Part shown: piece by piece, positions 1-64,000 of the stretch
Numbering within the stretch: the stretch's first letter is position 1
Layout: each line of letters opens with the position of its first letter
NCBI GenBank assembly: GCA_034928305.1
Contig: JAYFOZ010000002.1
Span: 124,001-188,000 of the forward strand
Reading direction: 5' to 3'
DNA length: 64,000 bases
From: Methanomassiliicoccaceae archaeon
GTDB taxonomy: Archaea; Thermoplasmatota; Thermoplasmata; Methanomassiliicoccales; Methanomethylophilaceae
Translations under genes and position numbers: made by a program
Notes under the pieces: model-generated
The model's database searches: none
Seen by the model: only the letters and a program-made list of their open reading frames with translations
What the model was told of the DNA's origin: nothing

Positions 1-215
1 AAAGGGGTCAGAAGGCGCCGATCCTTGACCAATATGATTTCGTTGCAGGAGCGTTGCTCGTCACGGCGCTGTTCTTTCCCGGCTGGGTTTACGGGACCTA
101 CATAGAGGGATGGAACATACTGGCACTTATATTCTTGATACTGATAATGTTCGGTATACACCGGATAGCCAACATGGTCGGATTCAAAGCCGGCCTGAAA
201 AAAGAACCATGGTGA
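1..215 (+). CDS. carS: CDP-archaeol synthase CarS, C-terminal fragment
   Basis: The open frame runs from the window edge (frame beginning at base 3) to TGA at 213. It contains the motif APILDQYDFVAGAL followed by hydrophobic helices, the typical end of CarS (DUF46), a membrane enzyme that activates digeranylgeranylglycerol phosphate with CTP in archaeal lipid synthesis. The 5' part lies outside the window. The stop overlaps the pyrE start codon (ATGGTGA), which implies translational coupling. The identification rests on a short stretch but the motif is characteristic. Confidence 0.75.
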   Translation, partial: RGQKAPILDQYDFVAGALLVTALFFPGWVYGTYIEGWNILALIFLILIMFGIHRIANMVGFKAGLKKEPW

Positions 216-754
216 CACAAATGGGAGAAATGTCAAAGGCACTGATAGAATGCGGAGCGCTGCAGTTCGGAGACTTCACGCTGGCGTCGGGGGCGAAAAG
301 CACCTACTACATAGATATAAAGAAGGCGAGCACGAACCCCAGGGTCCTGAAGCTCATAGCCAAGCTTATGGCATCGAAGGTATCGGAGCTCGGTTACCGC
401 CCCGACAGGATCGCCGGGGTAGTCCTCGGATCCGTTCCTTTGGCAGCGGCCCTTTCGCTCGAGACGGGTATCCCTTACGTTATGGTTCGGAAAGAGAAGA
501 AGGACCACGGTACCGGGAAGTTGATCGAGGGGGACCTGGAAGTCGGGGACCGCGTGCTGGTCATAGAGGACGTTATAACCACGGCAGGCTCCAGCATCGC
601 CGCCATCGCGACCGTACGCGAAGCTGGAGGAAAGGTCACCGACATAGTTTCCGTCATCGACCGCCAGGGAGGGGGCTCGGAAAATCTCTTCGAGGCTGGC
701 GTTGAACTTCGACCGCTGGTCAGGGCGTCCGAGATTCTGGAGGGCCGTGTTTGA
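209..754 (+). CDS. pyrE: Orotate phosphoribosyltransferase
   Basis: This enzyme transfers the phosphoribosyl group of PRPP to orotate, giving OMP in pyrimidine synthesis. The PRPP-binding motif VLVIEDVITTAGSS and the conserved TYYIDIKKAS segment are clear. I chose the ATG at 209 (181 aa) because it overlaps the carS stop. The frame is open further upstream, but the residues before 209 are the out-of-frame reading of carS. The following gene starts at TTG inside this stop codon, so carS, pyrE and the glycosylase read as one operon. Confidence 0.93.
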   Translation: MVTQMGEMSKALIECGALQFGDFTLASGAKSTYYIDIKKASTNPRVLKLIAKLMASKVSELGYRPDRIAGVVLGSVPLAAALSLETGIPYVMVRKEKKDHGTGKLIEGDLEVGDRVLVIEDVITTAGSSIAAIATVREAGGKVTDIVSVIDRQGGGSENLFEAGVELRPLVRASEILEGRV

Positions 755-1290
755 GGCCGTCGGAGAACTGTGACCTCTGTTCCCTGTGCAAAGGAAGGAC
801 CAACCTTGTCCTGCCCAGCGGGGACCTGTCCTCGGGAATAGCTTTCGTGGGGGAGGCCCCCGGCGAATCAGAGGACCTGCAGGGTAAGCCATTCGTAGGC
901 AGGTCGGGCAAGATACTCGACAAGATCATGGCGGAGGAAGGCCTCGATCGGTCTAAGGTAATGATCACCAACACTGTGAAATGCCGCCCACCGAATAACC
1001 GCGACCCCACGAAGGAGGAGATGGCCGCATGCAGGAAGTTCCTCGACAGCGAGCTTTCATCATGCAGACTGGTGATCGGCCTAGGCAAATCTGCCTGCAG
1101 GGACCTCCTAGGATACGAAGGAAAGATGGGCGATATAGTCAACAAGAAGATTTTCATAACGGTCGACGGAAAAGAGATCGCGTTCATACCCACCTACCAT
1201 CCGGCCGCATGCATCTACAACAAAGAGGCCCGGGTGGGCCTCAGGGAGACCATCAGGACAGCGAGGGGAGAGCTTGAAGCTGGGAACTGA
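751..1290 (+). CDS. Uracil-DNA glycosylase, family 4 (Fe-S)
   Basis: A base-excision repair enzyme that removes uracil from deaminated DNA. The protein is 179 aa. The N-terminal cysteine pair in CDLCSLCKGR and downstream cysteines near CRPPNNR fit the [4Fe-4S] cluster of family 4 UDGs. The motif GEAPGESEDLQGKPFVG binds uracil and the water, and HPAAC is the DNA-intercalation motif. The start is TTG at 751, overlapping the pyrE stop (TTGA). The 3' end overlaps the HAD gene by 17 bases. Confidence 0.9.
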   Translation: MRPSENCDLCSLCKGRTNLVLPSGDLSSGIAFVGEAPGESEDLQGKPFVGRSGKILDKIMAEEGLDRSKVMITNTVKCRPPNNRDPTKEEMAACRKFLDSELSSCRLVIGLGKSACRDLLGYEGKMGDIVNKKIFITVDGKEIAFIPTYHPAACIYNKEARVGLRETIRTARGELEAGN

Positions 1291-2080
1291 CGTCGCCGGG
1301 GTACTTCTGGACATGGACGGCACCGTTTACCGGGGAGATGAGCCCATAGAAGGCGCCTCCCTTTTCATTTCGAGGCTGAAGGAAGCAGGCGTACCGTACG
1401 CGTTCATAACGAACAATTCCTCCCATACTCGCGACTTCTACTACCGGAGGCTCAGTAATATGGGATTTCCCGTTTCCGAGGCCGAGATAATCACATCTGC
1501 GACCGCCACGGCCAGGTTTCTGCAAAAGTTCCGACCCGGTGCGCGCGTTTTCCTCATGGCGTCACCGGACGTCAGGGAAGAGATCGTTTCATACGGCATC
1601 AACGTAACCGACGATAGGCCGGATACAGTGTTGCTAACGTTCGACCGCACCATATGCTATGACAGGATAAACGAGGCGTACCATCTGATATCCGCAGGCG
1701 CGGAGCTCGTGGCCACACATCCGGACGACCTATGCCCTACGGAAGACTCGTACGATGTGGACATAGGTCCGTTCATCAGGCTGTTCGAGTCGCTCACGGG
1801 AAAAAAGGCAACGGTGATAGGTAAACCGAACAGTCTGATGCTCGAGATGGCGGCCAGTGTAATGAACGTAGATCCCTCCGATACTATGATGATCGGGGAC
1901 CGTCTTTACACAGACATCAGGATGGCCAACGATGCGGGGATCCGTTCAGTCCTGGTACTAACAGGTGAGACTTCAGAGAGCGATCTGGTAACTTCTGCGG
2001 TGAGGCCCGATTATGTGGTCCAGTCCGTTGCAAAAATCGATATTTTGCCCAGGCGAGGGACATTAAAGATGTGCCAGTGA
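1274..2080 (+). CDS. HAD-IIA family sugar phosphatase (NagD-like)
   Basis: A 268-aa HAD hydrolase. Motif I is DMDGTVYRG with the nucleophilic and acid/base Asp, motif II is ITNNSS, motif III the Lys in GKPNSLML, and motif IV is MIGDRLYTDI. The long cap between motifs II and III places it in subclass IIA with NagD, AraL and phosphoglycolate phosphatases. The substrate cannot be read from sequence. It starts at TTG inside the uracil glycosylase gene, so it is probably co-transcribed. Confidence 0.85.
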   Translation: MKLGTDVAGVLLDMDGTVYRGDEPIEGASLFISRLKEAGVPYAFITNNSSHTRDFYYRRLSNMGFPVSEAEIITSATATARFLQKFRPGARVFLMASPDVREEIVSYGINVTDDRPDTVLLTFDRTICYDRINEAYHLISAGAELVATHPDDLCPTEDSYDVDIGPFIRLFESLTGKKATVIGKPNSLMLEMAASVMNVDPSDTMMIGDRLYTDIRMANDAGIRSVLVLTGETSESDLVTSAVRPDYVVQSVAKIDILPRRGTLKMCQ

Positions 2081-2087
2081 TAATTGT

Positions 2088-2097
2088 ATTTAAATAT
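2088..2097 (+). promoter_or_regulatory. Probable TATA box for smc operon
   Basis: The AT-rich ATTTAAATAT lies just after the HAD gene and about 95 bases before the smc start. It is the best archaeal TATA match in this gap. A transcript starting about 25 bases downstream would carry a leader of roughly 70 bases that includes a 13-codon open frame. Confidence 0.45.
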
Positions 2098-2147
2098 TAT
2101 CTATGACATTTAATAATCGTTCGTACTCGAACAAATGGGGATGCACA

Positions 2148-2189
2148 ATGAGCACGTACAGCGCTCGCGTTGCCCGCCTAGGGGTGTAA
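2148..2189 (+). other. Possible 13-codon leader peptide upstream of smc
   Basis: ATG at 2148, preceded by GGGGATG, opens a frame of 13 codons that ends in TAA one base before the smc GTG. Its end overlaps the purine-rich GGGGTG that would serve as the smc ribosome-binding site. The arrangement could couple smc translation to the short frame, but this is inference from position only. Confidence 0.3.
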
Positions 2190-2190
2190 C

Positions 2191-5100
2191 GTGTACTTAA
2201 AGCAAGTGGAAATGGAGAATTTCAAATCGTTCGGCGGCAAGCTGATCGTACCTTTCATGGAAGGGTATACGGCGGTCACGGGACCTAACGGGTCCGGGAA
2301 GTCAAACATCACGGACGCTATATTGTTCGTGCTCGGGCCCAAGAGCTCGAAGGCTGTCAGGGCCGGAAGGCTGACGGACCTCATTTTTGACGGCGGCAAG
2401 ACGAAGAACAAGGCCAGCTTCATGACCGTCTCGCTTGTGTTCGACAACGCCGACCGCATGATGCCCTGGGACGACGACATCGTCCGCCTGACCAGGATGG
2501 TCAGGTTCAACGATGCCAAGACCGATTATTACTCCTATTTCTACGTCAACGACCGCAAGTCCACAATGTCAGAGTTCGAAGACCTTCTCACCAAGGCGAG
2601 GATCAGCGCCGACGGTTACAACATGGTCCAACAGGGAGATGTCACAAGGATAGTCCAGATGGGCACCGTAGAGAGGAGGCGGATCCTGGACGGCATCTCG
2701 GGCATAGCAAGCTTCGACCAGGATATCGAGAGCGCCGCCGGGGAAAGGGCAGAGGCGGAGACGAATCTGGACCGCATAAACATAGTGCTCGAGGAGCTGG
2801 AGAACCAGATAAGGCAGCTGGAGAAGGACCGCGAGGATGCCAGGAAGTATCTGGAGGCCCAGTCGCGTTTGGAAATGTCCAAGGCCCAGCTTACACACAG
2901 ACAGATGCAGATCGAGGAGTCCAAGCGCGAAGGATTCCAGAATCAGATAGGCCAGATATCCGAAGAGATAGCAAAGCTCAGGGAAAGGAAGGGGCAGATC
3001 AGGTCTGAATACTCCGAGAACGAAAAGGCCATCGTAAAAAAGGACGAAGAGATAAGTGCCAAGGTAGGGCCCGAGTACAAGGAGCTCAAGGACAGGATCG
3101 AATCCGTCAAGATCAAGATCGCAACACAGAGGGACCGCATCGAATCCACCAAGGAGGACATCGCGGGGCAGGTCGGTTACCGCGAGTCGATCGAGGAGTC
3201 AATCTCCGAGAACGAGAATTCCTCCAAGGACCTGAACAATTCACTCAATGATGTTAAAATCGCCATAGACAAGGCTCAGGGGGAGCTCCATCTCGCCAAG
3301 GACGAGGACGAGAAGATCCGCAAGCAGATGGCCGAGCACGGCGGAGAGCACACTGAACTTCAGAACAAGCTCACAGTGCTCGAAGAGAAGATCGACGCCA
3401 AAGGCATCGAGGAGCACGAAGCGCAGGTAAACGCGGCGAAGGCCGAGAGCCTGGCCGAAGAAGGCGCGCGCGCACTTGCTACAATGGACGAAAGGATCCA
3501 GTCGGCCTCCTTCGACATAAAGGATGCGGAATGGAACCTCCAGCAGGTCAAACAGGATAACGGAGGCTCTTCGGCGGAGGATTTCTCCAGGAAGATCCTC
3601 GACTCCAAGAGGAAAGAGGCAGAGCTGGAGAGGCAGGAGTACGAGCTCAATGATGCAATACGCAGGCTGGATTCCGAATACGGCCGCCTCGCCGCCGAGA
3701 AGAAAGTGTCCGAGAGCATGAACCGCGGCAGCACCGCGGTATCTGCTATACTGGCCCTCAGGGACAAGCGCAAGATGGCCGGCATCCACGGGACCGTGCA
3801 GGAACTGGCAACCGTGGACCCGCAGTACGAGACCGCAGTTTCGATAGCCGCCGGCGGGAAGATGACCGCGATAGTCGTCGACGATGACGATGTTGCCGCA
3901 GAGGCAATAAACTTCCTGAAGAGCAACAAGCTCGGCCGCGTGACGTTCCTTCCCCTGACCAAGATGATCGGAGGGAAGCCGAGGGCGAAGGCGATAATGG
4001 CCGTAAAGTCCTCGGAAGGATACGCCATAGATCTGATAAAATTCGATCCCAGATACCAGGACGTTTTCTGGTATATCATGGGAGATACCCTTGTGATGAG
4101 GGATCTGAACTCGGCCCGCGCCTTGATGGGCGGGATAAGGATGGTCACCATGCAGGGCGAGCTGATAGAAGCTTCCGGTGCGATGGTGGGAGGAACCCTA
4201 AGACAGGACGCGGTAATGAAGTTCGGCGCTTCGTCCGAGTCCGACCTTGAAGAGGTCGGAAAGAAGCTCGGGGAGGCGAACGACGCCCTGGAAGCCCTCA
4301 AGGCGCAGCTCAGGTCCATCCGCGACGAGATACGCAGGATCGACGACGAGATGAGGAAGGCCAACGCCCAGGGTGTGGACGCCCAGTCAAAGATCGGCGG
4401 CCTGAAGGCGCAGATATCGGAGCTGAACAAGACCAAAAAGACCCTCTCCGAAGAGTTCGAGGAGAAGAAATCACAGTGCGCCAGGTGGGACTCCGAGCTG
4501 CGGGCCGCGAAGGCAAAGCTGTCCAAAGCGTCCGCGGAACTGGAGTTGCTGAGAGGCGAGAGGACCAAGATCAGGGAACGTATCAAAGAGATCGCGCCTG
4601 CCGAGCTCCAGGAGCACATTCAGAACGTCAGGGACCGTATATACGCCCTGAACGGAGAGCTTTCCGGCCACAGGGATCAGAAGAACGCCATGGAGGCCGA
4701 GATAACGGGACTCGGCAAGCAGACGGAATCACTTAGGAAGCAGCTCGAAGCATTAAACGTGAAGATCGGCGAGAACGAAGAGTACGTGGCAGCGTACGAA
4801 GGCTCTCTTAAGGAATCGCAGATCGAGATAGAGGCCCTCAGAGGCATCGAATCCAGGATGGAGAAGGGCATCGAGGGCCTGAGGAACCAGAGGGATGCCC
4901 TGATGGGTAACAGGTACCGTCTCGACGGCGAGAGCGGCAGCGTTCAGGAGAAGATAGAGGTCAAGGAAGGTACGGTCTCGTCCATGAGAGCGTCGATAAT
5001 AGGGATCGACGAGAACATCGCGAGGCTCAGAGAGGAGATAGCCCAGATCGATCTCGAGGTCGAGATGCCGGTGCCCTCGGAAGAGGAGATAAGGCGCACG

Positions 5101-5781
5101 ATAAAATCCTGCGAATCGATGATATCCAGGATCGGGAACGTCAACCTTCGTGCAATAGAAGATTACGACGAGAAGAAGAAGAGGTTCGACGGTCTGAACG
5201 AAGAGGTCGGGCGTCTGAAAAAGCAGATCAAGGAGCTCACAGACCTTACGGAATCCCTGACAGGACAGAAGAAGGGCCTGTTCATGACGGCCTACGAGGC
5301 GGTGGGCAGAAACTTCAGGGAGATATACGCCAAGCTGTCGGGGGGCGGAGAGGCGTTCATGGGCCTGGAAGTGGATGAAGATCCGTTCCTCGGGGGGCTG
5401 TCGATCAACGCCAAGCCTAAGAACGGCAAGCTTCTGAGGCTGGAGTCGCTTTCCGGAGGAGAGAAATCGCTCACGGCCCTTGCATTCATTTTCGCCATAC
5501 AGGAGTACCAGCCGTCGCCTTTCTATGTGCTCGATGAGGTGGACATGTTCCTGGACGCAGTGAACGCGGAGATGGTCGCAGGGATGGTAAGGGAGAGCTC
5601 CTCGAAAGCTCAGTTCATACAGGTTTCGCTGAGGAAGGTCACGCTGGCGATGGCCGATCATCTGATAGGCGTCACAAGGCCGCCGTCGGGCATAAGCAGG
5701 ATAATAATCCAGCCCGATTTCGCGGAGGTATCGAAGTACGAAGAGGATGCCGTAAAGGCACAGGAACGAACGGGGGAATAA
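2191..5781 (+). CDS. smc: Chromosome segregation protein SMC
   Basis: A 1196-aa condensin subunit that folds and segregates DNA. Walker A is GPNGSGKSN at residues 31-39. Two long coiled coils flank a hinge around residues 510-670 with the glycine-rich motif GGTLRQ. The ABC signature LSGGEKS is at about 1087, and Walker B with the D-loop is FYVLDEVDMFLD at about 1111. The start is GTG at 2191, after GGGGTG. It is followed after two bases by scpA and then scpB, so the whole kleisin complex is encoded together. Confidence 0.97.
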   Translation: MYLKQVEMENFKSFGGKLIVPFMEGYTAVTGPNGSGKSNITDAILFVLGPKSSKAVRAGRLTDLIFDGGKTKNKASFMTVSLVFDNADRMMPWDDDIVRLTRMVRFNDAKTDYYSYFYVNDRKSTMSEFEDLLTKARISADGYNMVQQGDVTRIVQMGTVERRRILDGISGIASFDQDIESAAGERAEAETNLDRINIVLEELENQIRQLEKDREDARKYLEAQSRLEMSKAQLTHRQMQIEESKREGFQNQIGQISEEIAKLRERKGQIRSEYSENEKAIVKKDEEISAKVGPEYKELKDRIESVKIKIATQRDRIESTKEDIAGQVGYRESIEESISENENSSKDLNNSLNDVKIAIDKAQGELHLAKDEDEKIRKQMAEHGGEHTELQNKLTVLEEKIDAKGIEEHEAQVNAAKAESLAEEGARALATMDERIQSASFDIKDAEWNLQQVKQDNGGSSAEDFSRKILDSKRKEAELERQEYELNDAIRRLDSEYGRLAAEKKVSESMNRGSTAVSAILALRDKRKMAGIHGTVQELATVDPQYETAVSIAAGGKMTAIVVDDDDVAAEAINFLKSNKLGRVTFLPLTKMIGGKPRAKAIMAVKSSEGYAIDLIKFDPRYQDVFWYIMGDTLVMRDLNSARALMGGIRMVTMQGELIEASGAMVGGTLRQDAVMKFGASSESDLEEVGKKLGEANDALEALKAQLRSIRDEIRRIDDEMRKANAQGVDAQSKIGGLKAQISELNKTKKTLSEEFEEKKSQCARWDSELRAAKAKLSKASAELELLRGERTKIRERIKEIAPAELQEHIQNVRDRIYALNGELSGHRDQKNAMEAEITGLGKQTESLRKQLEALNVKIGENEEYVAAYEGSLKESQIEIEALRGIESRMEKGIEGLRNQRDALMGNRYRLDGESGSVQEKIEVKEGTVSSMRASIIGIDENIARLREEIAQIDLEVEMPVPSEEEIRRTIKSCESMISRIGNVNLRAIEDYDEKKKRFDGLNEEVGRLKKQIKELTDLTESLTGQKKGLFMTAYEAVGRNFREIYAKLSGGGEAFMGLEVDEDPFLGGLSINAKPKNGKLLRLESLSGGEKSLTALAFIFAIQEYQPSPFYVLDEVDMFLDAVNAEMVAGMVRESSSKAQFIQVSLRKVTLAMADHLIGVTRPPSGISRIIIQPDFAEVSKYEEDAVKAQERTGE

Positions 5782-5783
5782 AA

Positions 5784-6644
5784 GTGGATGGGAACACGCA
5801 GTACGAGGAAATGGAGCAGCATCTGCTGTTCCACAAGGCGCTAACGGAAAGCGCCGAAAATGCAGAGAGGATAAACGGCTACATGAGCATTCTTTCCAAA
5901 GCCGATGGCGGCGAGAAGCTCGGGGACCCGGTAGACGAGTCCATACGGTCGGTCTTCAGCCTCGTGATCGAGAACGGCATCGATCCCTGGGAGATCGATC
6001 TTTCTGAGTTTGTCAGGCTGTATTCGGCGAAGGTCGCCGAGAACAGGTTCGACATGATCGTGGCCGGAAAGCTGATGCTCATGGCATGGAAGGTCCTGAG
6101 AATGCAGTCGGACGCCACCCGCGGCAGGTCCGAAGAGCCACGGGAGCCGGAGCTCGAGATACCCGAAGACTTCTTCTACGACGACGAAGGGATGTTCGTC
6201 CCGCAGGTCTCGTTCAAGGAGGCGTTCGCAAGGGAGCCCACCCGTCAGGTAACGATGTACGAGCTCATCGACGCTTTCGAGGAGGCAAGGGAAGAGATAG
6301 CGATCCAGCAGGAGAGGGACCGCGTCAGAGAGGCTATCAAGGATAAGCAGCCAAGAAAGTTCGAGAACAAGGCCCACGAAGAGGACGACGAAAAGGATGT
6401 CGAGGCGGTCTGGAAGAGCATCGAGAAGCTCGGTACCGGCGAGATATGCATCAACGATCTGTACAAGAGGGACATAATGCACAACCTGAAGGTGTTCTGT
6501 TCGGTGCTCCACCTCGTCAGAGAGGGGAAGTTGGGGGTCAGGCAGTCCGAGCTTCCGCTGGGCGATATTTTTGTAGAGATGCTGATCGATGGCATTTCGG
6601 AGAATGACGCCACCGGGCGCATGACGGCCGAGGCGGTGAACTGA
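5784..6644 (+). CDS. scpA: Segregation and condensation protein A (kleisin)
   Basis: A 286-aa kleisin that bridges the SMC heads. The N-terminal segment DPWEIDLSEFVRLY and the following helices are typical of ScpA, which also has an acidic middle and a C-terminal winged helix (EICINDLYKRDIMHNLKVFC). GTG start, two bases after the smc stop. The context of smc in front and scpB behind leaves little doubt. Confidence 0.93.
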   Translation: MDGNTQYEEMEQHLLFHKALTESAENAERINGYMSILSKADGGEKLGDPVDESIRSVFSLVIENGIDPWEIDLSEFVRLYSAKVAENRFDMIVAGKLMLMAWKVLRMQSDATRGRSEEPREPELEIPEDFFYDDEGMFVPQVSFKEAFAREPTRQVTMYELIDAFEEAREEIAIQQERDRVREAIKDKQPRKFENKAHEEDDEKDVEAVWKSIEKLGTGEICINDLYKRDIMHNLKVFCSVLHLVREGKLGVRQSELPLGDIFVEMLIDGISENDATGRMTAEAVN

Positions 6645-6645
6645 G

Positions 6646-7179
6646 TTGGATGTCAAAGGCGCTGTGGAGGCGGCACTGTTCTCCAGCGCGGGCAATCTTA
6701 AGATCGCCGATATGGCCGCAAAGACCGGGATCCCGGAGGAAGATGTGCGGTACGCCGTGATGGACCTCAGGAGGGAATACGATTCGCGCAACTCGGCGAT
6801 CACGATAGCCAAGTTCGGTTCCGAATACCGCATGATGCTCCGTTCGGAGTTCGCCGATTTCACGGGAGAGTTCTCCAAGGCCGATATGAGCGGCGGAACG
6901 ATGAGGACCCTGAGCACCATTGCCTACAATCAACCGGTGCTTCAGTCCGAGCTGTTCAAGGTGCTTGGGTCGCGCACATACGAGGACGTGAAGGATCTGA
7001 TGGAACGCGATTTCGTCAGCGGCAGGAAGAAGGGCCAGACCCTCGAGCTGACAACCACGAAACGGTTCAAGGAGTATTTCGGGATAACCGGTTCCGGAAA
7101 GGACGCCATAAAGACGTGGATAGACGGACAGGCCAGGAACTCACCTAAGGTCCAGGCCCTCCCGGAAGAAGAGGAATGA
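6646..7179 (+). CDS. scpB: Segregation and condensation protein B
   Basis: A 177-aa protein of two winged-helix domains, with the ScpB pattern EAALFSSAGNLKIADMA at the start and LSTIAYNQPVLQSEL in the second domain. It pairs with ScpA to form the non-SMC part of the condensin complex. TTG start directly after the scpA stop (TGAGTTGG). It ends the smc operon. Confidence 0.92.
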   Translation: MDVKGAVEAALFSSAGNLKIADMAAKTGIPEEDVRYAVMDLRREYDSRNSAITIAKFGSEYRMMLRSEFADFTGEFSKADMSGGTMRTLSTIAYNQPVLQSELFKVLGSRTYEDVKDLMERDFVSGRKKGQTLELTTTKRFKEYFGITGSGKDAIKTWIDGQARNSPKVQALPEEEE

Positions 7180-7383
7180 TCCCATCTCCTATCTCTTCCT
7201 GCAGGGCCAACGTTAAATAATATCATCGGTCCAAGGTCGGCCTTCTGGCCCGGTAAGCGTTTTGATAGCCCGCGGTCCGGGACAACAGCGAAGGACGAGG
7301 CCCGAAAGGCCGGCCGTATTATTCCCGGTATGGGTCCTTATTTTACACTGGACGGACGCAATGGCCGGACGGTCGGCGAATAG

Positions 7384-7391
7384 ATTTAAAT
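7384..7391 (+). promoter_or_regulatory. TATA box for the Sm-like protein gene
   Basis: ATTTAAAT lies 31 bases before the ATG at 7422, so the leader would be only about 10 bases. The spacer between 7180 and 7383 is GC-rich and shows no gene. Confidence 0.6.
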
Positions 7392-7421
7392 CGAACGAAT
7401 GTGTAGCACGCAGGGATTACA

Positions 7422-7640
7422 ATGGTATTGCCACTAGCCCTACTCGAAAAGTCCGTAGAAAAGAAAGTAGTTCTTCAGCTCAAAGACGGAAAGATCATAG
7501 AGGGGAAACTGACCTCTTTCGATGAGTACATGAACATGGTGCTCGACGAGGTCTCTGTCAAGGATCCCGCAGGGGAAGAAAGGCGCATGAACAGCATAAT
7601 CCTCCGCGGCAGCAACGTCGTCAGCATCTCGCTGGTGTGA
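7422..7640 (+). CDS. Sm-like archaeal RNA-binding protein (LSm)
   Basis: A 72-aa single-domain Sm fold protein. Sm1 is visible as VVLQLKDGKIIEGKLTSFDEYMN and Sm2 as IILRGSNVVSISL. The family forms heptameric rings that bind U-rich RNA and act in RNA processing. It appears monocistronic, with its own TATA box and a very short leader. Confidence 0.92.
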   Translation: MVLPLALLEKSVEKKVVLQLKDGKIIEGKLTSFDEYMNMVLDEVSVKDPAGEERRMNSIILRGSNVVSISLV

Positions 7641-7771
7641 TGTTCTCTTCAGAGGGCTTATTATAATACACAGCGGGCAATACTGTTTTGCAGGTCTAAG
7701 GGCCATCTGTTCGGCCCCGTGCGACGACCGTCCGTTCGCGGGACCGTGTGAGGCAAGGGAGGCAGCATATC

Positions 7772-8452
7772 ATGAGCAATTCGAAAGATCTTCTCGATTG
7801 GTTCGGAAATAAAAAGTCAGGCTCCGTCGAGAACGGGGCGAGGGACCACGCATTGGCCGTAATGGACGCGGTCATCGAATTGAAGATGGCCATAAGTGCC
7901 ATGGGTGAAGAGAACGGAGCCGAGGCCATGAAGTGCGTCGACCGTCTGGTCACGAGCGAGCGCGATGCGGACCGCATCGAAGACAGACTGTCCACAGAGG
8001 TCATCCGTTCAGGCCTGAGCGCCCAGGACAGAGAGAATCTTCTGCAGTTCGTCAGAACATTGGACCACGTGGCGAACTGGTCAAAAGAATCATCGATCCA
8101 CCTACAGGTCGCAAAGGAAACCAAAGCATACATTCCCGAGGACATCTGGTTATTCCTGTTCAGGACCGCCTCCGAAATGGAGAACGAGCTGAAGATGCTC
8201 ATCGGAGTCATGGACGCGTTCCACTCGCACGACAACGAGGAGGCCGTAAGAGGCATAGAGTCCGTGAAGGACCAGGAGCGCGTAATAGACGAGATGAACT
8301 TCGAAGGCATCAAGAGGATACACCTTTCAGATATGGACGTCAGAGGGATCATCCTATCAAGGGACATGTTGCACGGCATCGAGGAGGCCTCTGATACCGT
8401 CAAGGCATGTGCCGACATGATATCGATATTCATAGCCGCAAGGAGGAATTAA
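7772..8452 (+). CDS. DUF47/PhoU-like regulator
   Basis: An all-helical protein of 226 aa. It has the repeated PhoU-like pattern of acidic residues (ERDADRIED, KDQERVIDEMN) that bind metals in the DUF47 family, often linked with PiT phosphate transporters. No transporter lies next to it here. The ATG at 7772 is chosen over an upstream GTG because GGGAGG stands nine bases before it. The stop abuts the glmM start. Confidence 0.8.
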   Translation: MSNSKDLLDWFGNKKSGSVENGARDHALAVMDAVIELKMAISAMGEENGAEAMKCVDRLVTSERDADRIEDRLSTEVIRSGLSAQDRENLLQFVRTLDHVANWSKESSIHLQVAKETKAYIPEDIWLFLFRTASEMENELKMLIGVMDAFHSHDNEEAVRGIESVKDQERVIDEMNFEGIKRIHLSDMDVRGIILSRDMLHGIEEASDTVKACADMISIFIAARRN

Positions 8453-9868
8453 TTGGCAGCAAGATTGTTCGGGACAAACGGTGTAAGAGGAGTGGTCAAT
8501 GAAGACCTGACATCGGAGCTCGCGCTTCAGATGGGAAAGGCAATCGGACAGGTGATGAAGGGGACGGTCGCGGTCGCAACCGACACCCGTTCGTCCGGCG
8601 ATATGCTTCGCACCGCGATATCCTCCGGACTCATGTCCGTCGGGGTCAATGTGCTGTTCCTCGGAATGGTCCCGACACCTGCTTTACAGTATTACGTTAA
8701 GACGCATGACAAGGTGAACGGAGGCATAATGATCACTGCCTCGCACAACCCGCCCCAGTTCAACGGTATCAAATGCATCTCTGCCGATGGGACGGAGGCA
8801 AGCCGCGAAGAGGAGACCCTCATCGAGGAGATCTATGCCACCGATATTCATACGTGCAAATGGGACGAGGCCGGGACAATGGACCATGTTAACGAAGCCG
8901 GAGAGGCGTACATAGACTCGGTGCTTTCCCACGTTGACACAGACCTAATCAAGAAAGCAGGCATCGTCGCATGTCTGGACTGCGCCAACGGCGCGGCATA
9001 CGAGACGGCTCCGCTTCTGTTGAAGAAGCTGCACATTCAGACGGTCACAATCAATTGCAACGCACAGGGGGAGTTTCCCGGACGTCCGAGCGAGCCGACC
9101 GAAGAGAACCTGGCAGACTTAATTTCACTCACGAAGAATACCAGGGCATCCATCGGAATCGCCCACGACGGGGACGCCGACCGTTGCGTTTTCATAACTG
9201 ACGGAGGAAAATTCGTAAGCGGCGACAAGAGCCTGGCACTTTTGGCCAAACTCGAGCTCTCCAAAAAGAAGGGTAAGGTCGTCACGCCGATAAGCTCATC
9301 GTCCATGGTCGAGGAGGTCGTCAACGAGGCAGGCGGGATCCTGATATACACCGCTGTAGGATCGCCGATAGTAGCCAGGAAGATGAAGGAATACGAGGCG
9401 ATATTTGGCGGCGAGGAGAACGGCGGACTGATATTCCCCCAACAGCAGTATTGCAGGGACGGAGCTATGACGGTTGCCAAGATGCTTGAGGCCATAGCGC
9501 TGTACGGGCCCCTATCCAAGCAGGTCGGTAAGCTCCCGGTCTACTATACTCAGAAGAGGAAGATCGAATGCCCCGACAACATGAAGCAGGTGGTCATCAA
9601 CTATCTCAAGAAGACGGTGACCGACGGCATAATGGACAGCACCGACGGTCTGAAGATAATCTTCGATAACGGCTGGGTGCTCGCGAGGCCTTCAGGCACC
9701 GAACCCATATTCAGGATATATTCGGAATCCAAGGATGAGGACGTATCCATCGAGCGTGCCAACATGTTCGAGGGAAAGGTCGCGAGGTTCCTGGATCCCG
9801 ATGCGGAGCTGAATTTTCCAGAGGTCAAGCCGACCGAAAAGGCGAAGCAGAAACCGAAGGCCATCTGA
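8453..9868 (+). CDS. glmM: Phosphoglucosamine mutase / phosphohexomutase
   Basis: A 471-aa alpha-D-phosphohexomutase. The phosphoserine loop TASHNPPQFNGIK has its Ser near residue 97, the Mg2+ loop is DGDADRC, the sugar-binding loop is GGEENGG and the phosphate-binding loop is RPSGTEPIFRIY. The start LFGTNGVRGVVN is typical of archaeal GlmM, which makes glucosamine-1-phosphate for UDP-GlcNAc. Archaeal members can also act on mannose or glucose phosphates. TTG start immediately after the DUF47 gene. Confidence 0.88.
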   Translation: MAARLFGTNGVRGVVNEDLTSELALQMGKAIGQVMKGTVAVATDTRSSGDMLRTAISSGLMSVGVNVLFLGMVPTPALQYYVKTHDKVNGGIMITASHNPPQFNGIKCISADGTEASREEETLIEEIYATDIHTCKWDEAGTMDHVNEAGEAYIDSVLSHVDTDLIKKAGIVACLDCANGAAYETAPLLLKKLHIQTVTINCNAQGEFPGRPSEPTEENLADLISLTKNTRASIGIAHDGDADRCVFITDGGKFVSGDKSLALLAKLELSKKKGKVVTPISSSSMVEEVVNEAGGILIYTAVGSPIVARKMKEYEAIFGGEENGGLIFPQQQYCRDGAMTVAKMLEAIALYGPLSKQVGKLPVYYTQKRKIECPDNMKQVVINYLKKTVTDGIMDSTDGLKIIFDNGWVLARPSGTEPIFRIYSESKDEDVSIERANMFEGKVARFLDPDAELNFPEVKPTEKAKQKPKAI

Positions 9869-9893
9869 GCTGTTCAACGTAAAAACGAAAGCA

Positions 9894-10751
9894 TCATTTG
9901 AGGCTTTTGCCGTGAACAGCGAGGGCCTCGTTCACGAACCTCGAAGCAAGTATGGATGTGATGCCCGACGGGTCGTACGGGGGGCTTACCTCGGTGACGT
10001 CGAACCCGCATAACCTGTCGCCCACCATGCCGATAGCCTTCTTTACGTCCATCGGGAGCAGTCCGAAAGGCTCTGGTGTACCCGTTCCGGGCGCATATGC
10101 GGGATCGATGCCGTCTATATCCAACGTAACGTAGACGCGTTCGCTCTTCACACTGTCTAGCGCCTTCTTAACGGCACTTTCGATGCCGCCCTCCATTATC
10201 TCGTAGGAACTGATGAATGGAACGGCGTCGTCTCTTTCAAGCTCCTCCTTTCCTACGGCCCTGACGCCAAGCACAAAAACGTTTTCAAGGCCCAGATGCT
10301 CGGCGGCCCTTCGCATAACGCATGCGTGGCTGAACGGTGTCCCCAAATATTCGTCCCTGGAGTCAAGATGCGCGTCGATGGAGATGAGCGCCGTATCCTT
10401 GGGGAGGCTTCTGACAATAGGGACGTTGATAGAATGTTCCCCGCCGAGCGCGATAATGAATTTTTCATCCCTTATGGCGGGACCCAATGCGAATTCCACT
10501 TCCGAAAACATATCTTCGGGCATTACGAAATCGTCTACGTTCCCGTAATCATGTACGGTCGGCATAAATTGGTCCAGGCCGTGCTCGAAGTGGAACTCCT
10601 CAAAATTATAGGAGGCCCGTCTGATCGCATTCGGACCCTCCCGGGCTCCCGCTCTGAAACATGCGGTGTGGTCGTACTGAACCCCGAACAGGAAAGCATC
10701 TGCTTCGCTGTATTCCGTCTCTGCTCCGGCATACGAAAGCCCGAAAGGCAT
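9894..10751 (-). CDS. speB: Agmatinase / arginase family ureohydrolase
   Basis: 285 aa. The Mn2+ ligands are visible in GGEHS, DAHLD and DIDGID, the three arginase-family motifs, and the segment AYAPGTGTPEPFGL follows the last motif. Agmatinase releases putrescine and urea from agmatine. Its position directly downstream of aIF5A (11 bases) makes sense, because hypusine on aIF5A is made from spermidine, or agmatine-derived polyamine in archaea. Confidence 0.9.
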   Translation of the reverse strand: MPFGLSYAGAETEYSEADAFLFGVQYDHTACFRAGAREGPNAIRRASYNFEEFHFEHGLDQFMPTVHDYGNVDDFVMPEDMFSEVEFALGPAIRDEKFIIALGGEHSINVPIVRSLPKDTALISIDAHLDSRDEYLGTPFSHACVMRRAAEHLGLENVFVLGVRAVGKEELERDDAVPFISSYEIMEGGIESAVKKALDSVKSERVYVTLDIDGIDPAYAPGTGTPEPFGLLPMDVKKAIGMVGDRLCGFDVTEVSPPYDPSGITSILASRFVNEALAVHGKSLK

Positions 10752-10761
10752 TTTATCAGCC

Positions 10762-11139
10762 TTACATCAGCTTGTATCTGTTCATTGCCACGAGGTACAT
10801 TGTTTCCCCGCCCTCTTCCAGAGTGCCGGTGTGGTCCTCGTTTATAGGCATGCTGAACGTCTCGAACGTCTCAAGGTCCATAATCTGAACCTCTCCGCCG
10901 TTCAATGTCAAGACCTGGCCCTTTCTCTTGTCGATGACAGGTACCTGGACCTTGGTTCCGACGGGTCCGAACAGGGACTTCTTGGCACCGGTGAAAATGC
11001 TCACGGCCTCGATGTTCGCCTTTGCGGATCCGTGTTTCCCCGGTTTGGATGTGCTGATCGAAGTGATTTTGCAAGGCTCATCGTCAATGTTGATGTAACG
11101 GCCCTCTTTGAGCTCTCTGATTTCTTTACTCTCCCACAT
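10762..11139 (-). CDS. Translation factor aIF5A
   Basis: A 125-aa protein with an SH3-like N-terminal domain and an OB-fold C-terminal domain. The modified lysine is K35 in SKPGKHGSAK, which becomes hypusine or deoxyhypusine and helps ribosomes through stalling motifs. The start at 11139 (MWESKE) is fixed by GGAGG with a seven-base spacer. The open frame extends 48 codons further upstream but without family similarity. An AT-rich TATA-like stretch lies near 11250. Confidence 0.95.
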   Translation of the reverse strand: MWESKEIRELKEGRYINIDDEPCKITSISTSKPGKHGSAKANIEAVSIFTGAKKSLFGPVGTKVQVPVIDKRKGQVLTLNGGEVQIMDLETFETFSMPINEDHTGTLEEGGETMYLVAMNRYKLM

Positions 11140-11320
11140 AGGAATTCCTCCAGTCAGCCGGTCGGCCGCCAATCTATTTCTCTCCGACATAGGAGTATAT
11201 AGAAAACGGTCCTGACAGACTGCATAGTACTGAGCCCCCCGACGACCTTTCAATTTAATATACTTTTCAAAGAGGAAGACCATAGGTCAAGTTTTAATCC
11301 ATAATCTTTATCTCGGGTCG

Positions 11321-11875
11321 ATGAAGAAGATTGGGTATATGGGCATACCGCTCTCCAATTCGGAAAAGGCCGCGCAGGTCATAGCCGGGAAAAGAAATAT
11401 CGATGCCGAACTGGTCCCTCTGGTCAGTTCGGAGGGAGTTGTGAGGGCGATCCTTTCAGGTAGCATAGACTACGGAGTGGTCGCGGTCAGGAACATGGTC
11501 GCAGGCCCGGTCCTCGAGACGGAGAAGGCGATGAAGCTGGGCAATGTACGGAAGATCGAAGAGTTCAGCATGCCGATCCACCACTGCGTTTTCGTAAAGA
11601 GGAAGGGAGCAAAAATCTCTGCGGTCGCATCCCATGTACAGGCGCTGGGACAGACGTACCGTAATATCAGCCAATTATTCCCGGGCGCCGACAGGTTGGA
11701 GGTCGAGGACACGGCGCTCGCCGCAGAAATGCTTACAGACGGCAGGCTCCCAGGAGATACGGCGGTCATATGCGGAATGGCCGCCGGGCTCCATTACGGT
11801 CTTATCCTTCTGAAAGAAAACGTAGAGGACGACCCGGACAACTTGACGGACTTCGCCCTCTTGGAACCATGCTGA
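11321..11875 (+). CDS. Prephenate dehydratase-like protein without ACT domain
   Basis: The 184-aa protein aligns by eye with the catalytic domain of PheA: MPIHHCVFVKR, SHVQALGQTY, AAGLHYGLILL and a final N-L-T-D-F. The family's usual TRF motif reads TDF here, and the PiENS-like segment reads AVRNMVAG. There is no ACT domain for phenylalanine feedback. It heads the shikimate gene cluster, 84 bases before aroB'. It may be a divergent prephenate dehydratase or a ligand-binding paralogue; activity is uncertain. Confidence 0.65.
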   Translation: MKKIGYMGIPLSNSEKAAQVIAGKRNIDAELVPLVSSEGVVRAILSGSIDYGVVAVRNMVAGPVLETEKAMKLGNVRKIEEFSMPIHHCVFVKRKGAKISAVASHVQALGQTYRNISQLFPGADRLEVEDTALAAEMLTDGRLPGDTAVICGMAAGLHYGLILLKENVEDDPDNLTDFALLEPC

Positions 11876-11959
11876 GCGTTCATAAGTTTTTTAACAACAT
11901 GCCTGCATGGTTCCCGGCCGGTATGTGATGGAACGTCACACAGCGGGGAGGCGAGTTAC

Positions 11960-12958
11960 ATGGAAAAAGAGATCTGGGTGAGGGCGGACCTTCCGGAGTC
12001 CAAAGAGGATAGGAAAGAGATGCTCATCAGTGCGATAGAATCGGGTATAACGGCAGCAATAGTCAGGCCGGAGGACTTCGATTTCTCTTCACTTGGTAAG
12101 ATCAAGCTGATAACCGCCGGCGACGACATTGTAATCGTGGACATAAGCTCGCCTAAGGACCAGGAGAGGGCAATGTCGCTGGCGGGAAAATGTTCTGTGG
12201 TGGTGCTTTCGTCATCGGACTGGACAATAATACCGCTGGAGAATCTGATCGCAAAGTTCTCGGGGACCGGCACCAGGGTGTTCGCCACCGCTTCGGACAC
12301 GGAAAGTGCCAAGCTATACCTTAAGACGATGGAGAAAGGCGTCGACGGCATCGTGGTCGCAGTATCGGATCCCGATAAACTGAGGTCTTTCGCAGACCTC
12401 TTCACAAGGTCTTCGGACGTGGAGCTGTCCGAGGTCGAGGTAGTCAACGTTAAAAATATAGAGATGGGCGACCGGGTCTGTGTCGATACCGTAAGCATAA
12501 TGATTCCCGGAGAGGGAATGCTGATCGGTTCCCAGGCCAACTGCCTGTTCCTGGTACAGTCGGAAAGCGAGGACAGCGGATATGTTGCGCCGAGGCCGTT
12601 CAGGGTCAACGCCGGAGCCGTGCATGCGTACATCATGGCGCCCGGGGGAAAGACAAGGTACCTCGGGGAGCTGAAATCCGGGGAGCCCGTGGCGATAGTC
12701 AACAGGGACGGCAGTACCAGGATCTCGTCCGTCGGAAGATGTAAGATCGAGGTCAGACCCATGATTCTGGTGGAGGTGGCAGACGGCAAGAATCGTTACA
12801 CCACGATCCTGCAGAACGCAGAGACGGTCAAGCTGGTCTCTCCAGAGGGGGCCGTGTCCGTCACGGACATCAAACCGGGCGACCGGGTGCTCGCGAAAAT
12901 AGAGAGCGGGGGCCGTCATTTCGGAATGAAGATAGAGGAGACCCTGAGGGAAATCTGA
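11960..12958 (+). CDS. 3-dehydroquinate synthase II (AroB')
   Basis: A 332-aa member of the archaeal DHQ synthase II family, which oxidatively deaminates and cyclises 2-amino-3,7-dideoxy-D-threo-hept-6-ulosonate to 3-dehydroquinate with NAD+. Conserved family segments include VEVVNVKNIEMGDRVCVDT, GEGMLIGSQ and RPFRVNAGAVHAY. ATG at 11960 after GGGGAGG. It is followed after one base by the aroD-aroE fusion. Together with AroA' downstream it shows the archaeal alternative to DAHP-based shikimate synthesis. Confidence 0.93.
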   Translation: MEKEIWVRADLPESKEDRKEMLISAIESGITAAIVRPEDFDFSSLGKIKLITAGDDIVIVDISSPKDQERAMSLAGKCSVVVLSSSDWTIIPLENLIAKFSGTGTRVFATASDTESAKLYLKTMEKGVDGIVVAVSDPDKLRSFADLFTRSSDVELSEVEVVNVKNIEMGDRVCVDTVSIMIPGEGMLIGSQANCLFLVQSESEDSGYVAPRPFRVNAGAVHAYIMAPGGKTRYLGELKSGEPVAIVNRDGSTRISSVGRCKIEVRPMILVEVADGKNRYTTILQNAETVKLVSPEGAVSVTDIKPGDRVLAKIESGGRHFGMKIEETLREI

Positions 12959-12959
12959 G

Positions 12960-14267
12960 ATGAAGATCTGCGCCTCCCTGGGCAGGCCATCGGACATCTA
13001 CGAGGCCTCGGATGCCGACATGATAGAGGTCAGGACGGATCTTTTCGGTTCTGTGCCCGACACGGGAGGCATAGAGACGTTGGTGACTTTCAGGGACGGG
13101 TTCGATGCTTCCTTGCTGCCCGAGGGCTTCAACGGGATCATCGACATAGGCACGGAAGATCTACCAGACGTTCCCCTTAGAACGATTTCTTCGGTACATG
13201 ATTTCGACAAGACCCCCACCGGCCGGGAGATATCCGTCATGCTCAACGCAATGTCTTCGGATATTTCCAAGGGAGCATACATGGTAAGGGATTTCGTCGA
13301 CCTGTCCAGCATCCTCGAGGCTTCCCGGGCTCTGAAGAAAGAGCACGTGCTCCTTGGAATGGGTCCACTGGGCACTGTGACCAGGATACGTCAGAAGATA
13401 CTCGGCAACAGCTTCACATTTGCATATGTCAGCGAACCCACCGCACCGGGTCAGCTCAGCCTCCGGGAGATGAGGATGCTGGGGGAAGAATGCGTGATAA
13501 CCGGGATCGTCGGAGACCCGTTGGAACGTTCCAGGTCACCGGCGATGCACGAGGCTGCGTTCGCCGAGAGCGGCATTTCGGGAAAATATCTGGTTTTCCG
13601 TTCTATGTCTTTGGAAAGTATAGGCGATTGTATCAGAGGATACGACATCCGCGGGCTGAATGTAACCATACCTTACAAGGAAGCGATAATCGGTCATCTG
13701 GACTCTCTGGACCACGATGCCGAGATGGCCGGTGCGGTGAACACCATAGTGAACACCTCGGGCAGACTCAAAGGATACAATACCGATATAGACGGAATTG
13801 AAGCGGCATTCCTCAATATAAAGTGCCAGATGAAGGAAAAGAAGATGCTTCTCATGGGGTCAGGGGGGGCCGCGAGGGCATGTATCATCGCAGCTCAGAG
13901 GAACGGTGCGGACATTACCATAACAGGCAGGAACGACCGTACCGTTTCACGCCTTTCGTCGGAATTCGGCATAGGATCGGTTCCAAAGGGGTCCGCAGAA
14001 CTTTCCGAATATGATATCCTGGTCAACAGCACCCCCATAGGGATGTACGGGGGAGGAGATTACCCGGCGGATATCAACGGTATCACGGGAAAGCATACCG
14101 TCATGGACATGGTATATGGCATGGAGACCGAGCTCATTGCGGCCGCAAGGCACAAAGGATGCAGGATAGCGACCGGGGAAGACATGTTGGCGATGCAGGG
14201 CGCACGCGCCTTCGAGCTTTGGACAGGCCTCAAAGGCATGTTCGAGACCATGAGGTCCAGGATATAA
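12960..14267 (+). CDS. aroDE: AroD-AroE fusion (dehydroquinate dehydratase / shikimate dehydrogenase)
   Basis: 435 aa with two enzymes in series. The first ~205 residues resemble type I dehydroquinase, with MIEVRTDLF and SVHDFDKTP providing Glu and His. The segment where the Schiff-base Lys normally sits reads AYMVRDFVD, with Arg instead. The second half is shikimate dehydrogenase, with [20 protein letters not shown] (catalytic Lys), GYNTDIDG and the NADP loop GSGGAARA. Both steps convert dehydroquinate to shikimate. The AroE half looks intact; the AroD half may be impaired. Confidence 0.9.
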
Positions 14268-14380
14268 TCGGCCATATTATTATCGGAATTATATGCTGGC
14301 ACATTTGTTGGGCCATTTTAATGCAGAATATGTAATTAGCAAGCTTTAATAGCGTATTGGATAATTGACAGGTGCTTACC

Positions 14381-15181
14381 ATGATGTTCGGAAAGAATGT
14401 TAGAATGGAAAGGATTATTGACAGAAAGACCGGGAACTGCGTCATAGTCCCAATGGACCATGGAATATCCATAGGGCCCACTGAAGGCCTCTACGATATG
14501 AAGGAAACCGTAGACGCCGTCGCAAACGGAGGAGCCACTGCAGTATTGATGCACAAGGGCCTGATTCGTTTTAGTCACCGTGCAAGCGGTTCGGACATTG
14601 GTCTGATCCTACATCTTTCCGCATCCACCGACATGGGCGATACGAACAACAGCAAAGTGCTGGTCGCTACAGTCTCAGAGGCGCTGAAGATGGGAGCAGA
14701 TGCAGTGTCTATGCACATCAACCTCGGGGCCGAGACGGAACCCGAAATGCTCAGGGACCTCGGTAACCTTTCGAGGGAGTGCGAGGAATGGGGGATGCCC
14801 CTGCTTGTTATGGCCTATCCCCGCGGACCGAAGATCAAGAACTCCTATGAACCCGAATACGTAGCTCACGGTGCCAGAGTGGCAACGGAGCTCGGCGCGG
14901 ACATAGTGAAGTGCAGCTATACCGGGGACGTAGATTCGTTCAGGGAGATAGTCAGAGGCACACTGGCCCCGGTCGTCATCGCGGGCGGGCCCAAGATGGC
15001 ATCCGATTACGATATGCTCAGTATGGTCAAGGATTCGCTGGAGGCAGGAGGCCGCGGCGTATCTATCGGCCGTAACATATTCCAGCATAAGGACGTGGAA
15101 GGGATAACCCGCGCCATATCCGATATAGTGCTCAGAGGCGCCAGCGTCGAAGAGGCAATGAAGAGCATAAGGAAATTCTGA
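14381..15181 (+). CDS. 2-amino-3,7-dideoxy-D-threo-hept-6-ulosonate synthase (AroA')
   Basis: The 266-aa class I aldolase-fold enzyme condenses 6-deoxy-5-ketofructose-1-phosphate with aspartate semialdehyde in the archaeal aromatic pathway. Key segments are [10 protein letters not shown] near the start, the Schiff-base lysine region [10 protein letters not shown], and [11 protein letters not shown] at 14381 has AGGTG six bases before it; a GTG lies three codons upstream. The 110-base gap before it is AT-rich with a TTTAATA-type promoter, so it may start its own transcript with aroA. Confidence 0.92.
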
Positions 15182-15200
15182 CAAGGCCAGGTGAGATCAA

Positions 15201-16451
15201 GTGCTGGAGTTCAGAGGCGGACACGTGGAGGGCGGAGTGTCTCCTCCACCTTCAAAGAGCCATACGCACAGGGCGTTTTTTATCGCAGCTTTGGCCGAAG
15301 GTCCGAGCGAGATCCACGGTCCGTTGCTGTCCGATGATACCAAGGCCACGCTGAGGGCCGTACGTTCCATCGGTGCATCGGCAGAGGATGTGACGGGCGG
15401 AGTAAAGGTCACAGGAGGAAATCTGCATGCGCCCGTCGGAACGATCGATGTTGCCAATTCCGGGACTACCATGCGCATATTCTCCGGAATCGCATCGATA
15501 TTCGATTCTCGGGTGACGATAACCGGAGACGAATCCATAAGGAAGAGGCCGATGGGACCGCTCCTAGATGCGCTAAGCTCTATGGGCGTTTCGTGCACGT
15601 CGAACAACGGCCTCCCGCCGGTAACCATAGAAGGGCCGAATCGCGGAGGTAGCGTGAAGATAGAAGGCAACATCAGCTCCCAGTTTGTATCGTCATTGAT
15701 GATAGCCTCTCCAATGCTGGAGAGGGACACGGAGATAGAGATCAGGAACGAGCTCGTGTCAGCACCATACGTAAGGATAACCGAATCCATGATGCAGCAT
15801 TTCGGTGCGGAAGTCCTTGTTTCGAAAAATGCCATACACATAGGCGCTGGAGGGTACAGGTCTAAAGATTACAAAGTGCCAGCCGACTTTTCTTCGGCCG
15901 CGTTCCCTTTGGTCGCAGGCGCTCTGGGCGGAAAGGTCACCGCTTCGGGCCTCGACATGGGGGACCCGCAGGGCGACAAGCGCATCGTGGACATCCTGGA
16001 GGAAGTGGGAGCGGATGTTTCAAGCGGGAACGGCTCGGTAACTGTCGGAACCGGCAGGCTCGAGGCCGCCGACATCAATATGGGCCCCACTCCGGACCTG
16101 TTCCCGGTGATCGCCGTGCTCCTAAGTACGGCCAAGGGTACCAGCAGGCTTTACGGTGCACCTCAGCTCAGATTCAAAGAGAGCGACCGTATCGTTTCCA
16201 CGGTGAAGATGCTGAGGGCGCTAGGTGCAGACGCCGAAGAGACCGAGGACGGTTGCATCATAAGGGGAAAAGATATCTTGGAAGGGGGAACAGTCGACCA
16301 TTTGGACGACCATAGGATAATGATGTCCGCGGCGGTAGCTTCGCTTGTATGCAGAGGCCCGGTATACATGTCGGATACTGGATGCGAAGCCGTGTCCTAT
16401 CCCGAATTTATAGCCCAGATGATAACTCTGGGCATGGATGTCAGGAAGTAA
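15201..16451 (+). CDS. aroA: 3-phosphoshikimate 1-carboxyvinyltransferase (EPSP synthase)
   Basis: 416 aa. It joins shikimate-3-phosphate with PEP. The PPSKSHTHRAFF motif gives the substrate Lys, Ser and Arg; NSGTTMR, PDLFPVIAVL, LRFKESDRI and DDHRIMMSAA are the remaining signature loops. GTG start at 15201 after AGGTGAGA. It ends the aromatic block. Shikimate kinase and chorismate synthase are not in the window. Confidence 0.95.
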   Translation: MLEFRGGHVEGGVSPPPSKSHTHRAFFIAALAEGPSEIHGPLLSDDTKATLRAVRSIGASAEDVTGGVKVTGGNLHAPVGTIDVANSGTTMRIFSGIASIFDSRVTITGDESIRKRPMGPLLDALSSMGVSCTSNNGLPPVTIEGPNRGGSVKIEGNISSQFVSSLMIASPMLERDTEIEIRNELVSAPYVRITESMMQHFGAEVLVSKNAIHIGAGGYRSKDYKVPADFSSAAFPLVAGALGGKVTASGLDMGDPQGDKRIVDILEEVGADVSSGNGSVTVGTGRLEAADINMGPTPDLFPVIAVLLSTAKGTSRLYGAPQLRFKESDRIVSTVKMLRALGADAEETEDGCIIRGKDILEGGTVDHLDDHRIMMSAAVASLVCRGPVYMSDTGCEAVSYPEFIAQMITLGMDVRK

Positions 16452-16457
16452 AGTCGC

Positions 16458-17546
16458 TCAGCGAGCAGAATTTTTAGGTTTGCGTCTCCTCTTGTTGCCA
16501 GACACATTCTGTTTCTTTTTCTTCGGAGCTTCCGGATATCTGCGCTTGATATCATCTACGCGGGCATTAAACTCTTCAGCGAGCCGGTCGCCGCGGAATT
16601 CTCCCTTGTAATTATCGATCTTTGCCGCGGTCAGCGTCTTTCCCGCCAGAGATCTGGCTATTTTGCCTCTCTGCCAATAGGGGGCCCTGTGGACGGACGG
16701 GTTCTGGTAGATCGCACCGTGTTTCGGCGGGTTTTTTCCAGACCTCAGATGCCTGAACATCGCCTTTTCCGCACCCAAAAGCTGTACTGTGGACGATGGA
16801 AGCGAAGAGAGCCTCTCCAATCCCCCGGCGAGCGAAATCAGTCTCGCGGCCAACGGTCCGCCGAGCAGGGCGCACATGTTGGGGCAGGTAATCTTCACGA
16901 TAGATTCGATATATTCCTCTGTCCTTTCCCTCTCTTCGTACATGTCCGAAAGATTCTGTGCGAGAGCTCTGACTGCGTCCATGTCGGCAGATTCGAAATC
17001 GGCGCCCATGGACTGGACGTCCGAACCGAGTTCTTCCAGGATCCCCTCCCTCTCGCCATGCCTGGCTATCAGGTCCGAGTATTTTCTGTCGCTCGACATG
17101 TCAGCAAGCTCCGGGAAATGCATCCCGTACCATTCATGAAGCCTCTCGTCGATCAGGTTGCATGTTTCATACAGGCTGTCCATATATCGGATGGCCTGGA
17201 CGAGGTTCCTGTCCCTGGGCACGGGTTCCGACGTCCTCAGTTTTCCGAGGCGTATCATCACTTCGTGCATCATTTCTGGCGTGAACCCGTATTTCTCGGG
17301 TTTAATGAAAGACGAGTCGTACATCTCCGGCCTTCCGAGCTCGGACTGCCTTCTCTCAGATACGGCGACCCTCCCGGCCTTGGCGGCAAGGTCCCTCTCC
17401 TCCTGCAGAATATTACCTCTCTGGATGAGCGCCAGTTTCTCGGCGTTCTCGTCCGGGTCTTTCGGCATCGGTATGCTGTCCATAACTCTTTCGGATTTCT
17501 CGTCGCATAGAAACACTCCGAACCATTTAGTGACCAGTATCGCCAA
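16458..17546 (-). CDS. nop5: Nop5/Nop56 C/D-box RNP scaffold protein
   Basis: The 362-aa core protein of archaeal box C/D ribonucleoproteins guides 2'-O-methylation of RNA. A NOSIC segment and coiled coil occupy the middle, and the Nop signature GAEKAMFRHLRSGKNPPKHG follows near residue 270. The tail is Lys/Arg-rich. Fibrillarin, commonly the neighbour of nop5 in archaea, is not adjacent: the gene upstream on this strand is an aldolase, four bases away. Confidence 0.93.
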   Translation of the reverse strand: MAILVTKWFGVFLCDEKSERVMDSIPMPKDPDENAEKLALIQRGNILQEERDLAAKAGRVAVSERRQSELGRPEMYDSSFIKPEKYGFTPEMMHEVMIRLGKLRTSEPVPRDRNLVQAIRYMDSLYETCNLIDERLHEWYGMHFPELADMSSDRKYSDLIARHGEREGILEELGSDVQSMGADFESADMDAVRALAQNLSDMYEERERTEEYIESIVKITCPNMCALLGGPLAARLISLAGGLERLSSLPSSTVQLLGAEKAMFRHLRSGKNPPKHGAIYQNPSVHRAPYWQRGKIARSLAGKTLTAAKIDNYKGEFRGDRLAEEFNARVDDIKRRYPEAPKKKKQNVSGNKRRRKPKNSAR

Positions 17547-17550
17547 GCAC

Positions 17551-18156
17551 TCACATCCTGGACAGTTTTTCGATCTCGGAGGACGGAAGGATTTTGGCTC
17601 TGCCCGTGATCATCTGCAGCTTGGCCTGGAATTCCAGTTCTTCCATTCTGTTGTAAGCTTCTTCGATTGTCTTTCCCTGGGTTATGGCCCCGTGGCGGGC
17701 CATGAGGATGGCCTTGGATTCATGGTGTGCGGCAACGGCGTCGACCAGTTCCTGGGACCCGGGGGTGAAGTAAGGGACCATGGGAACCTTTCCCAGGAGG
17801 ATTACGCCTTCGGGCGTGAGTTCCGTTTTGAGATTCTTTCCCTTTACTGCGATAGATGTGCAGTACAAGGGGTGACAATGGACCACGGCTTTTGTCTCTG
17901 GGTTCAGATTGTAAAGTGCCAGATGCATTTTGTTTTCAATGGATGGTTTTCCATCGGATATCACGGAACCGTCGGTTCCCATAAGTATCAGGTCTTCTGG
18001 CTCAATCAGTCCTTTGTTCCTTCCGCTGGGCGTAATGAGAACCTCGCTGTCGCCGATCATCAGGCTCATGTTGCCGCCCGCAGAGACAGTAATCTGCCTG
18101 TCGTACAGCATCTTGCAGAAACGTACGAGAAGTTCGCGTCCGAATCGCTCGTTCAC
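17551..18156 (-). CDS. Class II aldolase (fuculose-1-phosphate aldolase family)
   Basis: The 201-aa zinc aldolase has metal histidines in VVHCHPLYC and a third in RHGAITQG. It overlaps the mtnA stop by four bases. That pairing suggests it cleaves 5-(methylthio)- or 5-deoxyribulose-1-phosphate into DHAP and an aldehyde, as in the DHAP shunt that recycles methylthioadenosine and 5'-deoxyadenosine. The family alone does not fix the substrate; fuculose or rhamnulose phosphate cannot be excluded. Confidence 0.85.
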   Translation of the reverse strand: MNERFGRELLVRFCKMLYDRQITVSAGGNMSLMIGDSEVLITPSGRNKGLIEPEDLILMGTDGSVISDGKPSIENKMHLALYNLNPETKAVVHCHPLYCTSIAVKGKNLKTELTPEGVILLGKVPMVPYFTPGSQELVDAVAAHHESKAILMARHGAITQGKTIEEAYNRMEELEFQAKLQMITGRAKILPSSEIEKLSRM

Positions 18157-19151
18157 TTAAGCACCTTCTTTATTTCGTCAGGCCTTAAAATGCCTTCTTC
18201 GGTTATGAATCCGGACACAAGGTCGGCCGGTGTCACGTCGAAGGCTGGATTGAGCGCCCTTGATCCCTCGGGCGCGATCCTTAAGCCGCCGATCTCGGTG
18301 ACTTCCCTCTCGTCTCTTTCCTCTATGACAATGTCTTCTCCGGTCTTTGTTGAAAAGTCGAATGTTGAAACAGGGGCGGCAACATAGAACGGTATTCCGT
18401 AATGGTTCGCCGCGATGGCCTTGTCCAACGTCCCTATCTTGTTTGCAAAGTCGCCGTTGGCCGCAATTCTGTCGGCACCGGTTATTATCAGGTCGACGCC
18501 CTTCGACATATAATGGGCAGAAGCTCCGTCGGGCATTATCGCATGCTCTATGCCTTCTTGCACGAGTTCCCATGCTGTAAGCTGCATGCCCTGAAGGCGC
18601 GGGCGGGTCTCGGACACATAGACAAAGAACTTCTTTCCTGCATCGCGGGCGGCACGCATGGGTGCGAGAGCCGTGCCCACGTCCACCGTTGCAAGCGCAC
18701 CGGCGTTGCAGTGCGTCATGATCTTTGCTCCGTCCCTGATCAGCGGCTCGCCGAACCTTCCTATTGCCGTGCATTTATCCACCATCGACTGTGCATATGC
18801 TTCTGCGGCCTCGACAGGGTCGGACCCGCCGGCCAGAGCTTCATACATATAATCTACGGCGTAGAACAGGTCGTTCGCTGTCGGTCTGGCGGATTTTATG
18901 TTCTTTACAGCGCTATCCAGATCCTCCTCCTTCAGAGAGGCGAGGCACATTGCGTATGCGGCAGAGGCTCCGATCGAGGGAGCCCCTCTTACGGTCATGT
19001 TCCGGATGGCCTCCGCAACCTCCCTGTAATCATCGAAGTATACGAACTCGAGGCTCCCAGGAAGCTTTCTCTGCTCGATCATCACGACCTTGCCATCCTC
19101 GAACCAGACCGCGCGGATGTCCTTCTCTCCGGAACTGCATCTAACCTTCAT
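18153..19151 (-). CDS. mtnA: S-methyl-5-thioribose-1-phosphate isomerase
   Basis: This eIF2B-related enzyme isomerises methylthioribose-1-phosphate (or 5-deoxyribose-1-phosphate) to the ribulose form. The catalytic Cys lies in THCNAGALATV and the Asp in TGADRIAANGDFANKIGT; RGAPSIGASAAY is the N-terminal signature. The ATG at 19151 gives the family-typical start MKVRCS; an ATG six codons upstream is possible. The operon partner is the class II aldolase. Confidence 0.92.
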   Translation of the reverse strand: MKVRCSSGEKDIRAVWFEDGKVVMIEQRKLPGSLEFVYFDDYREVAEAIRNMTVRGAPSIGASAAYAMCLASLKEEDLDSAVKNIKSARPTANDLFYAVDYMYEALAGGSDPVEAAEAYAQSMVDKCTAIGRFGEPLIRDGAKIMTHCNAGALATVDVGTALAPMRAARDAGKKFFVYVSETRPRLQGMQLTAWELVQEGIEHAIMPDGASAHYMSKGVDLIITGADRIAANGDFANKIGTLDKAIAANHYGIPFYVAAPVSTFDFSTKTGEDIVIEERDEREVTEIGGLRIAPEGSRALNPAFDVTPADLVSGFITEEGILRPDEIKKVLK

Positions 19152-19254
19152 ATTACCACATCGCCACATGCTCGGGCTATGTTAAATCAATTGCGAGCAT
19201 CCGAATTCAGAACGGCCCACCAAGACTTATTATTAGTCACAACACTTAGCCACG

Positions 19255-20004
19255 ATGATGAGCGATACTATGGCGGGGGAGTTTGTCCTATACCACACAG
19301 GTAAAGGGCTGGTTCATATTTCCAACGGCGTTCGGGTGCGCATCCTGGACGAACTTTCAAAACGGAATCTTTCGCTGACAGAAATGGTGGAGATAACGGG
19401 CAAGGCGCAGTCCACTCTCTCGGTGCATCTGGACAGCATGGTGAAGGAAGGCGTGATCACATCCAGGGAGGACCCGGACGACAACCGAAGGAAAACGTAT
19501 TCCATCTCGTCCGTGCGTCTTGCCGAGACCAAATCTCCCGATTCGGAATCGCTCGCGAAGTCGAAGGAGATCTTCGCCGATATGGCGGACGAACCCGAGA
19601 GCATCAGCAACTACATGGTGAGTTTCCTGTATGTGGCGATGGACAGCGTGGGGCTGTCCTTGGGCCCCATGTCGAAGATAATGGGGAGCGTGCACGCACA
19701 GGCCATCGGCGGAAGGTTTCAGAAAGGCCCGATCGAAGAGGTCATAGACGATATCCGCAAATATTATTCCTTTGCAAACATGGGCAAGGTCACTGTATTC
19801 TCTTTCAATCCGCTGACGCTGATCATCGATTCCGAATTAAATGTCAGCAAGGGGGCCGCCGAAACTATGGGAATGTATGCCGTTGGCTATTTCGCCAAGG
19901 CGCTGGAGATGGTGTACGGGATGTCTTTCACGGTGGTCTCGAGCGAAGTGTTTGGGCCGGAGAACAATTATTTTAGATTCGTCCTCGACAATAAAGCCCC
20001 GTAA
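19255..20004 (+). CDS. HTH regulator with V4R-like sensor domain
   Basis: 249 aa. An ArsR-type winged helix covers residues 20-90 (SLTEMVEITGKAQSTLSVHL is the recognition region), followed by a linker and a C-terminal domain ending ALEMVYGMSFTVVSSEVFG, which resembles 4-vinyl-reductase (V4R) sensor domains as in methanogen MsvR. MsvR-type proteins sense redox through cysteines, but this protein has no cysteine at all, so its ligand must differ. It is divergent from mtnA. The V4R assignment is by eye. Confidence 0.65.
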   Translation: MMSDTMAGEFVLYHTGKGLVHISNGVRVRILDELSKRNLSLTEMVEITGKAQSTLSVHLDSMVKEGVITSREDPDDNRRKTYSISSVRLAETKSPDSESLAKSKEIFADMADEPESISNYMVSFLYVAMDSVGLSLGPMSKIMGSVHAQAIGGRFQKGPIEEVIDDIRKYYSFANMGKVTVFSFNPLTLIIDSELNVSKGAAETMGMYAVGYFAKALEMVYGMSFTVVSSEVFGPENNYFRFVLDNKAP

Positions 20005-20013
20005 ACCGCGGGC

Positions 20014-20649
20014 TCAGGATTTCTTGGCTACGGCGAAGTCCAGCAGGACCCCGTTGCCAAAGGTCTCGCTTTTTTCGAGGGTCAGAGCTATTCCGCCGTC
20101 CGCAACCCATCCGTCGCCGTCCGCGGGCGTCGGCGATTCCCGCCCTCCGATGATGAGTCCGCCTACGAATACCGTGTAGCGGTCCACTATGCCCGCGCGG
20201 AAGAACGATGATATGGTCTCTCCGCCACCCTCGACGAGCAACCTATCGATTCCCATTTCGTAGAGTTGTTCCATCAGGTCCCCGAGGTCTATATCGTCAG
20301 CGCCTGTGCGGATCGTCTCTTCGCAGTCCCATTCGCGATCGCACGAATCGAGCGTGACCATGACCGTCGGAGCCCTTTCATCCAACACCATCGCCGAATC
20401 GGGAGTCCTCCCGTGGGGGTCCAGCACGATCCTGATAGGATTCGTGTCATAGTCCAGGTCTTTGACCGTAAGGTGCGGGTCGTCCGATATGACCGTGCCC
20501 ACTCCGACGAGAATGGCATCGAACTCCTTACGGAGGCCCTTAGCGCGTTTTTTGTCATCGGACGAAGAGATCATAACCTGCCTGCGGTCGCTGCCCGCTA
20601 TTTTTCCATCTGCCGACATGGCGCAATTAATCTGTATGTACGGTCTCAT
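20014..20649 (-). CDS. arfC: 2,5-diamino-6-ribosylamino-pyrimidinone 5'-phosphate reductase
   Basis: The 211-aa RibD-C/dihydrofolate-reductase-fold enzyme reduces the ribosyl group to ribityl in archaeal riboflavin and F420 precursor synthesis. Features are N-terminal CAMSADGKIA, the NADPH loop VGVGTVISDDPHLTV and LLVEGGGETISSFF. It overlaps the rtcA 3' end by 23 bases, so the pair is co-transcribed although the functions are unrelated. Confidence 0.88.
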   Translation of the reverse strand: MRPYIQINCAMSADGKIAGSDRRQVMISSSDDKKRAKGLRKEFDAILVGVGTVISDDPHLTVKDLDYDTNPIRIVLDPHGRTPDSAMVLDERAPTVMVTLDSCDREWDCEETIRTGADDIDLGDLMEQLYEMGIDRLLVEGGGETISSFFRAGIVDRYTVFVGGLIIGGRESPTPADGDGWVADGGIALTLEKSETFGNGVLLDFAVAKKS

Positions 20650-21676
20650 TTTTTGTCCCCGGGTTTACGCTGAAATGATATATTTCGTCTCTGCGCTCCA
20701 CTCCGAACCTGACGTCCAGGAAGGATTCCAGAGTGTCCATCTGGCTCAGCAGATGTCTGCTGATCTTCGAAACCTTGAAAGAACTTCTCCCTTCGGCCAT
20801 TGCCATGTAGGGGAGCAGCTGGTCCGCCGTGTGGACGTCGACGGTCGCACCGCTCTGTATTTCCTGTATCAGGTCGTTGGCGGCATCTTCGCCCGTCTTC
20901 TCGGCCGAATATTCCCTGGTGGTGAGCGCGTTGCTTCCGAGTTTCCCGTTCTCGAAGTCGGCCACAAGACATATGCCCGCCCCCCTCGAGTCTCCATGCG
21001 TTATCTGCATCTCTATTTCGGCGTCGGCTATCGGTTTCAATACCCTGACGCACGAACGCACCATCTCTCTGCTGATGTGGTCCGAAAGGTTCTGAGCAAA
21101 ACAGATGCCTTGTATCGATACCAGTTCGCCCAGCCCGTCCAGGTTCATCGGAGCGATATTTCCTATGGGGTCGAGGGTCGCAATGACATGGCCTCCGCCT
21201 CTGGGGTAGAATCCTCTCTCCTCTATCTCCACCCGGGTGTGCACGCCCATTCTGTCCAGCAACGGAAAGAGGACCTGCTGATAGCTGTCAATGGGCGGCG
21301 CCCAGAGTACGTTGGTCCCTCCCCTTATGTCGACCGTTACTCCTTCCCTGTGATTCCTGGCCGCAAGTAAAATGGCCTGAAGGACCAGAGTGATGCTGCC
21401 TGCGGTACCTATGTTCAGAGCGATACTGTCTTTCTGTTCGGTCCCCGGCCTGAAAATAAGCTCGGAGGATCCGGTGAAATTCCCTTCGACCTGAGAGCCG
21501 GTCATCTCTGCGACGGCGCTTATTGCGGCGCAGTGCTGTTTGGACAATCCGTTGGTGGGGCGATTCTCCCTGATCCTGGTAAGGTGCGCCGTAATGCCGG
21601 TGACGGCGGAAAGGGCGACCGAGGTACGGACCATCTGTCCGCCGCCTTCTCCCCTTGAACTGTCAATCTCCAACAT
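20627..21676 (-). CDS. rtcA: RNA 3'-terminal phosphate cyclase
   Basis: 349 aa. It converts RNA 3'-phosphates to 2',3'-cyclic phosphates. The N-terminal signature GEGGGQMVRTSVALSA and the C-terminal HTADQLLPYMA, with the adenylylated histidine, are present, as is the segment RGGTNVLWAPPIDS. The start ATG lies 65 bases from the left repeat of the genomic island, so rtcA is the first core gene on that side. Confidence 0.94.
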   Translation of the reverse strand: MLEIDSSRGEGGGQMVRTSVALSAVTGITAHLTRIRENRPTNGLSKQHCAAISAVAEMTGSQVEGNFTGSSELIFRPGTEQKDSIALNIGTAGSITLVLQAILLAARNHREGVTVDIRGGTNVLWAPPIDSYQQVLFPLLDRMGVHTRVEIEERGFYPRGGGHVIATLDPIGNIAPMNLDGLGELVSIQGICFAQNLSDHISREMVRSCVRVLKPIADAEIEMQITHGDSRGAGICLVADFENGKLGSNALTTREYSAEKTGEDAANDLIQEIQSGATVDVHTADQLLPYMAMAEGRSSFKVSKISRHLLSQMDTLESFLDVRFGVERRDEIYHFSVNPGTKNETVHTD

Positions 21677-21741
21677 AAAGCATCAGCGGTACATGTTCTG
21701 GCTTCGATAAAGATTTAACCATATCACGGTAAATAAAATTG

Positions 21742-21755
21742 GTGCGACCGCCGGG
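21742..21755 (+). repeat. Left attachment-like repeat (tRNA-Gly 3' end copy)
   Basis: GTGCGACCGCCGGG is identical to 28963-28976, where it forms the discriminator, acceptor strand and part of the T arm of tRNA-Gly. Beyond the 14 bases the left copy diverges. This is expected of an attachment-site remnant left by integration into a tRNA gene. Confidence 0.75.
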
Positions 21756-21806
21756 TTGCACAATAGCCCTAACCAGCATTTTTGAAATATGTCAATTTTC
21801 CAGTTT

Positions 21807-21821
21807 AAAACTGAAATTCTC
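21807..21821 (+). repeat. IS left inverted repeat
   Basis: AAAACTGAAATTCTC, matched exactly by the reverse complement of 23696-23710. Confidence 0.85.
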
Positions 21822-21936
21822 GGATGATTTGCAGGTAGCCTGTATAGCTACATTTTTCTTTATATATCGACGATTGCTTATTTATCTGCTGCATATAAAG
21901 AGAGGGCATTACATATTATACCTGCAAGATAAGTAT

Positions 21937-22983
21937 GTGCCCGAAGTGCTCTATGTGCGACGCGGAAAGAAGTACGCATACGCCAGCGCATCTGTCTATC
22001 AGCCAGGTGGCAAGTATCCTAATGCCGTCAACGAATGCCTCGGCGTATTGGACGAAGAGACCGGAAAAATAATTCCCAAGAAAAACGGGGGTTCGGCCGA
22101 TAAAATATTGGATGACGACTCGCTTATCGGAAGACGATCCGGCGGTTCGTACGTTCTTCTCAACATCGCCGAGCGTATCGGGCTTCGCGGGGACCTCTTC
22201 GGATCATACGGTCCCGCAGGGGAGCAGGCCCTCGCCTGCGCCGTCTCGCAGGCGCCTTCCGGAGGTCCGCTCTCGTCCACCGAGGACACGGTCGACGGCT
22301 GTCCGATCAGGGAGCTCCAAGGCGTCAGGGCCGGATTCGATTCTCCGCGCATGAGCGAGCTCGCCAAGACCATGGGCGGTTCGTTCGGATGTCTGGAGGA
22401 ACCGTTCGAATCCAGATCGAAGAGGACGAACGACGCATTGAGCTACGATATCATGTCAGCGTCAACGAACGGCTGTATCAAGGGGCGGGCGGAATGGGGA
22501 CATGACCGCGACAACGAGAAGACGAGGCAGATGAACATCGGCCTTGTGACCGATAAGCGCGGGGTGCCGGCGATGTTCGAGCCGTATCCCGGTTTCCATG
22601 GCGGACGTGAAGACGCTGGAACGCACAGCGGAACGCGTACGCGGGCTGAAGGCGGCGATTGCACACTGATGATGGACCGCGGATTCGGTTCGGCCGACAA
22701 CCTGAAGTACATGCTCGAGAACGGACCTTCGTCCGTAATGCCGGGTAAAAAGGGAACGAAGTGCGTCAAATCGCTCATGTCCATGCTTGTGAAGGAGAAA
22801 CGGCACGCGGATTCGCCGATGGTCCACGGCAAGCGCGCATATTCCGTGTTCGAATCGAAGGTCGCTATTGTTCCTAAGCAAAGGAACTGCGGTCCCGACG
22901 GCCCGGAGAACAACGATACGGCCGGATACGAACTGGTACTGCCTGACGACGAGCGCTTCTCAAAGGCGTTTCCGGAGAGATGA
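21937..22983 (+). pseudogene. Transposase, N-terminal part (IS4/IS1634-like)
   Basis: From a likely GTG at 21937 (VPEVLYVRRGKKYAYAS) this 348-aa frame carries the front of a DDE transposase. A probable first Asp is in LSYDIMSASTN, the segment RQMNIGLVTDKRGVPAMFE follows, and the second Asp is in MMDRGFGSADNL. It stops at TGA 22981-22983. The third catalytic residue lies in the next frame, so the enzyme is complete only if the frames are joined. Homologues are normally one reading frame; I therefore treat this as a frameshifted gene, though a programmed frameshift is possible. Confidence 0.7.
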
Positions 22984-23852
22984 TGGCCGCTCACGCATGC
23001 TACGGCCCGGGGAAAGCGGCAGGTGACATGAACACGTCGTTCCAAGCGATAATGGACACCGAGAAGAGGCCGAACGAGATGAATCCTTACTCGGCCGCCA
23101 GGGATGTGGAGAAGGTCGCTGGACCTTATGCGAAGTATTTCGACCTGAACGCAGACGATGACGGTAAGCTTAAGATCGAACGCGAGAAGAACGCATTGTC
23201 GTTCTCGATGAACAGGAACGGAATGTTCGTGATGTTCTACAAAGGCATCGGCCCCTGGGAGGACATGATGTCCTGCTACGACTGCAGGACATTCGTCGAA
23301 CAGGCGTTCGACGCCCTCAAGAACGAATTGGACGGGAGCGGATGGAGGGTTTCCGACCCGATAACGGCGAAGGGACGCCTGGCGATCAAGTTCGTGGCGC
23401 TGATCGTGTGGTGCACGACATCGAGAATGCTCAGAGAAGGGAACAGCAACGAACCGGCACGGGCGGCATTGCAGTCTCTGGACAACGTATACGCCGTCGG
23501 ATGCGGCGAGCAGTGGAAGATCTTGGAGGTGACAAAGCGCAACAGGAAGCTGATGGAGCTGTTCGATGTGAAGCAACCAGAGAAGAGGGTGACGCTGAAG
23601 GGCCGCAGTACACCGCAGTCGATGATCGATGCGGCGTACGGGGACGGGCGACGGTATTTAGGCCCCGCTAGCGGGGCTCATGTACCTACAAAGCAGAGAA
23701 TTTCAGTTTTTAATGTCGTCAGGTATGGAGAAATTCCTAAAAAGAAGAATGATGAGATGTTAAAACTTAGTTTTTCATCCCACTGTTTATCCATTTTTTC
23801 ATTTCTACATTCTCCAGATTACATACATACGCATGTGTGTCCTTCACTTTAA
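22980..23852 (+). pseudogene. Transposase, C-terminal part
   Basis: The frame overlaps the preceding one by four bases (ATGA). It holds the catalytic Glu region TFVEQAFDALKNELDG and the hydrophobic segment KFVALIVWCTT that follows in IS4-type enzymes. The open frame continues through the right inverted repeat to TAA at 23850, so the last ~50 residues are encoded by island DNA outside the element. This suggests the original stop has been lost or lies in another frame. Confidence 0.65.
23696..23710 (-). repeat. IS right inverted repeat
   Basis: The reverse complement of 21807-21821, all 15 bases identical. Confidence 0.85.
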
Positions 23853-24513
23853 CGGATTTGAACTAATCTTCAATGGTTTCTTTGCCATATTTTTTGATGA
23901 ATGTGTCTTTAATATTATTATAAGTGGTTGGCGACATTACTATCGTCTTGTTTACGAATCCCTTTTTATTGCCATATGATGACAAGTTGGAGGCCTGCAC
24001 AACTGCCTCCCCAATCCAGACTTTACTGTTTATTCCCGAACCCTCACGACCTGCTTTTACAACGAGATCTTGTGATGTTGCTATCCCTATGCCTACGGCC
24101 AAAGGGGCAATGTTCTTCTTTTTAAACAGCGCATTTAACATAAGAATCAGAGTGTTAATGTATGTTGCTTTTTCAACAACCTCATGAATATCTTCTCTAT
24201 TTGGTGTTGAAAAGACACCATACACACAATCTCCTCTGATCCCAATCTCTTTCATGTTACTTCCAGTATTCAAAATTTCTATGGTTTCTGATGTGAAACA
24301 TCTGATCACTCTTGAAATAGTAGATTTTTTACCTGCAAATAGCTTAGTTGAATCTCGAATATCAACAAATATACTAGTTATGCAGCAAAGATATCCATTA
24401 TCAAAGTGAAAATCTTTGTCGTTTGGAATTTCAGCTCTAACTGAATTTTCTTCAGGTTGGTTCAAAAGTTCGTTAACTCGTTTTTGTCCTTTTTTGTAAT
24501 TGTAGTCTGCCAA
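23767..24513 (-). CDS. Pycsar-type class III nucleotide cyclase (PycC-like), with in-frame TAG
   Basis: A class III cyclase domain. The first metal Asp is in IFVDIRDSTKLF and the second in GIRGDCVYGVFS; KVWIGEAVVQASNLSS follows as in the dimer-forming part of the family. With the membrane effector encoded just upstream it matches the two-gene Pycsar antiphage layout, in which the cyclase makes cCMP or cUMP on infection. The base made cannot be told here. A TAG at 23863-23865 is followed by 31 more sense codons (…EMKKWINSG…) and TAA. TTG 24513 follows GGTGA; TTG 24540 is an alternative. Confidence 0.8.
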
Positions 24514-24517
24514 TGCA

Positions 24518-25138
24518 TCACCCAAGAATAAAAAATCCAAATATGACGGTAATCGCCAGCATGGCCAGCAGGCTGGGTATTGTAATTCTTATGCCGTGAT
24601 AAAAATAGTTGAACTTCTTTGTACAGATTTTAGAATTAATGTATATTTGAGACCAGAGGTCATTGAGATAATCTTCATTTGAATAGTCTAAAAGTTTATT
24701 TCGAAACTGCGAATATCTTTCGTTGTTTGATGCAATTCTTCCAAAAAATATTTTCGAATCCTTTTCGAACATCTCATCCTCATGTATCTTCACGCTAAGT
24801 CTAGGGGTGAGTACCTTTGTTAGTTTGTAAATTCCAAAAAGCGTGAAGGCAAATGATAAAGAAAATAGAACGAGAAACATCCCTGTAATCGGTTCAAGGT
24901 TGTTCCAAGCTTCTGAAAACATTTTCATTATGTTTTCGCCACCGAGTGTGAAAATGATTGTTAAGATCACGCCCACCATCGTCAAGGTTATTCCGGTTTT
25001 TCCTTCGCTGTTGTTAATAAAACCGATGATTCTGTCAAGAGTCGTTTCGGCATGAGATATCAGTTCAGATATAGTTGTTTTGTATACTTTTTTTGGCGGA
25101 ATTTCACAAGCATCCTCATCAGTCATCATTCGGACCAC
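24518..25138 (-). CDS. Pycsar-type transmembrane effector (PycTM-like)
   Basis: About 206 aa. The helix HAETTLDRIIGFINNSEGK leads into two membrane segments (ITLTMVGVILTIIF; FLVLFSLSFAFTLFGIY), then the cytosolic FFGRIASN…YLNDLWSQI, then a last membrane segment at the C-terminus. This order and the K-T-G before the first helix match the Pycsar_TM/DUF5706 effectors, which damage the inner membrane when they bind a cyclic pyrimidine nucleotide. GTG 25138 follows AAGGAG; TTG 25189 is an alternative. The cyclase starts just after the stop. Confidence 0.8.
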   Translation of the reverse strand: MVRMMTDEDACEIPPKKVYKTTISELISHAETTLDRIIGFINNSEGKTGITLTMVGVILTIIFTLGGENIMKMFSEAWNNLEPITGMFLVLFSLSFAFTLFGIYKLTKVLTPRLSVKIHEDEMFEKDSKIFFGRIASNNERYSQFRNKLLDYSNEDYLNDLWSQIYINSKICTKKFNYFYHGIRITIPSLLAMLAITVIFGFFILG

Positions 25139-25308
25139 TATGTCTCCTTGCAGTATTATGTTAAGTTCTCTATTTATCTTTTGATTCAAACAAATATTTT
25201 AACAATATTTTGTTCTATAAATTATTTTTTTAACTGCCAGTGTTTTTCAAAGAATGTATATTAACCATGTGAAACCGTCTTCTCGCTTAATTGTGCTTAT
25301 AGGATGTG

Positions 25309-27840
25309 ATGTTAATGGAAGAAGATCCTGCAATGTTATATGAAAAATGGTTCAGTAATTTGGACGATTGGCAAAAGGATCTATTCAACAGGCTTATGGA
25401 TGAAGACCTGACTGAAGATGAACAGAGGTCTTATTTTAAGACTTATATTGACAGTGGACCATTAAGAACTGATAGGCCTCAAATCAGTTTTGGAGTTCAT
25501 TCCAGTTCTTTAAAACGACTTTTAGGAATTTATAATATCGAAAACGTAGGTAAGATCAAAAATCCAGAGGGAATCACATTCCGTGAAGACAGTAATGTTT
25601 GTTTATTGTTTGGCAATAATGGTTGTGGTAAATCAACACTTATCAATTTACTCAAAAATGTCTGTGGATCCAGAGATGCAAAGAAAGTACGGAGTAATGT
25701 TTTTGAAGAACCAAAATCGCCTAGTGCGTCTATTTCATATCTGGCAGATGAAAAAAGATTGTTCAATTGGACCCCCGATGCAGTGTGCCCAGATATGGTC
25801 GGATTACAATTTTTTGATTCTAATTATTATCGCGTATATGAGAAAACCGGTGCAGAAATATTATTGGAGCCCAAATTATTGGCGGTTCTCGGCGAGATGG
25901 CGATATCTTTCAATTTATTCAAATCATACATCATTAATGAAAAATCTGAACTTAAAAAAAGCATTGTCATTCCTGAGATATTTAAAGAAACCAATGTGCA
26001 TAAACTGTACACACAAGCCACAAACACTGAGACACTAGATGAGATCAAAGAACAATCTAAACTCAGTCCCGAAGAAGAATCGGAACTTGAATCAATCGTT
26101 TTGTCTTTATCTTTGTCAGATCCATCTGCGAGCGAGAGAGACCTGGAATCAGCAATCAGTTATCTCAATGGTTTTTCAGACATTATGGAGAATTGGTTTG
26201 ATCAATATTCTGATGAAAAGCGAAACGATTTAATCAAATTAAAGGAAAAATGTATAGCTTTTGAACTTGCTGTAAAACGGGCAGAAGAAGAATTTGGAAG
26301 TACCGAATTCAATGGTTTAGGAAACGACGTATGGAAAGCCCTATGGGAAGCTGCAAAGGATTATTCTGAGAAATATGCATATCCTAATATTATATTTCCC
26401 AACACTGAGGATGGATCGCGATGTGTTCTATGTCAACAAACACTTTCAAATGATGCGCAAAAACGTTTCGTATCCTTTGAGGAATATATTACATCTGACG
26501 TAGAGAAAAGTTTAAAGAAAGCTCAAACAGAATTAGCTGATGTAATGCCAGAGCCTATTTGGGAGTGGGATTGCGTCTCTCTACAACTTTTGAAAAATAG
26601 GGTCCCGGAAAGTATTATTGCTAATATACGCATATTTTATGTTCGATTATTTGAAAGATCAAATGAAATCAGGAATGAAAAGAATTGTGAAAGGGAAACT
26701 AAGATCTTTTCATTAGAACAGTTTAATGCTGTTCATGAAAAAGTAATCTCCGAATTAGAATCTAAATGTAGGATCTTTCATGAGGCTTCTGTTCAAAGAC
26801 AAGTTATTGAAGAAAAGGAAAAATTACTTAGTTCAAGAAAGTGGTTCTCTCAGAATGAGTATGTTTTCGATCGTAAAAAGAAAATGATAAAATTAAACAA
26901 TTTCAACACAGATACACATAGCACTTCTGTATTGAAAACGAATTTATCTGCGATCTTGATAACAGATAAATTTGTGGAACAATTCAAAAAAGAATTGGAG
27001 TCGATCAGGGCAAAAAATCTCCAGGTCGAATTAAAAATAGCAACCAGCAAAGGTTCTTCTGCCCATAGCATATCGTTAAAGAATTTAAATAGCTCATCAA
27101 AGGGGCTATCTTTCGGTGAGGTTCTAAGTGAAGGAGAAAGAAGGGCTGTGTCGTTTGCAGCATTTGTTGCAGAAATCATTGTTGATTTTCCACAGATGCC
27201 TCTGGTGTTTGATGACCCAACAAATTCAATGGATAACAAATATGAGGCAGAAATAGCAAAAAGAATAATAGAGTTGTCAAAAGAAAGACAGGTCATAGTG
27301 TTTACACACCGGATTACGATGTCATCGCTGCTTCATTCAATAAGAGGAGGACAATCATTTAACTGTCAGAGATTGATGTCTGAACCAGTTGGTTTAATAA
27401 GTTCTGATGTATCATTTATCTTAGGTGGGGCCAAATCGAATGTAAAGACATTGATCAAAGAGGCGGAAGAAATCAAAAAATTGTCTCCGAAAGAAATGCC
27501 CTCTGCGAAAATCAATCTCGCGATAAAAATTAGAAGATTATTGGAATTAATGATAGAAGATGTTCTTTTCGACGGCATTGTGAAAAGGCACAATCTCAAT
27601 GTGGGATCCATGAGACTCCCAAGGATGTTAGGTGTGAGAGATGAAGATTTTACCTTTGTCGATGAGATGATGAGTCGATATAGTTCTGATCCTCATTCTC
27701 AATCTGCTGAAGCTGCTTATGCTGAGTTTGATGTACAGGATATGATAGATGATTTGAAGAAAATAAAAGAACAAATCGATATCATTGAAAAGAATAAAGA
27801 GGACTGTGCGAGTTCTTTGAGGGTCTCAACACAGTTATAA
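25309..27840 (+). CDS. Zinc-hook SMC/RecF-like ATPase, probable defence gene
   Basis: 843 aa. Walker A is FGNNGCGKSTL at about 103-110. A long helical region is broken by a zinc-hook-like CVLCQQ at about 373-376. The ABC signature VLSEGERRAVS is near 608 and Walker B is LVFDDPTNSMD near 633, followed by VIVFTHR. A helical C-terminal region of ~140 aa has R-X5-H (RYSSDPH) but no nuclease motif I can name. It resembles RloC/PrrC-type and other AAA_13 defence ATPases. It is divergent from the Pycsar pair, with AT-rich coding. Confidence 0.75.
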   Translation: MLMEEDPAMLYEKWFSNLDDWQKDLFNRLMDEDLTEDEQRSYFKTYIDSGPLRTDRPQISFGVHSSSLKRLLGIYNIENVGKIKNPEGITFREDSNVCLLFGNNGCGKSTLINLLKNVCGSRDAKKVRSNVFEEPKSPSASISYLADEKRLFNWTPDAVCPDMVGLQFFDSNYYRVYEKTGAEILLEPKLLAVLGEMAISFNLFKSYIINEKSELKKSIVIPEIFKETNVHKLYTQATNTETLDEIKEQSKLSPEEESELESIVLSLSLSDPSASERDLESAISYLNGFSDIMENWFDQYSDEKRNDLIKLKEKCIAFELAVKRAEEEFGSTEFNGLGNDVWKALWEAAKDYSEKYAYPNIIFPNTEDGSRCVLCQQTLSNDAQKRFVSFEEYITSDVEKSLKKAQTELADVMPEPIWEWDCVSLQLLKNRVPESIIANIRIFYVRLFERSNEIRNEKNCERETKIFSLEQFNAVHEKVISELESKCRIFHEASVQRQVIEEKEKLLSSRKWFSQNEYVFDRKKKMIKLNNFNTDTHSTSVLKTNLSAILITDKFVEQFKKELESIRAKNLQVELKIATSKGSSAHSISLKNLNSSSKGLSFGEVLSEGERRAVSFAAFVAEIIVDFPQMPLVFDDPTNSMDNKYEAEIAKRIIELSKERQVIVFTHRITMSSLLHSIRGGQSFNCQRLMSEPVGLISSDVSFILGGAKSNVKTLIKEAEEIKKLSPKEMPSAKINLAIKIRRLLELMIEDVLFDGIVKRHNLNVGSMRLPRMLGVRDEDFTFVDEMMSRYSSDPHSQSAEAAYAEFDVQDMIDDLKKIKEQIDIIEKNKEDCASSLRVSTQL

Positions 27841-27885
27841 AAATAAATGTGGGTTTAATTCACAAATACACACAAAGTTTTTCAG

Positions 27886-28155
27886 TCAATCCTCTGCTTC
27901 ATTTTTCTGAGGATATTTCTTCCCAAGTGCAGCAAAATCCTTTTCATGCCTATTCGCTGTAGGATTGAATTCAATCTTCTGGTAACGCAACTCATGATAC
28001 AAGCAGTAATCGAGTACAAAATCAGAGATAGTGTCTGTGTCAAGAATACCGATATCTACCACTTTCATGAGTATTTCTTTCGAGGATTTGGTAAGATTCC
28101 TGCTTCTCTTGATATTTTTATGATTTTCTATAGAATCTGATTTAATGGAGTTCAT
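27886..28155 (-). CDS. Hypothetical small protein
   Basis: 89 aa, highly charged and mainly helical by composition (SKEILMKVVDIGIL, SDFVLDYCLYHELRYQ). I recognise no family. It lies tail-to-tail with the ATPase gene, 45 bases away, in the same AT-rich DNA. A small regulator of the neighbouring defence genes is possible but unsupported. Confidence 0.45.
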   Translation of the reverse strand: MNSIKSDSIENHKNIKRSRNLTKSSKEILMKVVDIGILDTDTISDFVLDYCLYHELRYQKIEFNPTANRHEKDFAALGKKYPQKNEAED

Positions 28156-28269
28156 ATTTCAGTTTTATAGCATTAGTAAGATCGAATAAAATTTACTTAA
28201 GATATAGAACTACATTTTTCAATGAAGAAAATAATAAAAGTTCCATAAAATGGAACGGCTTAACAATGT

Positions 28270-28575
28270 TTATTGAGGGGAGTTCTTTTTTGCTTTCGCG
28301 AATATAAGATAATATCCAACAAAAATTGTGACTATGCATACTGCTATTATAATGATTGCAAATTCATCAACCATTTCTAGAAGAACACCCGCGGCAAACA
28401 GGGAGAAGGCAAGGGCGATAGTAAAACATACTATCGCAGATATTTTTGATAAGATCTTCCGGTCATATCGATTAAGATCTATAAGCGTAATATATTCTAG
28501 CCACTTACCTCTCCAAAACTGCATGCCGAGCAAAGCAATCAGTACAGAGACGGTAAGAAATAAAACATATAACAC
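28270..28575 (-). CDS. Small membrane protein (DUF3784-like)
   Basis: 101 aa with three hydrophobic segments: an N-terminal helix, SAIVCFTIALAFSLFAAGVLL, and a third near AIIIIAVCIVTIFVGYYLIF. The loop LIDLNRYDRKILSK between the first and second helices resembles the DUF3784 family of Gram-positive and archaeal small membrane proteins. Function unknown. The 114 bases between this gene and the previous one show nothing else. Confidence 0.5.
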   Translation of the reverse strand: MLYVLFLTVSVLIALLGMQFWRGKWLEYITLIDLNRYDRKILSKISAIVCFTIALAFSLFAAGVLLEMVDEFAIIIIAVCIVTIFVGYYLIFAKAKKNSPQ

Positions 28576-28593
28576 TTGCTCACCTTATTTATC

Positions 28594-28797
28594 TCATAGA
28601 ATGCCACAATTTATTTCTTCGCCTTCCACTGCTGCGAGATAGCATGCTACAGATGTGGTTGCTACTGCATTGTTGAATACTGTGGCACAATCAATGAGAA
28701 GAGCTCCCCAAATAACAAACACCGCGAAAACTACAGCAAGTGGTTGTGGTTCATCATCCCCATCAATTAATATTTCTGGTGCTTCATATCTTGCCAA
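28594..28797 (-). CDS. Hypothetical short membrane peptide
   Basis: 67 aa from a TTG at 28797 preceded by GGAGATGA. An acidic N-terminus is followed by one long hydrophobic stretch (LAVVFAVFVIWGALLID), then a Cys-containing Ala-rich segment ending NCGIL. No family is recognised. It sits 18 bases upstream of the DUF3784-like gene and may be co-transcribed with it. Confidence 0.4.
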   Translation of the reverse strand: MARYEAPEILIDGDDEPQPLAVVFAVFVIWGALLIDCATVFNNAVATTSVACYLAAVEGEEINCGIL

Positions 28798-28962
28798 ATC
28801 ATCTCCACACCACGAATCATCAGGTTAAACACCTTTGCAAAAAAGGTAATCTGTTGCATATTTGTCTCTGTGATGTTGCGTTTGAACAATACTCACTCCA
28901 GAACAATAGGGGATCGTCATAAAATATGTTGATTTTAAAAGTTCCTGGATTTAGGAAAATAA

Positions 28963-28976
28963 GTGCGACCGCCGGG
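28963..28976 (+). repeat. Right attachment-like repeat within tRNA-Gly
   Basis: GTGCGACCGCCGGG, identical to 21742-21755. It is the 3' terminal part of tRNA-Gly read on the opposite strand, plus one flanking base. Confidence 0.75.
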
Positions 28977-29035
28977 ATTCGAACCCGGGTCAGAGGCTTG
29001 GGAAGCATCCGTCCTAACCACTGGACTACGGTCGC
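28964..29035 (-). tRNA. tRNA-Gly (anticodon CCC)
   Basis: 72 bases with a seven-pair acceptor stem GCGACCG/CGGTCGC and discriminator A. The anticodon loop is TTCCCAA, giving CCC, and the T loop is TTCGAAT. CCA is not encoded. It reads GGG codons. The island described above joins its 3' end. Confidence 0.95.
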
Positions 29036-29120
29036 GCGGAACGGCAATACCTCTTTCTACTAATAAAGCTGACTCTCTTTCCGTGCTATTTTAATACTAT
29101 TGCAATGTTCATTGTCGCGC

Positions 29121-29193
29121 GGGCTCGTGGTCTAGTGGTTATGACGTCGCCCTTACAAGGCGAAGATCGCCGGTTCAATCCCGGCCGGGCCCA
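29121..29193 (+). tRNA. tRNA-Val (anticodon TAC)
   Basis: 73 bases with acceptor GGGCTCG/CGGGCCC (one G-U pair), anticodon stem TCGCC/GGCGA, loop CTTACAA, T loop TTCAATC and discriminator A. No CCA is encoded. The opposing tRNA-Val at 29388 has nearly the same body with a different anticodon. Confidence 0.95.
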
Positions 29194-29253
29194 CTTTTTA
29201 TCAAGGCTCAATATGCAATAAAATAAATACTCGTATCACTATGGATGGATGAT

Positions 29254-29335
29254 ATGTCCATATTGATTGGACATCGCCGGAGAGCTGCTATATGCGTTCG
29301 GTCCTCCTCCTTCCGACCCTCCGGCAAAATCACTC
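29254..29335. other. Inverted-repeat element between the two tRNA-Val genes
   Basis: Two nested symmetries occupy the 190-base spacer between the convergent tRNA genes. ATGTCCA and TGGACAT flank a seven-base loop (29254-29274). GCCGGAG (29276-29282) pairs with CTCCGGC (29329-29335) around a pyrimidine-rich loop. It could be a small RNA or a termination structure. No promoter or coding frame was identified. Confidence 0.3.
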
Positions 29336-29387
29336 TCTGTTTTTTCACGAAGCGAAGGCCGGTTGAAAAATAAAATAGTAAAAATGG

Positions 29388-29460
29388 TGGACCCGGCCGG
29401 ATTTGAACCGGCGACCTTTGCCGTGTGAAGGCAACGTCATAACCCCTAGACTACGAGTCC
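29388..29460 (-). tRNA. tRNA-Val (anticodon CAC)
   Basis: 73 bases with acceptor GGACTCG/CGGGTCC, anticodon stem TTGCC/GGCAA, loop TTCACAC giving anticodon CAC, T loop TTCAAAT and discriminator A. It reads GTG codons. It is oriented toward tRNA-Val(TAC). Confidence 0.95.
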
Positions 29461-29540
29461 AGCCTTTCGACTAATATCGTTACTATATTTAACGCTCGCG
29501 GAAACGTATAATAAAGATTAACATAGAGCATCTTATTATC

Positions 29541-30941
29541 ATGAACATGCCGGATTCCAAGAAGAACGTACAGGTCGCCAACGAGAATGAATTGTTTCAG
29601 AGAGCATTGGACGGCCTCCTAGGGACCGAAAAGAAGGGCTATCCCAGTTTTATCGGCGGCATGATGATCGCATCCGGTAACGATTACGAGCTCACAAGCC
29701 CCATCGACAGGTCGATAATATTCGGTAATTTCCAAATGCCTGAAAAGGGGACGGTGGCGGCGGCAGTCAGCGCAGCCTCCGGTTCATCAGAGGGCTGGTC
29801 GTCCAAAACACGTTCCGAAAGGGCGGAGATATTCCGCGACGTCCTGAACAGGGTCAAGGCTCAGAGATACAGGCTAGCGGCATGTGTCATGATCAGTACA
29901 GGGATGGTTGTAAAGGACTGTCTAGCGGAGGCCGACAGGCTTGCTGAAGTCATAGAGCAGGCATGCGATGCCGACGGCCATAAGGGTTCTTCCATCGGAG
30001 TATGGGGAGTGGTATCGGAGCACAACTCGCCCCTGGCATCGCCTGCCGGATTCGCGTCATGCGCGATGATAGCAGGGAATACGGTAGTGAGCGTTCCGTC
30101 CAAGGACTGCCCCATGCCGATGTTCATGTTCAACAGCATCCTCACGGCGGCCGGTCTGCCTGTCGGCGTATTCAATATCACGGTAGCCCGCGGTCCGGAA
30201 TCGGACAGGGAGCTGGTAGACGATATGACCGTCAGGGGGCTCGCGGCATCGGGAAGCGGGGACAGGATGGAGGAGCTGATCTTCCTGCCCGTCGACGATG
30301 GGCTGAAGTTCATAAACGAGATCAAGGGAATGAACCCGATCATGGTCTACAGGCCGGGAGACCTCAGGAACGTCGCTTCGAACATCATCGAATCGGCTTT
30401 CAGGAGCTCGGGCCAAAGGATCCATTCATGCTCCAAGGTCATCGTAACGAACGATGAGAGGGATAAATTCATCTCGGCGATAAAGGAGGCCGCCAAGTCC
30501 ATCAAGGTCGGGGACCCGGCGGAACCCGGCATCACGGCCGGTCCGCTGATGAGCGAGGAAGATCTCGATAGATTCGAGAATTACATAGTGGAAGCTGGAG
30601 ACAATGTTATATTCGGAGGCAGAAGGGTAAAAGGCCCGGGCCTTGAAAACGGAAGCTACGTGACTCCCGCAATCGTCGTCGGGCTGACCGACGACTGTGA
30701 GCTCGGGAGCTTCGACACGGGGCTGCCCATATTGACAATAGTATCCGTATCCAACTTCGACGAAGCGATGGAAGAGCTAATGAACACAGAATGCGGGCAG
30801 TCTGCATCGATATTCTCAAAGGACGTCAACGCACTGGCAAAATTCGAGGAATTCGCCGATGCTCCGCACATCAACGTGAACAAAGGCACCGAAGAGATGC
30901 TTCCGGCCTTGGACGCAGCGATAGGGAAATTCCTGGCGTGA
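29541..30941 (+). CDS. Aldehyde dehydrogenase superfamily protein lacking the usual catalytic Cys
   Basis: 466 aa with the ALDH fold: Rossmann region GVWGVVSEHNSPLASPAGF, TAAGLPVGVFNIT, the Glu-bearing EIKGMNPIMVY near 260, and GQRIHSCSK at 291. The family motif G-Q-x-C would place the nucleophile at residue 294, which is Ile; the nearest Cys is 297. Either Cys297 serves instead or the protein is not a normal dehydrogenase. It ends one base before the stop of the oppositely oriented radical SAM gene and lies close to the acetyl-CoA synthase cluster. Confidence 0.8.
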   Translation: MNMPDSKKNVQVANENELFQRALDGLLGTEKKGYPSFIGGMMIASGNDYELTSPIDRSIIFGNFQMPEKGTVAAAVSAASGSSEGWSSKTRSERAEIFRDVLNRVKAQRYRLAACVMISTGMVVKDCLAEADRLAEVIEQACDADGHKGSSIGVWGVVSEHNSPLASPAGFASCAMIAGNTVVSVPSKDCPMPMFMFNSILTAAGLPVGVFNITVARGPESDRELVDDMTVRGLAASGSGDRMEELIFLPVDDGLKFINEIKGMNPIMVYRPGDLRNVASNIIESAFRSSGQRIHSCSKVIVTNDERDKFISAIKEAAKSIKVGDPAEPGITAGPLMSEEDLDRFENYIVEAGDNVIFGGRRVKGPGLENGSYVTPAIVVGLTDDCELGSFDTGLPILTIVSVSNFDEAMEELMNTECGQSASIFSKDVNALAKFEEFADAPHINVNKGTEEMLPALDAAIGKFLA

Positions 30942-31637
30942 TCAAAGCCCTCTTACGGAGACCCTCTTCACGTAAGGCTTGGCCGCGTCGTGCATAGCCC
31001 TGAGCTCTTTTACGGAATAGGGTTTTACCTTGCCCGCTTCGGGGTCCAATGTGATTTTGGGACGGAACTGCTGGATGCAGAATCGTTCCGCACCCTTCAC
31101 AGACCTGGCTATGTCCACGACATCTTCATGGGACAGGACTCCGGGGTATACGGTGGTCCTGAACTCATATCCAACTCCGGAGTCCATTATCAGGCAGATG
31201 CTCCTCTTTATAGCGTCGACATCGCCGTATCCGCCCGTCGCCTGCCTGTACTTATCAATTGCGAGCGGGGCTTTTATGTCCATGGCAACATAGTCGACGA
31301 GCTTGGCACCGATTATATCGTCCAGCACTTCCGGAGAGCTGCCGTTCGTATCGATTTTGATCCCGAGGCCCATTTTCTTGATTTCTTTCAGAAATTGGTA
31401 AAGGTCCCCGTTCAAGGTAGGCTCCCCTCCGGAAATGACCACTCCCTCGAGGAAATCGCTGTTTTCGGCGATATATCTAATGACCTCATCCACATCCACG
31501 TGCTCGCATGTCCCTTTTGCAATCTCGGGATTGTGGCAGTAAGGGCAGGAAAAATTGCAACCGGCAAGGAAGACAAGGCAGGAGACCTTTCCGTCCCAGT
31601 CAGAAAGCGTGGTTTTTATGAATCCCCCTATCTTCAT
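30942..31637 (-). CDS. NrdG-like radical SAM activating enzyme
   Basis: About 231 aa. The [4Fe-4S]/SAM motif is GCNFSCPYCHNPE, and the start MKIGGFIKTTLSDWDGKVSC is the usual opening of the archaeal anaerobic ribonucleotide reductase activases (TIGR02495 group). GGEPT and DIKAP are present. It would install a glycyl radical on NrdD or a related enzyme; no such partner is in the window. The ATG at 31637 is chosen from family similarity. It is divergent from RACo, 80 bases apart. Confidence 0.85.
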   Translation of the reverse strand: MKIGGFIKTTLSDWDGKVSCLVFLAGCNFSCPYCHNPEIAKGTCEHVDVDEVIRYIAENSDFLEGVVISGGEPTLNGDLYQFLKEIKKMGLGIKIDTNGSSPEVLDDIIGAKLVDYVAMDIKAPLAIDKYRQATGGYGDVDAIKRSICLIMDSGVGYEFRTTVYPGVLSHEDVVDIARSVKGAERFCIQQFRPKITLDPEAGKVKPYSVKELRAMHDAAKPYVKRVSVRGL

Positions 31638-31717
31638 GAAAAGGGTATGGCCACGTGCTCTATTATCGGTTACGGTGTGAAGTGCAGTGATTAATAAAAG
31701 AATTACAATATTCCGGC

Positions 31718-33271
31718 ATGGCTCCGAGAATCGTCCGTTTCTATCCGATTGGCAAAGAGGTTGTGGTGGACGGAACACAGAAGATAGTCGATGCCGCAAA
31801 ACTGGCAGACATAGATATCAAATTGCCCTGTGGCGGCAAGGGACGTTGCGGACGTTGCGTTGTATACGTAACGGAAACGCCGATGGACAAGAAATCCCCG
31901 GACCCCAACGGTATGGAGCGCGTGCTCGCATGCCAGAAATACGTTACGAACGATATCGATGTATTCCTTCCGCTCGATGAGGACGGTCGGATAGTCGCCG
32001 GGGAGGACCGCAGGAAGGCATACGAAGGAAAGCTCCTGCCGGTGGTAAAGGCGCGCGGAAAGACACAGCTGGGTCTCGCGGTCGATCTCGGAACGGCAGC
32101 GATAGCGGTCAGTATCCTCGATTTAAAGAAGGGCAACGAGCTATATTCGACCGTCGGGGACAACCCGCAGTCGTTCGCCGGGGACGATCTCGGGTCGCGC
32201 AGAGCGTATGCAGAAAAAATGGGAGATGAAGTTCTCAGAAAAGCGGCGATAGACCGTATCAACGATCTCATGTACATATTCGTTGACGACCCAGAGGATA
32301 TCAAGGCCGCGGTAATATCCGGAAAACCCTTCCTAATGGAATCGCTCACGGAAGTTTGCAGCATGGCGGAGGGGCCCTTCTGCCTCGGAGGCACCGAACT
32401 GGGGCTCAGTATAGCTAAAGATGCTCCGACCTATGCGGTAAAGGACATATCGGATGAGGTGGGCGGAGATCTCATCGGCGGGATAATCGGATCCAACATG
32501 GACATTTCAGAAATGAAGATCCTGCTTGTCGACCTGGGGTCGACCGTGCAACTGGCACTTGGCAACAGGGAAGGGGTGGCAGTATGCGCTTCGGAGTCAG
32601 GGCCAGCCATCGAGGGAGGTAATGTCACGTTCGGAATGACCCCGTCCATCGGGGCTATAGACAGCGTAATGTTCAGGCGCAAACGTCTAAACTACACCGT
32701 GATCGGAGGAATCCCTCCGACCGGTATCTGCGGATCGGGCCTAATAGACCTTCTGGCACAGATGTTCCGTAACGGCCTGGTGGACGCCGATGGTAAATTC
32801 ACGAAGAAAGCGAAGGTTTTCCAGTCGGAGAAGGGGAGAGCTTTCCCCCTAACCGACAAGATATACGTTACCGAAAGCGACATAGCATCAGTGATCAAGG
32901 CGAAGGCCGCGGTGTTCGCAGCCGTGCGTGCCTTGATGGAATATGAAGGGACAAAACCCGAAGATGTATCTAAGATAGTGATATCGGGAAGCTTTGGAAA
33001 TTTCATCAATGCCGATAATGCGATATCGATAGGAATGTTACCGGATGCAGACCGCGAAAAGTACGACTACCTGGGTAATGCATCAATGACATATGCCAAG
33101 AACGTCCTGCTTTCGGAGGATGTCAGGAACCGTGCCGACGAAGTGCGCAAGAGAATCAGGGTAATGGACACGCACAACGAGATATACGAAACGGAATTCC
33201 GCGACGCGTACTATCTGCCAAACAGGAAGGATGGAATATTCCCGCCTATCAAGAAGAAATTTTTCAGGTGA
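31718..33271 (+). CDS. RACo/AcsV-type corrinoid activation ATPase (ferredoxin + ASKHA)
   Basis: 517 aa. The N-terminal [2Fe-2S] ferredoxin has C38, C44, C47 and C72 (LPCGGKGRCGRC … LACQ). A linker is followed by an ASKHA ATPase domain (DUF4445) with GLAVDLGTAAIAV, LLVDLGSTVQLAL, GICGSGLIDLL and ISGSFGNFI. Such proteins use ATP to reduce inactive Co(II) corrinoids to Co(I). In acetogens the gene (acsV) sits in the acs cluster and serves the corrinoid iron-sulfur protein. Here it precedes a CooC homologue by four bases. It could also serve methylotrophic corrinoid proteins. Confidence 0.88.
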   Translation: MAPRIVRFYPIGKEVVVDGTQKIVDAAKLADIDIKLPCGGKGRCGRCVVYVTETPMDKKSPDPNGMERVLACQKYVTNDIDVFLPLDEDGRIVAGEDRRKAYEGKLLPVVKARGKTQLGLAVDLGTAAIAVSILDLKKGNELYSTVGDNPQSFAGDDLGSRRAYAEKMGDEVLRKAAIDRINDLMYIFVDDPEDIKAAVISGKPFLMESLTEVCSMAEGPFCLGGTELGLSIAKDAPTYAVKDISDEVGGDLIGGIIGSNMDISEMKILLVDLGSTVQLALGNREGVAVCASESGPAIEGGNVTFGMTPSIGAIDSVMFRRKRLNYTVIGGIPPTGICGSGLIDLLAQMFRNGLVDADGKFTKKAKVFQSEKGRAFPLTDKIYVTESDIASVIKAKAAVFAAVRALMEYEGTKPEDVSKIVISGSFGNFINADNAISIGMLPDADREKYDYLGNASMTYAKNVLLSEDVRNRADEVRKRIRVMDTHNEIYETEFRDAYYLPNRKDGIFPPIKKKFFR

Positions 33272-33275
33272 TATA

Positions 33276-34028
33276 ATGACAATCATTGCGTTAGCGGGGA
33301 AGGGCGGCGTAGGGAAGAGCACAATAGCATCACAGATGGTGAGAAAATTGTCGGTCAGAGGTTCTGTTCTGGCAGTGGATGCCGACCCGAACTCCAACCT
33401 GTGCGACAAGATCGGGATTGAAAAAAAAGGAACAATCGGCGAGCTCAGGGATGAGATAATAGCGGACCCAAGCAAGGTGCCATCCGGGCTGAGCAAGCAG
33501 CAATATGTATACGACCAGGTTCAGAGGGCTATGACGGAAACAGAATCCGTAGACCTTCTGATCATGGGAAGGCCGGAAGGAGAGGGCTGCTATTGCTTTA
33601 TCAACAGCGCCCTTAAGGAATGTTTCGTCAAACTGATCCCGAATTATGATTTCACGGTCGTAGACAACGAGGCTGGAATGGAGCACATGTCCCGAAAGGT
33701 CCTTCCGCAGGCGGACGTGTTCCTCTTCGTTTCGGATCCGACGGTCACCGGCATCAAAACTGCGGGACGTCTTTCCGAGCTTGCCGAAGAGGTTGGCATA
33801 GAGATCGGAAGGAAGATCCTCATAGTGAACAATGTTACCGGCGGGCTTGCCGAAAGACTGTCGGACGCGGCGGCAGAAGCGGGTTTCAATGAAACGTTGG
33901 CCTTCCCCCGCGATCTCTTCATAACAGAATCCGCGATGGAGTCCGAAGTGCTGGATGTACCCGACGATACGCCCTTCGGGAAATCAATAAACAAACTGCT
34001 GGCACTTATTGTCAGAGAGGTCTCATGA
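33276..34028 (+). CDS. CooC/AcsF-type nickel insertion ATPase
   Basis: A 250-aa MinD-family P-loop ATPase. The deviant Walker A is AGKGGVGKST at 7-16, and the metal-binding C-X-C is in GRPEGEGCYCFIN (C105, C107), the hallmark of CooC. The family loads nickel into CO dehydrogenase (CooC) or the acetyl-CoA synthase A-cluster (AcsF). The ATG at 33276 follows GGTGAT; the frame is open upstream inside the RACo gene. Its 3' end overlaps the acetyl-CoA synthase gene tail-to-tail by 17 bases. Confidence 0.9.
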   Translation: MTIIALAGKGGVGKSTIASQMVRKLSVRGSVLAVDADPNSNLCDKIGIEKKGTIGELRDEIIADPSKVPSGLSKQQYVYDQVQRAMTETESVDLLIMGRPEGEGCYCFINSALKECFVKLIPNYDFTVVDNEAGMEHMSRKVLPQADVFLFVSDPTVTGIKTAGRLSELAEEVGIEIGRKILIVNNVTGGLAERLSDAAAEAGFNETLAFPRDLFITESAMESEVLDVPDDTPFGKSINKLLALIVREVS

Positions 34029-36042
34029 ATATTGATGGATGTTCTTTTTCGTAAAGCCATCTTTCCAAAGACCCAGCATCCTCAGCGACGTTTTCATCGG
34101 CGATCTTACAATAAAGTTCCGCTCCTCCGGCAACGTTGAATGCTTTGCGCAACGGTTCCCCCAGAACCGACTTGAGGCGCGAGCTGATCCACGATATGCG
34201 CTCCAGTCCCCCGTCCCCCCTCAGAAAACTGCCGGACAAGATGTAATGCTTTCCGATTCCCATAAATCCAGGGTGCTGTCCGCCCCTTCCAACAATCGCA
34301 GAGACGTCGGAAAACGAATATCCGGACGGATTCCTTCCCAAGTCTGAACGGTCAAGCAAAATAATGGATCTGCGGTCGGCAGATAAAACAACGGCAACTT
34401 CCATGCAGCTGCATGTGGTCATAGGCGAGTCTGCAACACTGTGCATGCAGACCCTTTGTATCGATCCCATGGATGTTTTGCTTACAACTTCATTTGCACC
34501 GCTCCATTCTCCCTTTTCGGCGTCAAGGAGGACCCCCTTGGGAAAAGGTCTTTGAGGGCCTCCCGGATTAAGCTCGCCTCCAACTCTTGCATCCGTCCAG
34601 GTCACTGAACCGCATACGCTCGGACGTTCCGGCGAGATAATGCAGATATGGCCCGGGGCGTAGCTCTGGCATATAGTGCATGTGTAGAACGAATCTACAT
34701 TCTGGTCGGTGAGGCCGACTATATTGAAGTCCCGCATTTCGTAACGTCTCCTCGCCTCCGAGATTCCCGATGAAACATCCGAAGGATCGGAAGAGAATTT
34801 CACTTCTACCGATTCTGCCACCGCTGCGAAGTTGTCCTTGATATCGCAAATGATATTATGTCCCAGTTCTTCGAATGTAAGCCCCTTGTCCACCGCGACA
34901 TTGCCGACGCGCATCCACATATTATCTCTCTGTCCGCTGTGCCAGACCCCCTCGGTACGACTCAACGCGAAATGGATGCGACGTTCGACCGCCTGTTCCA
35001 TCACAGGGTCCACATCGCCGGAAAAAAAGACTTCGACAGATAGGTGGTGACCTCCCTGTTCCAATTCCTGAATATCTTTTCCTACGATTCTAACTCTGCC
35101 GTCCTCTGCTTCTCCGGACGATATTGCAATCTCATAGGAGGAGGGAGCATCGGGCCCTCCGAACTCGAGACGGGCATCAGCCTTCCTTATGCGTTCATTC
35201 TCGAAGGCGGATCCAGAGCGGATGCATCCGCTTTTTGGGAATATTATCCCGCGACCGGCCATTGCTCCGGCGGCCATGTTTTCATAAAGATTTTCGGAAA
35301 GTCTAGGAATGCTCGGAAATCCTAGGGAATCGGATACGATAAATGCGCCGGCAACGGCGGCAGAGAAGATTATTGTCACATCGAGTATAGTAAGCCTGCC
35401 GGTATGTATCACGATCAGCTTTGGTTTTTTCTTAAGATATTTTGCCACGGAGGTCTTGTTGCCCGGTTCCGCACCGCCAAACCTTAAAGCTACACGGGAG
35501 ACCAACCCATTTACGCCCAGGGCCTCTATCCCGCTAAGTCTGAGGACATTGTCCCCTTCTAACTCCATGTCGTAATATTTGTCCGACAGGATAACTATCA
35601 AACCTTTACTGACGCATTCGCGGACCTCATCAATGGAACGGGAATTCGGCTTGCCGATGAATAATGCGATTCCCGGCACTGTTCCTTTGATCAGTCCCAT
35701 CCCGAAAGCATCAAGCCAAGAGTCAGGGACAATATCAATGCCGGCGATGGATGCCAGCACGTCAAACGCCATGGAAGCGTCGGTTCCGAGATTCAGCATA
35801 TTGTCGATTCCCGTCTCGTTTCCTTTCATGAATATCGAGGGAACATCAGAGGCTCTGACGGGCCCCGGGCCCCTCCAGGCATATACGGACGGCAATCCGT
35901 AGTCGGTTCCTTCGCAACACAGGACCCTTTCTCCATGAATAGAAAGTGCAAGATCTATCGCTTCCGCGACCAGTGCATCCCGTCCTCTTTTGAGGCTTTG
36001 GATGTCTCCGGCAGTTTTCGCAAGAATATCCATGAATCCCAT
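34012..36042 (-). CDS. Acetyl-CoA synthase (AcsB/CdhC-type, bacterial length)
   Basis: 676 aa. The six A-cluster cysteines are C455, C458, C467, C477, C544 and C546. Their spacing (3, 9, 10, 67, 2) is that known for Moorella AcsB (C506 to C597), a constant offset of 51. With the same offset W367, W376 and R378 match its CoA-site Trp/Arg residues. A ~300-residue N-terminal domain, absent from archaeal CdhC of ~470 aa, is present. The reaction joins methyl from a corrinoid, CO and CoA. No CODH or corrinoid Fe-S protein gene is nearby. It directly follows the ACT gene. Confidence 0.9.
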   Translation of the reverse strand: MGFMDILAKTAGDIQSLKRGRDALVAEAIDLALSIHGERVLCCEGTDYGLPSVYAWRGPGPVRASDVPSIFMKGNETGIDNMLNLGTDASMAFDVLASIAGIDIVPDSWLDAFGMGLIKGTVPGIALFIGKPNSRSIDEVRECVSKGLIVILSDKYYDMELEGDNVLRLSGIEALGVNGLVSRVALRFGGAEPGNKTSVAKYLKKKPKLIVIHTGRLTILDVTIIFSAAVAGAFIVSDSLGFPSIPRLSENLYENMAAGAMAGRGIIFPKSGCIRSGSAFENERIRKADARLEFGGPDAPSSYEIAISSGEAEDGRVRIVGKDIQELEQGGHHLSVEVFFSGDVDPVMEQAVERRIHFALSRTEGVWHSGQRDNMWMRVGNVAVDKGLTFEELGHNIICDIKDNFAAVAESVEVKFSSDPSDVSSGISEARRRYEMRDFNIVGLTDQNVDSFYTCTICQSYAPGHICIISPERPSVCGSVTWTDARVGGELNPGGPQRPFPKGVLLDAEKGEWSGANEVVSKTSMGSIQRVCMHSVADSPMTTCSCMEVAVVLSADRRSIILLDRSDLGRNPSGYSFSDVSAIVGRGGQHPGFMGIGKHYILSGSFLRGDGGLERISWISSRLKSVLGEPLRKAFNVAGGAELYCKIADENVAEDAGSLERWLYEKEHPSIFMRPL

Positions 36043-36043
36043 A

Positions 36044-36982
36044 TCAGCTTAGCTCTTTGATTTCCTTAAGGACGAATATGCCATTAAGGGTTTCCAACTC
36101 TTTAGGTAGCACATTGCGTAGCTCGTCTGCGGAAGTTCTACTGGTGCCGATGTCGGCAACGAGTTCAAGGAGCATCCTCTGGTAGCATATTTTGATCTTG
36201 CTGAACACCGATATCAGATTGATGTTCCTTCCTGCAAGTAGGTCGAACGCCTGTCTCATCGACCCCGGATTGTCAGGTACCTCGAACACTAATTTTATCA
36301 GGTTGGTCCCCGGCTTGAAAAATGTGACCGAAAGCATCCAGGAATCTGCGTCTGCTACCACCATGACGTCCCGCCCGTCTATATCTCTGAGTATATCTCC
36401 GTATCCGGGGTCCGTATCGAAGACGCCTCCCCTTAAAGTACAGGGCTCTGCGCGGCGAACCTCTTCCTTCGTGTGATATTCAGTATCGGAGCGGAAAAGG
36501 CGGCCTATCTCGGCGGGTTTGGTAACTATGTGGTCGATCAACGAAACGGATGGGTCGTTGTTGCTCTTCCTCTGTTCGAAATCTTCCAACAGGAGATCGG
36601 CCTCCCCGGCGAAGCTGAGATCGGCCATTATCTTCCAGATTATCACCGTGTCCGAAATTCCGTTCAGCGAGACGGAGTTCAGAATGTTGATCTCGCGTTC
36701 GGCCAGGAACCCGGACGCCTGGGCGCTGGACCCCGGGACATCCTTCATATAGATGGTTATGTGGGTGAGAGTACGGTAATTCTCCTGAGGGAACATCGAC
36801 AGAATTATCTCATAGTCCTTGGGGCCCTCTGCTGGGTATCTGAAAAGCGTGCTGTATACGCACCCGCCGTCCACGAGCCCCATCGTGTCAGAAAGCCATT
36901 GATCTACTCTGATCTTAGTACCCTTGACCTTTGCGAATTCCCAAAATTTCATCGGATCCCTTGAACCCATATATTGCAACAA
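36044..36982 (-). CDS. Double ACT-domain protein of the acetyl-CoA synthase operon
   Basis: About 312 aa from TTG 36982 (an ATG four codons later is also possible). Two ACT-like regions are visible: THITIYMKDVPGSSAQASGF near 90 and LVFEVPDNPGSMRQAFDLLA near 235, each in the beta-alpha-beta pattern with the D-x-P-G turn. ACT domains bind amino acids or other small ligands. The first ~70 residues and the middle match nothing I know. It lies one base upstream of acetyl-CoA synthase, so a regulatory role there is plausible. Confidence 0.7.
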   Translation of the reverse strand: MLQYMGSRDPMKFWEFAKVKGTKIRVDQWLSDTMGLVDGGCVYSTLFRYPAEGPKDYEIILSMFPQENYRTLTHITIYMKDVPGSSAQASGFLAEREINILNSVSLNGISDTVIIWKIMADLSFAGEADLLLEDFEQRKSNNDPSVSLIDHIVTKPAEIGRLFRSDTEYHTKEEVRRAEPCTLRGGVFDTDPGYGDILRDIDGRDVMVVADADSWMLSVTFFKPGTNLIKLVFEVPDNPGSMRQAFDLLAGRNINLISVFSKIKICYQRMLLELVADIGTSRTSADELRNVLPKELETLNGIFVLKEIKELS

Positions 36983-37252
36983 TCATATATCTTTCCGGTC
37001 CGACCGCTTTATAGATATCAAGGGGCGGGTCCAACAGGGGTCATCCTGGGCGTCATCCAGATCTCTTATGATATTGGGGATGCTGCATGGGTCGCCGTTG
37101 AGTGTCGTGTAATGCTCTACGGCAGAGACAATGCCCTCTCCGCGTTTCTCCAGGCCGGACATATGCAGTGCATCTCTGATAAGCAGGGAAGCCTCGATAA
37201 GTTTTTCAGAAGCTTCCCGTAGTTTTATTTCTCTTAGTTCGGAGGTGTCCGT
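36983..37252 (-). CDS. Small operon protein with apparent ACG start
   Basis: An 89-codon open frame fills the gap between the zinc-ribbon and ACT genes. The composition looks coding, with a long amphipathic helix (SELREIKLREASEKLIEAS) and Cys residues in GDPCSIPN and DDPCWTRP. No ATG, GTG or TTG exists in frame before an internal ATG at 37162. A perfect GGAGG (37260-37264) stands seven bases before the ACG at 37252, the same spacing as at the aIF5A gene. Function unknown. Confidence 0.55.
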   Translation of the reverse strand, partial: TDTSELREIKLREASEKLIEASLLIRDALHMSGLEKRGEGIVSAVEHYTTLNGDPCSIPNIIRDLDDAQDDPCWTRPLISIKRSDRKDI

Positions 37253-37256
37253 AAGA

Positions 37257-37649
37257 TCACCTCCTCTTAGTAAAACAATATCTTCCCGGAACAGTGGGAT
37301 TTGAGCCCATCGAGTATGGGCACACCGAGCATTTCCTCCGCATCTCGATCACATCTCCGTCAAGTGTCCTGTTTTTTATGGTGACCATGGAGTTCCTGCA
37401 CACGGGGCAGTGCTCAGGTATTTTCGATGCTTTCAAAGTGTTATAATCGATGGCTACACCCATTATTTTCCTGTTTATACCGATTCTTCTTATGCGCTCG
37501 CCGCTGACCTTGTACTCCGGGTCCGTTGCGGACAGTTGCTTTCTTACGAGATAGGTAAGCTCCCCCTGAGACCTTACTTGAGGATTCTTATGCATGACTA
37601 TGAGTATCGAGTCTGCAACAGTGTCCTCGTCCGGAATCTTATAGGTCAT
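37257..37649 (-). CDS. Zinc-ribbon protein heading the acetyl-CoA synthase operon
   Basis: 130 aa. The N-terminal half is helical (DEDTVADSILIVMHKNPQVR … GERIRRIGINRK). The C-terminal zinc ribbon has CPVC and, after ~25 residues, CSVC. I recognise no characterised family; nucleic-acid binding is the usual role for such a layout. It is the first gene of a tightly packed four-gene minus-strand unit with the small ORF, the ACT protein and acetyl-CoA synthase. Confidence 0.65.
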   Translation of the reverse strand: MTYKIPDEDTVADSILIVMHKNPQVRSQGELTYLVRKQLSATDPEYKVSGERIRRIGINRKIMGVAIDYNTLKASKIPEHCPVCRNSMVTIKNRTLDGDVIEMRRKCSVCPYSMGSNPTVPGRYCFTKRR

Positions 37650-37670
37650 TCGCGCTGGGTATTTCTTTCA

Positions 37671-37682
37671 AAGATAATATGT
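37671..37682 (-). promoter_or_regulatory. TATA box of the acetyl-CoA synthase operon
   Basis: Read on the minus strand, ACATATTATCTT is centred about 28 bases before the ATG at 37649. Transcription would begin within a few bases of the start codon, so the first gene is probably read from a leaderless mRNA. Confidence 0.5.
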
Positions 37683-37732
37683 TTTCATTTTTTGAGATAG
37701 ATTAATCAATATTAAGCGGTTATTTCGTCCGA

Positions 37733-37816
37733 GCGGGGGTAGCCAAGCTGGCCAACGGCATAGGACTTAAGATCCTAGACCTTAGGGTTTCATGGGTTCG
37801 AATCCCATCCCCCGCA
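37733..37816 (+). tRNA. tRNA-Leu (anticodon TAA)
   Basis: 84 bases with acceptor GCGGGGG/CCCCCGC and discriminator A. The anticodon loop is CTTAAGA (TAA), the variable arm is long and typical of leucine tRNA, and the T loop is TTCGAAT. No CCA is encoded. Confidence 0.95.
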
Positions 37817-37827
37817 CTCATTTTCAC

Positions 37828-38670
37828 TTATTTCGGAATGTGCTTGATGAAAGTCCCAGATCTGAGCTCGTCGAAGGCGTTCCGTAATTCCTCATCCGTG
37901 TTCATGACTATGGGGCCTCCCCATGAAATGGGTTCGCGGAGCGGTTCGGCAGAGAGAAACAGGAAACGGGAATTCTTTCCGTACGGAGCGGACACTGTAA
38001 CGTAATCCCCATCACCGAAAAGCACCGCGGTCTTCTCGTGAACGAGGTCACCTTGTATGACGGCCTCCCCCTCTATGAGGAACACGAAGGCATTCTCTTC
38101 CGGCTTCGTGTCCAAAGATATCGATGAACCGCCGTTCAGCTCCACATCCAAGAATGTTGCCTGTACGTGGTGAGGCCTAATTCCGGTAACATCCTTGTAC
38201 TTTCCAGAGATCACCCTCACGGTCGCACCGCCCGCAACCTTCTTTCCAATCATCTCTTCAGTTATCTCGAAGTATTTCGACTCTGTCATTTTATCCTTGC
38301 GGGGCAAATTTATCCAAAGCTGAACACCCAGCATTCTATCGGCAGGTCGGGGCATTTCCTGATGCATTATACCGCTTCCCGCTGTCATCCATTGACTCTG
38401 GCCAGAGAGAATCTTTCCTTTGTTTCCCAGACTGTCTTCATGGTCTATCTCTCCGCTGATAAGGTAGGTGACGGTCTCAATTCCGCGGTGGGGGTGTCTC
38501 GGAAAACCCGCAATGTAGTCGCGCGGATTTTTGGAATCGAAGGAGTCCAGCATCAAGAAAGGATCGAAATCATAGACGGTGTCGTGTCCCAGCACCCGGA
38601 CCAGATGAACTCCTGCTCCGTCGATGGCAGGTACTCCTCTGACTAATTTTTTTACTATTCTTTCGGTCAT
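37828..38670 (-). CDS. Pirin family protein
   Basis: A 280-aa bicupin. The metal site motif FPRHPHRGIETVTYLISG with its histidines, a following E, and GIMHQEMP are clear. Pirins act as quercetinases or redox-sensing cofactors; the role in archaea is unknown. It lies next to tRNA-Leu with no operon partner. No odd features. Confidence 0.9.
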   Translation of the reverse strand: MTERIVKKLVRGVPAIDGAGVHLVRVLGHDTVYDFDPFLMLDSFDSKNPRDYIAGFPRHPHRGIETVTYLISGEIDHEDSLGNKGKILSGQSQWMTAGSGIMHQEMPRPADRMLGVQLWINLPRKDKMTESKYFEITEEMIGKKVAGGATVRVISGKYKDVTGIRPHHVQATFLDVELNGGSSISLDTKPEENAFVFLIEGEAVIQGDLVHEKTAVLFGDGDYVTVSAPYGKNSRFLFLSAEPLREPISWGGPIVMNTDEELRNAFDELRSGTFIKHIPK

Positions 38671-38849
38671 ATACAGTCAAAGACATGATTCTGATGAATA
38701 TAAAGCAACATCGCCGCGGTGACGGATATTTATTTTTTTTCTCATTTTATAAAAACTTTTTCGTGCTTACAAGGATATATTTTGTAAAAAGGATATTATA
38801 ATTAACACTGAATTTATAGACAGGTTCTTTGAACCGAAGGAGGCACTCA

Positions 38850-39134
38850 ATGGCAGATGCAGTAGACAAACAGAATGCAAAAAATGAATTCAAGGTTCAG
38901 GTTCTCGAGACCTTCGCCGCTCTGATCACAGCAGCGTTCGGACTGGTAGCAGCACTTGCATGGAACGAGGCGATCAAGACAAGTATCGCCGCAATCTTCC
39001 CTGCAGGCGGCGACGGGGAGCTCATCGGGCTGTTCGTCTATGCAGTAGTCGTGACAATCGTGGCCATCATATTCACGATTTTGATCGCGAACTCTCTGAA
39101 GAAGGCGAAAGCGAAGCTCAAAGCTTCACAGTGA
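38850..39134 (+). CDS. Small membrane protein (DUF5654-like)
   Basis: 94 aa. A charged N-terminus is followed by two membrane helices (LETFAALITAAFGLVAALAW; IGLFVYAVVVTIVAIIFTIL) and a Lys-rich tail. This matches a small archaeal membrane family I know as DUF5654; function unknown. The ATG at 38850 follows GGAGG by seven bases. An AT-rich TATA-like region lies around 38780-38810. Confidence 0.7.
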   Translation: MADAVDKQNAKNEFKVQVLETFAALITAAFGLVAALAWNEAIKTSIAAIFPAGGDGELIGLFVYAVVVTIVAIIFTILIANSLKKAKAKLKASQ

Positions 39135-39301
39135 GTCTTCGTAATGAACCCGTTACGGCCGATATCGGCCGACAAACATCTTCCCTTTTCAAAAACAGAA
39201 AATTTGATGCAAATCCATAAGAAACCGGGTCATCGCACCGCTTAAGGTCTGTAGGCTATCTTTAAATAATACCACTCAGTCATTCAGGCGGAGTAATATT
39301 C

Positions 39302-39670
39302 TTGGTAGATGCGGTAAAAAAGCCTGGAACCGAAAAAACCGGTAGCGCTAATAAAGGTCCCAGCAGCAATGTCAAAAAGAACAGTAAACGATTCAAGCCT
39401 AAGACCAAAGTGACGGCTAAGAGACAGTCAATGCTCAATATGCACAAGGTCAGCCCGTTCAAGTACGATATGAACGAAGTTCTGACGGCGTCCGCAATGG
39501 ATCCTGATAAGGCATCGTCGTTTTTAGCGAGTGTCATTGCAAAGTCGTCTAGAACATCCACCAAGGAAGCAAAGGATTTCGTCAGGACATTTCTCGATTC
39601 AGGGGAACTCACCAAGGAAGAGTTTGACCGTATCAGCAGGCTCTTAGATAAATACGGAAAATACCGCTGA
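39302..39670 (+). CDS. Hypothetical Lys-rich protein
   Basis: 122 aa from TTG 39302. Residues 1-45 are basic and low-complexity (KKPGTEKTGSANKG). The rest forms acidic helices with SSFLASVIAKSSRTSTKEA and ELTKEEFDRISRLL. No family is recognised. It ends six bases before the DUF296 gene, suggesting one transcript. The preceding 167 bases show no gene. Confidence 0.55.
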   Translation: MVDAVKKPGTEKTGSANKGPSSNVKKNSKRFKPKTKVTAKRQSMLNMHKVSPFKYDMNEVLTASAMDPDKASSFLASVIAKSSRTSTKEAKDFVRTFLDSGELTKEEFDRISRLLDKYGKYR

Positions 39671-39676
39671 CCTTTT

Positions 39677-40123
39677 ATGAAGTATTCAGAGATGCGCCCC
39701 GGACGCATGTTTGTATTGAGCCTCGATCCGGGAGAGATAATCCGAGAGGAGATTGAGAAATTTTCTTTAGAACACGGTGTCATTTACGGAACCGTGTCCG
39801 TGGTCGGAGGCGTAGACGGAGGTTCTGTTCTGGTTGTGGGGCCGAGGGTTCCGATATGCAACAACATCGAACCACTGAAGTTCAAAATCGAAGCCCCCAG
39901 CGAGGTCACGGGTTTCGGAACGATCTTCCCCGATGAATCGGGAAAGCCTACCTTCCATATGCATGGGTCGATCGGGAGAGAAGGCAGATCTGTGACGGGG
40001 TGCTTCCGCGAGGATGTCTTCGCTTGGCTGGTCACCGAAGTGGTCATTACAGAAATGACAGGTAGTGGACCAGTCAGGAAGAAAGACAAGAAAACGGGCT
40101 ATGGACTTCTGACCGTCGAATGA
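39677..40123 (+). CDS. PPC-domain (DUF296) protein
   Basis: 148 aa, a single PCC/DUF296 domain. LDPGEIIREEIEKFSLEHGV begins the fold, and PTFHMHGSIGREG contains the usual metal-binding histidines. Members occur alone in bacteria and archaea and as AT-hook-linked DNA-binding proteins in plants. The archaeal function is unknown. It overlaps nothing and converges on the zinc-ribbon gene at 40124. Confidence 0.85.
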   Translation: MKYSEMRPGRMFVLSLDPGEIIREEIEKFSLEHGVIYGTVSVVGGVDGGSVLVVGPRVPICNNIEPLKFKIEAPSEVTGFGTIFPDESGKPTFHMHGSIGREGRSVTGCFREDVFAWLVTEVVITEMTGSGPVRKKDKKTGYGLLTVE

Positions 40124-40465
40124 TCAGCGTCTTGTGATGCCGAAGGAGTCCATCCAGTTGTCGAAGACGCTGTCCGCGTAATTGTTCATGTGGACGGCAC
40201 CCTCCTTGTCCGGGACCAAAAATCCATTGAGCGGGAACTCGTTATCGCAGAAAGGACACCTGACGTAGGGGCAGTTCTGGTTCGCCTTGGGGCACGCGAT
40301 GCAAGCGACCGCCCTAGACTGGAACAAGCTGAACTCGTGACCGCATACGGGGCATAGGAACCTGCGGGCGGCGACCTTCAGGTCCTTCGTGATGCCCGCG
40401 CCGCGTTCCTCGGGAGTAAGCCACATAGGGTCACGCGGGGAAATCGGTGCATTTTCTTCCGTCAT
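40124..40465 (-). CDS. Zinc-ribbon protein of the ether-lipid operon
   Basis: 113 aa with a dense set of cysteines: CPVCGHEF, then CIACPKANQNCPYVRCPFC. This could hold two zinc sites. It overlaps the GGGP synthase stop region by four bases and is the last gene of that operon. No characterised homologue comes to mind. Confidence 0.6.
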   Translation of the reverse strand: MTEENAPISPRDPMWLTPEERGAGITKDLKVAARRFLCPVCGHEFSLFQSRAVACIACPKANQNCPYVRCPFCDNEFPLNGFLVPDKEGAVHMNNYADSVFDNWMDSFGITRR

Positions 40466-41202
40466 GGGCGACCCCTCGCTGCATCGACCACGTCCTTAAG
40501 ACGGCAGATGTCTGAACATTCTTCAATGAAAGTCCCCGTCACGATCGCATCTGCTCCCGCCTCCCTCGCGGCAGCGGCAGCTTCAGGGGTGCGTATGCCC
40601 CCTCCTACGATCAGAGGTATCGAGATCGATTTCTTAACCGCGCAGATCATCTCGGGCGGTACGGGCTTATCAGCTCCGCTACCCGCTTCCAGGTAGACAA
40701 AGCTCATACCGTACAACTCGCATGCTATTGCGTAACCTACAGCTTTGTCAATATCTGTGCGTTTGATCGGATCGGCCTTACCGACCTCCCCGACCTTCAT
40801 TCCCGGTTCGATCACGATATATCCCATGGAAAGCGTCTCGATTCCAAGTTTTTTGACATATGGAGCGGCGTAAGCCTGAGCCTTGAATATCCATAATGGG
40901 TCGGTGCTGTTAACCAGGCTCATAAAGAAGATCGAGTCGACCTCGGCCGAGAGCTCTTTCGGCCCTCCTGGAAAGTGTATGCTGGGAAGCCCGGACATCT
41001 CCCGGATGGCCCTAGCGGTTGCACCGAGGTTGTCGGACGTGACGCCTGTCGATCCTCCGATCATGATAACGTCGCTCCCTGCTCTTTTTGCGGCCGCCGC
41101 CAATCTTCCAGCGTCCTCCGGTCTCTGCTTGTCAGGGTCAAGCAATGCCATATGTATGGTTCCTTCTTTCATCCTGTCCAAGAGATACTGTCTGACGTTC
41201 AT
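40462..41202 (-). CDS. Geranylgeranylglyceryl phosphate synthase
   Basis: A 246-aa TIM-barrel prenyltransferase that makes the first ether bond of archaeal lipids from glycerol-1-phosphate and GGPP. Diagnostic segments are MALLDPDKQ, SIHFPGG, VYLEAGSGADKPV and IVGGGIRTPEAA. It is directly followed by the zinc-ribbon gene and preceded by the next lipid enzyme, DGGGP synthase, whose stop overlaps its start by one base. Confidence 0.94.
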   Translation of the reverse strand: MNVRQYLLDRMKEGTIHMALLDPDKQRPEDAGRLAAAAKRAGSDVIMIGGSTGVTSDNLGATARAIREMSGLPSIHFPGGPKELSAEVDSIFFMSLVNSTDPLWIFKAQAYAAPYVKKLGIETLSMGYIVIEPGMKVGEVGKADPIKRTDIDKAVGYAIACELYGMSFVYLEAGSGADKPVPPEMICAVKKSISIPLIVGGGIRTPEAAAAAREAGADAIVTGTFIEECSDICRLKDVVDAARGRP

Positions 41203-42047
41203 TATATCACACCGACAATGAAAGCTAAAAGCGCAACGATCATTGCAATCTTTGCAGTACTCTGAGCCTTATGTGCGTTTCTGAAAACAATAATGGCGGC
41301 ATATATAAACATTGCATCTGCGCAGAAAACCAACATATAGAGGTCGTTCAGTGAGCCGGCAAGCAATGGCCAGATGCTCAGTGCCACGCCCATCAGGAAG
41401 AATGTTGCAGAAAAGGCCGCTGCTTTTGTGTTGCCTATGATCATAGGGAGAGTACGTCTCCCCTCATCGGAGTCCTCGTCCTCGATATCTTTGGAAATCT
41501 CCCTGCCGATGTTGACGAGCATGGCCATCAGCGCTATGGGAACTACTGTCATGACGTCTCCGCAAACCGCACCGCCAAGCAAAAACAACATGCCGGTCAG
41601 TACCGCGATGGTGACGTTCCCGACGAATCCGCGCTGTTTGAGAAACACCTCATACGATGTCATGAGGGCGGCGGCCAGAACAACTATCACTGTGGATGCG
41701 AGATCCCAGGAGCGGACACCCAGTACCTCTGAGGCTATCAGCGTGATGATTCCCAGCATTATCGCGACGATCATCATGGCACTGCCGAGGATTTTAGCAG
41801 TCCCGGGTTCTATCTCCCCACGCGGTATGGGACGTTCCGGGTGGGCGGCGACATCAATATCTCTGTCGATATAGTCGTTTATCGCGTTTCCTCCCGCCAT
41901 GAAAATAAAGACGATCAGGCATGAGATCGAAATGCCAAGCCAATAATCTGTAATGTCAAGGCCGGAAGCGATGAAGGCGCCGACCACTACGCCGACCATG
42001 CCCATTATGCCGTTGCCGAACCTGAACAATCTCAGATACCTGTTCAC
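41202..42047 (-). CDS. UbiA-type DGGGP synthase
   Basis: A 281-aa integral membrane prenyltransferase with about eight hydrophobic segments. The first Asp motif is NAINDYIDRDID and the second is ISKDIEDEDSDEG. It adds the second geranylgeranyl chain to GGGP. Its place upstream of GGGP synthase supports this over quinone-type UbiA roles. GTG start at 42047. Confidence 0.9.
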   Translation of the reverse strand: MNRYLRLFRFGNGIMGMVGVVVGAFIASGLDITDYWLGISISCLIVFIFMAGGNAINDYIDRDIDVAAHPERPIPRGEIEPGTAKILGSAMMIVAIMLGIITLIASEVLGVRSWDLASTVIVVLAAALMTSYEVFLKQRGFVGNVTIAVLTGMLFLLGGAVCGDVMTVVPIALMAMLVNIGREISKDIEDEDSDEGRRTLPMIIGNTKAAAFSATFFLMGVALSIWPLLAGSLNDLYMLVFCADAMFIYAAIIVFRNAHKAQSTAKIAMIVALLAFIVGVI

Positions 42048-42081
42048 GCGCGACTGATGTTCTCGACGTTGAAATAGTTAA

Positions 42082-43074
42082 TCACGCGCGGAATATATGG
42101 TAATGTCTCGTCAGTGAGCCATGCACTCTCTGCGGGAATATATGCTGGAGAGTTAGATTTGGAGTACTGATCTCATGCGGAAGTACCACTCCTGCGCATC
42201 CTCCGGGGCGGAGTACCTCAGATATGGATTTTAGGCCCCTGGCATATATGTCCTCTATATCTTCGCCGCCTGTTTTGGTCGAACGTCCGTAGGGGGGGTC
42301 GGTGGCTACGGCATCGATGTTGGACCAGCGTTCTGATATATCTCCGATATCGAGAACGTCGCTTTCGTGCAATTTCAGGCCGTAAAAATCCATATTCTCT
42401 TCCGTACCTGCTACCATCTGCGGGTCGAAGTCCGAAACAATAGCCTTCATGCCCATATGGGCCGCCTCGATGGCTATGCCGCCCGTTCCGCAGAAAGGAT
42501 CCAAGACCGTGCCTCCGCGACGTACGCCAGTAAGATTGATCAGGGCCCTGGCATATTTGGGGTGAAGCGATATGGGGGAGAAAAACGGGCGTTCTCCGAC
42601 CTTCCTCTTTTCGAAAAGATCCGTTTCTGTTCTGTACTCTTCGATAAAAAGATGCACCCGGTCGCTCATAAGCATTTTAACTACGATATCTGGATCTTTA
42701 AGATTGACTGTATTTCTCTTTGAGAATAATGCGCCCACTTCCCTGACTATCTTCTGGGAATCGATATCTTCCATCAGGCCCTTGAATCTCTTGGCTCTGA
42801 CCGCGAAGGTCCCGCAGGGAAGTTCGCATGGTGGAACCTCCGATATTCTGCCGGGTTCGAAAGACCCAAGATAACGGCCTATACCATGTGTCAGTGCAAG
42901 CCTGTCGGCCATAAAAGGTATGATTTCGGGCGGTACGGCGAGCGCAACATAGCCAGGTCCCGAAGCGAACGGTTCGTGCTCCTCTCCCGATTCGGCAAAG
43001 GCGCATCTCATGACCTCTGCTCTGGGCATTTCTCCCAGTTCGCCTGAGAGTTCAAAAAAATAAATGGGGTTCAC
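42082..43074 (-). CDS. tRNA (guanine10-N2)-methyltransferase, archaeal Trm11 type
   Basis: 330 aa. An N-terminal THUMP-like region precedes a Rossmann methyltransferase with VLDPFCGTGGIAIEA and the catalytic ATDPPYGRS. This set matches archaeal Trm-G10 enzymes, which make m2G or m2,2G at tRNA position 10. The GTG at 43074 after GGGG is preferred; the frame extends into the radA 3' end. It lies 16 bases downstream of radA. Confidence 0.87.
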   Translation of the reverse strand: MNPIYFFELSGELGEMPRAEVMRCAFAESGEEHEPFASGPGYVALAVPPEIIPFMADRLALTHGIGRYLGSFEPGRISEVPPCELPCGTFAVRAKRFKGLMEDIDSQKIVREVGALFSKRNTVNLKDPDIVVKMLMSDRVHLFIEEYRTETDLFEKRKVGERPFFSPISLHPKYARALINLTGVRRGGTVLDPFCGTGGIAIEAAHMGMKAIVSDFDPQMVAGTEENMDFYGLKLHESDVLDIGDISERWSNIDAVATDPPYGRSTKTGGEDIEDIYARGLKSISEVLRPGGCAGVVLPHEISTPNLTLQHIFPQRVHGSLTRHYHIFRA

Positions 43075-43090
43075 TGGAACCCCATTGGTT

Positions 43091-44032
43091 TTAGTCCTTA
43101 ATACCGTCTTCGGTGACCATAAAGACCGCTTCTCCCTCAGGCAGGTTAGGCGAATCGACAAGTCTGGCTATTCTCTTTCCGGCCTTGCCTTTGCGCAAAT
43201 ATACGCGGAAGGTTGCGGTGTGTCCGACGATGTTTCCTCCAATAGGCCGCGTAGGGTCTCCGAAGAACGCATCAGGCTTGGAAGAGACCTGGTTTGTAAC
43301 GGCTATCACAGAGTTGTTGACGGTCGAGAAGTTCAACAGGTCGTGCATATGGCGGTTGAGAATCTGTTGTCTCTCTGCGAGCGTACCTCTTCCTATGTAT
43401 TCAGCCCTGAAATGTGATGTCAGCGAATCTACAATCATCAATCTGACTTTCATGTCTTTCGCCATTTCAAGTGCCTTTCCCACAAGGAGAACCTGGTGCT
43501 GGGAGTTGAAAGCCCTTGCCACATGGATCCTTTTCAGCGTCGCTTCAGGGTCCAGTCCCAGATATGTAGACATCTGTACGATTCTTTCAGGCCTGAACGT
43601 GTTCTCCGAATCGATTATGATTACATCCGAATCCAAGCCTCCCAATTCCTCGGGCATTGTGGCGTTGACCGCGAGCTGGAAGCATAACTGCGACTTGCAG
43701 CTCCCGAACTCGCCATAGAACTCCACAATGGATTGGCTTTCAAGACCTCCTCCCATGAGCTCGTCGAGGGCCTTTGAGCCTGTCGTGAGCTTGGTTACAA
43801 GCCTGCGTCTTTCAAGTATTTCGTCTCCAGTTTCGAACCCACCGATGTCTGCGCACAGCTTTGCGCCCTCGATGATGTCTGCTGCCTTTTTCTCTCCGAT
43901 CTCACAGAGTTCTGCGAGTTCTTTCGGTGGGGCAACAGCAATGGCCATCAGATCCGTATATCCTGCTTCGCGGAGTTTTTCTGAAATGGCTGGTCCTACT
44001 CCTGGTATGTCTTCTAGAGTTTTGGTGACCAT
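43091..44032 (-). CDS. radA: DNA repair and recombination protein RadA
   Basis: The 313-aa archaeal recombinase forms filaments on single-stranded DNA. An N-terminal helix-hairpin-helix domain ([19 protein letters not shown]) precedes the ATPase core, with Walker [20 protein letters not shown] and loop [14 protein letters not shown]. Walker A reads GEFGSCKSQ, with Cys112 in place of the nearly invariant Gly before the Lys. The ATG at 44032 follows GGAGAG. A TTAAATAT box lies upstream near 44070. Confidence 0.95.
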
Positions 44033-44129
44033 TGGTATCTCTCCAACACTCAAACAAGGCGTCGATATTTAATCCGAAGTATGGGGGGTCGCCGATTTTT
44101 CCGAAAATGGTGAATCGGACTCCGTAAAT

Positions 44130-44139
44130 CTTTATATCT
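44130..44139 (+). promoter_or_regulatory. TATA box, leaderless transcript
   Basis: CTTTATATCT is centred about 27 bases before the ATG at 44161, which places the transcription start at or next to the start codon. Confidence 0.55.
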
Positions 44140-44160
44140 AAGTTCTAGGATTAGCACGCG

Positions 44161-44526
44161 ATGGCAAAGAAGAAACGGAGAATAAAGGAGGAGCCCGAAG
44201 AGACCTACGAGTTCACTCCTACCGAGTTCGATGAGAAGGAGTTCATTCTCAAAGAGCTGTTCAATACGAAGGTGTTCTTCGCAGTTATTCTTTTGGCGTT
44301 GCTCAGCGGTATCGTATGGTCCTTTACATACACTCTGGGAGATAGCATGTGGCTCGTCGGGCTACTGATATGCATACTGATAATCGTCTTCATGAAGAAA
44401 CTGCTGGCAGTGTTAAAGGTCAGAGTGGAGATGATCGATGGTAAAAGCATGATTGCTAACTACGCGATGTATTTCCTGCTTGCGCTGGGCATCACGATAC
44501 TTTTGATCAACCCGCCCTTCTTCTGA
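44161..44526 (+). CDS. Small archaeal membrane protein, unknown function
   Basis: 121 aa. A charged N-terminal region (KKKRRIKEEPEE) precedes three hydrophobic helices, VFFAVILLALLSGIVW, WLVGLLICILIIVF and YAMYFLLALGITILLI. No functional family is recognised. It ends one base before the stop of the opposing CCA enzyme gene. Confidence 0.65.
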   Translation: MAKKKRRIKEEPEETYEFTPTEFDEKEFILKELFNTKVFFAVILLALLSGIVWSFTYTLGDSMWLVGLLICILIIVFMKKLLAVLKVRVEMIDGKSMIANYAMYFLLALGITILLINPPFF

Positions 44527-44527
44527 G

Positions 44528-45853
44528 TCAGTTCTCCCAGCTCATCCGGGGGTCAAGAAGCTCGGTCAGAAGGTCTGCCGGGGTACATTTTATTGTGTCC
44601 TCGTGGTCCCTTATGGTCATGGTCTCCGGGTCCAGCTCTCGTCCAATGCCTGCTATAGCAGCCTCTTCAGAGAGCATTTCTTTTGCGGTCAAGTACATCC
44701 TTTCGGCTATAACGTTCCAATCTCCGTCTTCAATGAACGGCTCTCCGTACTCGTTGCTCTTCCACTTTTTAAGGAAAGAGTCTGCATTCGGAACGCCTAC
44801 CGGGGGGCCGACGTGTTTGAAAGTTTTAGAAAGAAGGTCGCGCTCCAGCTCGAAAACGATCCTCATCTCTCTGTCATCCATCTCATGGACGGACCTCAGC
44901 ACCGTGAAATCGAACTCGTTCATTTTTCTTGTCAAAGCGTATTGGGTCTTCCACAGCTGTGAATATAGGTTGTCTTCTATCACGTTCGGTCTCTTGAAAA
45001 CGATCGTAAGAAGGCGCGAGCCGTGGTGTTCTGCCTTGCCCCTGAGCTCTTCCTGCGTCATCACGTGGCGATCTATGGGGAAGAAGAATCTCATATCCGG
45101 GCTTTGAAGATACGCCCGCGAGGCGACAATAAAAAGGGACATCGTGTCCAGATGTACAGCGGATGCGACGTTCCTCCTGGAATCCACCGGGTCGTAGACG
45201 GTCATAGGGGCGACGGATACCGGCCCTCTGCCTTCTATCTCGATCACAGCCCCCTCTTTCCATTCGGATGCCGCTTCAAGAACCTGTCTGAAACTCCCGT
45301 ACTTGATGACAAGGAGCTCGCACAGATATCCGGAGAAACCTCGGGTGTTGGGTTCTGCACCGTATGCAGCGATCCCCTTCATGAATTTCTTAAGGAGGCG
45401 GACATCGTCCTTCTGCTCCTGCTTAAGGTGGGAGAGCACATATTCCGTATGAAATGGGGTCCTGTCCACCGAGGACTGCAGCTTCTTGGTGTTCTCGAGG
45501 ATATAGCAAGGGACCATATCCACATCCAGTCCCATGAATTTTCCGCGGGTGTAAGGGTGTTCCGAATACATCCGCGAACCGTGAAGAATGTCCTCTCCGG
45601 CTTTCAGCCCCTCGCTCTCCAGTATTTCGCGGGGAACACCAGGGGGAAACATAAGGAAAATGTCAAGGTCGGGGTCGGAAAGGAACGTGTCTTTTGCAAA
45701 TGAGCCGACGAACCGCACTTCGGTGGCCGAAAGATCGTTGTCCCGGATGTAATTCTCAGCCATATTCTTGAGACTCTTCGCTGCATCAAAGATACGCTCG
45801 ATCTCATGTTGCTTGGGCTTTATTATTTCCAGCACTTCCGACTCTATGCTCAT
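44528..45853 (-). CDS. cca: CCA-adding enzyme (class I, archaeal)
   Basis: About 441 aa. The nucleotidyltransferase motif is GSFAKDTFLSDPDLDIF with the metal Asp pair, and DVDMVPCY supplies the third carboxylate. SAVDRTPFHTEY is a family signature. The enzyme adds CCA to tRNA 3' ends. None of the five tRNA genes in this window encodes CCA, so the enzyme is needed. Start MSIESE at 45853 is chosen by comparison with other archaeal CCA enzymes; the frame extends to 45919. Confidence 0.93.
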   Translation of the reverse strand: MSIESEVLEIIKPKQHEIERIFDAAKSLKNMAENYIRDNDLSATEVRFVGSFAKDTFLSDPDLDIFLMFPPGVPREILESEGLKAGEDILHGSRMYSEHPYTRGKFMGLDVDMVPCYILENTKKLQSSVDRTPFHTEYVLSHLKQEQKDDVRLLKKFMKGIAAYGAEPNTRGFSGYLCELLVIKYGSFRQVLEAASEWKEGAVIEIEGRGPVSVAPMTVYDPVDSRRNVASAVHLDTMSLFIVASRAYLQSPDMRFFFPIDRHVMTQEELRGKAEHHGSRLLTIVFKRPNVIEDNLYSQLWKTQYALTRKMNEFDFTVLRSVHEMDDREMRIVFELERDLLSKTFKHVGPPVGVPNADSFLKKWKSNEYGEPFIEDGDWNVIAERMYLTAKEMLSEEAAIAGIGRELDPETMTIRDHEDTIKCTPADLLTELLDPRMSWEN

Positions 45854-45978
45854 TGTCCCGGAAATCAACATCCCACTTTTAAGGATGTCCCTGCTATCTC
45901 CGATCCGATAGCTCTCCATCTCGGGCGGTCCTTCTCATTTTGCCAAATTTATAATAGCCGTATAGACTTTGTTAGAGT

Positions 45979-47313
45979 GTGTTCTGCTCGCAATGCGGCT
46001 CCGAGAATGAGGACAGCGCAAGCTTCTGCATACGGTGCGGAGCAAACATCGATCGAGGGGTTGCACCATGGCAGCCAGAGGCCAAAGCACCGCAGAAGTC
46101 GAAAAGGAACATGCTCATTGCATTGATCGCGACCATTGCGGTCCTTTCCGCCGGCGCTATAGGTTATGTCGTATGGATAAATCCGAGCGGAGATCCCTTT
46201 GTCGCCGACGAATATATTCTTTATGCCGATGGTGACGTAGGGTCGGGAGTCATAGCAATAGTGTCCGACCCATCCGATACGGACCCCACCGACGGATCTT
46301 GCGCTGTGACCTTAACGATGAACGCGGAATCGCTAGGGGGATATACCTGGGGCATCAGGTCTTTGGACCAGGCATTGTACCAGTATGACGGAGTGGACAC
46401 GTACGTCTATACCGGGCATAGCATGCCCGACGGAGCAACGCTCAGCGACGACGGCAGGACGATGGCATGTACGCTGGAACCAGGCCGCTATTCGGTGATG
46501 GTTCAGGTCAACGGCAGCACTTATTCGGGCACGTTCGTCCTCCAGGGAGAAGTTGTCAGGAATTATTCATGGACTTTCGACCCGACCTATTCGGCCGATC
46601 AGACAGGAGGGATCGATTTCACGCTGGAGTTCAAGTTCCAGTACGGCGACTGTCTGTCTGCGGCCGAGTATACCGGGAAACGCAGCATAAGCAACGTCTC
46701 GACCATCGAATACCTGATCGCCCCTTTTGTATCCGATAGCGAAGTCGTCACAGAACTGGAAGAACAGCTTGCTGCTCTTTATTATGAAGAGATGTCCATT
46801 GCCGCCACGGCGGGCAATTATGATTATGCATCGTTCATTCTTACGTTCGTGCAGGAGGAGTTCAGCTACCCTGATGCCACATCCGACGGCGAAGAATGGG
46901 GCCCCGACGAACTTCTATACGGCACAAGCGAATACTGGGCGTTTCCCACTGAGACCATAATGCAAGGTGCAGGAGACTGCGAGGACACATCTTTCCTTTG
47001 CGCTCTTCTTTTCAAGGCTGCGGGGTACGATGCGGCTGTTGCCATGGTGCCGGGACATGCGATGGCGGGAGTAAAGCTTACCTCAAACCCGTATTCTTAC
47101 TCAACACCAAGCTATGTCGGCGACTACCAGATTTTTCAGACCGTTTCGATCGACGGCGTTTCTACCAAATATTACGGATGTGAGACCACAACGGACAGTC
47201 AATATCACATCGGATATACCAGTGTCGAATACGAAAACAGGCCTCTGACCGATTGGGTGGAGCCCACAATTACGGGTCTCCCCACGGGGATGAACGGTTT
47301 CTATCCCGTATGA
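45979..47313 (+). CDS. Zinc-ribbon membrane-anchored transglutaminase-like protein
   Basis: 444 aa from GTG. An N-terminal zinc ribbon (CSQCGSENEDSASFCIRCG) is followed by one membrane helix (MLIALIATIAVLSAGAIGYV) and a large extracellular part rich in Asp, Ser, Thr and Tyr. Near residue 330 the transglutaminase-like core GAGDCEDTSFLCALLFKAAG has the catalytic Cys, and VPGHAMAGV the His. Such proteins are thought to act as cell-surface proteases or crosslinkers. The substrate is unknown. Confidence 0.75.
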   Translation: MFCSQCGSENEDSASFCIRCGANIDRGVAPWQPEAKAPQKSKRNMLIALIATIAVLSAGAIGYVVWINPSGDPFVADEYILYADGDVGSGVIAIVSDPSDTDPTDGSCAVTLTMNAESLGGYTWGIRSLDQALYQYDGVDTYVYTGHSMPDGATLSDDGRTMACTLEPGRYSVMVQVNGSTYSGTFVLQGEVVRNYSWTFDPTYSADQTGGIDFTLEFKFQYGDCLSAAEYTGKRSISNVSTIEYLIAPFVSDSEVVTELEEQLAALYYEEMSIAATAGNYDYASFILTFVQEEFSYPDATSDGEEWGPDELLYGTSEYWAFPTETIMQGAGDCEDTSFLCALLFKAAGYDAAVAMVPGHAMAGVKLTSNPYSYSTPSYVGDYQIFQTVSIDGVSTKYYGCETTTDSQYHIGYTSVEYENRPLTDWVEPTITGLPTGMNGFYPV

Positions 47314-48147
47314 TCAGGGCGAGCTGTTCGGTATCCATTCTCCCTCATAGACCTGGGCCTCATGGAACACTATGTCCTGACCAATGTCCATGATGGTCCT
47401 GTCACCTACTGCAACGGTAGTGACTCCCGTGGCCTTTTCCGTTTTCTCTGCCTGTTTCTCCGGGCCGGTCCTTATCATGACTATGCCCAGATGGATAAAG
47501 ATGGCGATTTCCGGTTTTGCCCTTTCGATGAAAGATATCGCATGGTCTGTGCACAGGTGTCCCTTGATATGCATGCTGTCGGGCGCGGTTACGGGAAGGA
47601 TCAAGACTCTCGATCCGATATACTGGTCCGCTATCTCGGGCGTGTAGTCGGTATCGCTTACGTATGAAATTATGCCATCGGGAGTGTGGAACCTGAACCC
47701 TACGTTCGTGGGGTCGCTGTGCTGGGACTTGCATATTTCTGTCCTAAGGCCCTCTATTTCCAGCACATCGCCCGGGACGATGACTGTACAGTCCTTGGCG
47801 ATATTTTGATGATATTTCGATATACAAGGTCCCAGGTTGTCCTGCCCCTTCAGCGCGGTGACGCTTCCGTAAATGTGTCCTCTCTTCTTCCAACCACCGA
47901 ACGCGCACCCTTCGATCACCGACTCCGCATCGGCATAATGATCAGGGTGCGCGTGGGAGATTATCACGGAATCGGTACGGGTTAGATCATACCTTATTTT
48001 GTTCATCTGGGTCAATGCACCTGGCCCCGGGTCCACGTGAATGATATCCTCTCCCTCCATAAGAAGGAAGCCACCGGTGCAACGTGTCTGATACATCGTC
48101 GTATGCCGACCGCCTCCGGTCCCTAGGAAAATAATACGTGTCGACAC
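47314..48147 (-). CDS. Metallo-beta-lactamase fold hydrolase
   Basis: 277 aa. The metal motif is SHAHPDHYAD, with further ligands in SDTDYTPE and a late His in FIHLG. The start IIFLGTGGGRHTT resembles RNase Z and cyclic-phosphodiesterase relatives, but the RNase Z flexible arm is not evident. Specific role unknown. It ends at the stop of the transglutaminase-like gene on the other strand. Confidence 0.8.
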   Translation of the reverse strand: MSTRIIFLGTGGGRHTTMYQTRCTGGFLLMEGEDIIHVDPGPGALTQMNKIRYDLTRTDSVIISHAHPDHYADAESVIEGCAFGGWKKRGHIYGSVTALKGQDNLGPCISKYHQNIAKDCTVIVPGDVLEIEGLRTEICKSQHSDPTNVGFRFHTPDGIISYVSDTDYTPEIADQYIGSRVLILPVTAPDSMHIKGHLCTDHAISFIERAKPEIAIFIHLGIVMIRTGPEKQAEKTEKATGVTTVAVGDRTIMDIGQDIVFHEAQVYEGEWIPNSSP

Positions 48148-48227
48148 TCGCCTTAGTATGCCCTATGAATATATCCGTTTTTTGAATTCCGGAAAACGTT
48201 AAAGTCGCATAGCAGCTTACCGGGACT

Positions 48228-49517
48228 ATGATCACAGTGTTTCGCGGCGGATGGGTCGTCACCCAGAATCCCAGCAGGGATGTGTACAGGGGAGATGTGG
48301 CCGTCGGAGGCGAGAAAATAATCTATGCGGGGCCGAAATACGAAGGCTCTGCCGACAGGGACATCGATGCAGAAGGCGATGTCGTCATGCCAGGGATGGT
48401 CAATACCCACACCCACGTCGCGATGTCGGTTATGAAAGGTTCGCTAGACGACCTGCTGTTCCCGGATTTTCTCAATTCCAGTTTTAAAATCGATGCCGAC
48501 AGGACCGACAGCGATATCGATGTCGGGACAAAGCTCGGATGCATGGAGATGATCCGCAGCGGAACCACGACCTTTATGGACCTATATTATTCGGAAGACA
48601 TCATCGCCAAGGCCACACAGCAGGCCGGAATACGCGGTGTGCTGTGCTGGTGCGTGCTCGACGAAGACAAGACTACTCAGTCCGGAAATCCCCTGAAGAA
48701 CTGTGCCAGATTCTGTAATTCAAATAAAAATGTCAGAAAGATAGTGCCGGGCGTGGGGCTGCAGGGCGTCTATGTCTGCAACGAGGAGACATGCCTGGGG
48801 GCAAAGGAGCTTTCCGACAGGGAAAAACTGCCGATGAACTTCCACCTTTCGGAGACAAGGGGGGAAGTCAACGAACACCGAAAATCAACAGGGAAGAGGC
48901 CGGCCGAATGGCTTGCAGACCTCGGAGTGTTCGGACCCAGAGGAGTCGCGGCACATTCTGCATGGCTGACTATGAACGAAGTCAGATTAATAGGCATGTC
49001 GGGCCTGTCGGTATCCACATGTCCGGCGTCCAACATGAAACTGGCGACCGGCGGAGTGGCCCCGATCCCCGAGTTCTGTTCCGGCGGGGTGAACGTGTCC
49101 ATAGGGACCGATGGGAACACAACCAACAATTCCCTGGACATGTTCTCCGAAATGAAGATACTGGGACTCCTTCAGAAGGCCAGCAGATGGGATGCAACAG
49201 TGGCCAAGGCGCAAGAACTGATAGACTTCGCAACGATCAACGGTGCAAAAGCGGTGGGAATGGCCGACAAGATAGGTTCGCTGGAGCCCGGAAAATATGC
49301 CGATATAATAGTTCTAGATGGAAAGGCACCGAACATGAGGCCTCTGCTTCCCGAGAACATAATCGGAAACATAGCCTACTCTGCATCTGGCCTTAATGTC
49401 AAACATACAATGTGCCAAGGGGACCTCGTTATGGAAAATGCTGTCATCAGCACCCTGGACACAGAAGCGGTGCTTGCAGAGTCGGAGCAGGTGTGGAGGC
49501 AACTCTGCTTAAGATGA
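48228..49517 (+). CDS. 5'-deoxyadenosine/SAH/MTA deaminase family amidohydrolase
   Basis: 429 aa. The metal motif is NTHTHVAMS, with ligands in NFHLSET, AAHSAWL and GTDGNTTNNSLDM, the order of the MtaD/DadD group. Methanogen DadD deaminates 5'-deoxyadenosine, methylthioadenosine and S-adenosylhomocysteine. This fits with mtnA and the aldolase elsewhere in the window as later steps of the same salvage. The stop overlaps the PHP gene start (ATGA). Confidence 0.85.
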   Translation: MITVFRGGWVVTQNPSRDVYRGDVAVGGEKIIYAGPKYEGSADRDIDAEGDVVMPGMVNTHTHVAMSVMKGSLDDLLFPDFLNSSFKIDADRTDSDIDVGTKLGCMEMIRSGTTTFMDLYYSEDIIAKATQQAGIRGVLCWCVLDEDKTTQSGNPLKNCARFCNSNKNVRKIVPGVGLQGVYVCNEETCLGAKELSDREKLPMNFHLSETRGEVNEHRKSTGKRPAEWLADLGVFGPRGVAAHSAWLTMNEVRLIGMSGLSVSTCPASNMKLATGGVAPIPEFCSGGVNVSIGTDGNTTNNSLDMFSEMKILGLLQKASRWDATVAKAQELIDFATINGAKAVGMADKIGSLEPGKYADIIVLDGKAPNMRPLLPENIIGNIAYSASGLNVKHTMCQGDLVMENAVISTLDTEAVLAESEQVWRQLCLR

Positions 49518-50419
49518 CCCAGATCATAGAATTCAAAAGGCCCGATGTGGCATTGACGGTCTCTTCGGGCAAGACATGTGCGGATATGCATTTTCATACG
49601 CATTATTCGGACAGCTACACACAAACGAAGGACGTCGTCAGGCTTGCTGTAGATCGGGGCGTTGGCGTAGCAATCACCGACCACAACCAGATAGGGGGAG
49701 TGTTGGACGCAATGGAGATGAAGAGCGACGCATTCATAATCCCGGGTATGGAAGTGAGCACGTCGGACGGCCCTCATATATTGACATACTTTTACAGCTG
49801 GAGAGACCTGAAGGCCTTTTGGGACAATCACATAAGGGAGCACATCAGATAGTGCCAGTGGATCGCATTGAGGGACATGCCGACTGCAAGGTTGTTAGAC
49901 GTTCTCGAGAACGAGAACTGTGTGACCTCAGCCGCGCATCCCATGGGATACCTCGGTTCTAACAAAGGGCTTGAAGTATGTATCAGAAAAAATTACATCC
50001 CCGTCTCGGAAGCTGAACGCCTGGATGCGTTCGAAGTTATCAGCGGAGGCATCTCCCGCAGGTCCAATATGGTCGCATGCGAATGTGCGACGAAGTACGA
50101 CCTCGGCATCACCGGAGGCACAGACGGGCACCTTCTGAACGAACTTGGAAAAATCGTCACGATTTCGGAAGCTTCGGACATAGACGGGTTCTTGGACAGC
50201 ATTGTGAAAAGAAAGAACAGCGTGATCGGACGCGAGAAGAATCTGGCTACAAAGGCGTGCATGGGCCTCGTATCCCTTACAGAGTTCTGCAGGCATACGC
50301 CGTCCGTGGGATTCGTCCAACTGGGACAGACGGTAATGAACTCCAGGAGACATCGCAGGCCACCTGAGGAAAACGAAATCAGAGCTGACTCGCGGCAAGT
50401 CTACAGAAAGCGATCTTGA
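49514..50419 (+). CDS. PHP-domain phosphoesterase with in-frame TAG (probable pyrrolysine codon)
   Basis: The frame runs from ATG 49514 to TGA 50417 with one TAG at codon 113 (49850-49852). Metal motifs lie on both sides: DMHFHTHYSDS, ITDHNQIGG and EVSTSDGPHIL before it, AAHPMGY and GGTDGHLL after it. Both parts are needed for a complete PHP site. With TAG read as an amino acid the protein is 301 aa, a normal length. No ribosome-binding site precedes the second half. The 3' end overlaps the opposing cardiolipin synthase gene by ~40 bases. Substrate unknown. Confidence 0.75.
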
Positions 50420-51854
50420 CAGAATCTCTTATCTTCTTTTCACCGTACTTTTCGGTGGTGAACTCTACGCTTTTTTCGAGGTCTTTGAGGAACGCCTCGG
50501 ACAGATGTTTTCCCACATCATGAGAGTATATCATCGCGTTGGTCTCGAAGTTAAGGTTCATGCTTCGTTCGTCCAGGTTCGCAGAGCCGACAGAACAATA
50601 GTACGAGTCGGCGACTATGGCCTTGGAGTGAATGAATCCGTTCTTGTAGTGGTATATTCTGACTCCTGCCTGCATCAGCAGGTTGGCATAGAACAGGTTC
50701 GTCCAGTATACGAGGGGGTGGTCGGGCTTGTCAGGTATTATTATCCTGACGTCAACGCCTGAGGTTGCGGCCAGCTTCAGCATCGACAACGCGGCCTCGT
50801 CCGGCACCAAATACGGAGTGTGTATGTAGAGGGTCTTCCTGCAACGCGTAAACATCATCATATATTGACCGTGAACCGGGCTGCTCTCCAGAACATCGGG
50901 CCCGCCGGAGATTATCTGCACGATCTCCTTTCCGTTTCCAGGCACGTTCTTGTAAAAGATGTCCTCCGTGGTGATGTCCATTCTTGTGGCATATCTCCAA
51001 TCCGTCAAGAACCTGATCTGCATTCCAAGGACGGCTCCGCCCTCGATTCTGACGCTGGTGTCCCTCCAGTCGCCCAGCGGCCCCTTTCCTATGTATTCGT
51101 TACCTACGTTGTGGCCGCCTGTCCATCCGATCCTGCCGTCTACTACCATTATCTTGCGGTGGTTCCTGTTGTTCTTTCGCGGGGTAAGCAGGCAGGTCGC
51201 ACGGTTGTGGAACAGCGTAAACTGGCCTCCTGCCTTGACGAACTCCCTCATATTCTTCTTGGGTCCCTTTCCGAAACCGTACGCGTCGCACATGACCCGG
51301 ACCTGAACTCCCTGTTTGAGCTTCTCGATAAACAGGTTGATCAGGGCGGAACCCATTTCATCGTCCCTGATAATGTAAAACTCGAAATTTATGGTCTCCC
51401 TTGCTTTGCGGATATCTTCAAAAAGGTCTCTGTAATAGTCCCGCCCATCCGTATAGACTTTGATCTTGTTATCGTTCGTGTAGCTATGCCCGATCTTCAT
51501 CATCGTGCTGACGAATTCGCCGCTTCCCGGCTGGTTCTTTTCAAGCAAAGAACAGTCCATCCGGAGGCGTACCCTCTGGCTTTCAACAGCCCTTCTGAGC
51601 CTCCCGTCGTAGTGGGCCTTCGATTTGAACGCATATTTCGAATAGAACGTCTGTCCGAAGAACAGGTACAGTATGAATCCCAGGGGCGGGAACAACAACA
51701 TGACGAGCAGCCAAAGTATGGTGCTCTTGGGGTTGGAACGTTCCCAGAACATCATTGAGAATATGAATATGAGGTTGATAGGAATGATAAAAAGCATTAT
51801 GTCGCCTGACAGGCTGCCCGTGACATATTCCCCGGGGATCACTATTCCGAACAT
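50379..51854 (-). CDS. cls: Cardiolipin synthase (phospholipase D family)
   Basis: 491 aa. Two N-terminal membrane helices and a WLLVMLLFPPLGFILYLFFG hydrophobic block precede two HKD motifs, NHRKIMVVDG and FIHSKAIVADSYYCSVGSAN. This is the bacterial-type Cls architecture. In archaea such enzymes can join archaetidylglycerol-type lipids into dimeric cardiolipin analogues. The stop of the acetyltransferase gene overlaps its start by one base, so the two form an operon. Confidence 0.9.
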   Translation of the reverse strand: MFGIVIPGEYVTGSLSGDIMLFIIPINLIFIFSMMFWERSNPKSTILWLLVMLLFPPLGFILYLFFGQTFYSKYAFKSKAHYDGRLRRAVESQRVRLRMDCSLLEKNQPGSGEFVSTMMKIGHSYTNDNKIKVYTDGRDYYRDLFEDIRKARETINFEFYIIRDDEMGSALINLFIEKLKQGVQVRVMCDAYGFGKGPKKNMREFVKAGGQFTLFHNRATCLLTPRKNNRNHRKIMVVDGRIGWTGGHNVGNEYIGKGPLGDWRDTSVRIEGGAVLGMQIRFLTDWRYATRMDITTEDIFYKNVPGNGKEIVQIISGGPDVLESSPVHGQYMMMFTRCRKTLYIHTPYLVPDEAALSMLKLAATSGVDVRIIIPDKPDHPLVYWTNLFYANLLMQAGVRIYHYKNGFIHSKAIVADSYYCSVGSANLDERSMNLNFETNAMIYSHDVGKHLSEAFLKDLEKSVEFTTEKYGEKKIRDSVKIAFCRLAASQL

Positions 51855-52438
51855 TATCTGACACCTATCGGTCTTGCGGGATTGCCAGCCACGGTAGTTC
51901 CGGGAGGCACGTCCCTGGTGACGACGGACCCCGCTCCGACAATAGAGCCCCTTCCTATTGTGACGCCTGGAAGCAGTATCGAACCGGCACCGATCCAGGC
52001 GTCATCCTCTATCGTGACGGGTTTGGAAACGGTCCCGATCACGCGTCTTCTCGCGGGGTCACGGGAATGGTCGGGAGTGATAATCGTCACATTGGGGCCG
52101 ATCATGACAAAATCTCCTATGGTTATGCGGTTCGAGTCCAGGAACGTGCAGTTGCAGTTGATGAGCACCTGTTTCCCTAACACTATGTTAAAGCCCACAT
52201 CGCATCTGAACGGAGGATTTATCATAGTATCCGGGTCGATCTCATCCATAAGCAGCCTTCCCAGCATCTCTCTTCTTTCCTCCGGAGTCCTTCTCCTCAG
52301 TTCATTATATTCGTCGCATATACATCTGGCACGTTCCAAGGCATCGGCGAATTCCCGATAGTCGGGGTCCTCGCTGCTTAGCTCTTTGCCTTCGTATATT
52401 CTTCCGAAGAAACTGTTCGGGGCGAAATCATTCTGCAT
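51854..52438 (-). CDS. Maltose/galactoside-type O-acetyltransferase
   Basis: About 194 aa. The N-terminal helical region (RCICDEYNELRR) and the left-handed beta-helix hexapeptide repeats (VTIEDDAWIGAGSILLPGV) are typical of the Maa/LacA/NodL group, and the catalytic His lies in ITPDHSRD. It acetylates a sugar or sugar-like acceptor from acetyl-CoA. ATG 52438 is preferred; the frame is open to 52477. It is upstream of cls in one unit. Confidence 0.87.
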   Translation of the reverse strand: MQNDFAPNSFFGRIYEGKELSSEDPDYREFADALERARCICDEYNELRRRTPEERREMLGRLLMDEIDPDTMINPPFRCDVGFNIVLGKQVLINCNCTFLDSNRITIGDFVMIGPNVTIITPDHSRDPARRRVIGTVSKPVTIEDDAWIGAGSILLPGVTIGRGSIVGAGSVVTRDVPPGTTVAGNPARPIGVR

Positions 52439-52582
52439 CGAAACCAGATGCACAGTGAACTTAATGATGTTTGTCAAAGAAGGAGCACTATGTTTGATAT
52501 GTGAAATATATATGATGATAAACTGTCGTTTAGCAACATATTAATACAATACTTAGAATGGCAAAATTAAGGAGGGTTAAAC

Positions 52583-53518
52583 ATAACAAGAGACCCAATC
52601 GAGATTATCGGCCTAGAAAAAAGATACGGTGAATTTACCGCGGTCGATAATCTAAGCCTAAACATTAAAAAGAACAGTTTTACAGGTCTTCTAGGCCCCA
52701 ACGGTGCCGGAAAGAGCACAACCCTGAAGATGCTGACACATCTGATCAACACAACCTCCGGAGAGGCATACATCAACGGCATAGATGTGACCAGGGATCC
52801 CAAGGCTGCGCTGACCGGGGTCGGGACCGTCGTCGAGACTCCCGAGTTCTACACATATCTGACCCCAAGGGAAACCTTCGAGCTCCTGGGACAGCTAATC
52901 GGAATGAGCAGCGAAAAGATCTCTGCGGAGACAGCATCGATACTGGAAATGGTCAAGATGACCGAATGGGCGGACAAGAAGATCGGCACATTCTCCAAAG
53001 GCATGAGGCAGAGGGTCGCCCTCGGACAGGCATTCCTGGACGAACCCAGCATCATAATATTGGACGAACCGACATCCGGCCTCGATCCGAGGGGCATGGC
53101 GGAGATGCGCGATGTCCTCAAAAACATCAGGAACGGAAGAGACGTTACGGTAGTGATGAGCTCCCATATGCTCCATGAGGTCAGCGACCTCTGCGACCGC
53201 GTTGCGATATTGAACCATGGAAAGCTGATACTGGACGACACGATCGATGCAGTCACATCAAGATCGGGCGCCAGACAGATAATAATCAAGTTGGACCACA
53301 CCCCGACCACTGACGATGTGGCAAAGGTCGCGGCGATTTCAGGGATCACGTCCGCTTCCAGGTTCGGAGTCGACATAGAGGCTAAGATGCCGTCGGAATT
53401 TGCCCGCAGCCCCGATCTTTTCAGGGCGATCTCAGATCTCGGAATAGGAGTGTACAATATGTACGAGAACGAATCGCTCGAAGCCACATATCTGAGCCTC
53501 ATCAAGGAGTCGAGGTGA
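52583..53518 (+). CDS. ABC transporter ATP-binding protein with apparent ATA start
   Basis: 311 aa. Walker A is GPNGAGKSTTL, the signature appears as FSKGMRQRVAL, Walker B as IIILDEPTSGLDP, and VVMSSHMLHEV carries the switch His. Family similarity begins at ITRDPIEIIGLEKRYG, but between an in-frame TAA at 52568 and Walker A there is no ATG, GTG or TTG. GGAGG at 52571 stands seven bases before ATA 52583. The next ATG (52730) would remove Walker A. It pairs with the permease four bases downstream as an export system of unknown substrate. Confidence 0.87.
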   Translation: MTRDPIEIIGLEKRYGEFTAVDNLSLNIKKNSFTGLLGPNGAGKSTTLKMLTHLINTTSGEAYINGIDVTRDPKAALTGVGTVVETPEFYTYLTPRETFELLGQLIGMSSEKISAETASILEMVKMTEWADKKIGTFSKGMRQRVALGQAFLDEPSIIILDEPTSGLDPRGMAEMRDVLKNIRNGRDVTVVMSSHMLHEVSDLCDRVAILNHGKLILDDTIDAVTSRSGARQIIIKLDHTPTTDDVAKVAAISGITSASRFGVDIEAKMPSEFARSPDLFRAISDLGIGVYNMYENESLEATYLSLIKESR

Positions 53519-53522
53519 TTCC

Positions 53523-54326
53523 ATGTCGTTAACAGAGTCTTTCAAATTCAGAAAAGGAAAAGTAAGCATTACGAGCGACGACCTCAGACAGTCGCTGGTC
53601 ATAGCAAAGAACGAGATGCGCAAGTTCCTCAGCGGGAAGAAGATTCTCCTCTTCATATTGCTGACCGCGCTGTTCCTTGTGATAGACATAGCTCTCCCGG
53701 CGTTTTACTGGGAAGAGTTCGGGGCATTCTTATCAACCCCTGAAGAAATAATGTCTTGGCATGCGAGCAATATCTCTTTCATTGTGCTGTTGGGGGCGGT
53801 TCTCTTTGCTTCGTTCACAATAGTTTCCGAGTTCGAGGAAAGGACCTATCTGCTGCTGTTCACAAGACCTGTCAAGAAGACCACAATTTTCGTAGGTAAG
53901 TTCCTGGCATGCTACGCTATCACGTTGCTCGTGGTTTTGGGATTTTACGGCGTTTCAGCGGTACACTCATTGGTACTCGAAGGAGCGGTCACCTCGAAAA
54001 CATTGGAATCCATCGGCATGGCGATGGCCTACATATTCGCCGTATCGGGCCTGGCGGTATTCTTTAGCTGTATCTCCAAGAAGGGAAGCATATCTGCGCT
54101 CATGACCTTCTTCCTGGTGCTTATGGTTCCCCAGATCATATCTGTGATTTTGACGGTCGTGCAGCCAGGCGGAGATTATTGGTACCTGCTGAACATAGCC
54201 GGAGGAAGCATATCCTCGCTCTTCAGTTCAACCGTTCAGATATCTAAGGCACTGATCACCCTATTCCTTTGGGGGGCGGTTCCGCTCGTGCTCGGTTGGC
54301 TGATATTCCTGAGAAGGGAAGCATAA
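53523..54326 (+). CDS. ABC-2 type transporter permease
   Basis: 267 aa with six hydrophobic segments, starting with ILLFILLTALFLVIDIALPA. FEERTYLLLFTRPVKKTTIFVGK is the conserved coupling region of ABC-2 permeases (drug, lipid or copper exporters of the NosY/YhaP kind). Start four bases after the ATPase stop. Substrate unknown. Confidence 0.85.
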   Translation: MSLTESFKFRKGKVSITSDDLRQSLVIAKNEMRKFLSGKKILLFILLTALFLVIDIALPAFYWEEFGAFLSTPEEIMSWHASNISFIVLLGAVLFASFTIVSEFEERTYLLLFTRPVKKTTIFVGKFLACYAITLLVVLGFYGVSAVHSLVLEGAVTSKTLESIGMAMAYIFAVSGLAVFFSCISKKGSISALMTFFLVLMVPQIISVILTVVQPGGDYWYLLNIAGGSISSLFSSTVQISKALITLFLWGAVPLVLGWLIFLRREA

Positions 54327-54446
54327 GCTTCACAAACAGCATTTCCAAACTTTTTACCATATTTTTCTTTGTCAGAGGCCCCATCCATCGCAAGGTTCTT
54401 CAATGAAAAACATTATAGAACACTGCGGTGCGTAACGTGGCCGCGA

Positions 54447-55316
54447 ATGGGGAATAAAGAGTTGTCCAAAATCCTTATAGCGACGGATGGCAGCAGAGTA
54501 AGCGAGGAAACGGTGCAATACGCCCTCGATCTGGCATCCGCTCTTGAAAACGAAATAGCTGTAATTTATGTGAGCGATGAACCTCTGAAAGAAGGAGAGC
54601 ACGACGTATCTCCCGGGGAGGCGGCAGTACAGTACGCCGTAGACGAGGCGACCAAGAGGGCCATTCCCGTCGAACCGTTCATCGAGTTCGGTATACCGGC
54701 GGTCGAAATCGTCAAAAAGGCCGAAGAGATAGGCGCTAAGGCCATCATCCTCGGTTCGATAGGCAGATCGGGCGTTTCGCTGTGGCTTGTGGGAAGCGTC
54801 GCAGAAAGAGTGATCAAGCTGGCACACTGTCCTGTAATAGTCGTGCGCAAGTCCGAGCATGAGGAAGAGGGCACAAGGTTCGGAAACATGCTAATAGCTA
54901 CCGATGGCAGTGCTGCCAACGAGTCGGCTGTGCGCAGCGGTCTCCGCCTGGCATCTCGTTTAGGGATGAAGGTCAGCACGATCAGCATCAATGATATCAG
55001 GGAAATCCCCCGCACGAACGCCGACGAGGCGAGGGCCGAGCTCAACGACATCAGCAAGGAAGCCGTGACCAGGGTGATCCATCAGGGCGCAATTCTGGGC
55101 CTTAACGTCGATCCGATAATAGAGGACGGGGTCCCTCACAAAGAGATCGCGGAGCGCTCCTCGGAATACGACCTTGTCGTCATAGGCACGCTGGGACGCA
55201 CCGGTCTGACGGACATGCGCGTCGGAAGCGTTGCTGAAAAGGTCATCAGGTACGCTAAGTGCCCGGTCATGGTCGTAAGGGCTAGCGAAGTGTTCGTGCC
55301 GTTGGATAGTTTCTGA
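54447..55316 (+). CDS. Tandem universal stress protein
   Basis: 289 aa made of two UspA domains. Each starts with a strand ending IATDGS (ILIATDGSRVSEET; MLIATDGSAANESA) and ends with the ATP-binding G-x2-G-x9-G-S pattern (GSIGRSGVSLWLVGSVAE; GTLGRTGLTDMRVGSVAE). ATG 54447 gives the family-typical start; the open frame extends 26 codons upstream. ATP-binding USPs respond to stress or energy status. It has the same two-domain layout as the protein at 59839. Confidence 0.9.
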   Translation: MGNKELSKILIATDGSRVSEETVQYALDLASALENEIAVIYVSDEPLKEGEHDVSPGEAAVQYAVDEATKRAIPVEPFIEFGIPAVEIVKKAEEIGAKAIILGSIGRSGVSLWLVGSVAERVIKLAHCPVIVVRKSEHEEEGTRFGNMLIATDGSAANESAVRSGLRLASRLGMKVSTISINDIREIPRTNADEARAELNDISKEAVTRVIHQGAILGLNVDPIIEDGVPHKEIAERSSEYDLVVIGTLGRTGLTDMRVGSVAEKVIRYAKCPVMVVRASEVFVPLDSF

Positions 55317-55691
55317 TCAGATCTCGAACCATCCCTTCGTGTTCTTCATGTTAAGGTACAGGAGCACGATCGCTTCAATAATCACGCTGACGATGTTGAA
55401 CGAGATAAGGCTGAATATCAGTGCCAGTGCAGTCATGATCACTGCGAACCACCATCCCCACTTCTTTCCGGAGAACATGGCCACTCCTATCATGATCATG
55501 ATAAGGCCTGCCACTATCGTTATGCCGCCTGCCACCACGAGTGTTATTCCGGCGGGGAGTGCGAAAGGAAGGGAAATCGCTCCTCCCAATATGAAGAACG
55601 CACCGATCGCCGCTGTTATAATGCCACCCAGTATCTCCAATATTGCGAATAAGCTCAACAATATGGGCCTTCTGTAATCGTTTTGAGCCAT
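55317..55691 (-). CDS. Small four-helix membrane protein
   Basis: 124 aa with four hydrophobic helices (ILGGIITAAIGAFFILGGAI; ITIVAGLIMIMIGVAMF; WWFAVIMTALALIFSLISF; and one near the C-terminus). A W-G-W-W-F segment after the second helix resembles several small DUF4064/DUF2127-like families, but I cannot assign one. It ends next to the stress-protein stop. Confidence 0.6.
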   Translation of the reverse strand: MAQNDYRRPILLSLFAILEILGGIITAAIGAFFILGGAISLPFALPAGITLVVAGGITIVAGLIMIMIGVAMFSGKKWGWWFAVIMTALALIFSLISFNIVSVIIEAIVLLYLNMKNTKGWFEI

Positions 55692-55709
55692 GTTAAGTAT
55701 ATCTATCTA

Positions 55710-56384
55710 TCAGGCTTTAAAACGATACCCTATGTGGCTCGCATCGCAGAACGGCATGTCCCTCGAATGTCCGCACCTGCAAAGTACGTAACGGTTGCGC
55801 ACCTCATACTCCCGGCCCTCGGCCGAGATCAGCTTTATGCCTCCTTTTACGTAATAACCGCCGCTGCAGTTCTTCTCCGGGTCCTGGATCACCACAATCT
55901 CCTTCTCAAGAACATCCTCGTATGGTTTGCCGTCCTTGTCATATGCGGTGAGCCTGCCGGCAGGACATTCGCACGCGGCCCTTATGGCCATTTCGCGGCA
56001 CTCGGAGTCCCCCGAGTTCTTCACAAGGGTCCATACCTTTCCCAGGTCCGTGTGGCAAAAGCGCCCGAGGGCACACCTGCCGTCGTCCCTTAGATCCAAT
56101 GTCTCGCCTTCGAGCACTTTCACCCTTTCCTCGTAAGGGGCCATGTCTGCTTTTTCCCGTCCACCGAACGCGATGGATTTGGAATGGCTGCCGTCGCAGA
56201 AAGGAGAAGTTTTTGAGCGCCCGCACCTGCATAGCGTGTACTTTTCTTTTTGTTCTATCTCCTTTCCGTCCGTCCAGATATATCCTTCGCCCTTGGGGGT
56301 GATGACTTTTTCATATATCGGAACCGATCCCGATACGATATAGGGTCCGCCTTTCACGATTTTAATCATTTTGTCATCAATCAT
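55710..56384 (-). CDS. Double CDGSH iron-sulfur protein
   Basis: About 224 aa. Two CDGSH-type [2Fe-2S] motifs are present: CRCGRSKTSPFCDGSHSK near residue 55 and CRCGHSRDMPFCDASHIG near the C-terminus, each C-X-C-X2-S-X3-P-X-C-D-x-x-H. Between them CALGRFCHTD and CECPAGRL form a further cysteine-rich unit. Electron transfer or redox sensing is the known role of the family. ATG 56384 lies two bases after the stop of the rubredoxin-flavoprotein gene, so they are one operon. Confidence 0.88.
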   Translation of the reverse strand: MIDDKMIKIVKGGPYIVSGSVPIYEKVITPKGEGYIWTDGKEIEQKEKYTLCRCGRSKTSPFCDGSHSKSIAFGGREKADMAPYEERVKVLEGETLDLRDDGRCALGRFCHTDLGKVWTLVKNSGDSECREMAIRAACECPAGRLTAYDKDGKPYEDVLEKEIVVIQDPEKNCSGGYYVKGGIKLISAEGREYEVRNRYVLCRCGHSRDMPFCDASHIGYRFKA

Positions 56385-56386
56385 TT

Positions 56387-58171
56387 TCAAACACCCGGTT
56401 CGAACCTGTCTCTGGAGGCCAACTGCTTTCCGGCAATATATCCGAAGGTCATTGCGGGGCCGATCGTGCTTCCTCCGCCCCAATATGCTTCCACCGTGGG
56501 AGATGCGATGCAGTTACCTGCACCATATAGTCCGTCTATGGGCACCCCGCTCCAATCTAGCACTCTGGCTTTCCCGTCGATGACAGGCCCTCCGTTGGTA
56601 TCGAGAGTTCCGGAGCCTAGGATCACAGCGTAATAGGGAGGCTTTTCGATCGGATGCATGCTGTAGTTCTTCGTACCCTTCTCCGGCCATTCCGCAGCGG
56701 GGTCCGATGGCGGTAACGATGTCCATTCCAAATCGTAGTCGAACTCGCCACGTCTGAACTCCGGGTCCTTTCCGTCTTTGGCGTACCGGTTGAACGTTTT
56801 GACAGTTTCTTTCAGCTTCTCCTTGAATGTCGGTGCGAGTGAGAAACCTCCGGTGTGGCCAGCGATCTTCCCGAGGCGTTCGGCAATCTCGTCTGCCAGA
56901 GCATCAAGGCTATCAGCTTTTATCAGATATTTTGGGATCGGGTTGCCCTTCTTGGGATATGGCATATGGCCCTGCCACATAGATGCGGTACGCTCGTCGG
57001 AGACCAGGAACGTGAGCATATTTTTGTATTCTGCGTTCTGAGGGTCCCATTCGAAGTGCATTCTTCCCCTGTCGTTGTAATTGCGCTTCTCGTCGACGTA
57101 TCTTTTTCCGTATTTGTCGACCATGATTACACTGTCGCCGACCATGAAGAAAATGTTGGATATGCCGTTTGGATCATCCAGATGGAGCTCGATAGCGCTG
57201 TCCGCCCTCCATGCGCCGTGCGTGTTGCCTATCTTCGCCCCTGATTTTCCAGCGATGGAAATGAAGTCTCCGGTGGTGGTGGGGACCGCACACCCTCCGT
57301 AAACGGGTCCGGGCTGGAAATGCTGCATCAAATCAGCATTATGCGAATATCCGCCTGTGCCGAACATGACTCCCTGGCGTGAAAGGAACCTGACTTTCTT
57401 GCCGTTAGATTCGGCTTCCACTCCGACGACCTTACCGTTCTCTTTAATGAGGTCACCGGCGCGGCAGTTCGTGATTATTATGATGCCGTTCTTTTTCGCC
57501 CACTCCTCGAGGCGTTGGATCAGGTTGAAACCGTAGCTCTGCTTGCCCTCGGGAGTCTTGGAAAACAAGATGCGTCCGCGGATACCTTTGTTCTCGGGGA
57601 GGTGGTCCGCATAGTCGACCTGGGCCTTACCTTTCCAGCCGATATCCATTATCGAGTGTACGGCATCTATTCTTTCGAGATATTCGACCATCTCGGAGCC
57701 GTTGTCGTAGAACGAGTTGATGAGGTCGAACTGGTGCTCTGTCAGGCCGTACCTTTCAGCTTTCCGATCGTATAAATTGGGAAACGAATAGCGTGCCATG
57801 TAGCGCATGGCATCTTCCTTGCTGTCATGGTACCCGGCCCTCTTTTGAAGATGGTTGCTGGGAATCCAGTAGCCGCCTCCCGACCTGGCGGTGGTCCCGC
57901 CTAATTTTGCGGCCCTTTCGATCATGACGACTTCGGAACCGTTGCTCCTTGCAGTCACGGCGGCAGCGAACGCCGCCGCTCCGGAGCCTACTATGACAAC
58001 ATCGGTGACAGTATCGCCTTCGACGTACGAAATTTCTTCCTTGGCGTCAATGTTCTTGCCATCGGCGTATAGTTCGAATTTCTCCTTCGGTGCTCCGCAT
58101 TGAGGGCAGACCTCCGGGGGCTCATCGCCTTCGTGTATGTAACCGCAAACTGTGCAACGCCATTTCTTCAT
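56387..58171 (-). CDS. Rubredoxin-FAD oxidoreductase fusion
   Basis: 594 aa. Residues 1-40 are a rubredoxin-like domain (CTVCGYIHEGDEPPEVCPQC). Then comes an FAD-binding dehydrogenase of the fumarate reductase/3-ketosteroid dehydrogenase family, with VVIVGSGAAAFAAAVTA, GGTTARSGGGYW, GTGGYSHNADL and the closing GLYGAGNCIASPTVEAYWGGG. The rubredoxin probably passes electrons to the flavin. The substrate, an enoate or ketosteroid-like compound, is unknown. It is co-transcribed with the CDGSH gene. Confidence 0.88.
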   Translation of the reverse strand: MKKWRCTVCGYIHEGDEPPEVCPQCGAPKEKFELYADGKNIDAKEEISYVEGDTVTDVVIVGSGAAAFAAAVTARSNGSEVVMIERAAKLGGTTARSGGGYWIPSNHLQKRAGYHDSKEDAMRYMARYSFPNLYDRKAERYGLTEHQFDLINSFYDNGSEMVEYLERIDAVHSIMDIGWKGKAQVDYADHLPENKGIRGRILFSKTPEGKQSYGFNLIQRLEEWAKKNGIIIITNCRAGDLIKENGKVVGVEAESNGKKVRFLSRQGVMFGTGGYSHNADLMQHFQPGPVYGGCAVPTTTGDFISIAGKSGAKIGNTHGAWRADSAIELHLDDPNGISNIFFMVGDSVIMVDKYGKRYVDEKRNYNDRGRMHFEWDPQNAEYKNMLTFLVSDERTASMWQGHMPYPKKGNPIPKYLIKADSLDALADEIAERLGKIAGHTGGFSLAPTFKEKLKETVKTFNRYAKDGKDPEFRRGEFDYDLEWTSLPPSDPAAEWPEKGTKNYSMHPIEKPPYYAVILGSGTLDTNGGPVIDGKARVLDWSGVPIDGLYGAGNCIASPTVEAYWGGGSTIGPAMTFGYIAGKQLASRDRFEPGV

Positions 58172-58273
58172 AGTATGCCTCGAATCGTCTATGGGAATAT
58201 GTGCGTATAATAACTTCTTTTAACCGGTATTAACAACGTAATCATAATATGTTCCAGATGTGTATTATGTGAC

Positions 58274-58864
58274 GTGGATGCGATTATAATATTCGCAGTA
58301 CTGATAATTCTTGTTCTGGTCGCAATGGTCATAGCGGTACTGAGGCGCGAGTTCAGAAACGGGAACCAGACTTTCAAAAAAATGGTATGGAGCGGAAAGA
58401 TGTCGTCCGCCGGCTGTTACTACAATTCCGAGAGTTGCGAGCTGGAGCTTGCGGTCGATTTCGGAGGAGCAACCCTGAATATGATCGAAATGACCGCAAG
58501 AGAGGCGATAGCCAGGAAGAACGGCGGAATATATTTGGTGTTCATCAGCGATGGTCAGAACCAACGACCGATGAGGTCCATGATATCCAAAGCGCCGATC
58601 ACGATGGAGGCCACAAGGGCAATCATGGGCATCAGGCACGGTAAAGGCAACAGAGGGGAGCTGAACATCTATACGTACAGGGAGCAGAGCGCATTCGCTC
58701 TTGCAAAGGGCAACATCGAGATAAAGCCCGTATTGCACCGAGGGGGGCACACCCACAGTTTCAACCACTACCATCGATACTACAAGGAAGAGAAAGAGGG
58801 GGAAGAAAGGTCCCCGCGCGCATTCTTCGGAGAGCAGGTGGAATCGGTCGAAGAAAGTAAATGA
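58274..58864 (+). CDS. Membrane-anchored protein of unknown function
   Basis: 196 aa. One N-terminal helix (IIIFAVLIILVLVAMVIAVL) is followed by a soluble domain with alternating strands and helices (SCELELAVDFGGATLNMIEM, GGIYLVFISDGQ, RGELNIYTYREQSAF) and a His-rich stretch HTHSFNHYHRYY that could bind metal. No family is recognised. The start lies in a short gap divergent from the flavoprotein gene. Confidence 0.6.
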   Translation: MDAIIIFAVLIILVLVAMVIAVLRREFRNGNQTFKKMVWSGKMSSAGCYYNSESCELELAVDFGGATLNMIEMTAREAIARKNGGIYLVFISDGQNQRPMRSMISKAPITMEATRAIMGIRHGKGNRGELNIYTYREQSAFALAKGNIEIKPVLHRGGHTHSFNHYHRYYKEEKEGEERSPRAFFGEQVESVEESK

Positions 58865-59078
58865 AACGACTTCAGACGATTAAAAAAGTTTATTCTGTCG
58901 TTTTGATATTCTGTCGGCAATCGGGATAGGACGGTCGCATTGCCGAGACCGCCCGCACCGATAAACAGAGTTCGGAACAACGCCGGAGCGGACGGGCCCT
59001 CAGATGCGATAAAAGGGATACTATCGCGGAACGACTATCTCGGGATACGAGTAACCTTTTCTTTTTATCTAACGTATG

Positions 59079-59088
59079 TTTATATATT
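59079..59088 (+). promoter_or_regulatory. TATA box for the first YczE-like gene
   Basis: TTTATATATT lies about 50 bases before the ATG at 59133. The second copy of the gene has a comparable TTTATATA at 60774-60781. The 268-base gap from 58865 to 59132 holds no gene that I can see. Confidence 0.5.
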
Positions 59089-59132
59089 AGACTGTTAAAT
59101 CGGCGCTTAAACCGGGGAGAAAAAAGTATAGA

Positions 59133-59834
59133 ATGACCGATCGAAAATACAAAGCGCCCGGAGAGATTTTCATGGCTCTGGGCATATTCTTTGTTGCGTT
59201 TGCCATATCCACCATGGTGAAGTTGGGATTCGGTATTTCGACAATATCATCGTTGCCCTATGCTCTCCACCTCATAATTCCGTTCCTGTCCTTCGGTGAA
59301 TGGAACTTTGCGTTCCAGATCATTCTTTTCGTGATACTGATATCAATAACCAAGAAATTCAAGAAAAGATACATCGCCTCATTTGTAATAGTCCTGCTGT
59401 TCGCCCTTATGCTGGATTTTACGGATTCACTGATCGGAGACCTGCCGGACGAAATCTACATAAGGGTGCCAATGTTCGGAGGAAGCTTCCTGCTGATGTG
59501 CTTCGGAGTCGCCCTCATGATCACATCCAAGATGCCGTTGACGATAGTAGAGATGTTCTCCAACAGTCTGGCATCCCATTATCACACTTCTTTCAGGAGG
59601 ATCAAGACAATGTTCGACATTACCTGCCTGGCGATATCCGCAGCAGTCTCGCTATTATTTCTGGGCAATCTTGCCGGGATCGGCATCGGGACCGTTGTAA
59701 TGGCTATAATAACAGGGACATTCATTCAGGCATTCGGTACACTGCTGAACGACCACTTTGAAATAGAGCCATACCTAGAGGCGCTATACAAGAAAAGGAA
59801 GGGCAAAACAGAGGGCACCGAGACAAAGGAGTAA
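59133..59834 (+). CDS. YczE/YitT-like membrane protein, copy 1
   Basis: 233 aa with about five membrane helices. The motif GFGISTISSLPYAL near the start, FGGSFLLMCFGVALMITSK in the middle and GIGIGTVVMAIITGTF near the end are typical of the YczE/YyaS/YitT group, which is of unknown function. It is four bases upstream of a universal stress protein and clearly paralogous with the protein at 60826. Confidence 0.8.
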   Translation: MTDRKYKAPGEIFMALGIFFVAFAISTMVKLGFGISTISSLPYALHLIIPFLSFGEWNFAFQIILFVILISITKKFKKRYIASFVIVLLFALMLDFTDSLIGDLPDEIYIRVPMFGGSFLLMCFGVALMITSKMPLTIVEMFSNSLASHYHTSFRRIKTMFDITCLAISAAVSLLFLGNLAGIGIGTVVMAIITGTFIQAFGTLLNDHFEIEPYLEALYKKRKGKTEGTETKE

Positions 59835-59838
59835 CGAG

Positions 59839-60696
59839 ATGGTCTACAATATTCTGGTCACCACCGACACAGGAGATAAGAGCAAAGCGTCCGCAATATA
59901 CGCTCTCAAGCTCGCAAAAGCCGTGGGCGGGAACGTCACGGCCCTCTATGTCAACGACTCCACAAATTACGTGAACAATCTGGCCTGCGGCACTCCCCGC
60001 ATCAGGGGAGAGACGGCACTCGGCTGGATTGCGAACAAAGGCACAGAATTTGATATGACGGTCAAAACGATGATCGCGGACGGGATACCCGCAGACGAAA
60101 TAATAAAGAGAACGTCGGAGTTCGACATTTTGGTCATGGGTACGGCCGGAAGGGCGGGCGCGGCCCATCTTTTGCTGGGAAGTGTGACCGAGAAAGTAAT
60201 CCGTTATTCTAAATGCCCCGTTATCGCAGTAAGAAACCTCGATCCGGAGGCATCGTTCAAGATGGAGAAGATGCTAATCGCGACCGACGGGAGCGAATAC
60301 ACCGATCCTGCGGTGAAGGAAGGGCTCAAGATGGCCAAGGTGACCCCCGGCGTGACCAAGATCACAGCTCTCAGCGTTTTTGACAATAAGACCATCTCTC
60401 GCGCATCCGGGAATGTAGATACGGAGACCGCTTGCGAGAGCGCCGTCCGCTATGTGTATGAAGAGGGTTCGAAGATCGGGCTCGAAGTGGAGAAGAAGAT
60501 CGTTCCGGGAAGCCCAAGCGAGGTCATAGGCGGCATGTCCGCATACTACGATATGGTGGTCATGGGCACAATGGGCCGCACAGGATGGAAGCGCTTAAGC
60601 ATGGGGAGCGTCGCCGAAAAAACAGTCAGAGAGGTCAGCTGCCCGGTAATGGTTGTCAGGTACAGAAAGACGCACAAGCATCCTGAGTCCCCGTAA
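59839..60696 (+). CDS. Tandem universal stress protein, second locus
   Basis: 285 aa with two UspA domains. ATP-binding loops are GTAGRAGAAHLLLGSVTEKV in the first and GTMGRTGWKRLSMGSVAEKT in the second; the second domain begins MLIATDGSEYTDPA. It is co-transcribed with the upstream YczE-like protein. That suggests the stress protein gates or reports on the membrane protein, a USP-transporter pairing known elsewhere; here it is inference. Confidence 0.9.
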   Translation: MVYNILVTTDTGDKSKASAIYALKLAKAVGGNVTALYVNDSTNYVNNLACGTPRIRGETALGWIANKGTEFDMTVKTMIADGIPADEIIKRTSEFDILVMGTAGRAGAAHLLLGSVTEKVIRYSKCPVIAVRNLDPEASFKMEKMLIATDGSEYTDPAVKEGLKMAKVTPGVTKITALSVFDNKTISRASGNVDTETACESAVRYVYEEGSKIGLEVEKKIVPGSPSEVIGGMSAYYDMVVMGTMGRTGWKRLSMGSVAEKTVREVSCPVMVVRYRKTHKHPESP

Positions 60697-60773
60697 GGCG
60701 TCTCAAGACATTGCACTTCAATATTCGATGTCCGGTTCTAACGGCCCTTTTAAATTTAGTAAACAAACTCAGA

Positions 60774-60781
60774 TTTATATA
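60774..60781 (+). promoter_or_regulatory. TATA box for the second YczE-like gene
   Basis: TTTATATA, about 47 bases before the ATG at 60826. It matches the position and sequence of the box before copy 1. Confidence 0.5.
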
Positions 60782-60825
60782 TCGCCAAGTTTAGCGTTGT
60801 TCCGTCAAGGAGACCACAGAGCAGG

Positions 60826-61527
60826 ATGTCAAGCAACAAGATCAAATTACCCGGCGAGATTTTCATTGTCGCAGGTTTGTTCCTCGTTGCTTTTTCAATA
60901 TCGCTGATGATCGCGCTCGGTTTCGGCGTATCAACGATATCGTCGCTGCCATATGCTCTTAATCTCGTTGTACCAGGAATTTCTTTTGGTGCGTGGAACC
61001 TGATATTCCAGGCCGTGCTCTATGTGATGCTCGTGTCCATCACCCGCAAGGTTAAGGGAACTCACATGATTTCATTCATAATGGTCCTTTTATTCGCGGT
61101 TATTCTTGATTTCACAAAGATGATGATCGGAGCGGTACCTGACGAAATCCACCTGAGGATACTTTTGTTCGGAGGAAGCTTCCTGCTGATGTGCTTTGGA
61201 ATAGCTCTCATGATAACGTCCAAGATGCCGCTATTGATCATAGATCTGTTCTCGAACGGCCTCTCATCATACTATCATACTTCATTCAGGAGGATTAAGA
61301 CAATGTTCGACGTTTCATGTCTGACCATCTCTGTCGCAGTGTCGCTGGCGTTCATGGGGGACCTTGCGGGAATCGGGATCGGGACAGTGGTAATGGCAGT
61401 GATAACGGGAACATTCGTCCAGGCGTTCGGTACTTTTCTGAAGGAGCACTTTGACATACAACCTTATTTTGTAAAGTTCCTAAACACCGAAAACGCAAGT
61501 ATAAACGACGTCGAAGCCAAAGAATGA
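60826..61527 (+). CDS. YczE/YitT-like membrane protein, copy 2
   Basis: 233 aa, the same length as copy 1 and nearly the same in GFGVSTISSLPYAL, FGGSFLLMCFGIALMITSK, YHTSFRRIKTMFD and GIGIGTVVMAVITGTF. The C-terminal tails differ. The two copies flank the stress protein, so a tandem duplication with both copies kept is likely. Confidence 0.8.
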   Translation: MSSNKIKLPGEIFIVAGLFLVAFSISLMIALGFGVSTISSLPYALNLVVPGISFGAWNLIFQAVLYVMLVSITRKVKGTHMISFIMVLLFAVILDFTKMMIGAVPDEIHLRILLFGGSFLLMCFGIALMITSKMPLLIIDLFSNGLSSYYHTSFRRIKTMFDVSCLTISVAVSLAFMGDLAGIGIGTVVMAVITGTFVQAFGTFLKEHFDIQPYFVKFLNTENASINDVEAKE

Positions 61528-61970
61528 TGTTATTGATATCTGCTTGTTATTAATTCGATGCGATTTATTTCTGTTCTCTGATAGATTCGAACAAGAATCT
61601 TGGGAAAAGTTGTAAAGGGACGGTCCCCGTCCTCTGATGGGCCCAGGCGCCTAATTGCGGTTAAATCAGAAAGGGAGTAAGCTTTTTTCATTCTCTCAAC
61701 CTCTGCAAATCCCGGCACTCCTCGATGTCGTTGTGGCGGCCATGGCGGTAATTGTAGCAGAGGGGCGCCCGATGCAACTGCTAGATGAAGCGAGCTCAAG
61801 GGCGGCCGCGCATGCCGTGCCCGGCGTGAGGGGACAGGATGGCATCAGTCTTCCTCCTCGTCAAAATGTCCTCAGAATTATCCCGTTTCGCATAGAATTC
61901 GGTGCAACATCGCCGAAAATCAAATACAGATCAATTAGCGCTGTTAACTGGTAGAGCTAGATGGGAGTGG
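61528..61970. other. 443-base region without a recognised gene
   Basis: Open frames occur on both strands but none has a convincing start, composition or family similarity. The DNA is GC-rich in the middle and includes a hairpin GGACGG/CCGTCC near 61620 and other short stems. I looked for RNase P and SRP RNA core motifs and did not find them. A structured RNA remains possible because the tRNA-Tyr immediately to its right is transcribed toward it. Confidence 0.3.
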
Positions 61971-62079
61971 TCCCCACCCCCTGATTTGAACAGGGGACCT
62001 GCTGATATCGGCGGCTGCACCGGATAAATCCGGAAACTCTCTACAGTCAGCCGCTCTGGCCAGACTGAGCTAGGTGGGG
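61971..62079 (-). tRNA. tRNA-Tyr (anticodon GTA) with intron
   Basis: Acceptor CCCCACC/GGTGGGG with the archaeal C1-G72 pair and discriminator A. Anticodon stem GCTGA/TCAGC, loop CTGTAGA and T arm CCCTG-TTCAAAT-CAGGG. A 34-base intron (62007-62040) follows position 37, the canonical archaeal site, and can form the usual hairpin for the splicing endonuclease. The mature length is 75 bases. Confidence 0.93.
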
Positions 62080-62136
62080 ACGTTTGGGGATTATATGCAC
62101 ATTACTTAAAACCATTTGGGTATGGGTGATTTTATT

Positions 62137-62883
62137 TCACCCGAAATAATTAAGGTCTTCACACGAATTGCGACTGTTCTCAAGCTCTTTTACCTTCTGG
62201 TTCAGCTCGTCGATCATGGCCGAGTGGGTGTCAAGCTCTCTGGTATCCACTTCGACACCCAGTTTCTTCACCAGGATAGCCATCACCGCGCCGGCGCTCT
62301 TGTGGTCGATAAAGTATCCCGGTGTCTCGCCCATCAGACAGATCGAATCGATGCCGTATATCTGTCCGAACGCCAAAAACATAGCGCTGGCACCTACTAT
62401 CCCTCCCTTGGGCTCTCCCGGCTCGAAAACAACGCCAAGGTCCTCATAGGCAGGTCTAACATCCATTCTGGAGACGGCCCCCAGCACGCGTGGGGATTCG
62501 ACCATGGTCCCTGTGCCGTAGCCTCCCAAGGTAATGATTTCGGAGGGATCGTAGCTTAAGAGGGCCTCCATGATGTCACTGCATATCAGGAACTGCCCTT
62601 CGGGGGTGGATCCCTGGTAGCTCCCGCTGATAAAAACAATATCTCTGTCTCCGGCCTTTGCGAACCAAAGTTCGTTCCTTGCGAAATCAGCAACGCAATT
62701 CGAGTCCACGCTTATCTGAGGGGGGAAATCGGGAGAATAGAGACAGGCGAATCTCTTCGCTCCCAGGGCATTGGCGAGATAGTCGGCCGCAATCTTGCCC
62801 ACGTTCCCGATGCCAGGAAGGCCCTCTATTACAAGAGGCCTTATAAGTTCAGGCTTAGAGTCATATCTTATGATACTTTCCAT
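62137..62883 (-). CDS. PAC2 family proteasome-assembly-chaperone-like protein
   Basis: About 248 aa. The motifs PLVIEGLPGIGNVGKIAADYL, DIVFISGSYQGST and TLGGYGTGTMVE, and the tail of coiled-coil residues, define the archaeal PAC2/DUF75 family (PbaA/PbaB relatives), thought to assist assembly of complexes. Start at ATG 62883 is chosen over a TTG seven codons upstream. It overlaps the nop10 3' end by 23 bases, so it belongs to the S27e-aIF2-alpha-nop10 operon. Confidence 0.85.
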   Translation of the reverse strand: MESIIRYDSKPELIRPLVIEGLPGIGNVGKIAADYLANALGAKRFACLYSPDFPPQISVDSNCVADFARNELWFAKAGDRDIVFISGSYQGSTPEGQFLICSDIMEALLSYDPSEIITLGGYGTGTMVESPRVLGAVSRMDVRPAYEDLGVVFEPGEPKGGIVGASAMFLAFGQIYGIDSICLMGETPGYFIDHKSAGAVMAILVKKLGVEVDTRELDTHSAMIDELNQKVKELENSRNSCEDLNYFG

Positions 62884-63037
62884 TTTCTCCGTACTCCTCT
62901 TCAATGGCTTTGCGACGGTATGCGCCGTAGCGGTCTTCCGGAGAATATTTGGGGGGGATAGGTGATGAAGTGTGCTTTCCGCAGGCCGGACAGTCCTCTT
63001 TGAACGAGTATCTTCCGCATGCGCTGCAACGTTTCAT
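62861..63037 (-). CDS. nop10: H/ACA RNP protein Nop10
   Basis: 58 aa. A zinc ribbon CSACGRYSFKEDCPACG is followed by PIPPKYSPEDRYGAYRR, the Nop10 signature. It is part of the pseudouridylation RNP with Cbf5, Gar1 and L7Ae. ATG 63037 gives the usual start; an ATG four codons upstream is possible. It directly follows aIF2-alpha, the common archaeal arrangement. Confidence 0.95.
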   Translation of the reverse strand: MKRCSACGRYSFKEDCPACGKHTSSPIPPKYSPEDRYGAYRRKAIEEEYGENGKYHKI

Positions 63038-63053
63038 CTTTCCTTTCATGTCT

Positions 63054-63836
63054 TCACTTGCTTTCGCGTTTGAGGGTCGCGGAACCGCCAGCGGCCACGA
63101 GTTTGTCCACAGCTGCCGCGGATACATTTTTCATGATCTCCTCGGCCTCTTTGTAATCTCCCGCTTTGACGAGTATTCTGTATTTGGGGCAGCCTATGCA
63201 GCTGATTCCCACATCATACCCCTCTCCAGCCACAAGTCCGGCTTCGAGCGCGCCCCTGATAAGGACCACTCCGTTCGGGGCGGCGGACGTCATGATAAGC
63301 GTACCGTCTATTTGGACGGACGATACCGCGACGTTCTCTTTGGCCACCTCGATGAACGTTTCGACCCACTCTCCTGAAAAATCCTCCAGGAATCCGTTAG
63401 GGTCGGCGACGACCGATTCGAATGCGCCATAAAGCGTTTCATAAGTTTCAACAAGTTCGTCGACGAACATGTGATAGGCCTCGTCCTCGGTTATCGACAT
63501 GCGCTCGGCAATGATCTCAACGAGCTTCTCGGCCTTTTTATCATTTTTCCATATCTGAATTTTCTCTCTCTTCTGGTGTTCGTTCACCGATTTGAGGGAA
63601 AGGTCTATTTGACCCTTCTTGGAGTCCACGCCCAGGACCTTGCAGACGATCTTTTGACCTTCTCTAATGTAATCTCTGATGTACTTGACCCAGCCAGTGG
63701 CTACATCCCTTATGTGGACGAATCCTTCCTTATCGTCGTATTCGTCAAGAGTTACGAAAGCACCGAAATTCTTTACGTTAGTTACAGTGCAAACTACCAA
63801 CTCGCCGTATTCGGGAAAGCCTTTGGCCCTCGACAT
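63054..63836 (-). CDS. Translation initiation factor aIF2 subunit alpha
   Basis: 260 aa. An N-terminal S1 domain (GELVVCTVTNVKNFGAFVTL … GQKIVCKVLGVDSKKGQIDLSLK), a helical domain and a C-terminal alpha-beta domain that binds aIF2-gamma are visible. The ATG overlaps the S27e stop (TGATG). The order S27e, aIF2-alpha, nop10 and PAC2 is typical of archaea. Confidence 0.95.
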   Translation of the reverse strand: MSRAKGFPEYGELVVCTVTNVKNFGAFVTLDEYDDKEGFVHIRDVATGWVKYIRDYIREGQKIVCKVLGVDSKKGQIDLSLKSVNEHQKREKIQIWKNDKKAEKLVEIIAERMSITEDEAYHMFVDELVETYETLYGAFESVVADPNGFLEDFSGEWVETFIEVAKENVAVSSVQIDGTLIMTSAAPNGVVLIRGALEAGLVAGEGYDVGISCIGCPKYRILVKAGDYKEAEEIMKNVSAAAVDKLVAAGGSATLKRESK

Positions 63837-64000
63837 CAGCCGACCACCTCGAGCACTTCGCCATTGATCTTACCGACCCCTCCTTTGGGGACGATGAGCG
63901 TGGATCCGCAAACAAGGCATTTAACCTCGGTTGCAGCCTTCCTAAAGGCGATTTGCTCGTTTCCGCAGTCTGGACATTTAATTTTAATAAAATCACCGGT
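63836..64000 (-). CDS. Ribosomal protein S27e, partial (N-terminus beyond the window)
   Basis: The frame is open from the window edge. It encodes [20 protein letters not shown] and [16 protein letters not shown], the two CxxC pairs of the S27e zinc ribbon, ending EVLEVVG and TGA. The few missing residues lie past base 64000. Confidence 0.92.

Follow-up and report, generated by a model that had tools for sequence, protein, structure and literature searches.

CODH/ACS is regarded as being among the oldest enzyme complexes, and acetyl-CoA synthase (ACS) is normally viewed jointly with CO dehydrogenase (CODH) and the corrinoid Fe-S protein (CFeSP). A locus from a Methanomassiliicoccaceae archaeon, in which an ACS gene stands beside genes for a nickel ATPase and a corrinoid activator and these classical partners are gone, raises the question of what such an ACS does. 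The locus lies in a window of 64,000 nucleotides (positions 124,001 to 188,000 of contig JAYFOZ010000002.1, contig 2 of the assembly), and the window genome is 1.336 Mb in 6 contigs and 98.9% complete. A preliminary description had placed RACo, CooC/AcsF and AcsB together at 31718-36042, an assignment that domains, motifs and coordinates bear out. The genus of the window genome, called the host genus here, is represented by 6 species with one draft genome per species, and the counts across genomes, all of them drafts, were read from search tables.

The locus and its missing partners

The features of the locus, in window coordinates, are:

29541 to 30941, plus strand: aldehyde dehydrogenase family protein (Pfam Aldedh), flanking the module
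30942 to 31799, minus strand: NrdG2-type radical SAM protein (NrdG2, 198.9 bits, over cut-off), flanking the module, with a probable start near 31637
31718 to 33271, plus strand: RACo-type activator of 517 aa (Pfam Fer2, Raco_middle and RACo_C_ter)
33231 to 34028, plus strand: ATPase of the CooC/AcsF nickel-insertion type (P-loop, GCYC motif, position as in the loci of relatives), with a true start that is likely ~33276, judging from the homologous start
34012 to 36042, minus strand: AcsB, acetyl-CoA synthase of 676 aa (CdhC and ACS_CODH_B_C domains)
34405 to 34680, minus strand: the A-cluster ligand cysteines C455, C458, C467, C477, C544 and C546 of AcsB, located by alignment
36044 to 36982, minus strand: ACT-domain protein (Pfam ACT), directly upstream of acsB, with a likely true start at ~36952

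The activator has the domain order of a RACo, with Fer2 followed by the RACo middle domain and the C-terminal ASKHA domain in Pfam, and the ATPase carries the P-loop GKGGVGKS and the CXC motif GCYCF of a CooC/AcsF nickel ATPase. The ACT protein adjoins acsB in most of the order, and the NrdG2-type and Aldedh genes are syntenic beside the module in the family, NrdG2 and then ALDH following RACo in most members. The usual locus of relatives reads ACT-AcsB-AcsD-AcsC, with CooC, a MetE-like gene (~340 aa) and RACo on the opposite strand. All six host-genus species have the same order minus AcsD, AcsC and the ~340 aa gene, which in relatives sits between CooC and RACo and is missing from that place in the window genome. 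Because acsD and acsC, which lie 3' of acsB in relatives, are missing, acsB and cooC overlap tail-to-tail, by 17 bp in the window genome. The ~340 aa gene is labelled MetE-like only, since its match to the NCBIfam methionine synthase PRK00957 (E 1e-5 to 1e-12) is below the cut-off; Pfam gives no support for MetE, PF01717 missing the gene. By the PRK00957 match it belongs, as a distant relative, to the family of short methionine synthases. An internal TGA was flagged in a few of the MetE-like matches, and in the one compared by eye it seems to precede the start codon.

CODH, CFeSP and the methyltransferase, first noted as missing from the window, are missing from the whole window genome as well. 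The sole match to the Prismane/CODH family in a genome-wide search for CODH (CooS/CdhA) is a hydroxylamine reductase (HCP), which scores 734 bits as hydroxylamine reductase (PRK05290) and 28 bits as CODH; on these scores, HCP was rejected as a hidden CODH. The same genome gave zero PF03599 matches for the CFeSP subunits (CdhD/E, AcsC/D), and dihydropteroate synthase was the sole Pterin_bind protein in the search for AcsE. HMMs made from the CooS, AcsC, AcsD and MetE-like proteins of relatives found no genuine homologue over all window-genome stretches, the weak matches being HCP and one 259-aa frame with ~21 bits against the AcsD model. A second, full set of CODH/ACS genes, which would have refuted the preliminary description, was thus looked for across the genome and not found. 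Among the parts of a CODH/ACS complex, the window genome lacks the CODH subunit, a recognisable CODH_A_N domain and both subunits of CFeSP, the substrate of RACo. CooS over the cut-off, the MetE-like gene and a full-length CFeSP subunit are absent from all five other host-genus genomes too; a weak PF03599 match (5e-13) occurs in G124, a fragmented host-genus genome that is 71% complete. The proposal of an ACS module free of CODH, CFeSP and AcsE in methylotrophic Methanomassiliicoccales therefore stands, and it applies genus-wide. No description of a CODH- and CFeSP-free ACS in this order was found in the open-access literature.

Conservation and divergence of AcsB

The catalytic domains of AcsB are well supported in Pfam, CdhC with 112 bits (cut-off 24) and ACS_CODH_B_C with 265 bits (cut-off 25), and the solved relative that it matches best is the AcsB of M. 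thermoacetica (E=2e-105), with an alignment that covers residues 106-676. Against the NCBIfam CODH/ACS alpha/beta equivalog it scores 459 bits, short of the cut-off of 800; by these scores the window AcsB is a homologue too divergent for that equivalog. The N-terminal, CODH-facing domain CODH_A_N gave no match at E<=10 in the three host-genus AcsB scanned. It is still detectable in five AcsB from related genera, four of which (G111, G118, G024 and G025) belong to genomes without CooS over the cut-off. The word 'complete', applied to this AcsB at first, is thus justified for the catalytic domains and the six A-cluster cysteines, and not for CODH_A_N or the equivalog score. In an AlphaFold model the predicted N-terminal domain resembles the ACS N-terminal domain (TMt 0.77); the input was a six-sequence alignment and only the N-terminal part was used, the C-terminal domain being poor (mean pLDDT 60.8). 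Archaeal CdhC, the ACDS beta subunit, shares the C-terminal catalytic domains and the A-cluster with the window AcsB and has no N-terminal ACS domain (PMC11321310), whereas the window AcsB has one of the bacterial type.

The A-cluster cysteines align with C506, C509, C518, C528, C595 and C597 of M. thermoacetica AcsB. All six are present in the five host-genus species compared (53-87% identity), where they are the sole invariant cysteine columns, every non-ligand cysteine column varying, and the C-terminal A-cluster domain is the best conserved domain of AcsB (74% within the host genus). The surroundings of the cluster have changed. Relative to M. thermoacetica, the neighbouring residues show F512Y (Y461), G596S (S545) and F598M (M547), and the bridging-cysteine motif CGCF has become CSCM in all five species. 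The alcove residues of the M. thermoacetica enzyme are G145, I146, V149, F229 and F512 (PMC11321310); in the five species the corresponding positions are G in all, M/S/T/M/H, I/V/L/V/I, F/Y/Y/Y/Y and Y in all, respectively. Outside the host genus, 142 AcsB positions are invariant; 26 of them are altered in all five host-genus species, 15 of these being fixed to one same new residue and three of the 15 adjoining the metal site. Other multi-member groups have 0 to 5 such changes. The single genome G025 has 27 changes, F512R and F598M among them, and CooC is missing from its locus.

Carboxydothermus hydrogenoformans encodes CODH and CFeSP. Its monomeric ACS (PDB 1ru3, 7nyp), homologous to the window AcsB over residues 107-676, shows that an AcsB is able to exist without bound CODH; unlike the host-genus proteins, it has CGCF and an F512-type residue.

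The reading frame of AcsB is open in all five full-length host-genus species, and its dN/dS of 0.10-0.22 in the host genus indicates purifying selection. This is ~2-5 times the dN/dS of CooC, ACT and RACo, the values (NG86) being approximate, since dS is often near saturation. The ACT protein is the best conserved member of the module, with 91-92% identity within the host genus except in G121 (79%). Between the host genus and other genera the identity of CooC is 55%, compared with 54% among the other genera, and that of ACT is 56%, compared with 60%. For AcsB and RACo, an identity of 55% among the other genera drops to 36-39% between these and the host genus (RACo 39%). The stem branches of the trees are 1.65 for AcsB, plus 0.73 across the midpoint root, 1.98 for RACo, 0.42 for CooC and 0.40 for ACT, and the TNGE motif of RACo is replaced in the host genus. 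The sharp stem divergence is limited to AcsB and RACo, the proteins expected to dock on CFeSP, a strong remodelling that the preliminary description had missed.

Reduction of the cluster across the order

The view that Methanomassiliicoccales generally lack the Wood-Ljungdahl pathway, from which the preliminary description started, is out of date, since AcsB is carried by 74 of 147 genomes, which span 25 of 30 genera, and acs clusters are known, e.g. in the Lake Pavin MALP with CODH/ACS (PMC6147122). These clusters share with the host genus the locus order ACT, AcsB, CooC, RACo, NrdG2, ALDH and differ from it in having AcsD, AcsC and the MetE-like gene, some of them also having CODH fused to AcsB. 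Outside the host genus there are 68 genomes with AcsB; 66 of them have strong CFeSP matches (exceptions G050, 67% complete, and G002, 73%) and 66 the MetE-like gene (exceptions G050 and G131, 64% complete). Among ~44 AcsB carriers that are >=90% complete, 18 (~40%) are without CooS over the cut-off, and all of these have CFeSP except the four from the host genus. On these counts, lack of CODH is a common state of ACS in the order, and lack of CFeSP is a feature of the host genus only. The neighbourhood of AcsB, whose conservation had been proposed as a check, is almost always the ACT-to-RACo cluster given above when genomes beyond the host genus are considered. AcsB is missing altogether from some genera of the family. 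An equation of the host genus with GTDB UBA71 was dropped, because published UBA71 genomes are reported to carry acsC, one of them with acsD (PMC10353118).

CooS and AcsB form one reading frame of ~1360 aa in several genera. In other genera AcsB has an N-terminal extension of ~300 aa that resembles the C-terminal part of CooS in a profile comparison (probability 92.5%, E=5e-7); the alignment, when inspected, shows none of the CooS cysteine motifs in the extension, which is apparently a decayed CODH domain. Further genera have a stand-alone AcsB. The host-genus locus retains ACT, AcsB, CooC and RACo after the loss of CODH, of the two CFeSP subunits and of the MetE-like gene, and gene order and sequence make it nearly certain that it is the remnant of a complete bacterial-type CODH/ACS cluster that underwent stepwise loss. 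The module is, then, not the isolated oddity that it first seemed; it is what reduction has left of a cluster found across the order. The order presents a graded series, from the CODH-AcsB fusion through AcsB with a decayed CODH and CODH-less AcsB with CFeSP and the MetE-like gene to AcsB alone in the host genus, a natural experiment on the parts that are dispensable to ACS. Horizontal acquisition of the host-genus AcsB was rejected, as synteny and the trees of CooC and ACT put the genus inside the family; those of AcsB and RACo, in which the midpoint root falls on the long stem, do not settle its placement.

The incomplete Wood-Ljungdahl route of Dehalococcoides mccartyi (PMC7005905, PMC6113397) is similar to the host genus in having AcsB with neither CODH nor AcsE. 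In Dehalococcoides, AcsB is accompanied by AcsCD and the methyl group of methionine derives from acetate, the participation of core-MetE being a hypothesis of the authors (PMC7005905). AcsCD and a MetE-type gene are shared with the relatives of the host genus, where they stand in the same cluster, whereas the host genus has neither CFeSP nor core-MetE and differs in the neighbours of the AcsB active site. The analogy with Dehalococcoides, drawn earlier for the host genus, is therefore a better fit to these relatives, which seem to have an archaeal form of that route, and methionine-type methyl metabolism is a probable function of ACS without CODH in many archaea. The host-genus AcsB must now work with other partners or do something new.

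Possible roles of the host-genus module

The reading tentatively preferred here, to which somewhat less than an even chance is given, is a partnerless ACS module that may interconvert methyl, CO and CoA with acetyl-CoA using another corrinoid protein. CooC would put nickel into the A-cluster of AcsB and RACo would give ATP-driven low-potential electrons. AcsB would exchange methyl groups with a methanol or methylamine corrinoid protein of the MtaC, MtbC or MttC type, and would join methyl, free CO and CoA to acetyl-CoA or catalyze the reverse. The window genome encodes corrinoid proteins of the MtaC (two), MtbC and MttC types, the sole methyl-carrying corrinoid proteins found. It also encodes a further B12-binding protein of 576 aa that resembles a radical-SAM enzyme and, beyond the RACo of the module, two activators of the RamA type that have C-terminal Fe-S domains. 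In vitro, ACS accepts CO in free form and a methyl group from free methylcobinamide (PMC11321310), which together with this corrinoid inventory suggests ACS chemistry with a methylotrophic partner. The conserved synteny with three genes excised, the six retained ligands and the low dN/dS are consistent with such chemistry, as are the undiverged CooC with its CXC motif, the focus of divergence on AcsB and RACo, and the ACS-like N-terminal domain predicted for AcsB. Several points count against it. The changes F512Y, G596S and F598M and the variable I146 position may impair the use of CO, the evolutionary rate of AcsB is 2-5 times that of its neighbours and no partner corrinoid gene is linked to the module. 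Acetyl-CoA need not come from ACS, because an acetate-CoA ligase-type protein is encoded in the window genome, and the published ACS K_D for CO, ~13 uM, is high for scavenging of trace CO.

The divergence of AcsB and RACo can also be read as repurposing, in which the pair would have taken on another substrate or would serve regulation by sensing CO or acetyl-CoA, and RACo would act on the A-cluster itself and not on a corrinoid protein. A stem burst of change restricted to these two proteins, the 15 otherwise invariant AcsB positions refixed in all five species, three of them by the metal site, the replacement of TNGE in RACo and the strongest conservation falling on the ACT protein, a likely amino-acid sensor, would all fit. 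The retention of every metal ligand and of CooC, the position of the A-cluster domain as the best conserved part of AcsB and the want of a known precedent make repurposing a less likely explanation, though a serious rival. That the nickel A-cluster enzyme has left the Wood-Ljungdahl pathway altogether, AcsB and RACo having co-evolved into a self-contained system that needs neither CODH nor CFeSP and perhaps not even CO and that serves methylotrophic methanogens in sensing or in a methyl or acyl transfer of a new kind, is unlikely. Decay, in which AcsB is being lost as in reduced gut genomes and has little or no function, would explain the three missing partner genes, the small genome (1.34 Mb), a dN/dS above that of the neighbours and the complete absence of AcsB from some genera of the family. 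It is quite improbable, given an open reading frame under purifying selection in all five full-length species, the retention of precisely the six ligand cysteines while all other cysteine columns vary, and the undiverged CooC and ACT.

Even less credence, very little indeed, is given to partners that have been missed, i.e. CODH and CFeSP in unassembled DNA or the HCP homologue working as CODH. The draft state of the genomes and the weak PF03599 match of G124 leave some room for them, and an HCP-family CODH has been proposed in a bacterium without canonical CODH, a candidate that showed no consistent activity on expression in E. coli (PMC7000372). Four genomes that are 91-99% complete agree, however, the genes are gone from their exact syntenic place, and HCP scores far higher as hydroxylamine reductase than as CODH. 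For the preferred ACS chemistry, the locus makes the feeding of ACS by methylotrophic corrinoid proteins directly testable. As to direction, the analysis leans towards acetyl-CoA formation from CO taken up from the environment, because the main flux in this methylotroph runs through methyl-corrinoid and the methionine-type sink for methyl groups has been lost.

Fused, extended and altered acetyl-CoA synthases

In several lineages of Methanomassiliicoccales, CooS (the CODH catalytic subunit) and AcsB are fused into a single protein of ~1360 aa. A search of the open-access literature for an earlier description of a CODH-ACS fusion found none, and we know of no described case. An extension of ~300 aa at the N-terminus of some AcsB proteins resembles the C-terminal half of CooS, with the CooS cysteine motifs missing there, and looks like a decayed remnant of that half.

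Fused and extended AcsB proteins (L, DNA stretch with positions; G, genome)
L123:6983-11086, CooS-AcsB fusion (G001)
L124:5390-9466, CooS-AcsB fusion (G004)
L125:12017-16090, CooS-AcsB fusion (G125)
L121:9199-12144, AcsB with ~300 aa N-terminal extension
L122:13782-16694, the same
L127:10334-13408, the same
L129:8632-11607, the same
L159:1810-4830, the same

Genus g9 presents the reverse picture of the window genus, CODH without ACS: CooS is above the cut-off in G056 (L165), G072 (L166) and other genomes, and AcsB has no match at all in these CooS-bearing genomes.

The AcsB of genome G025 (L120:7047-9215) carries the substitutions F512R, F229M and F598M (M. thermoacetica numbering) and retains the A-cluster ligands. 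It is a second AcsB, altered separately from that of the window genus. The genome retains CFeSP and the MetE-like gene, and its acs locus lacks CooC.

Genes accompanying AcsB

The MetE-like gene, present in 72 genomes, encodes a distant MetE relative of ~340 aa that Pfam does not detect. Across the order it is nearly always present where AcsB and CFeSP occur, and its product is a candidate methyl acceptor for CFeSP.

Examples of the MetE-like gene
L117:12077-13087
L118:12919-13938
L119:12151-13203

The ACT-domain protein (window 36044-36982), possibly an amino-acid sensor, is the best conserved of the module, and its gene adjoins acsB throughout most of Methanomassiliicoccales. Window 25306-27840 encodes an SMC/RecN-like P-loop ATPase of 844 aa with a zinc-hook-like CXXC.

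Corrinoid genes at contig ends

MtbC-type corrinoid genes are interrupted at the ends of contigs 1 and 6 of the window's own genome; repeated methylamine gene copies are therefore assembly break points.

MtbC-type corrinoid gene sites
L105:2-349
L140:11936-12391
L151:2-349
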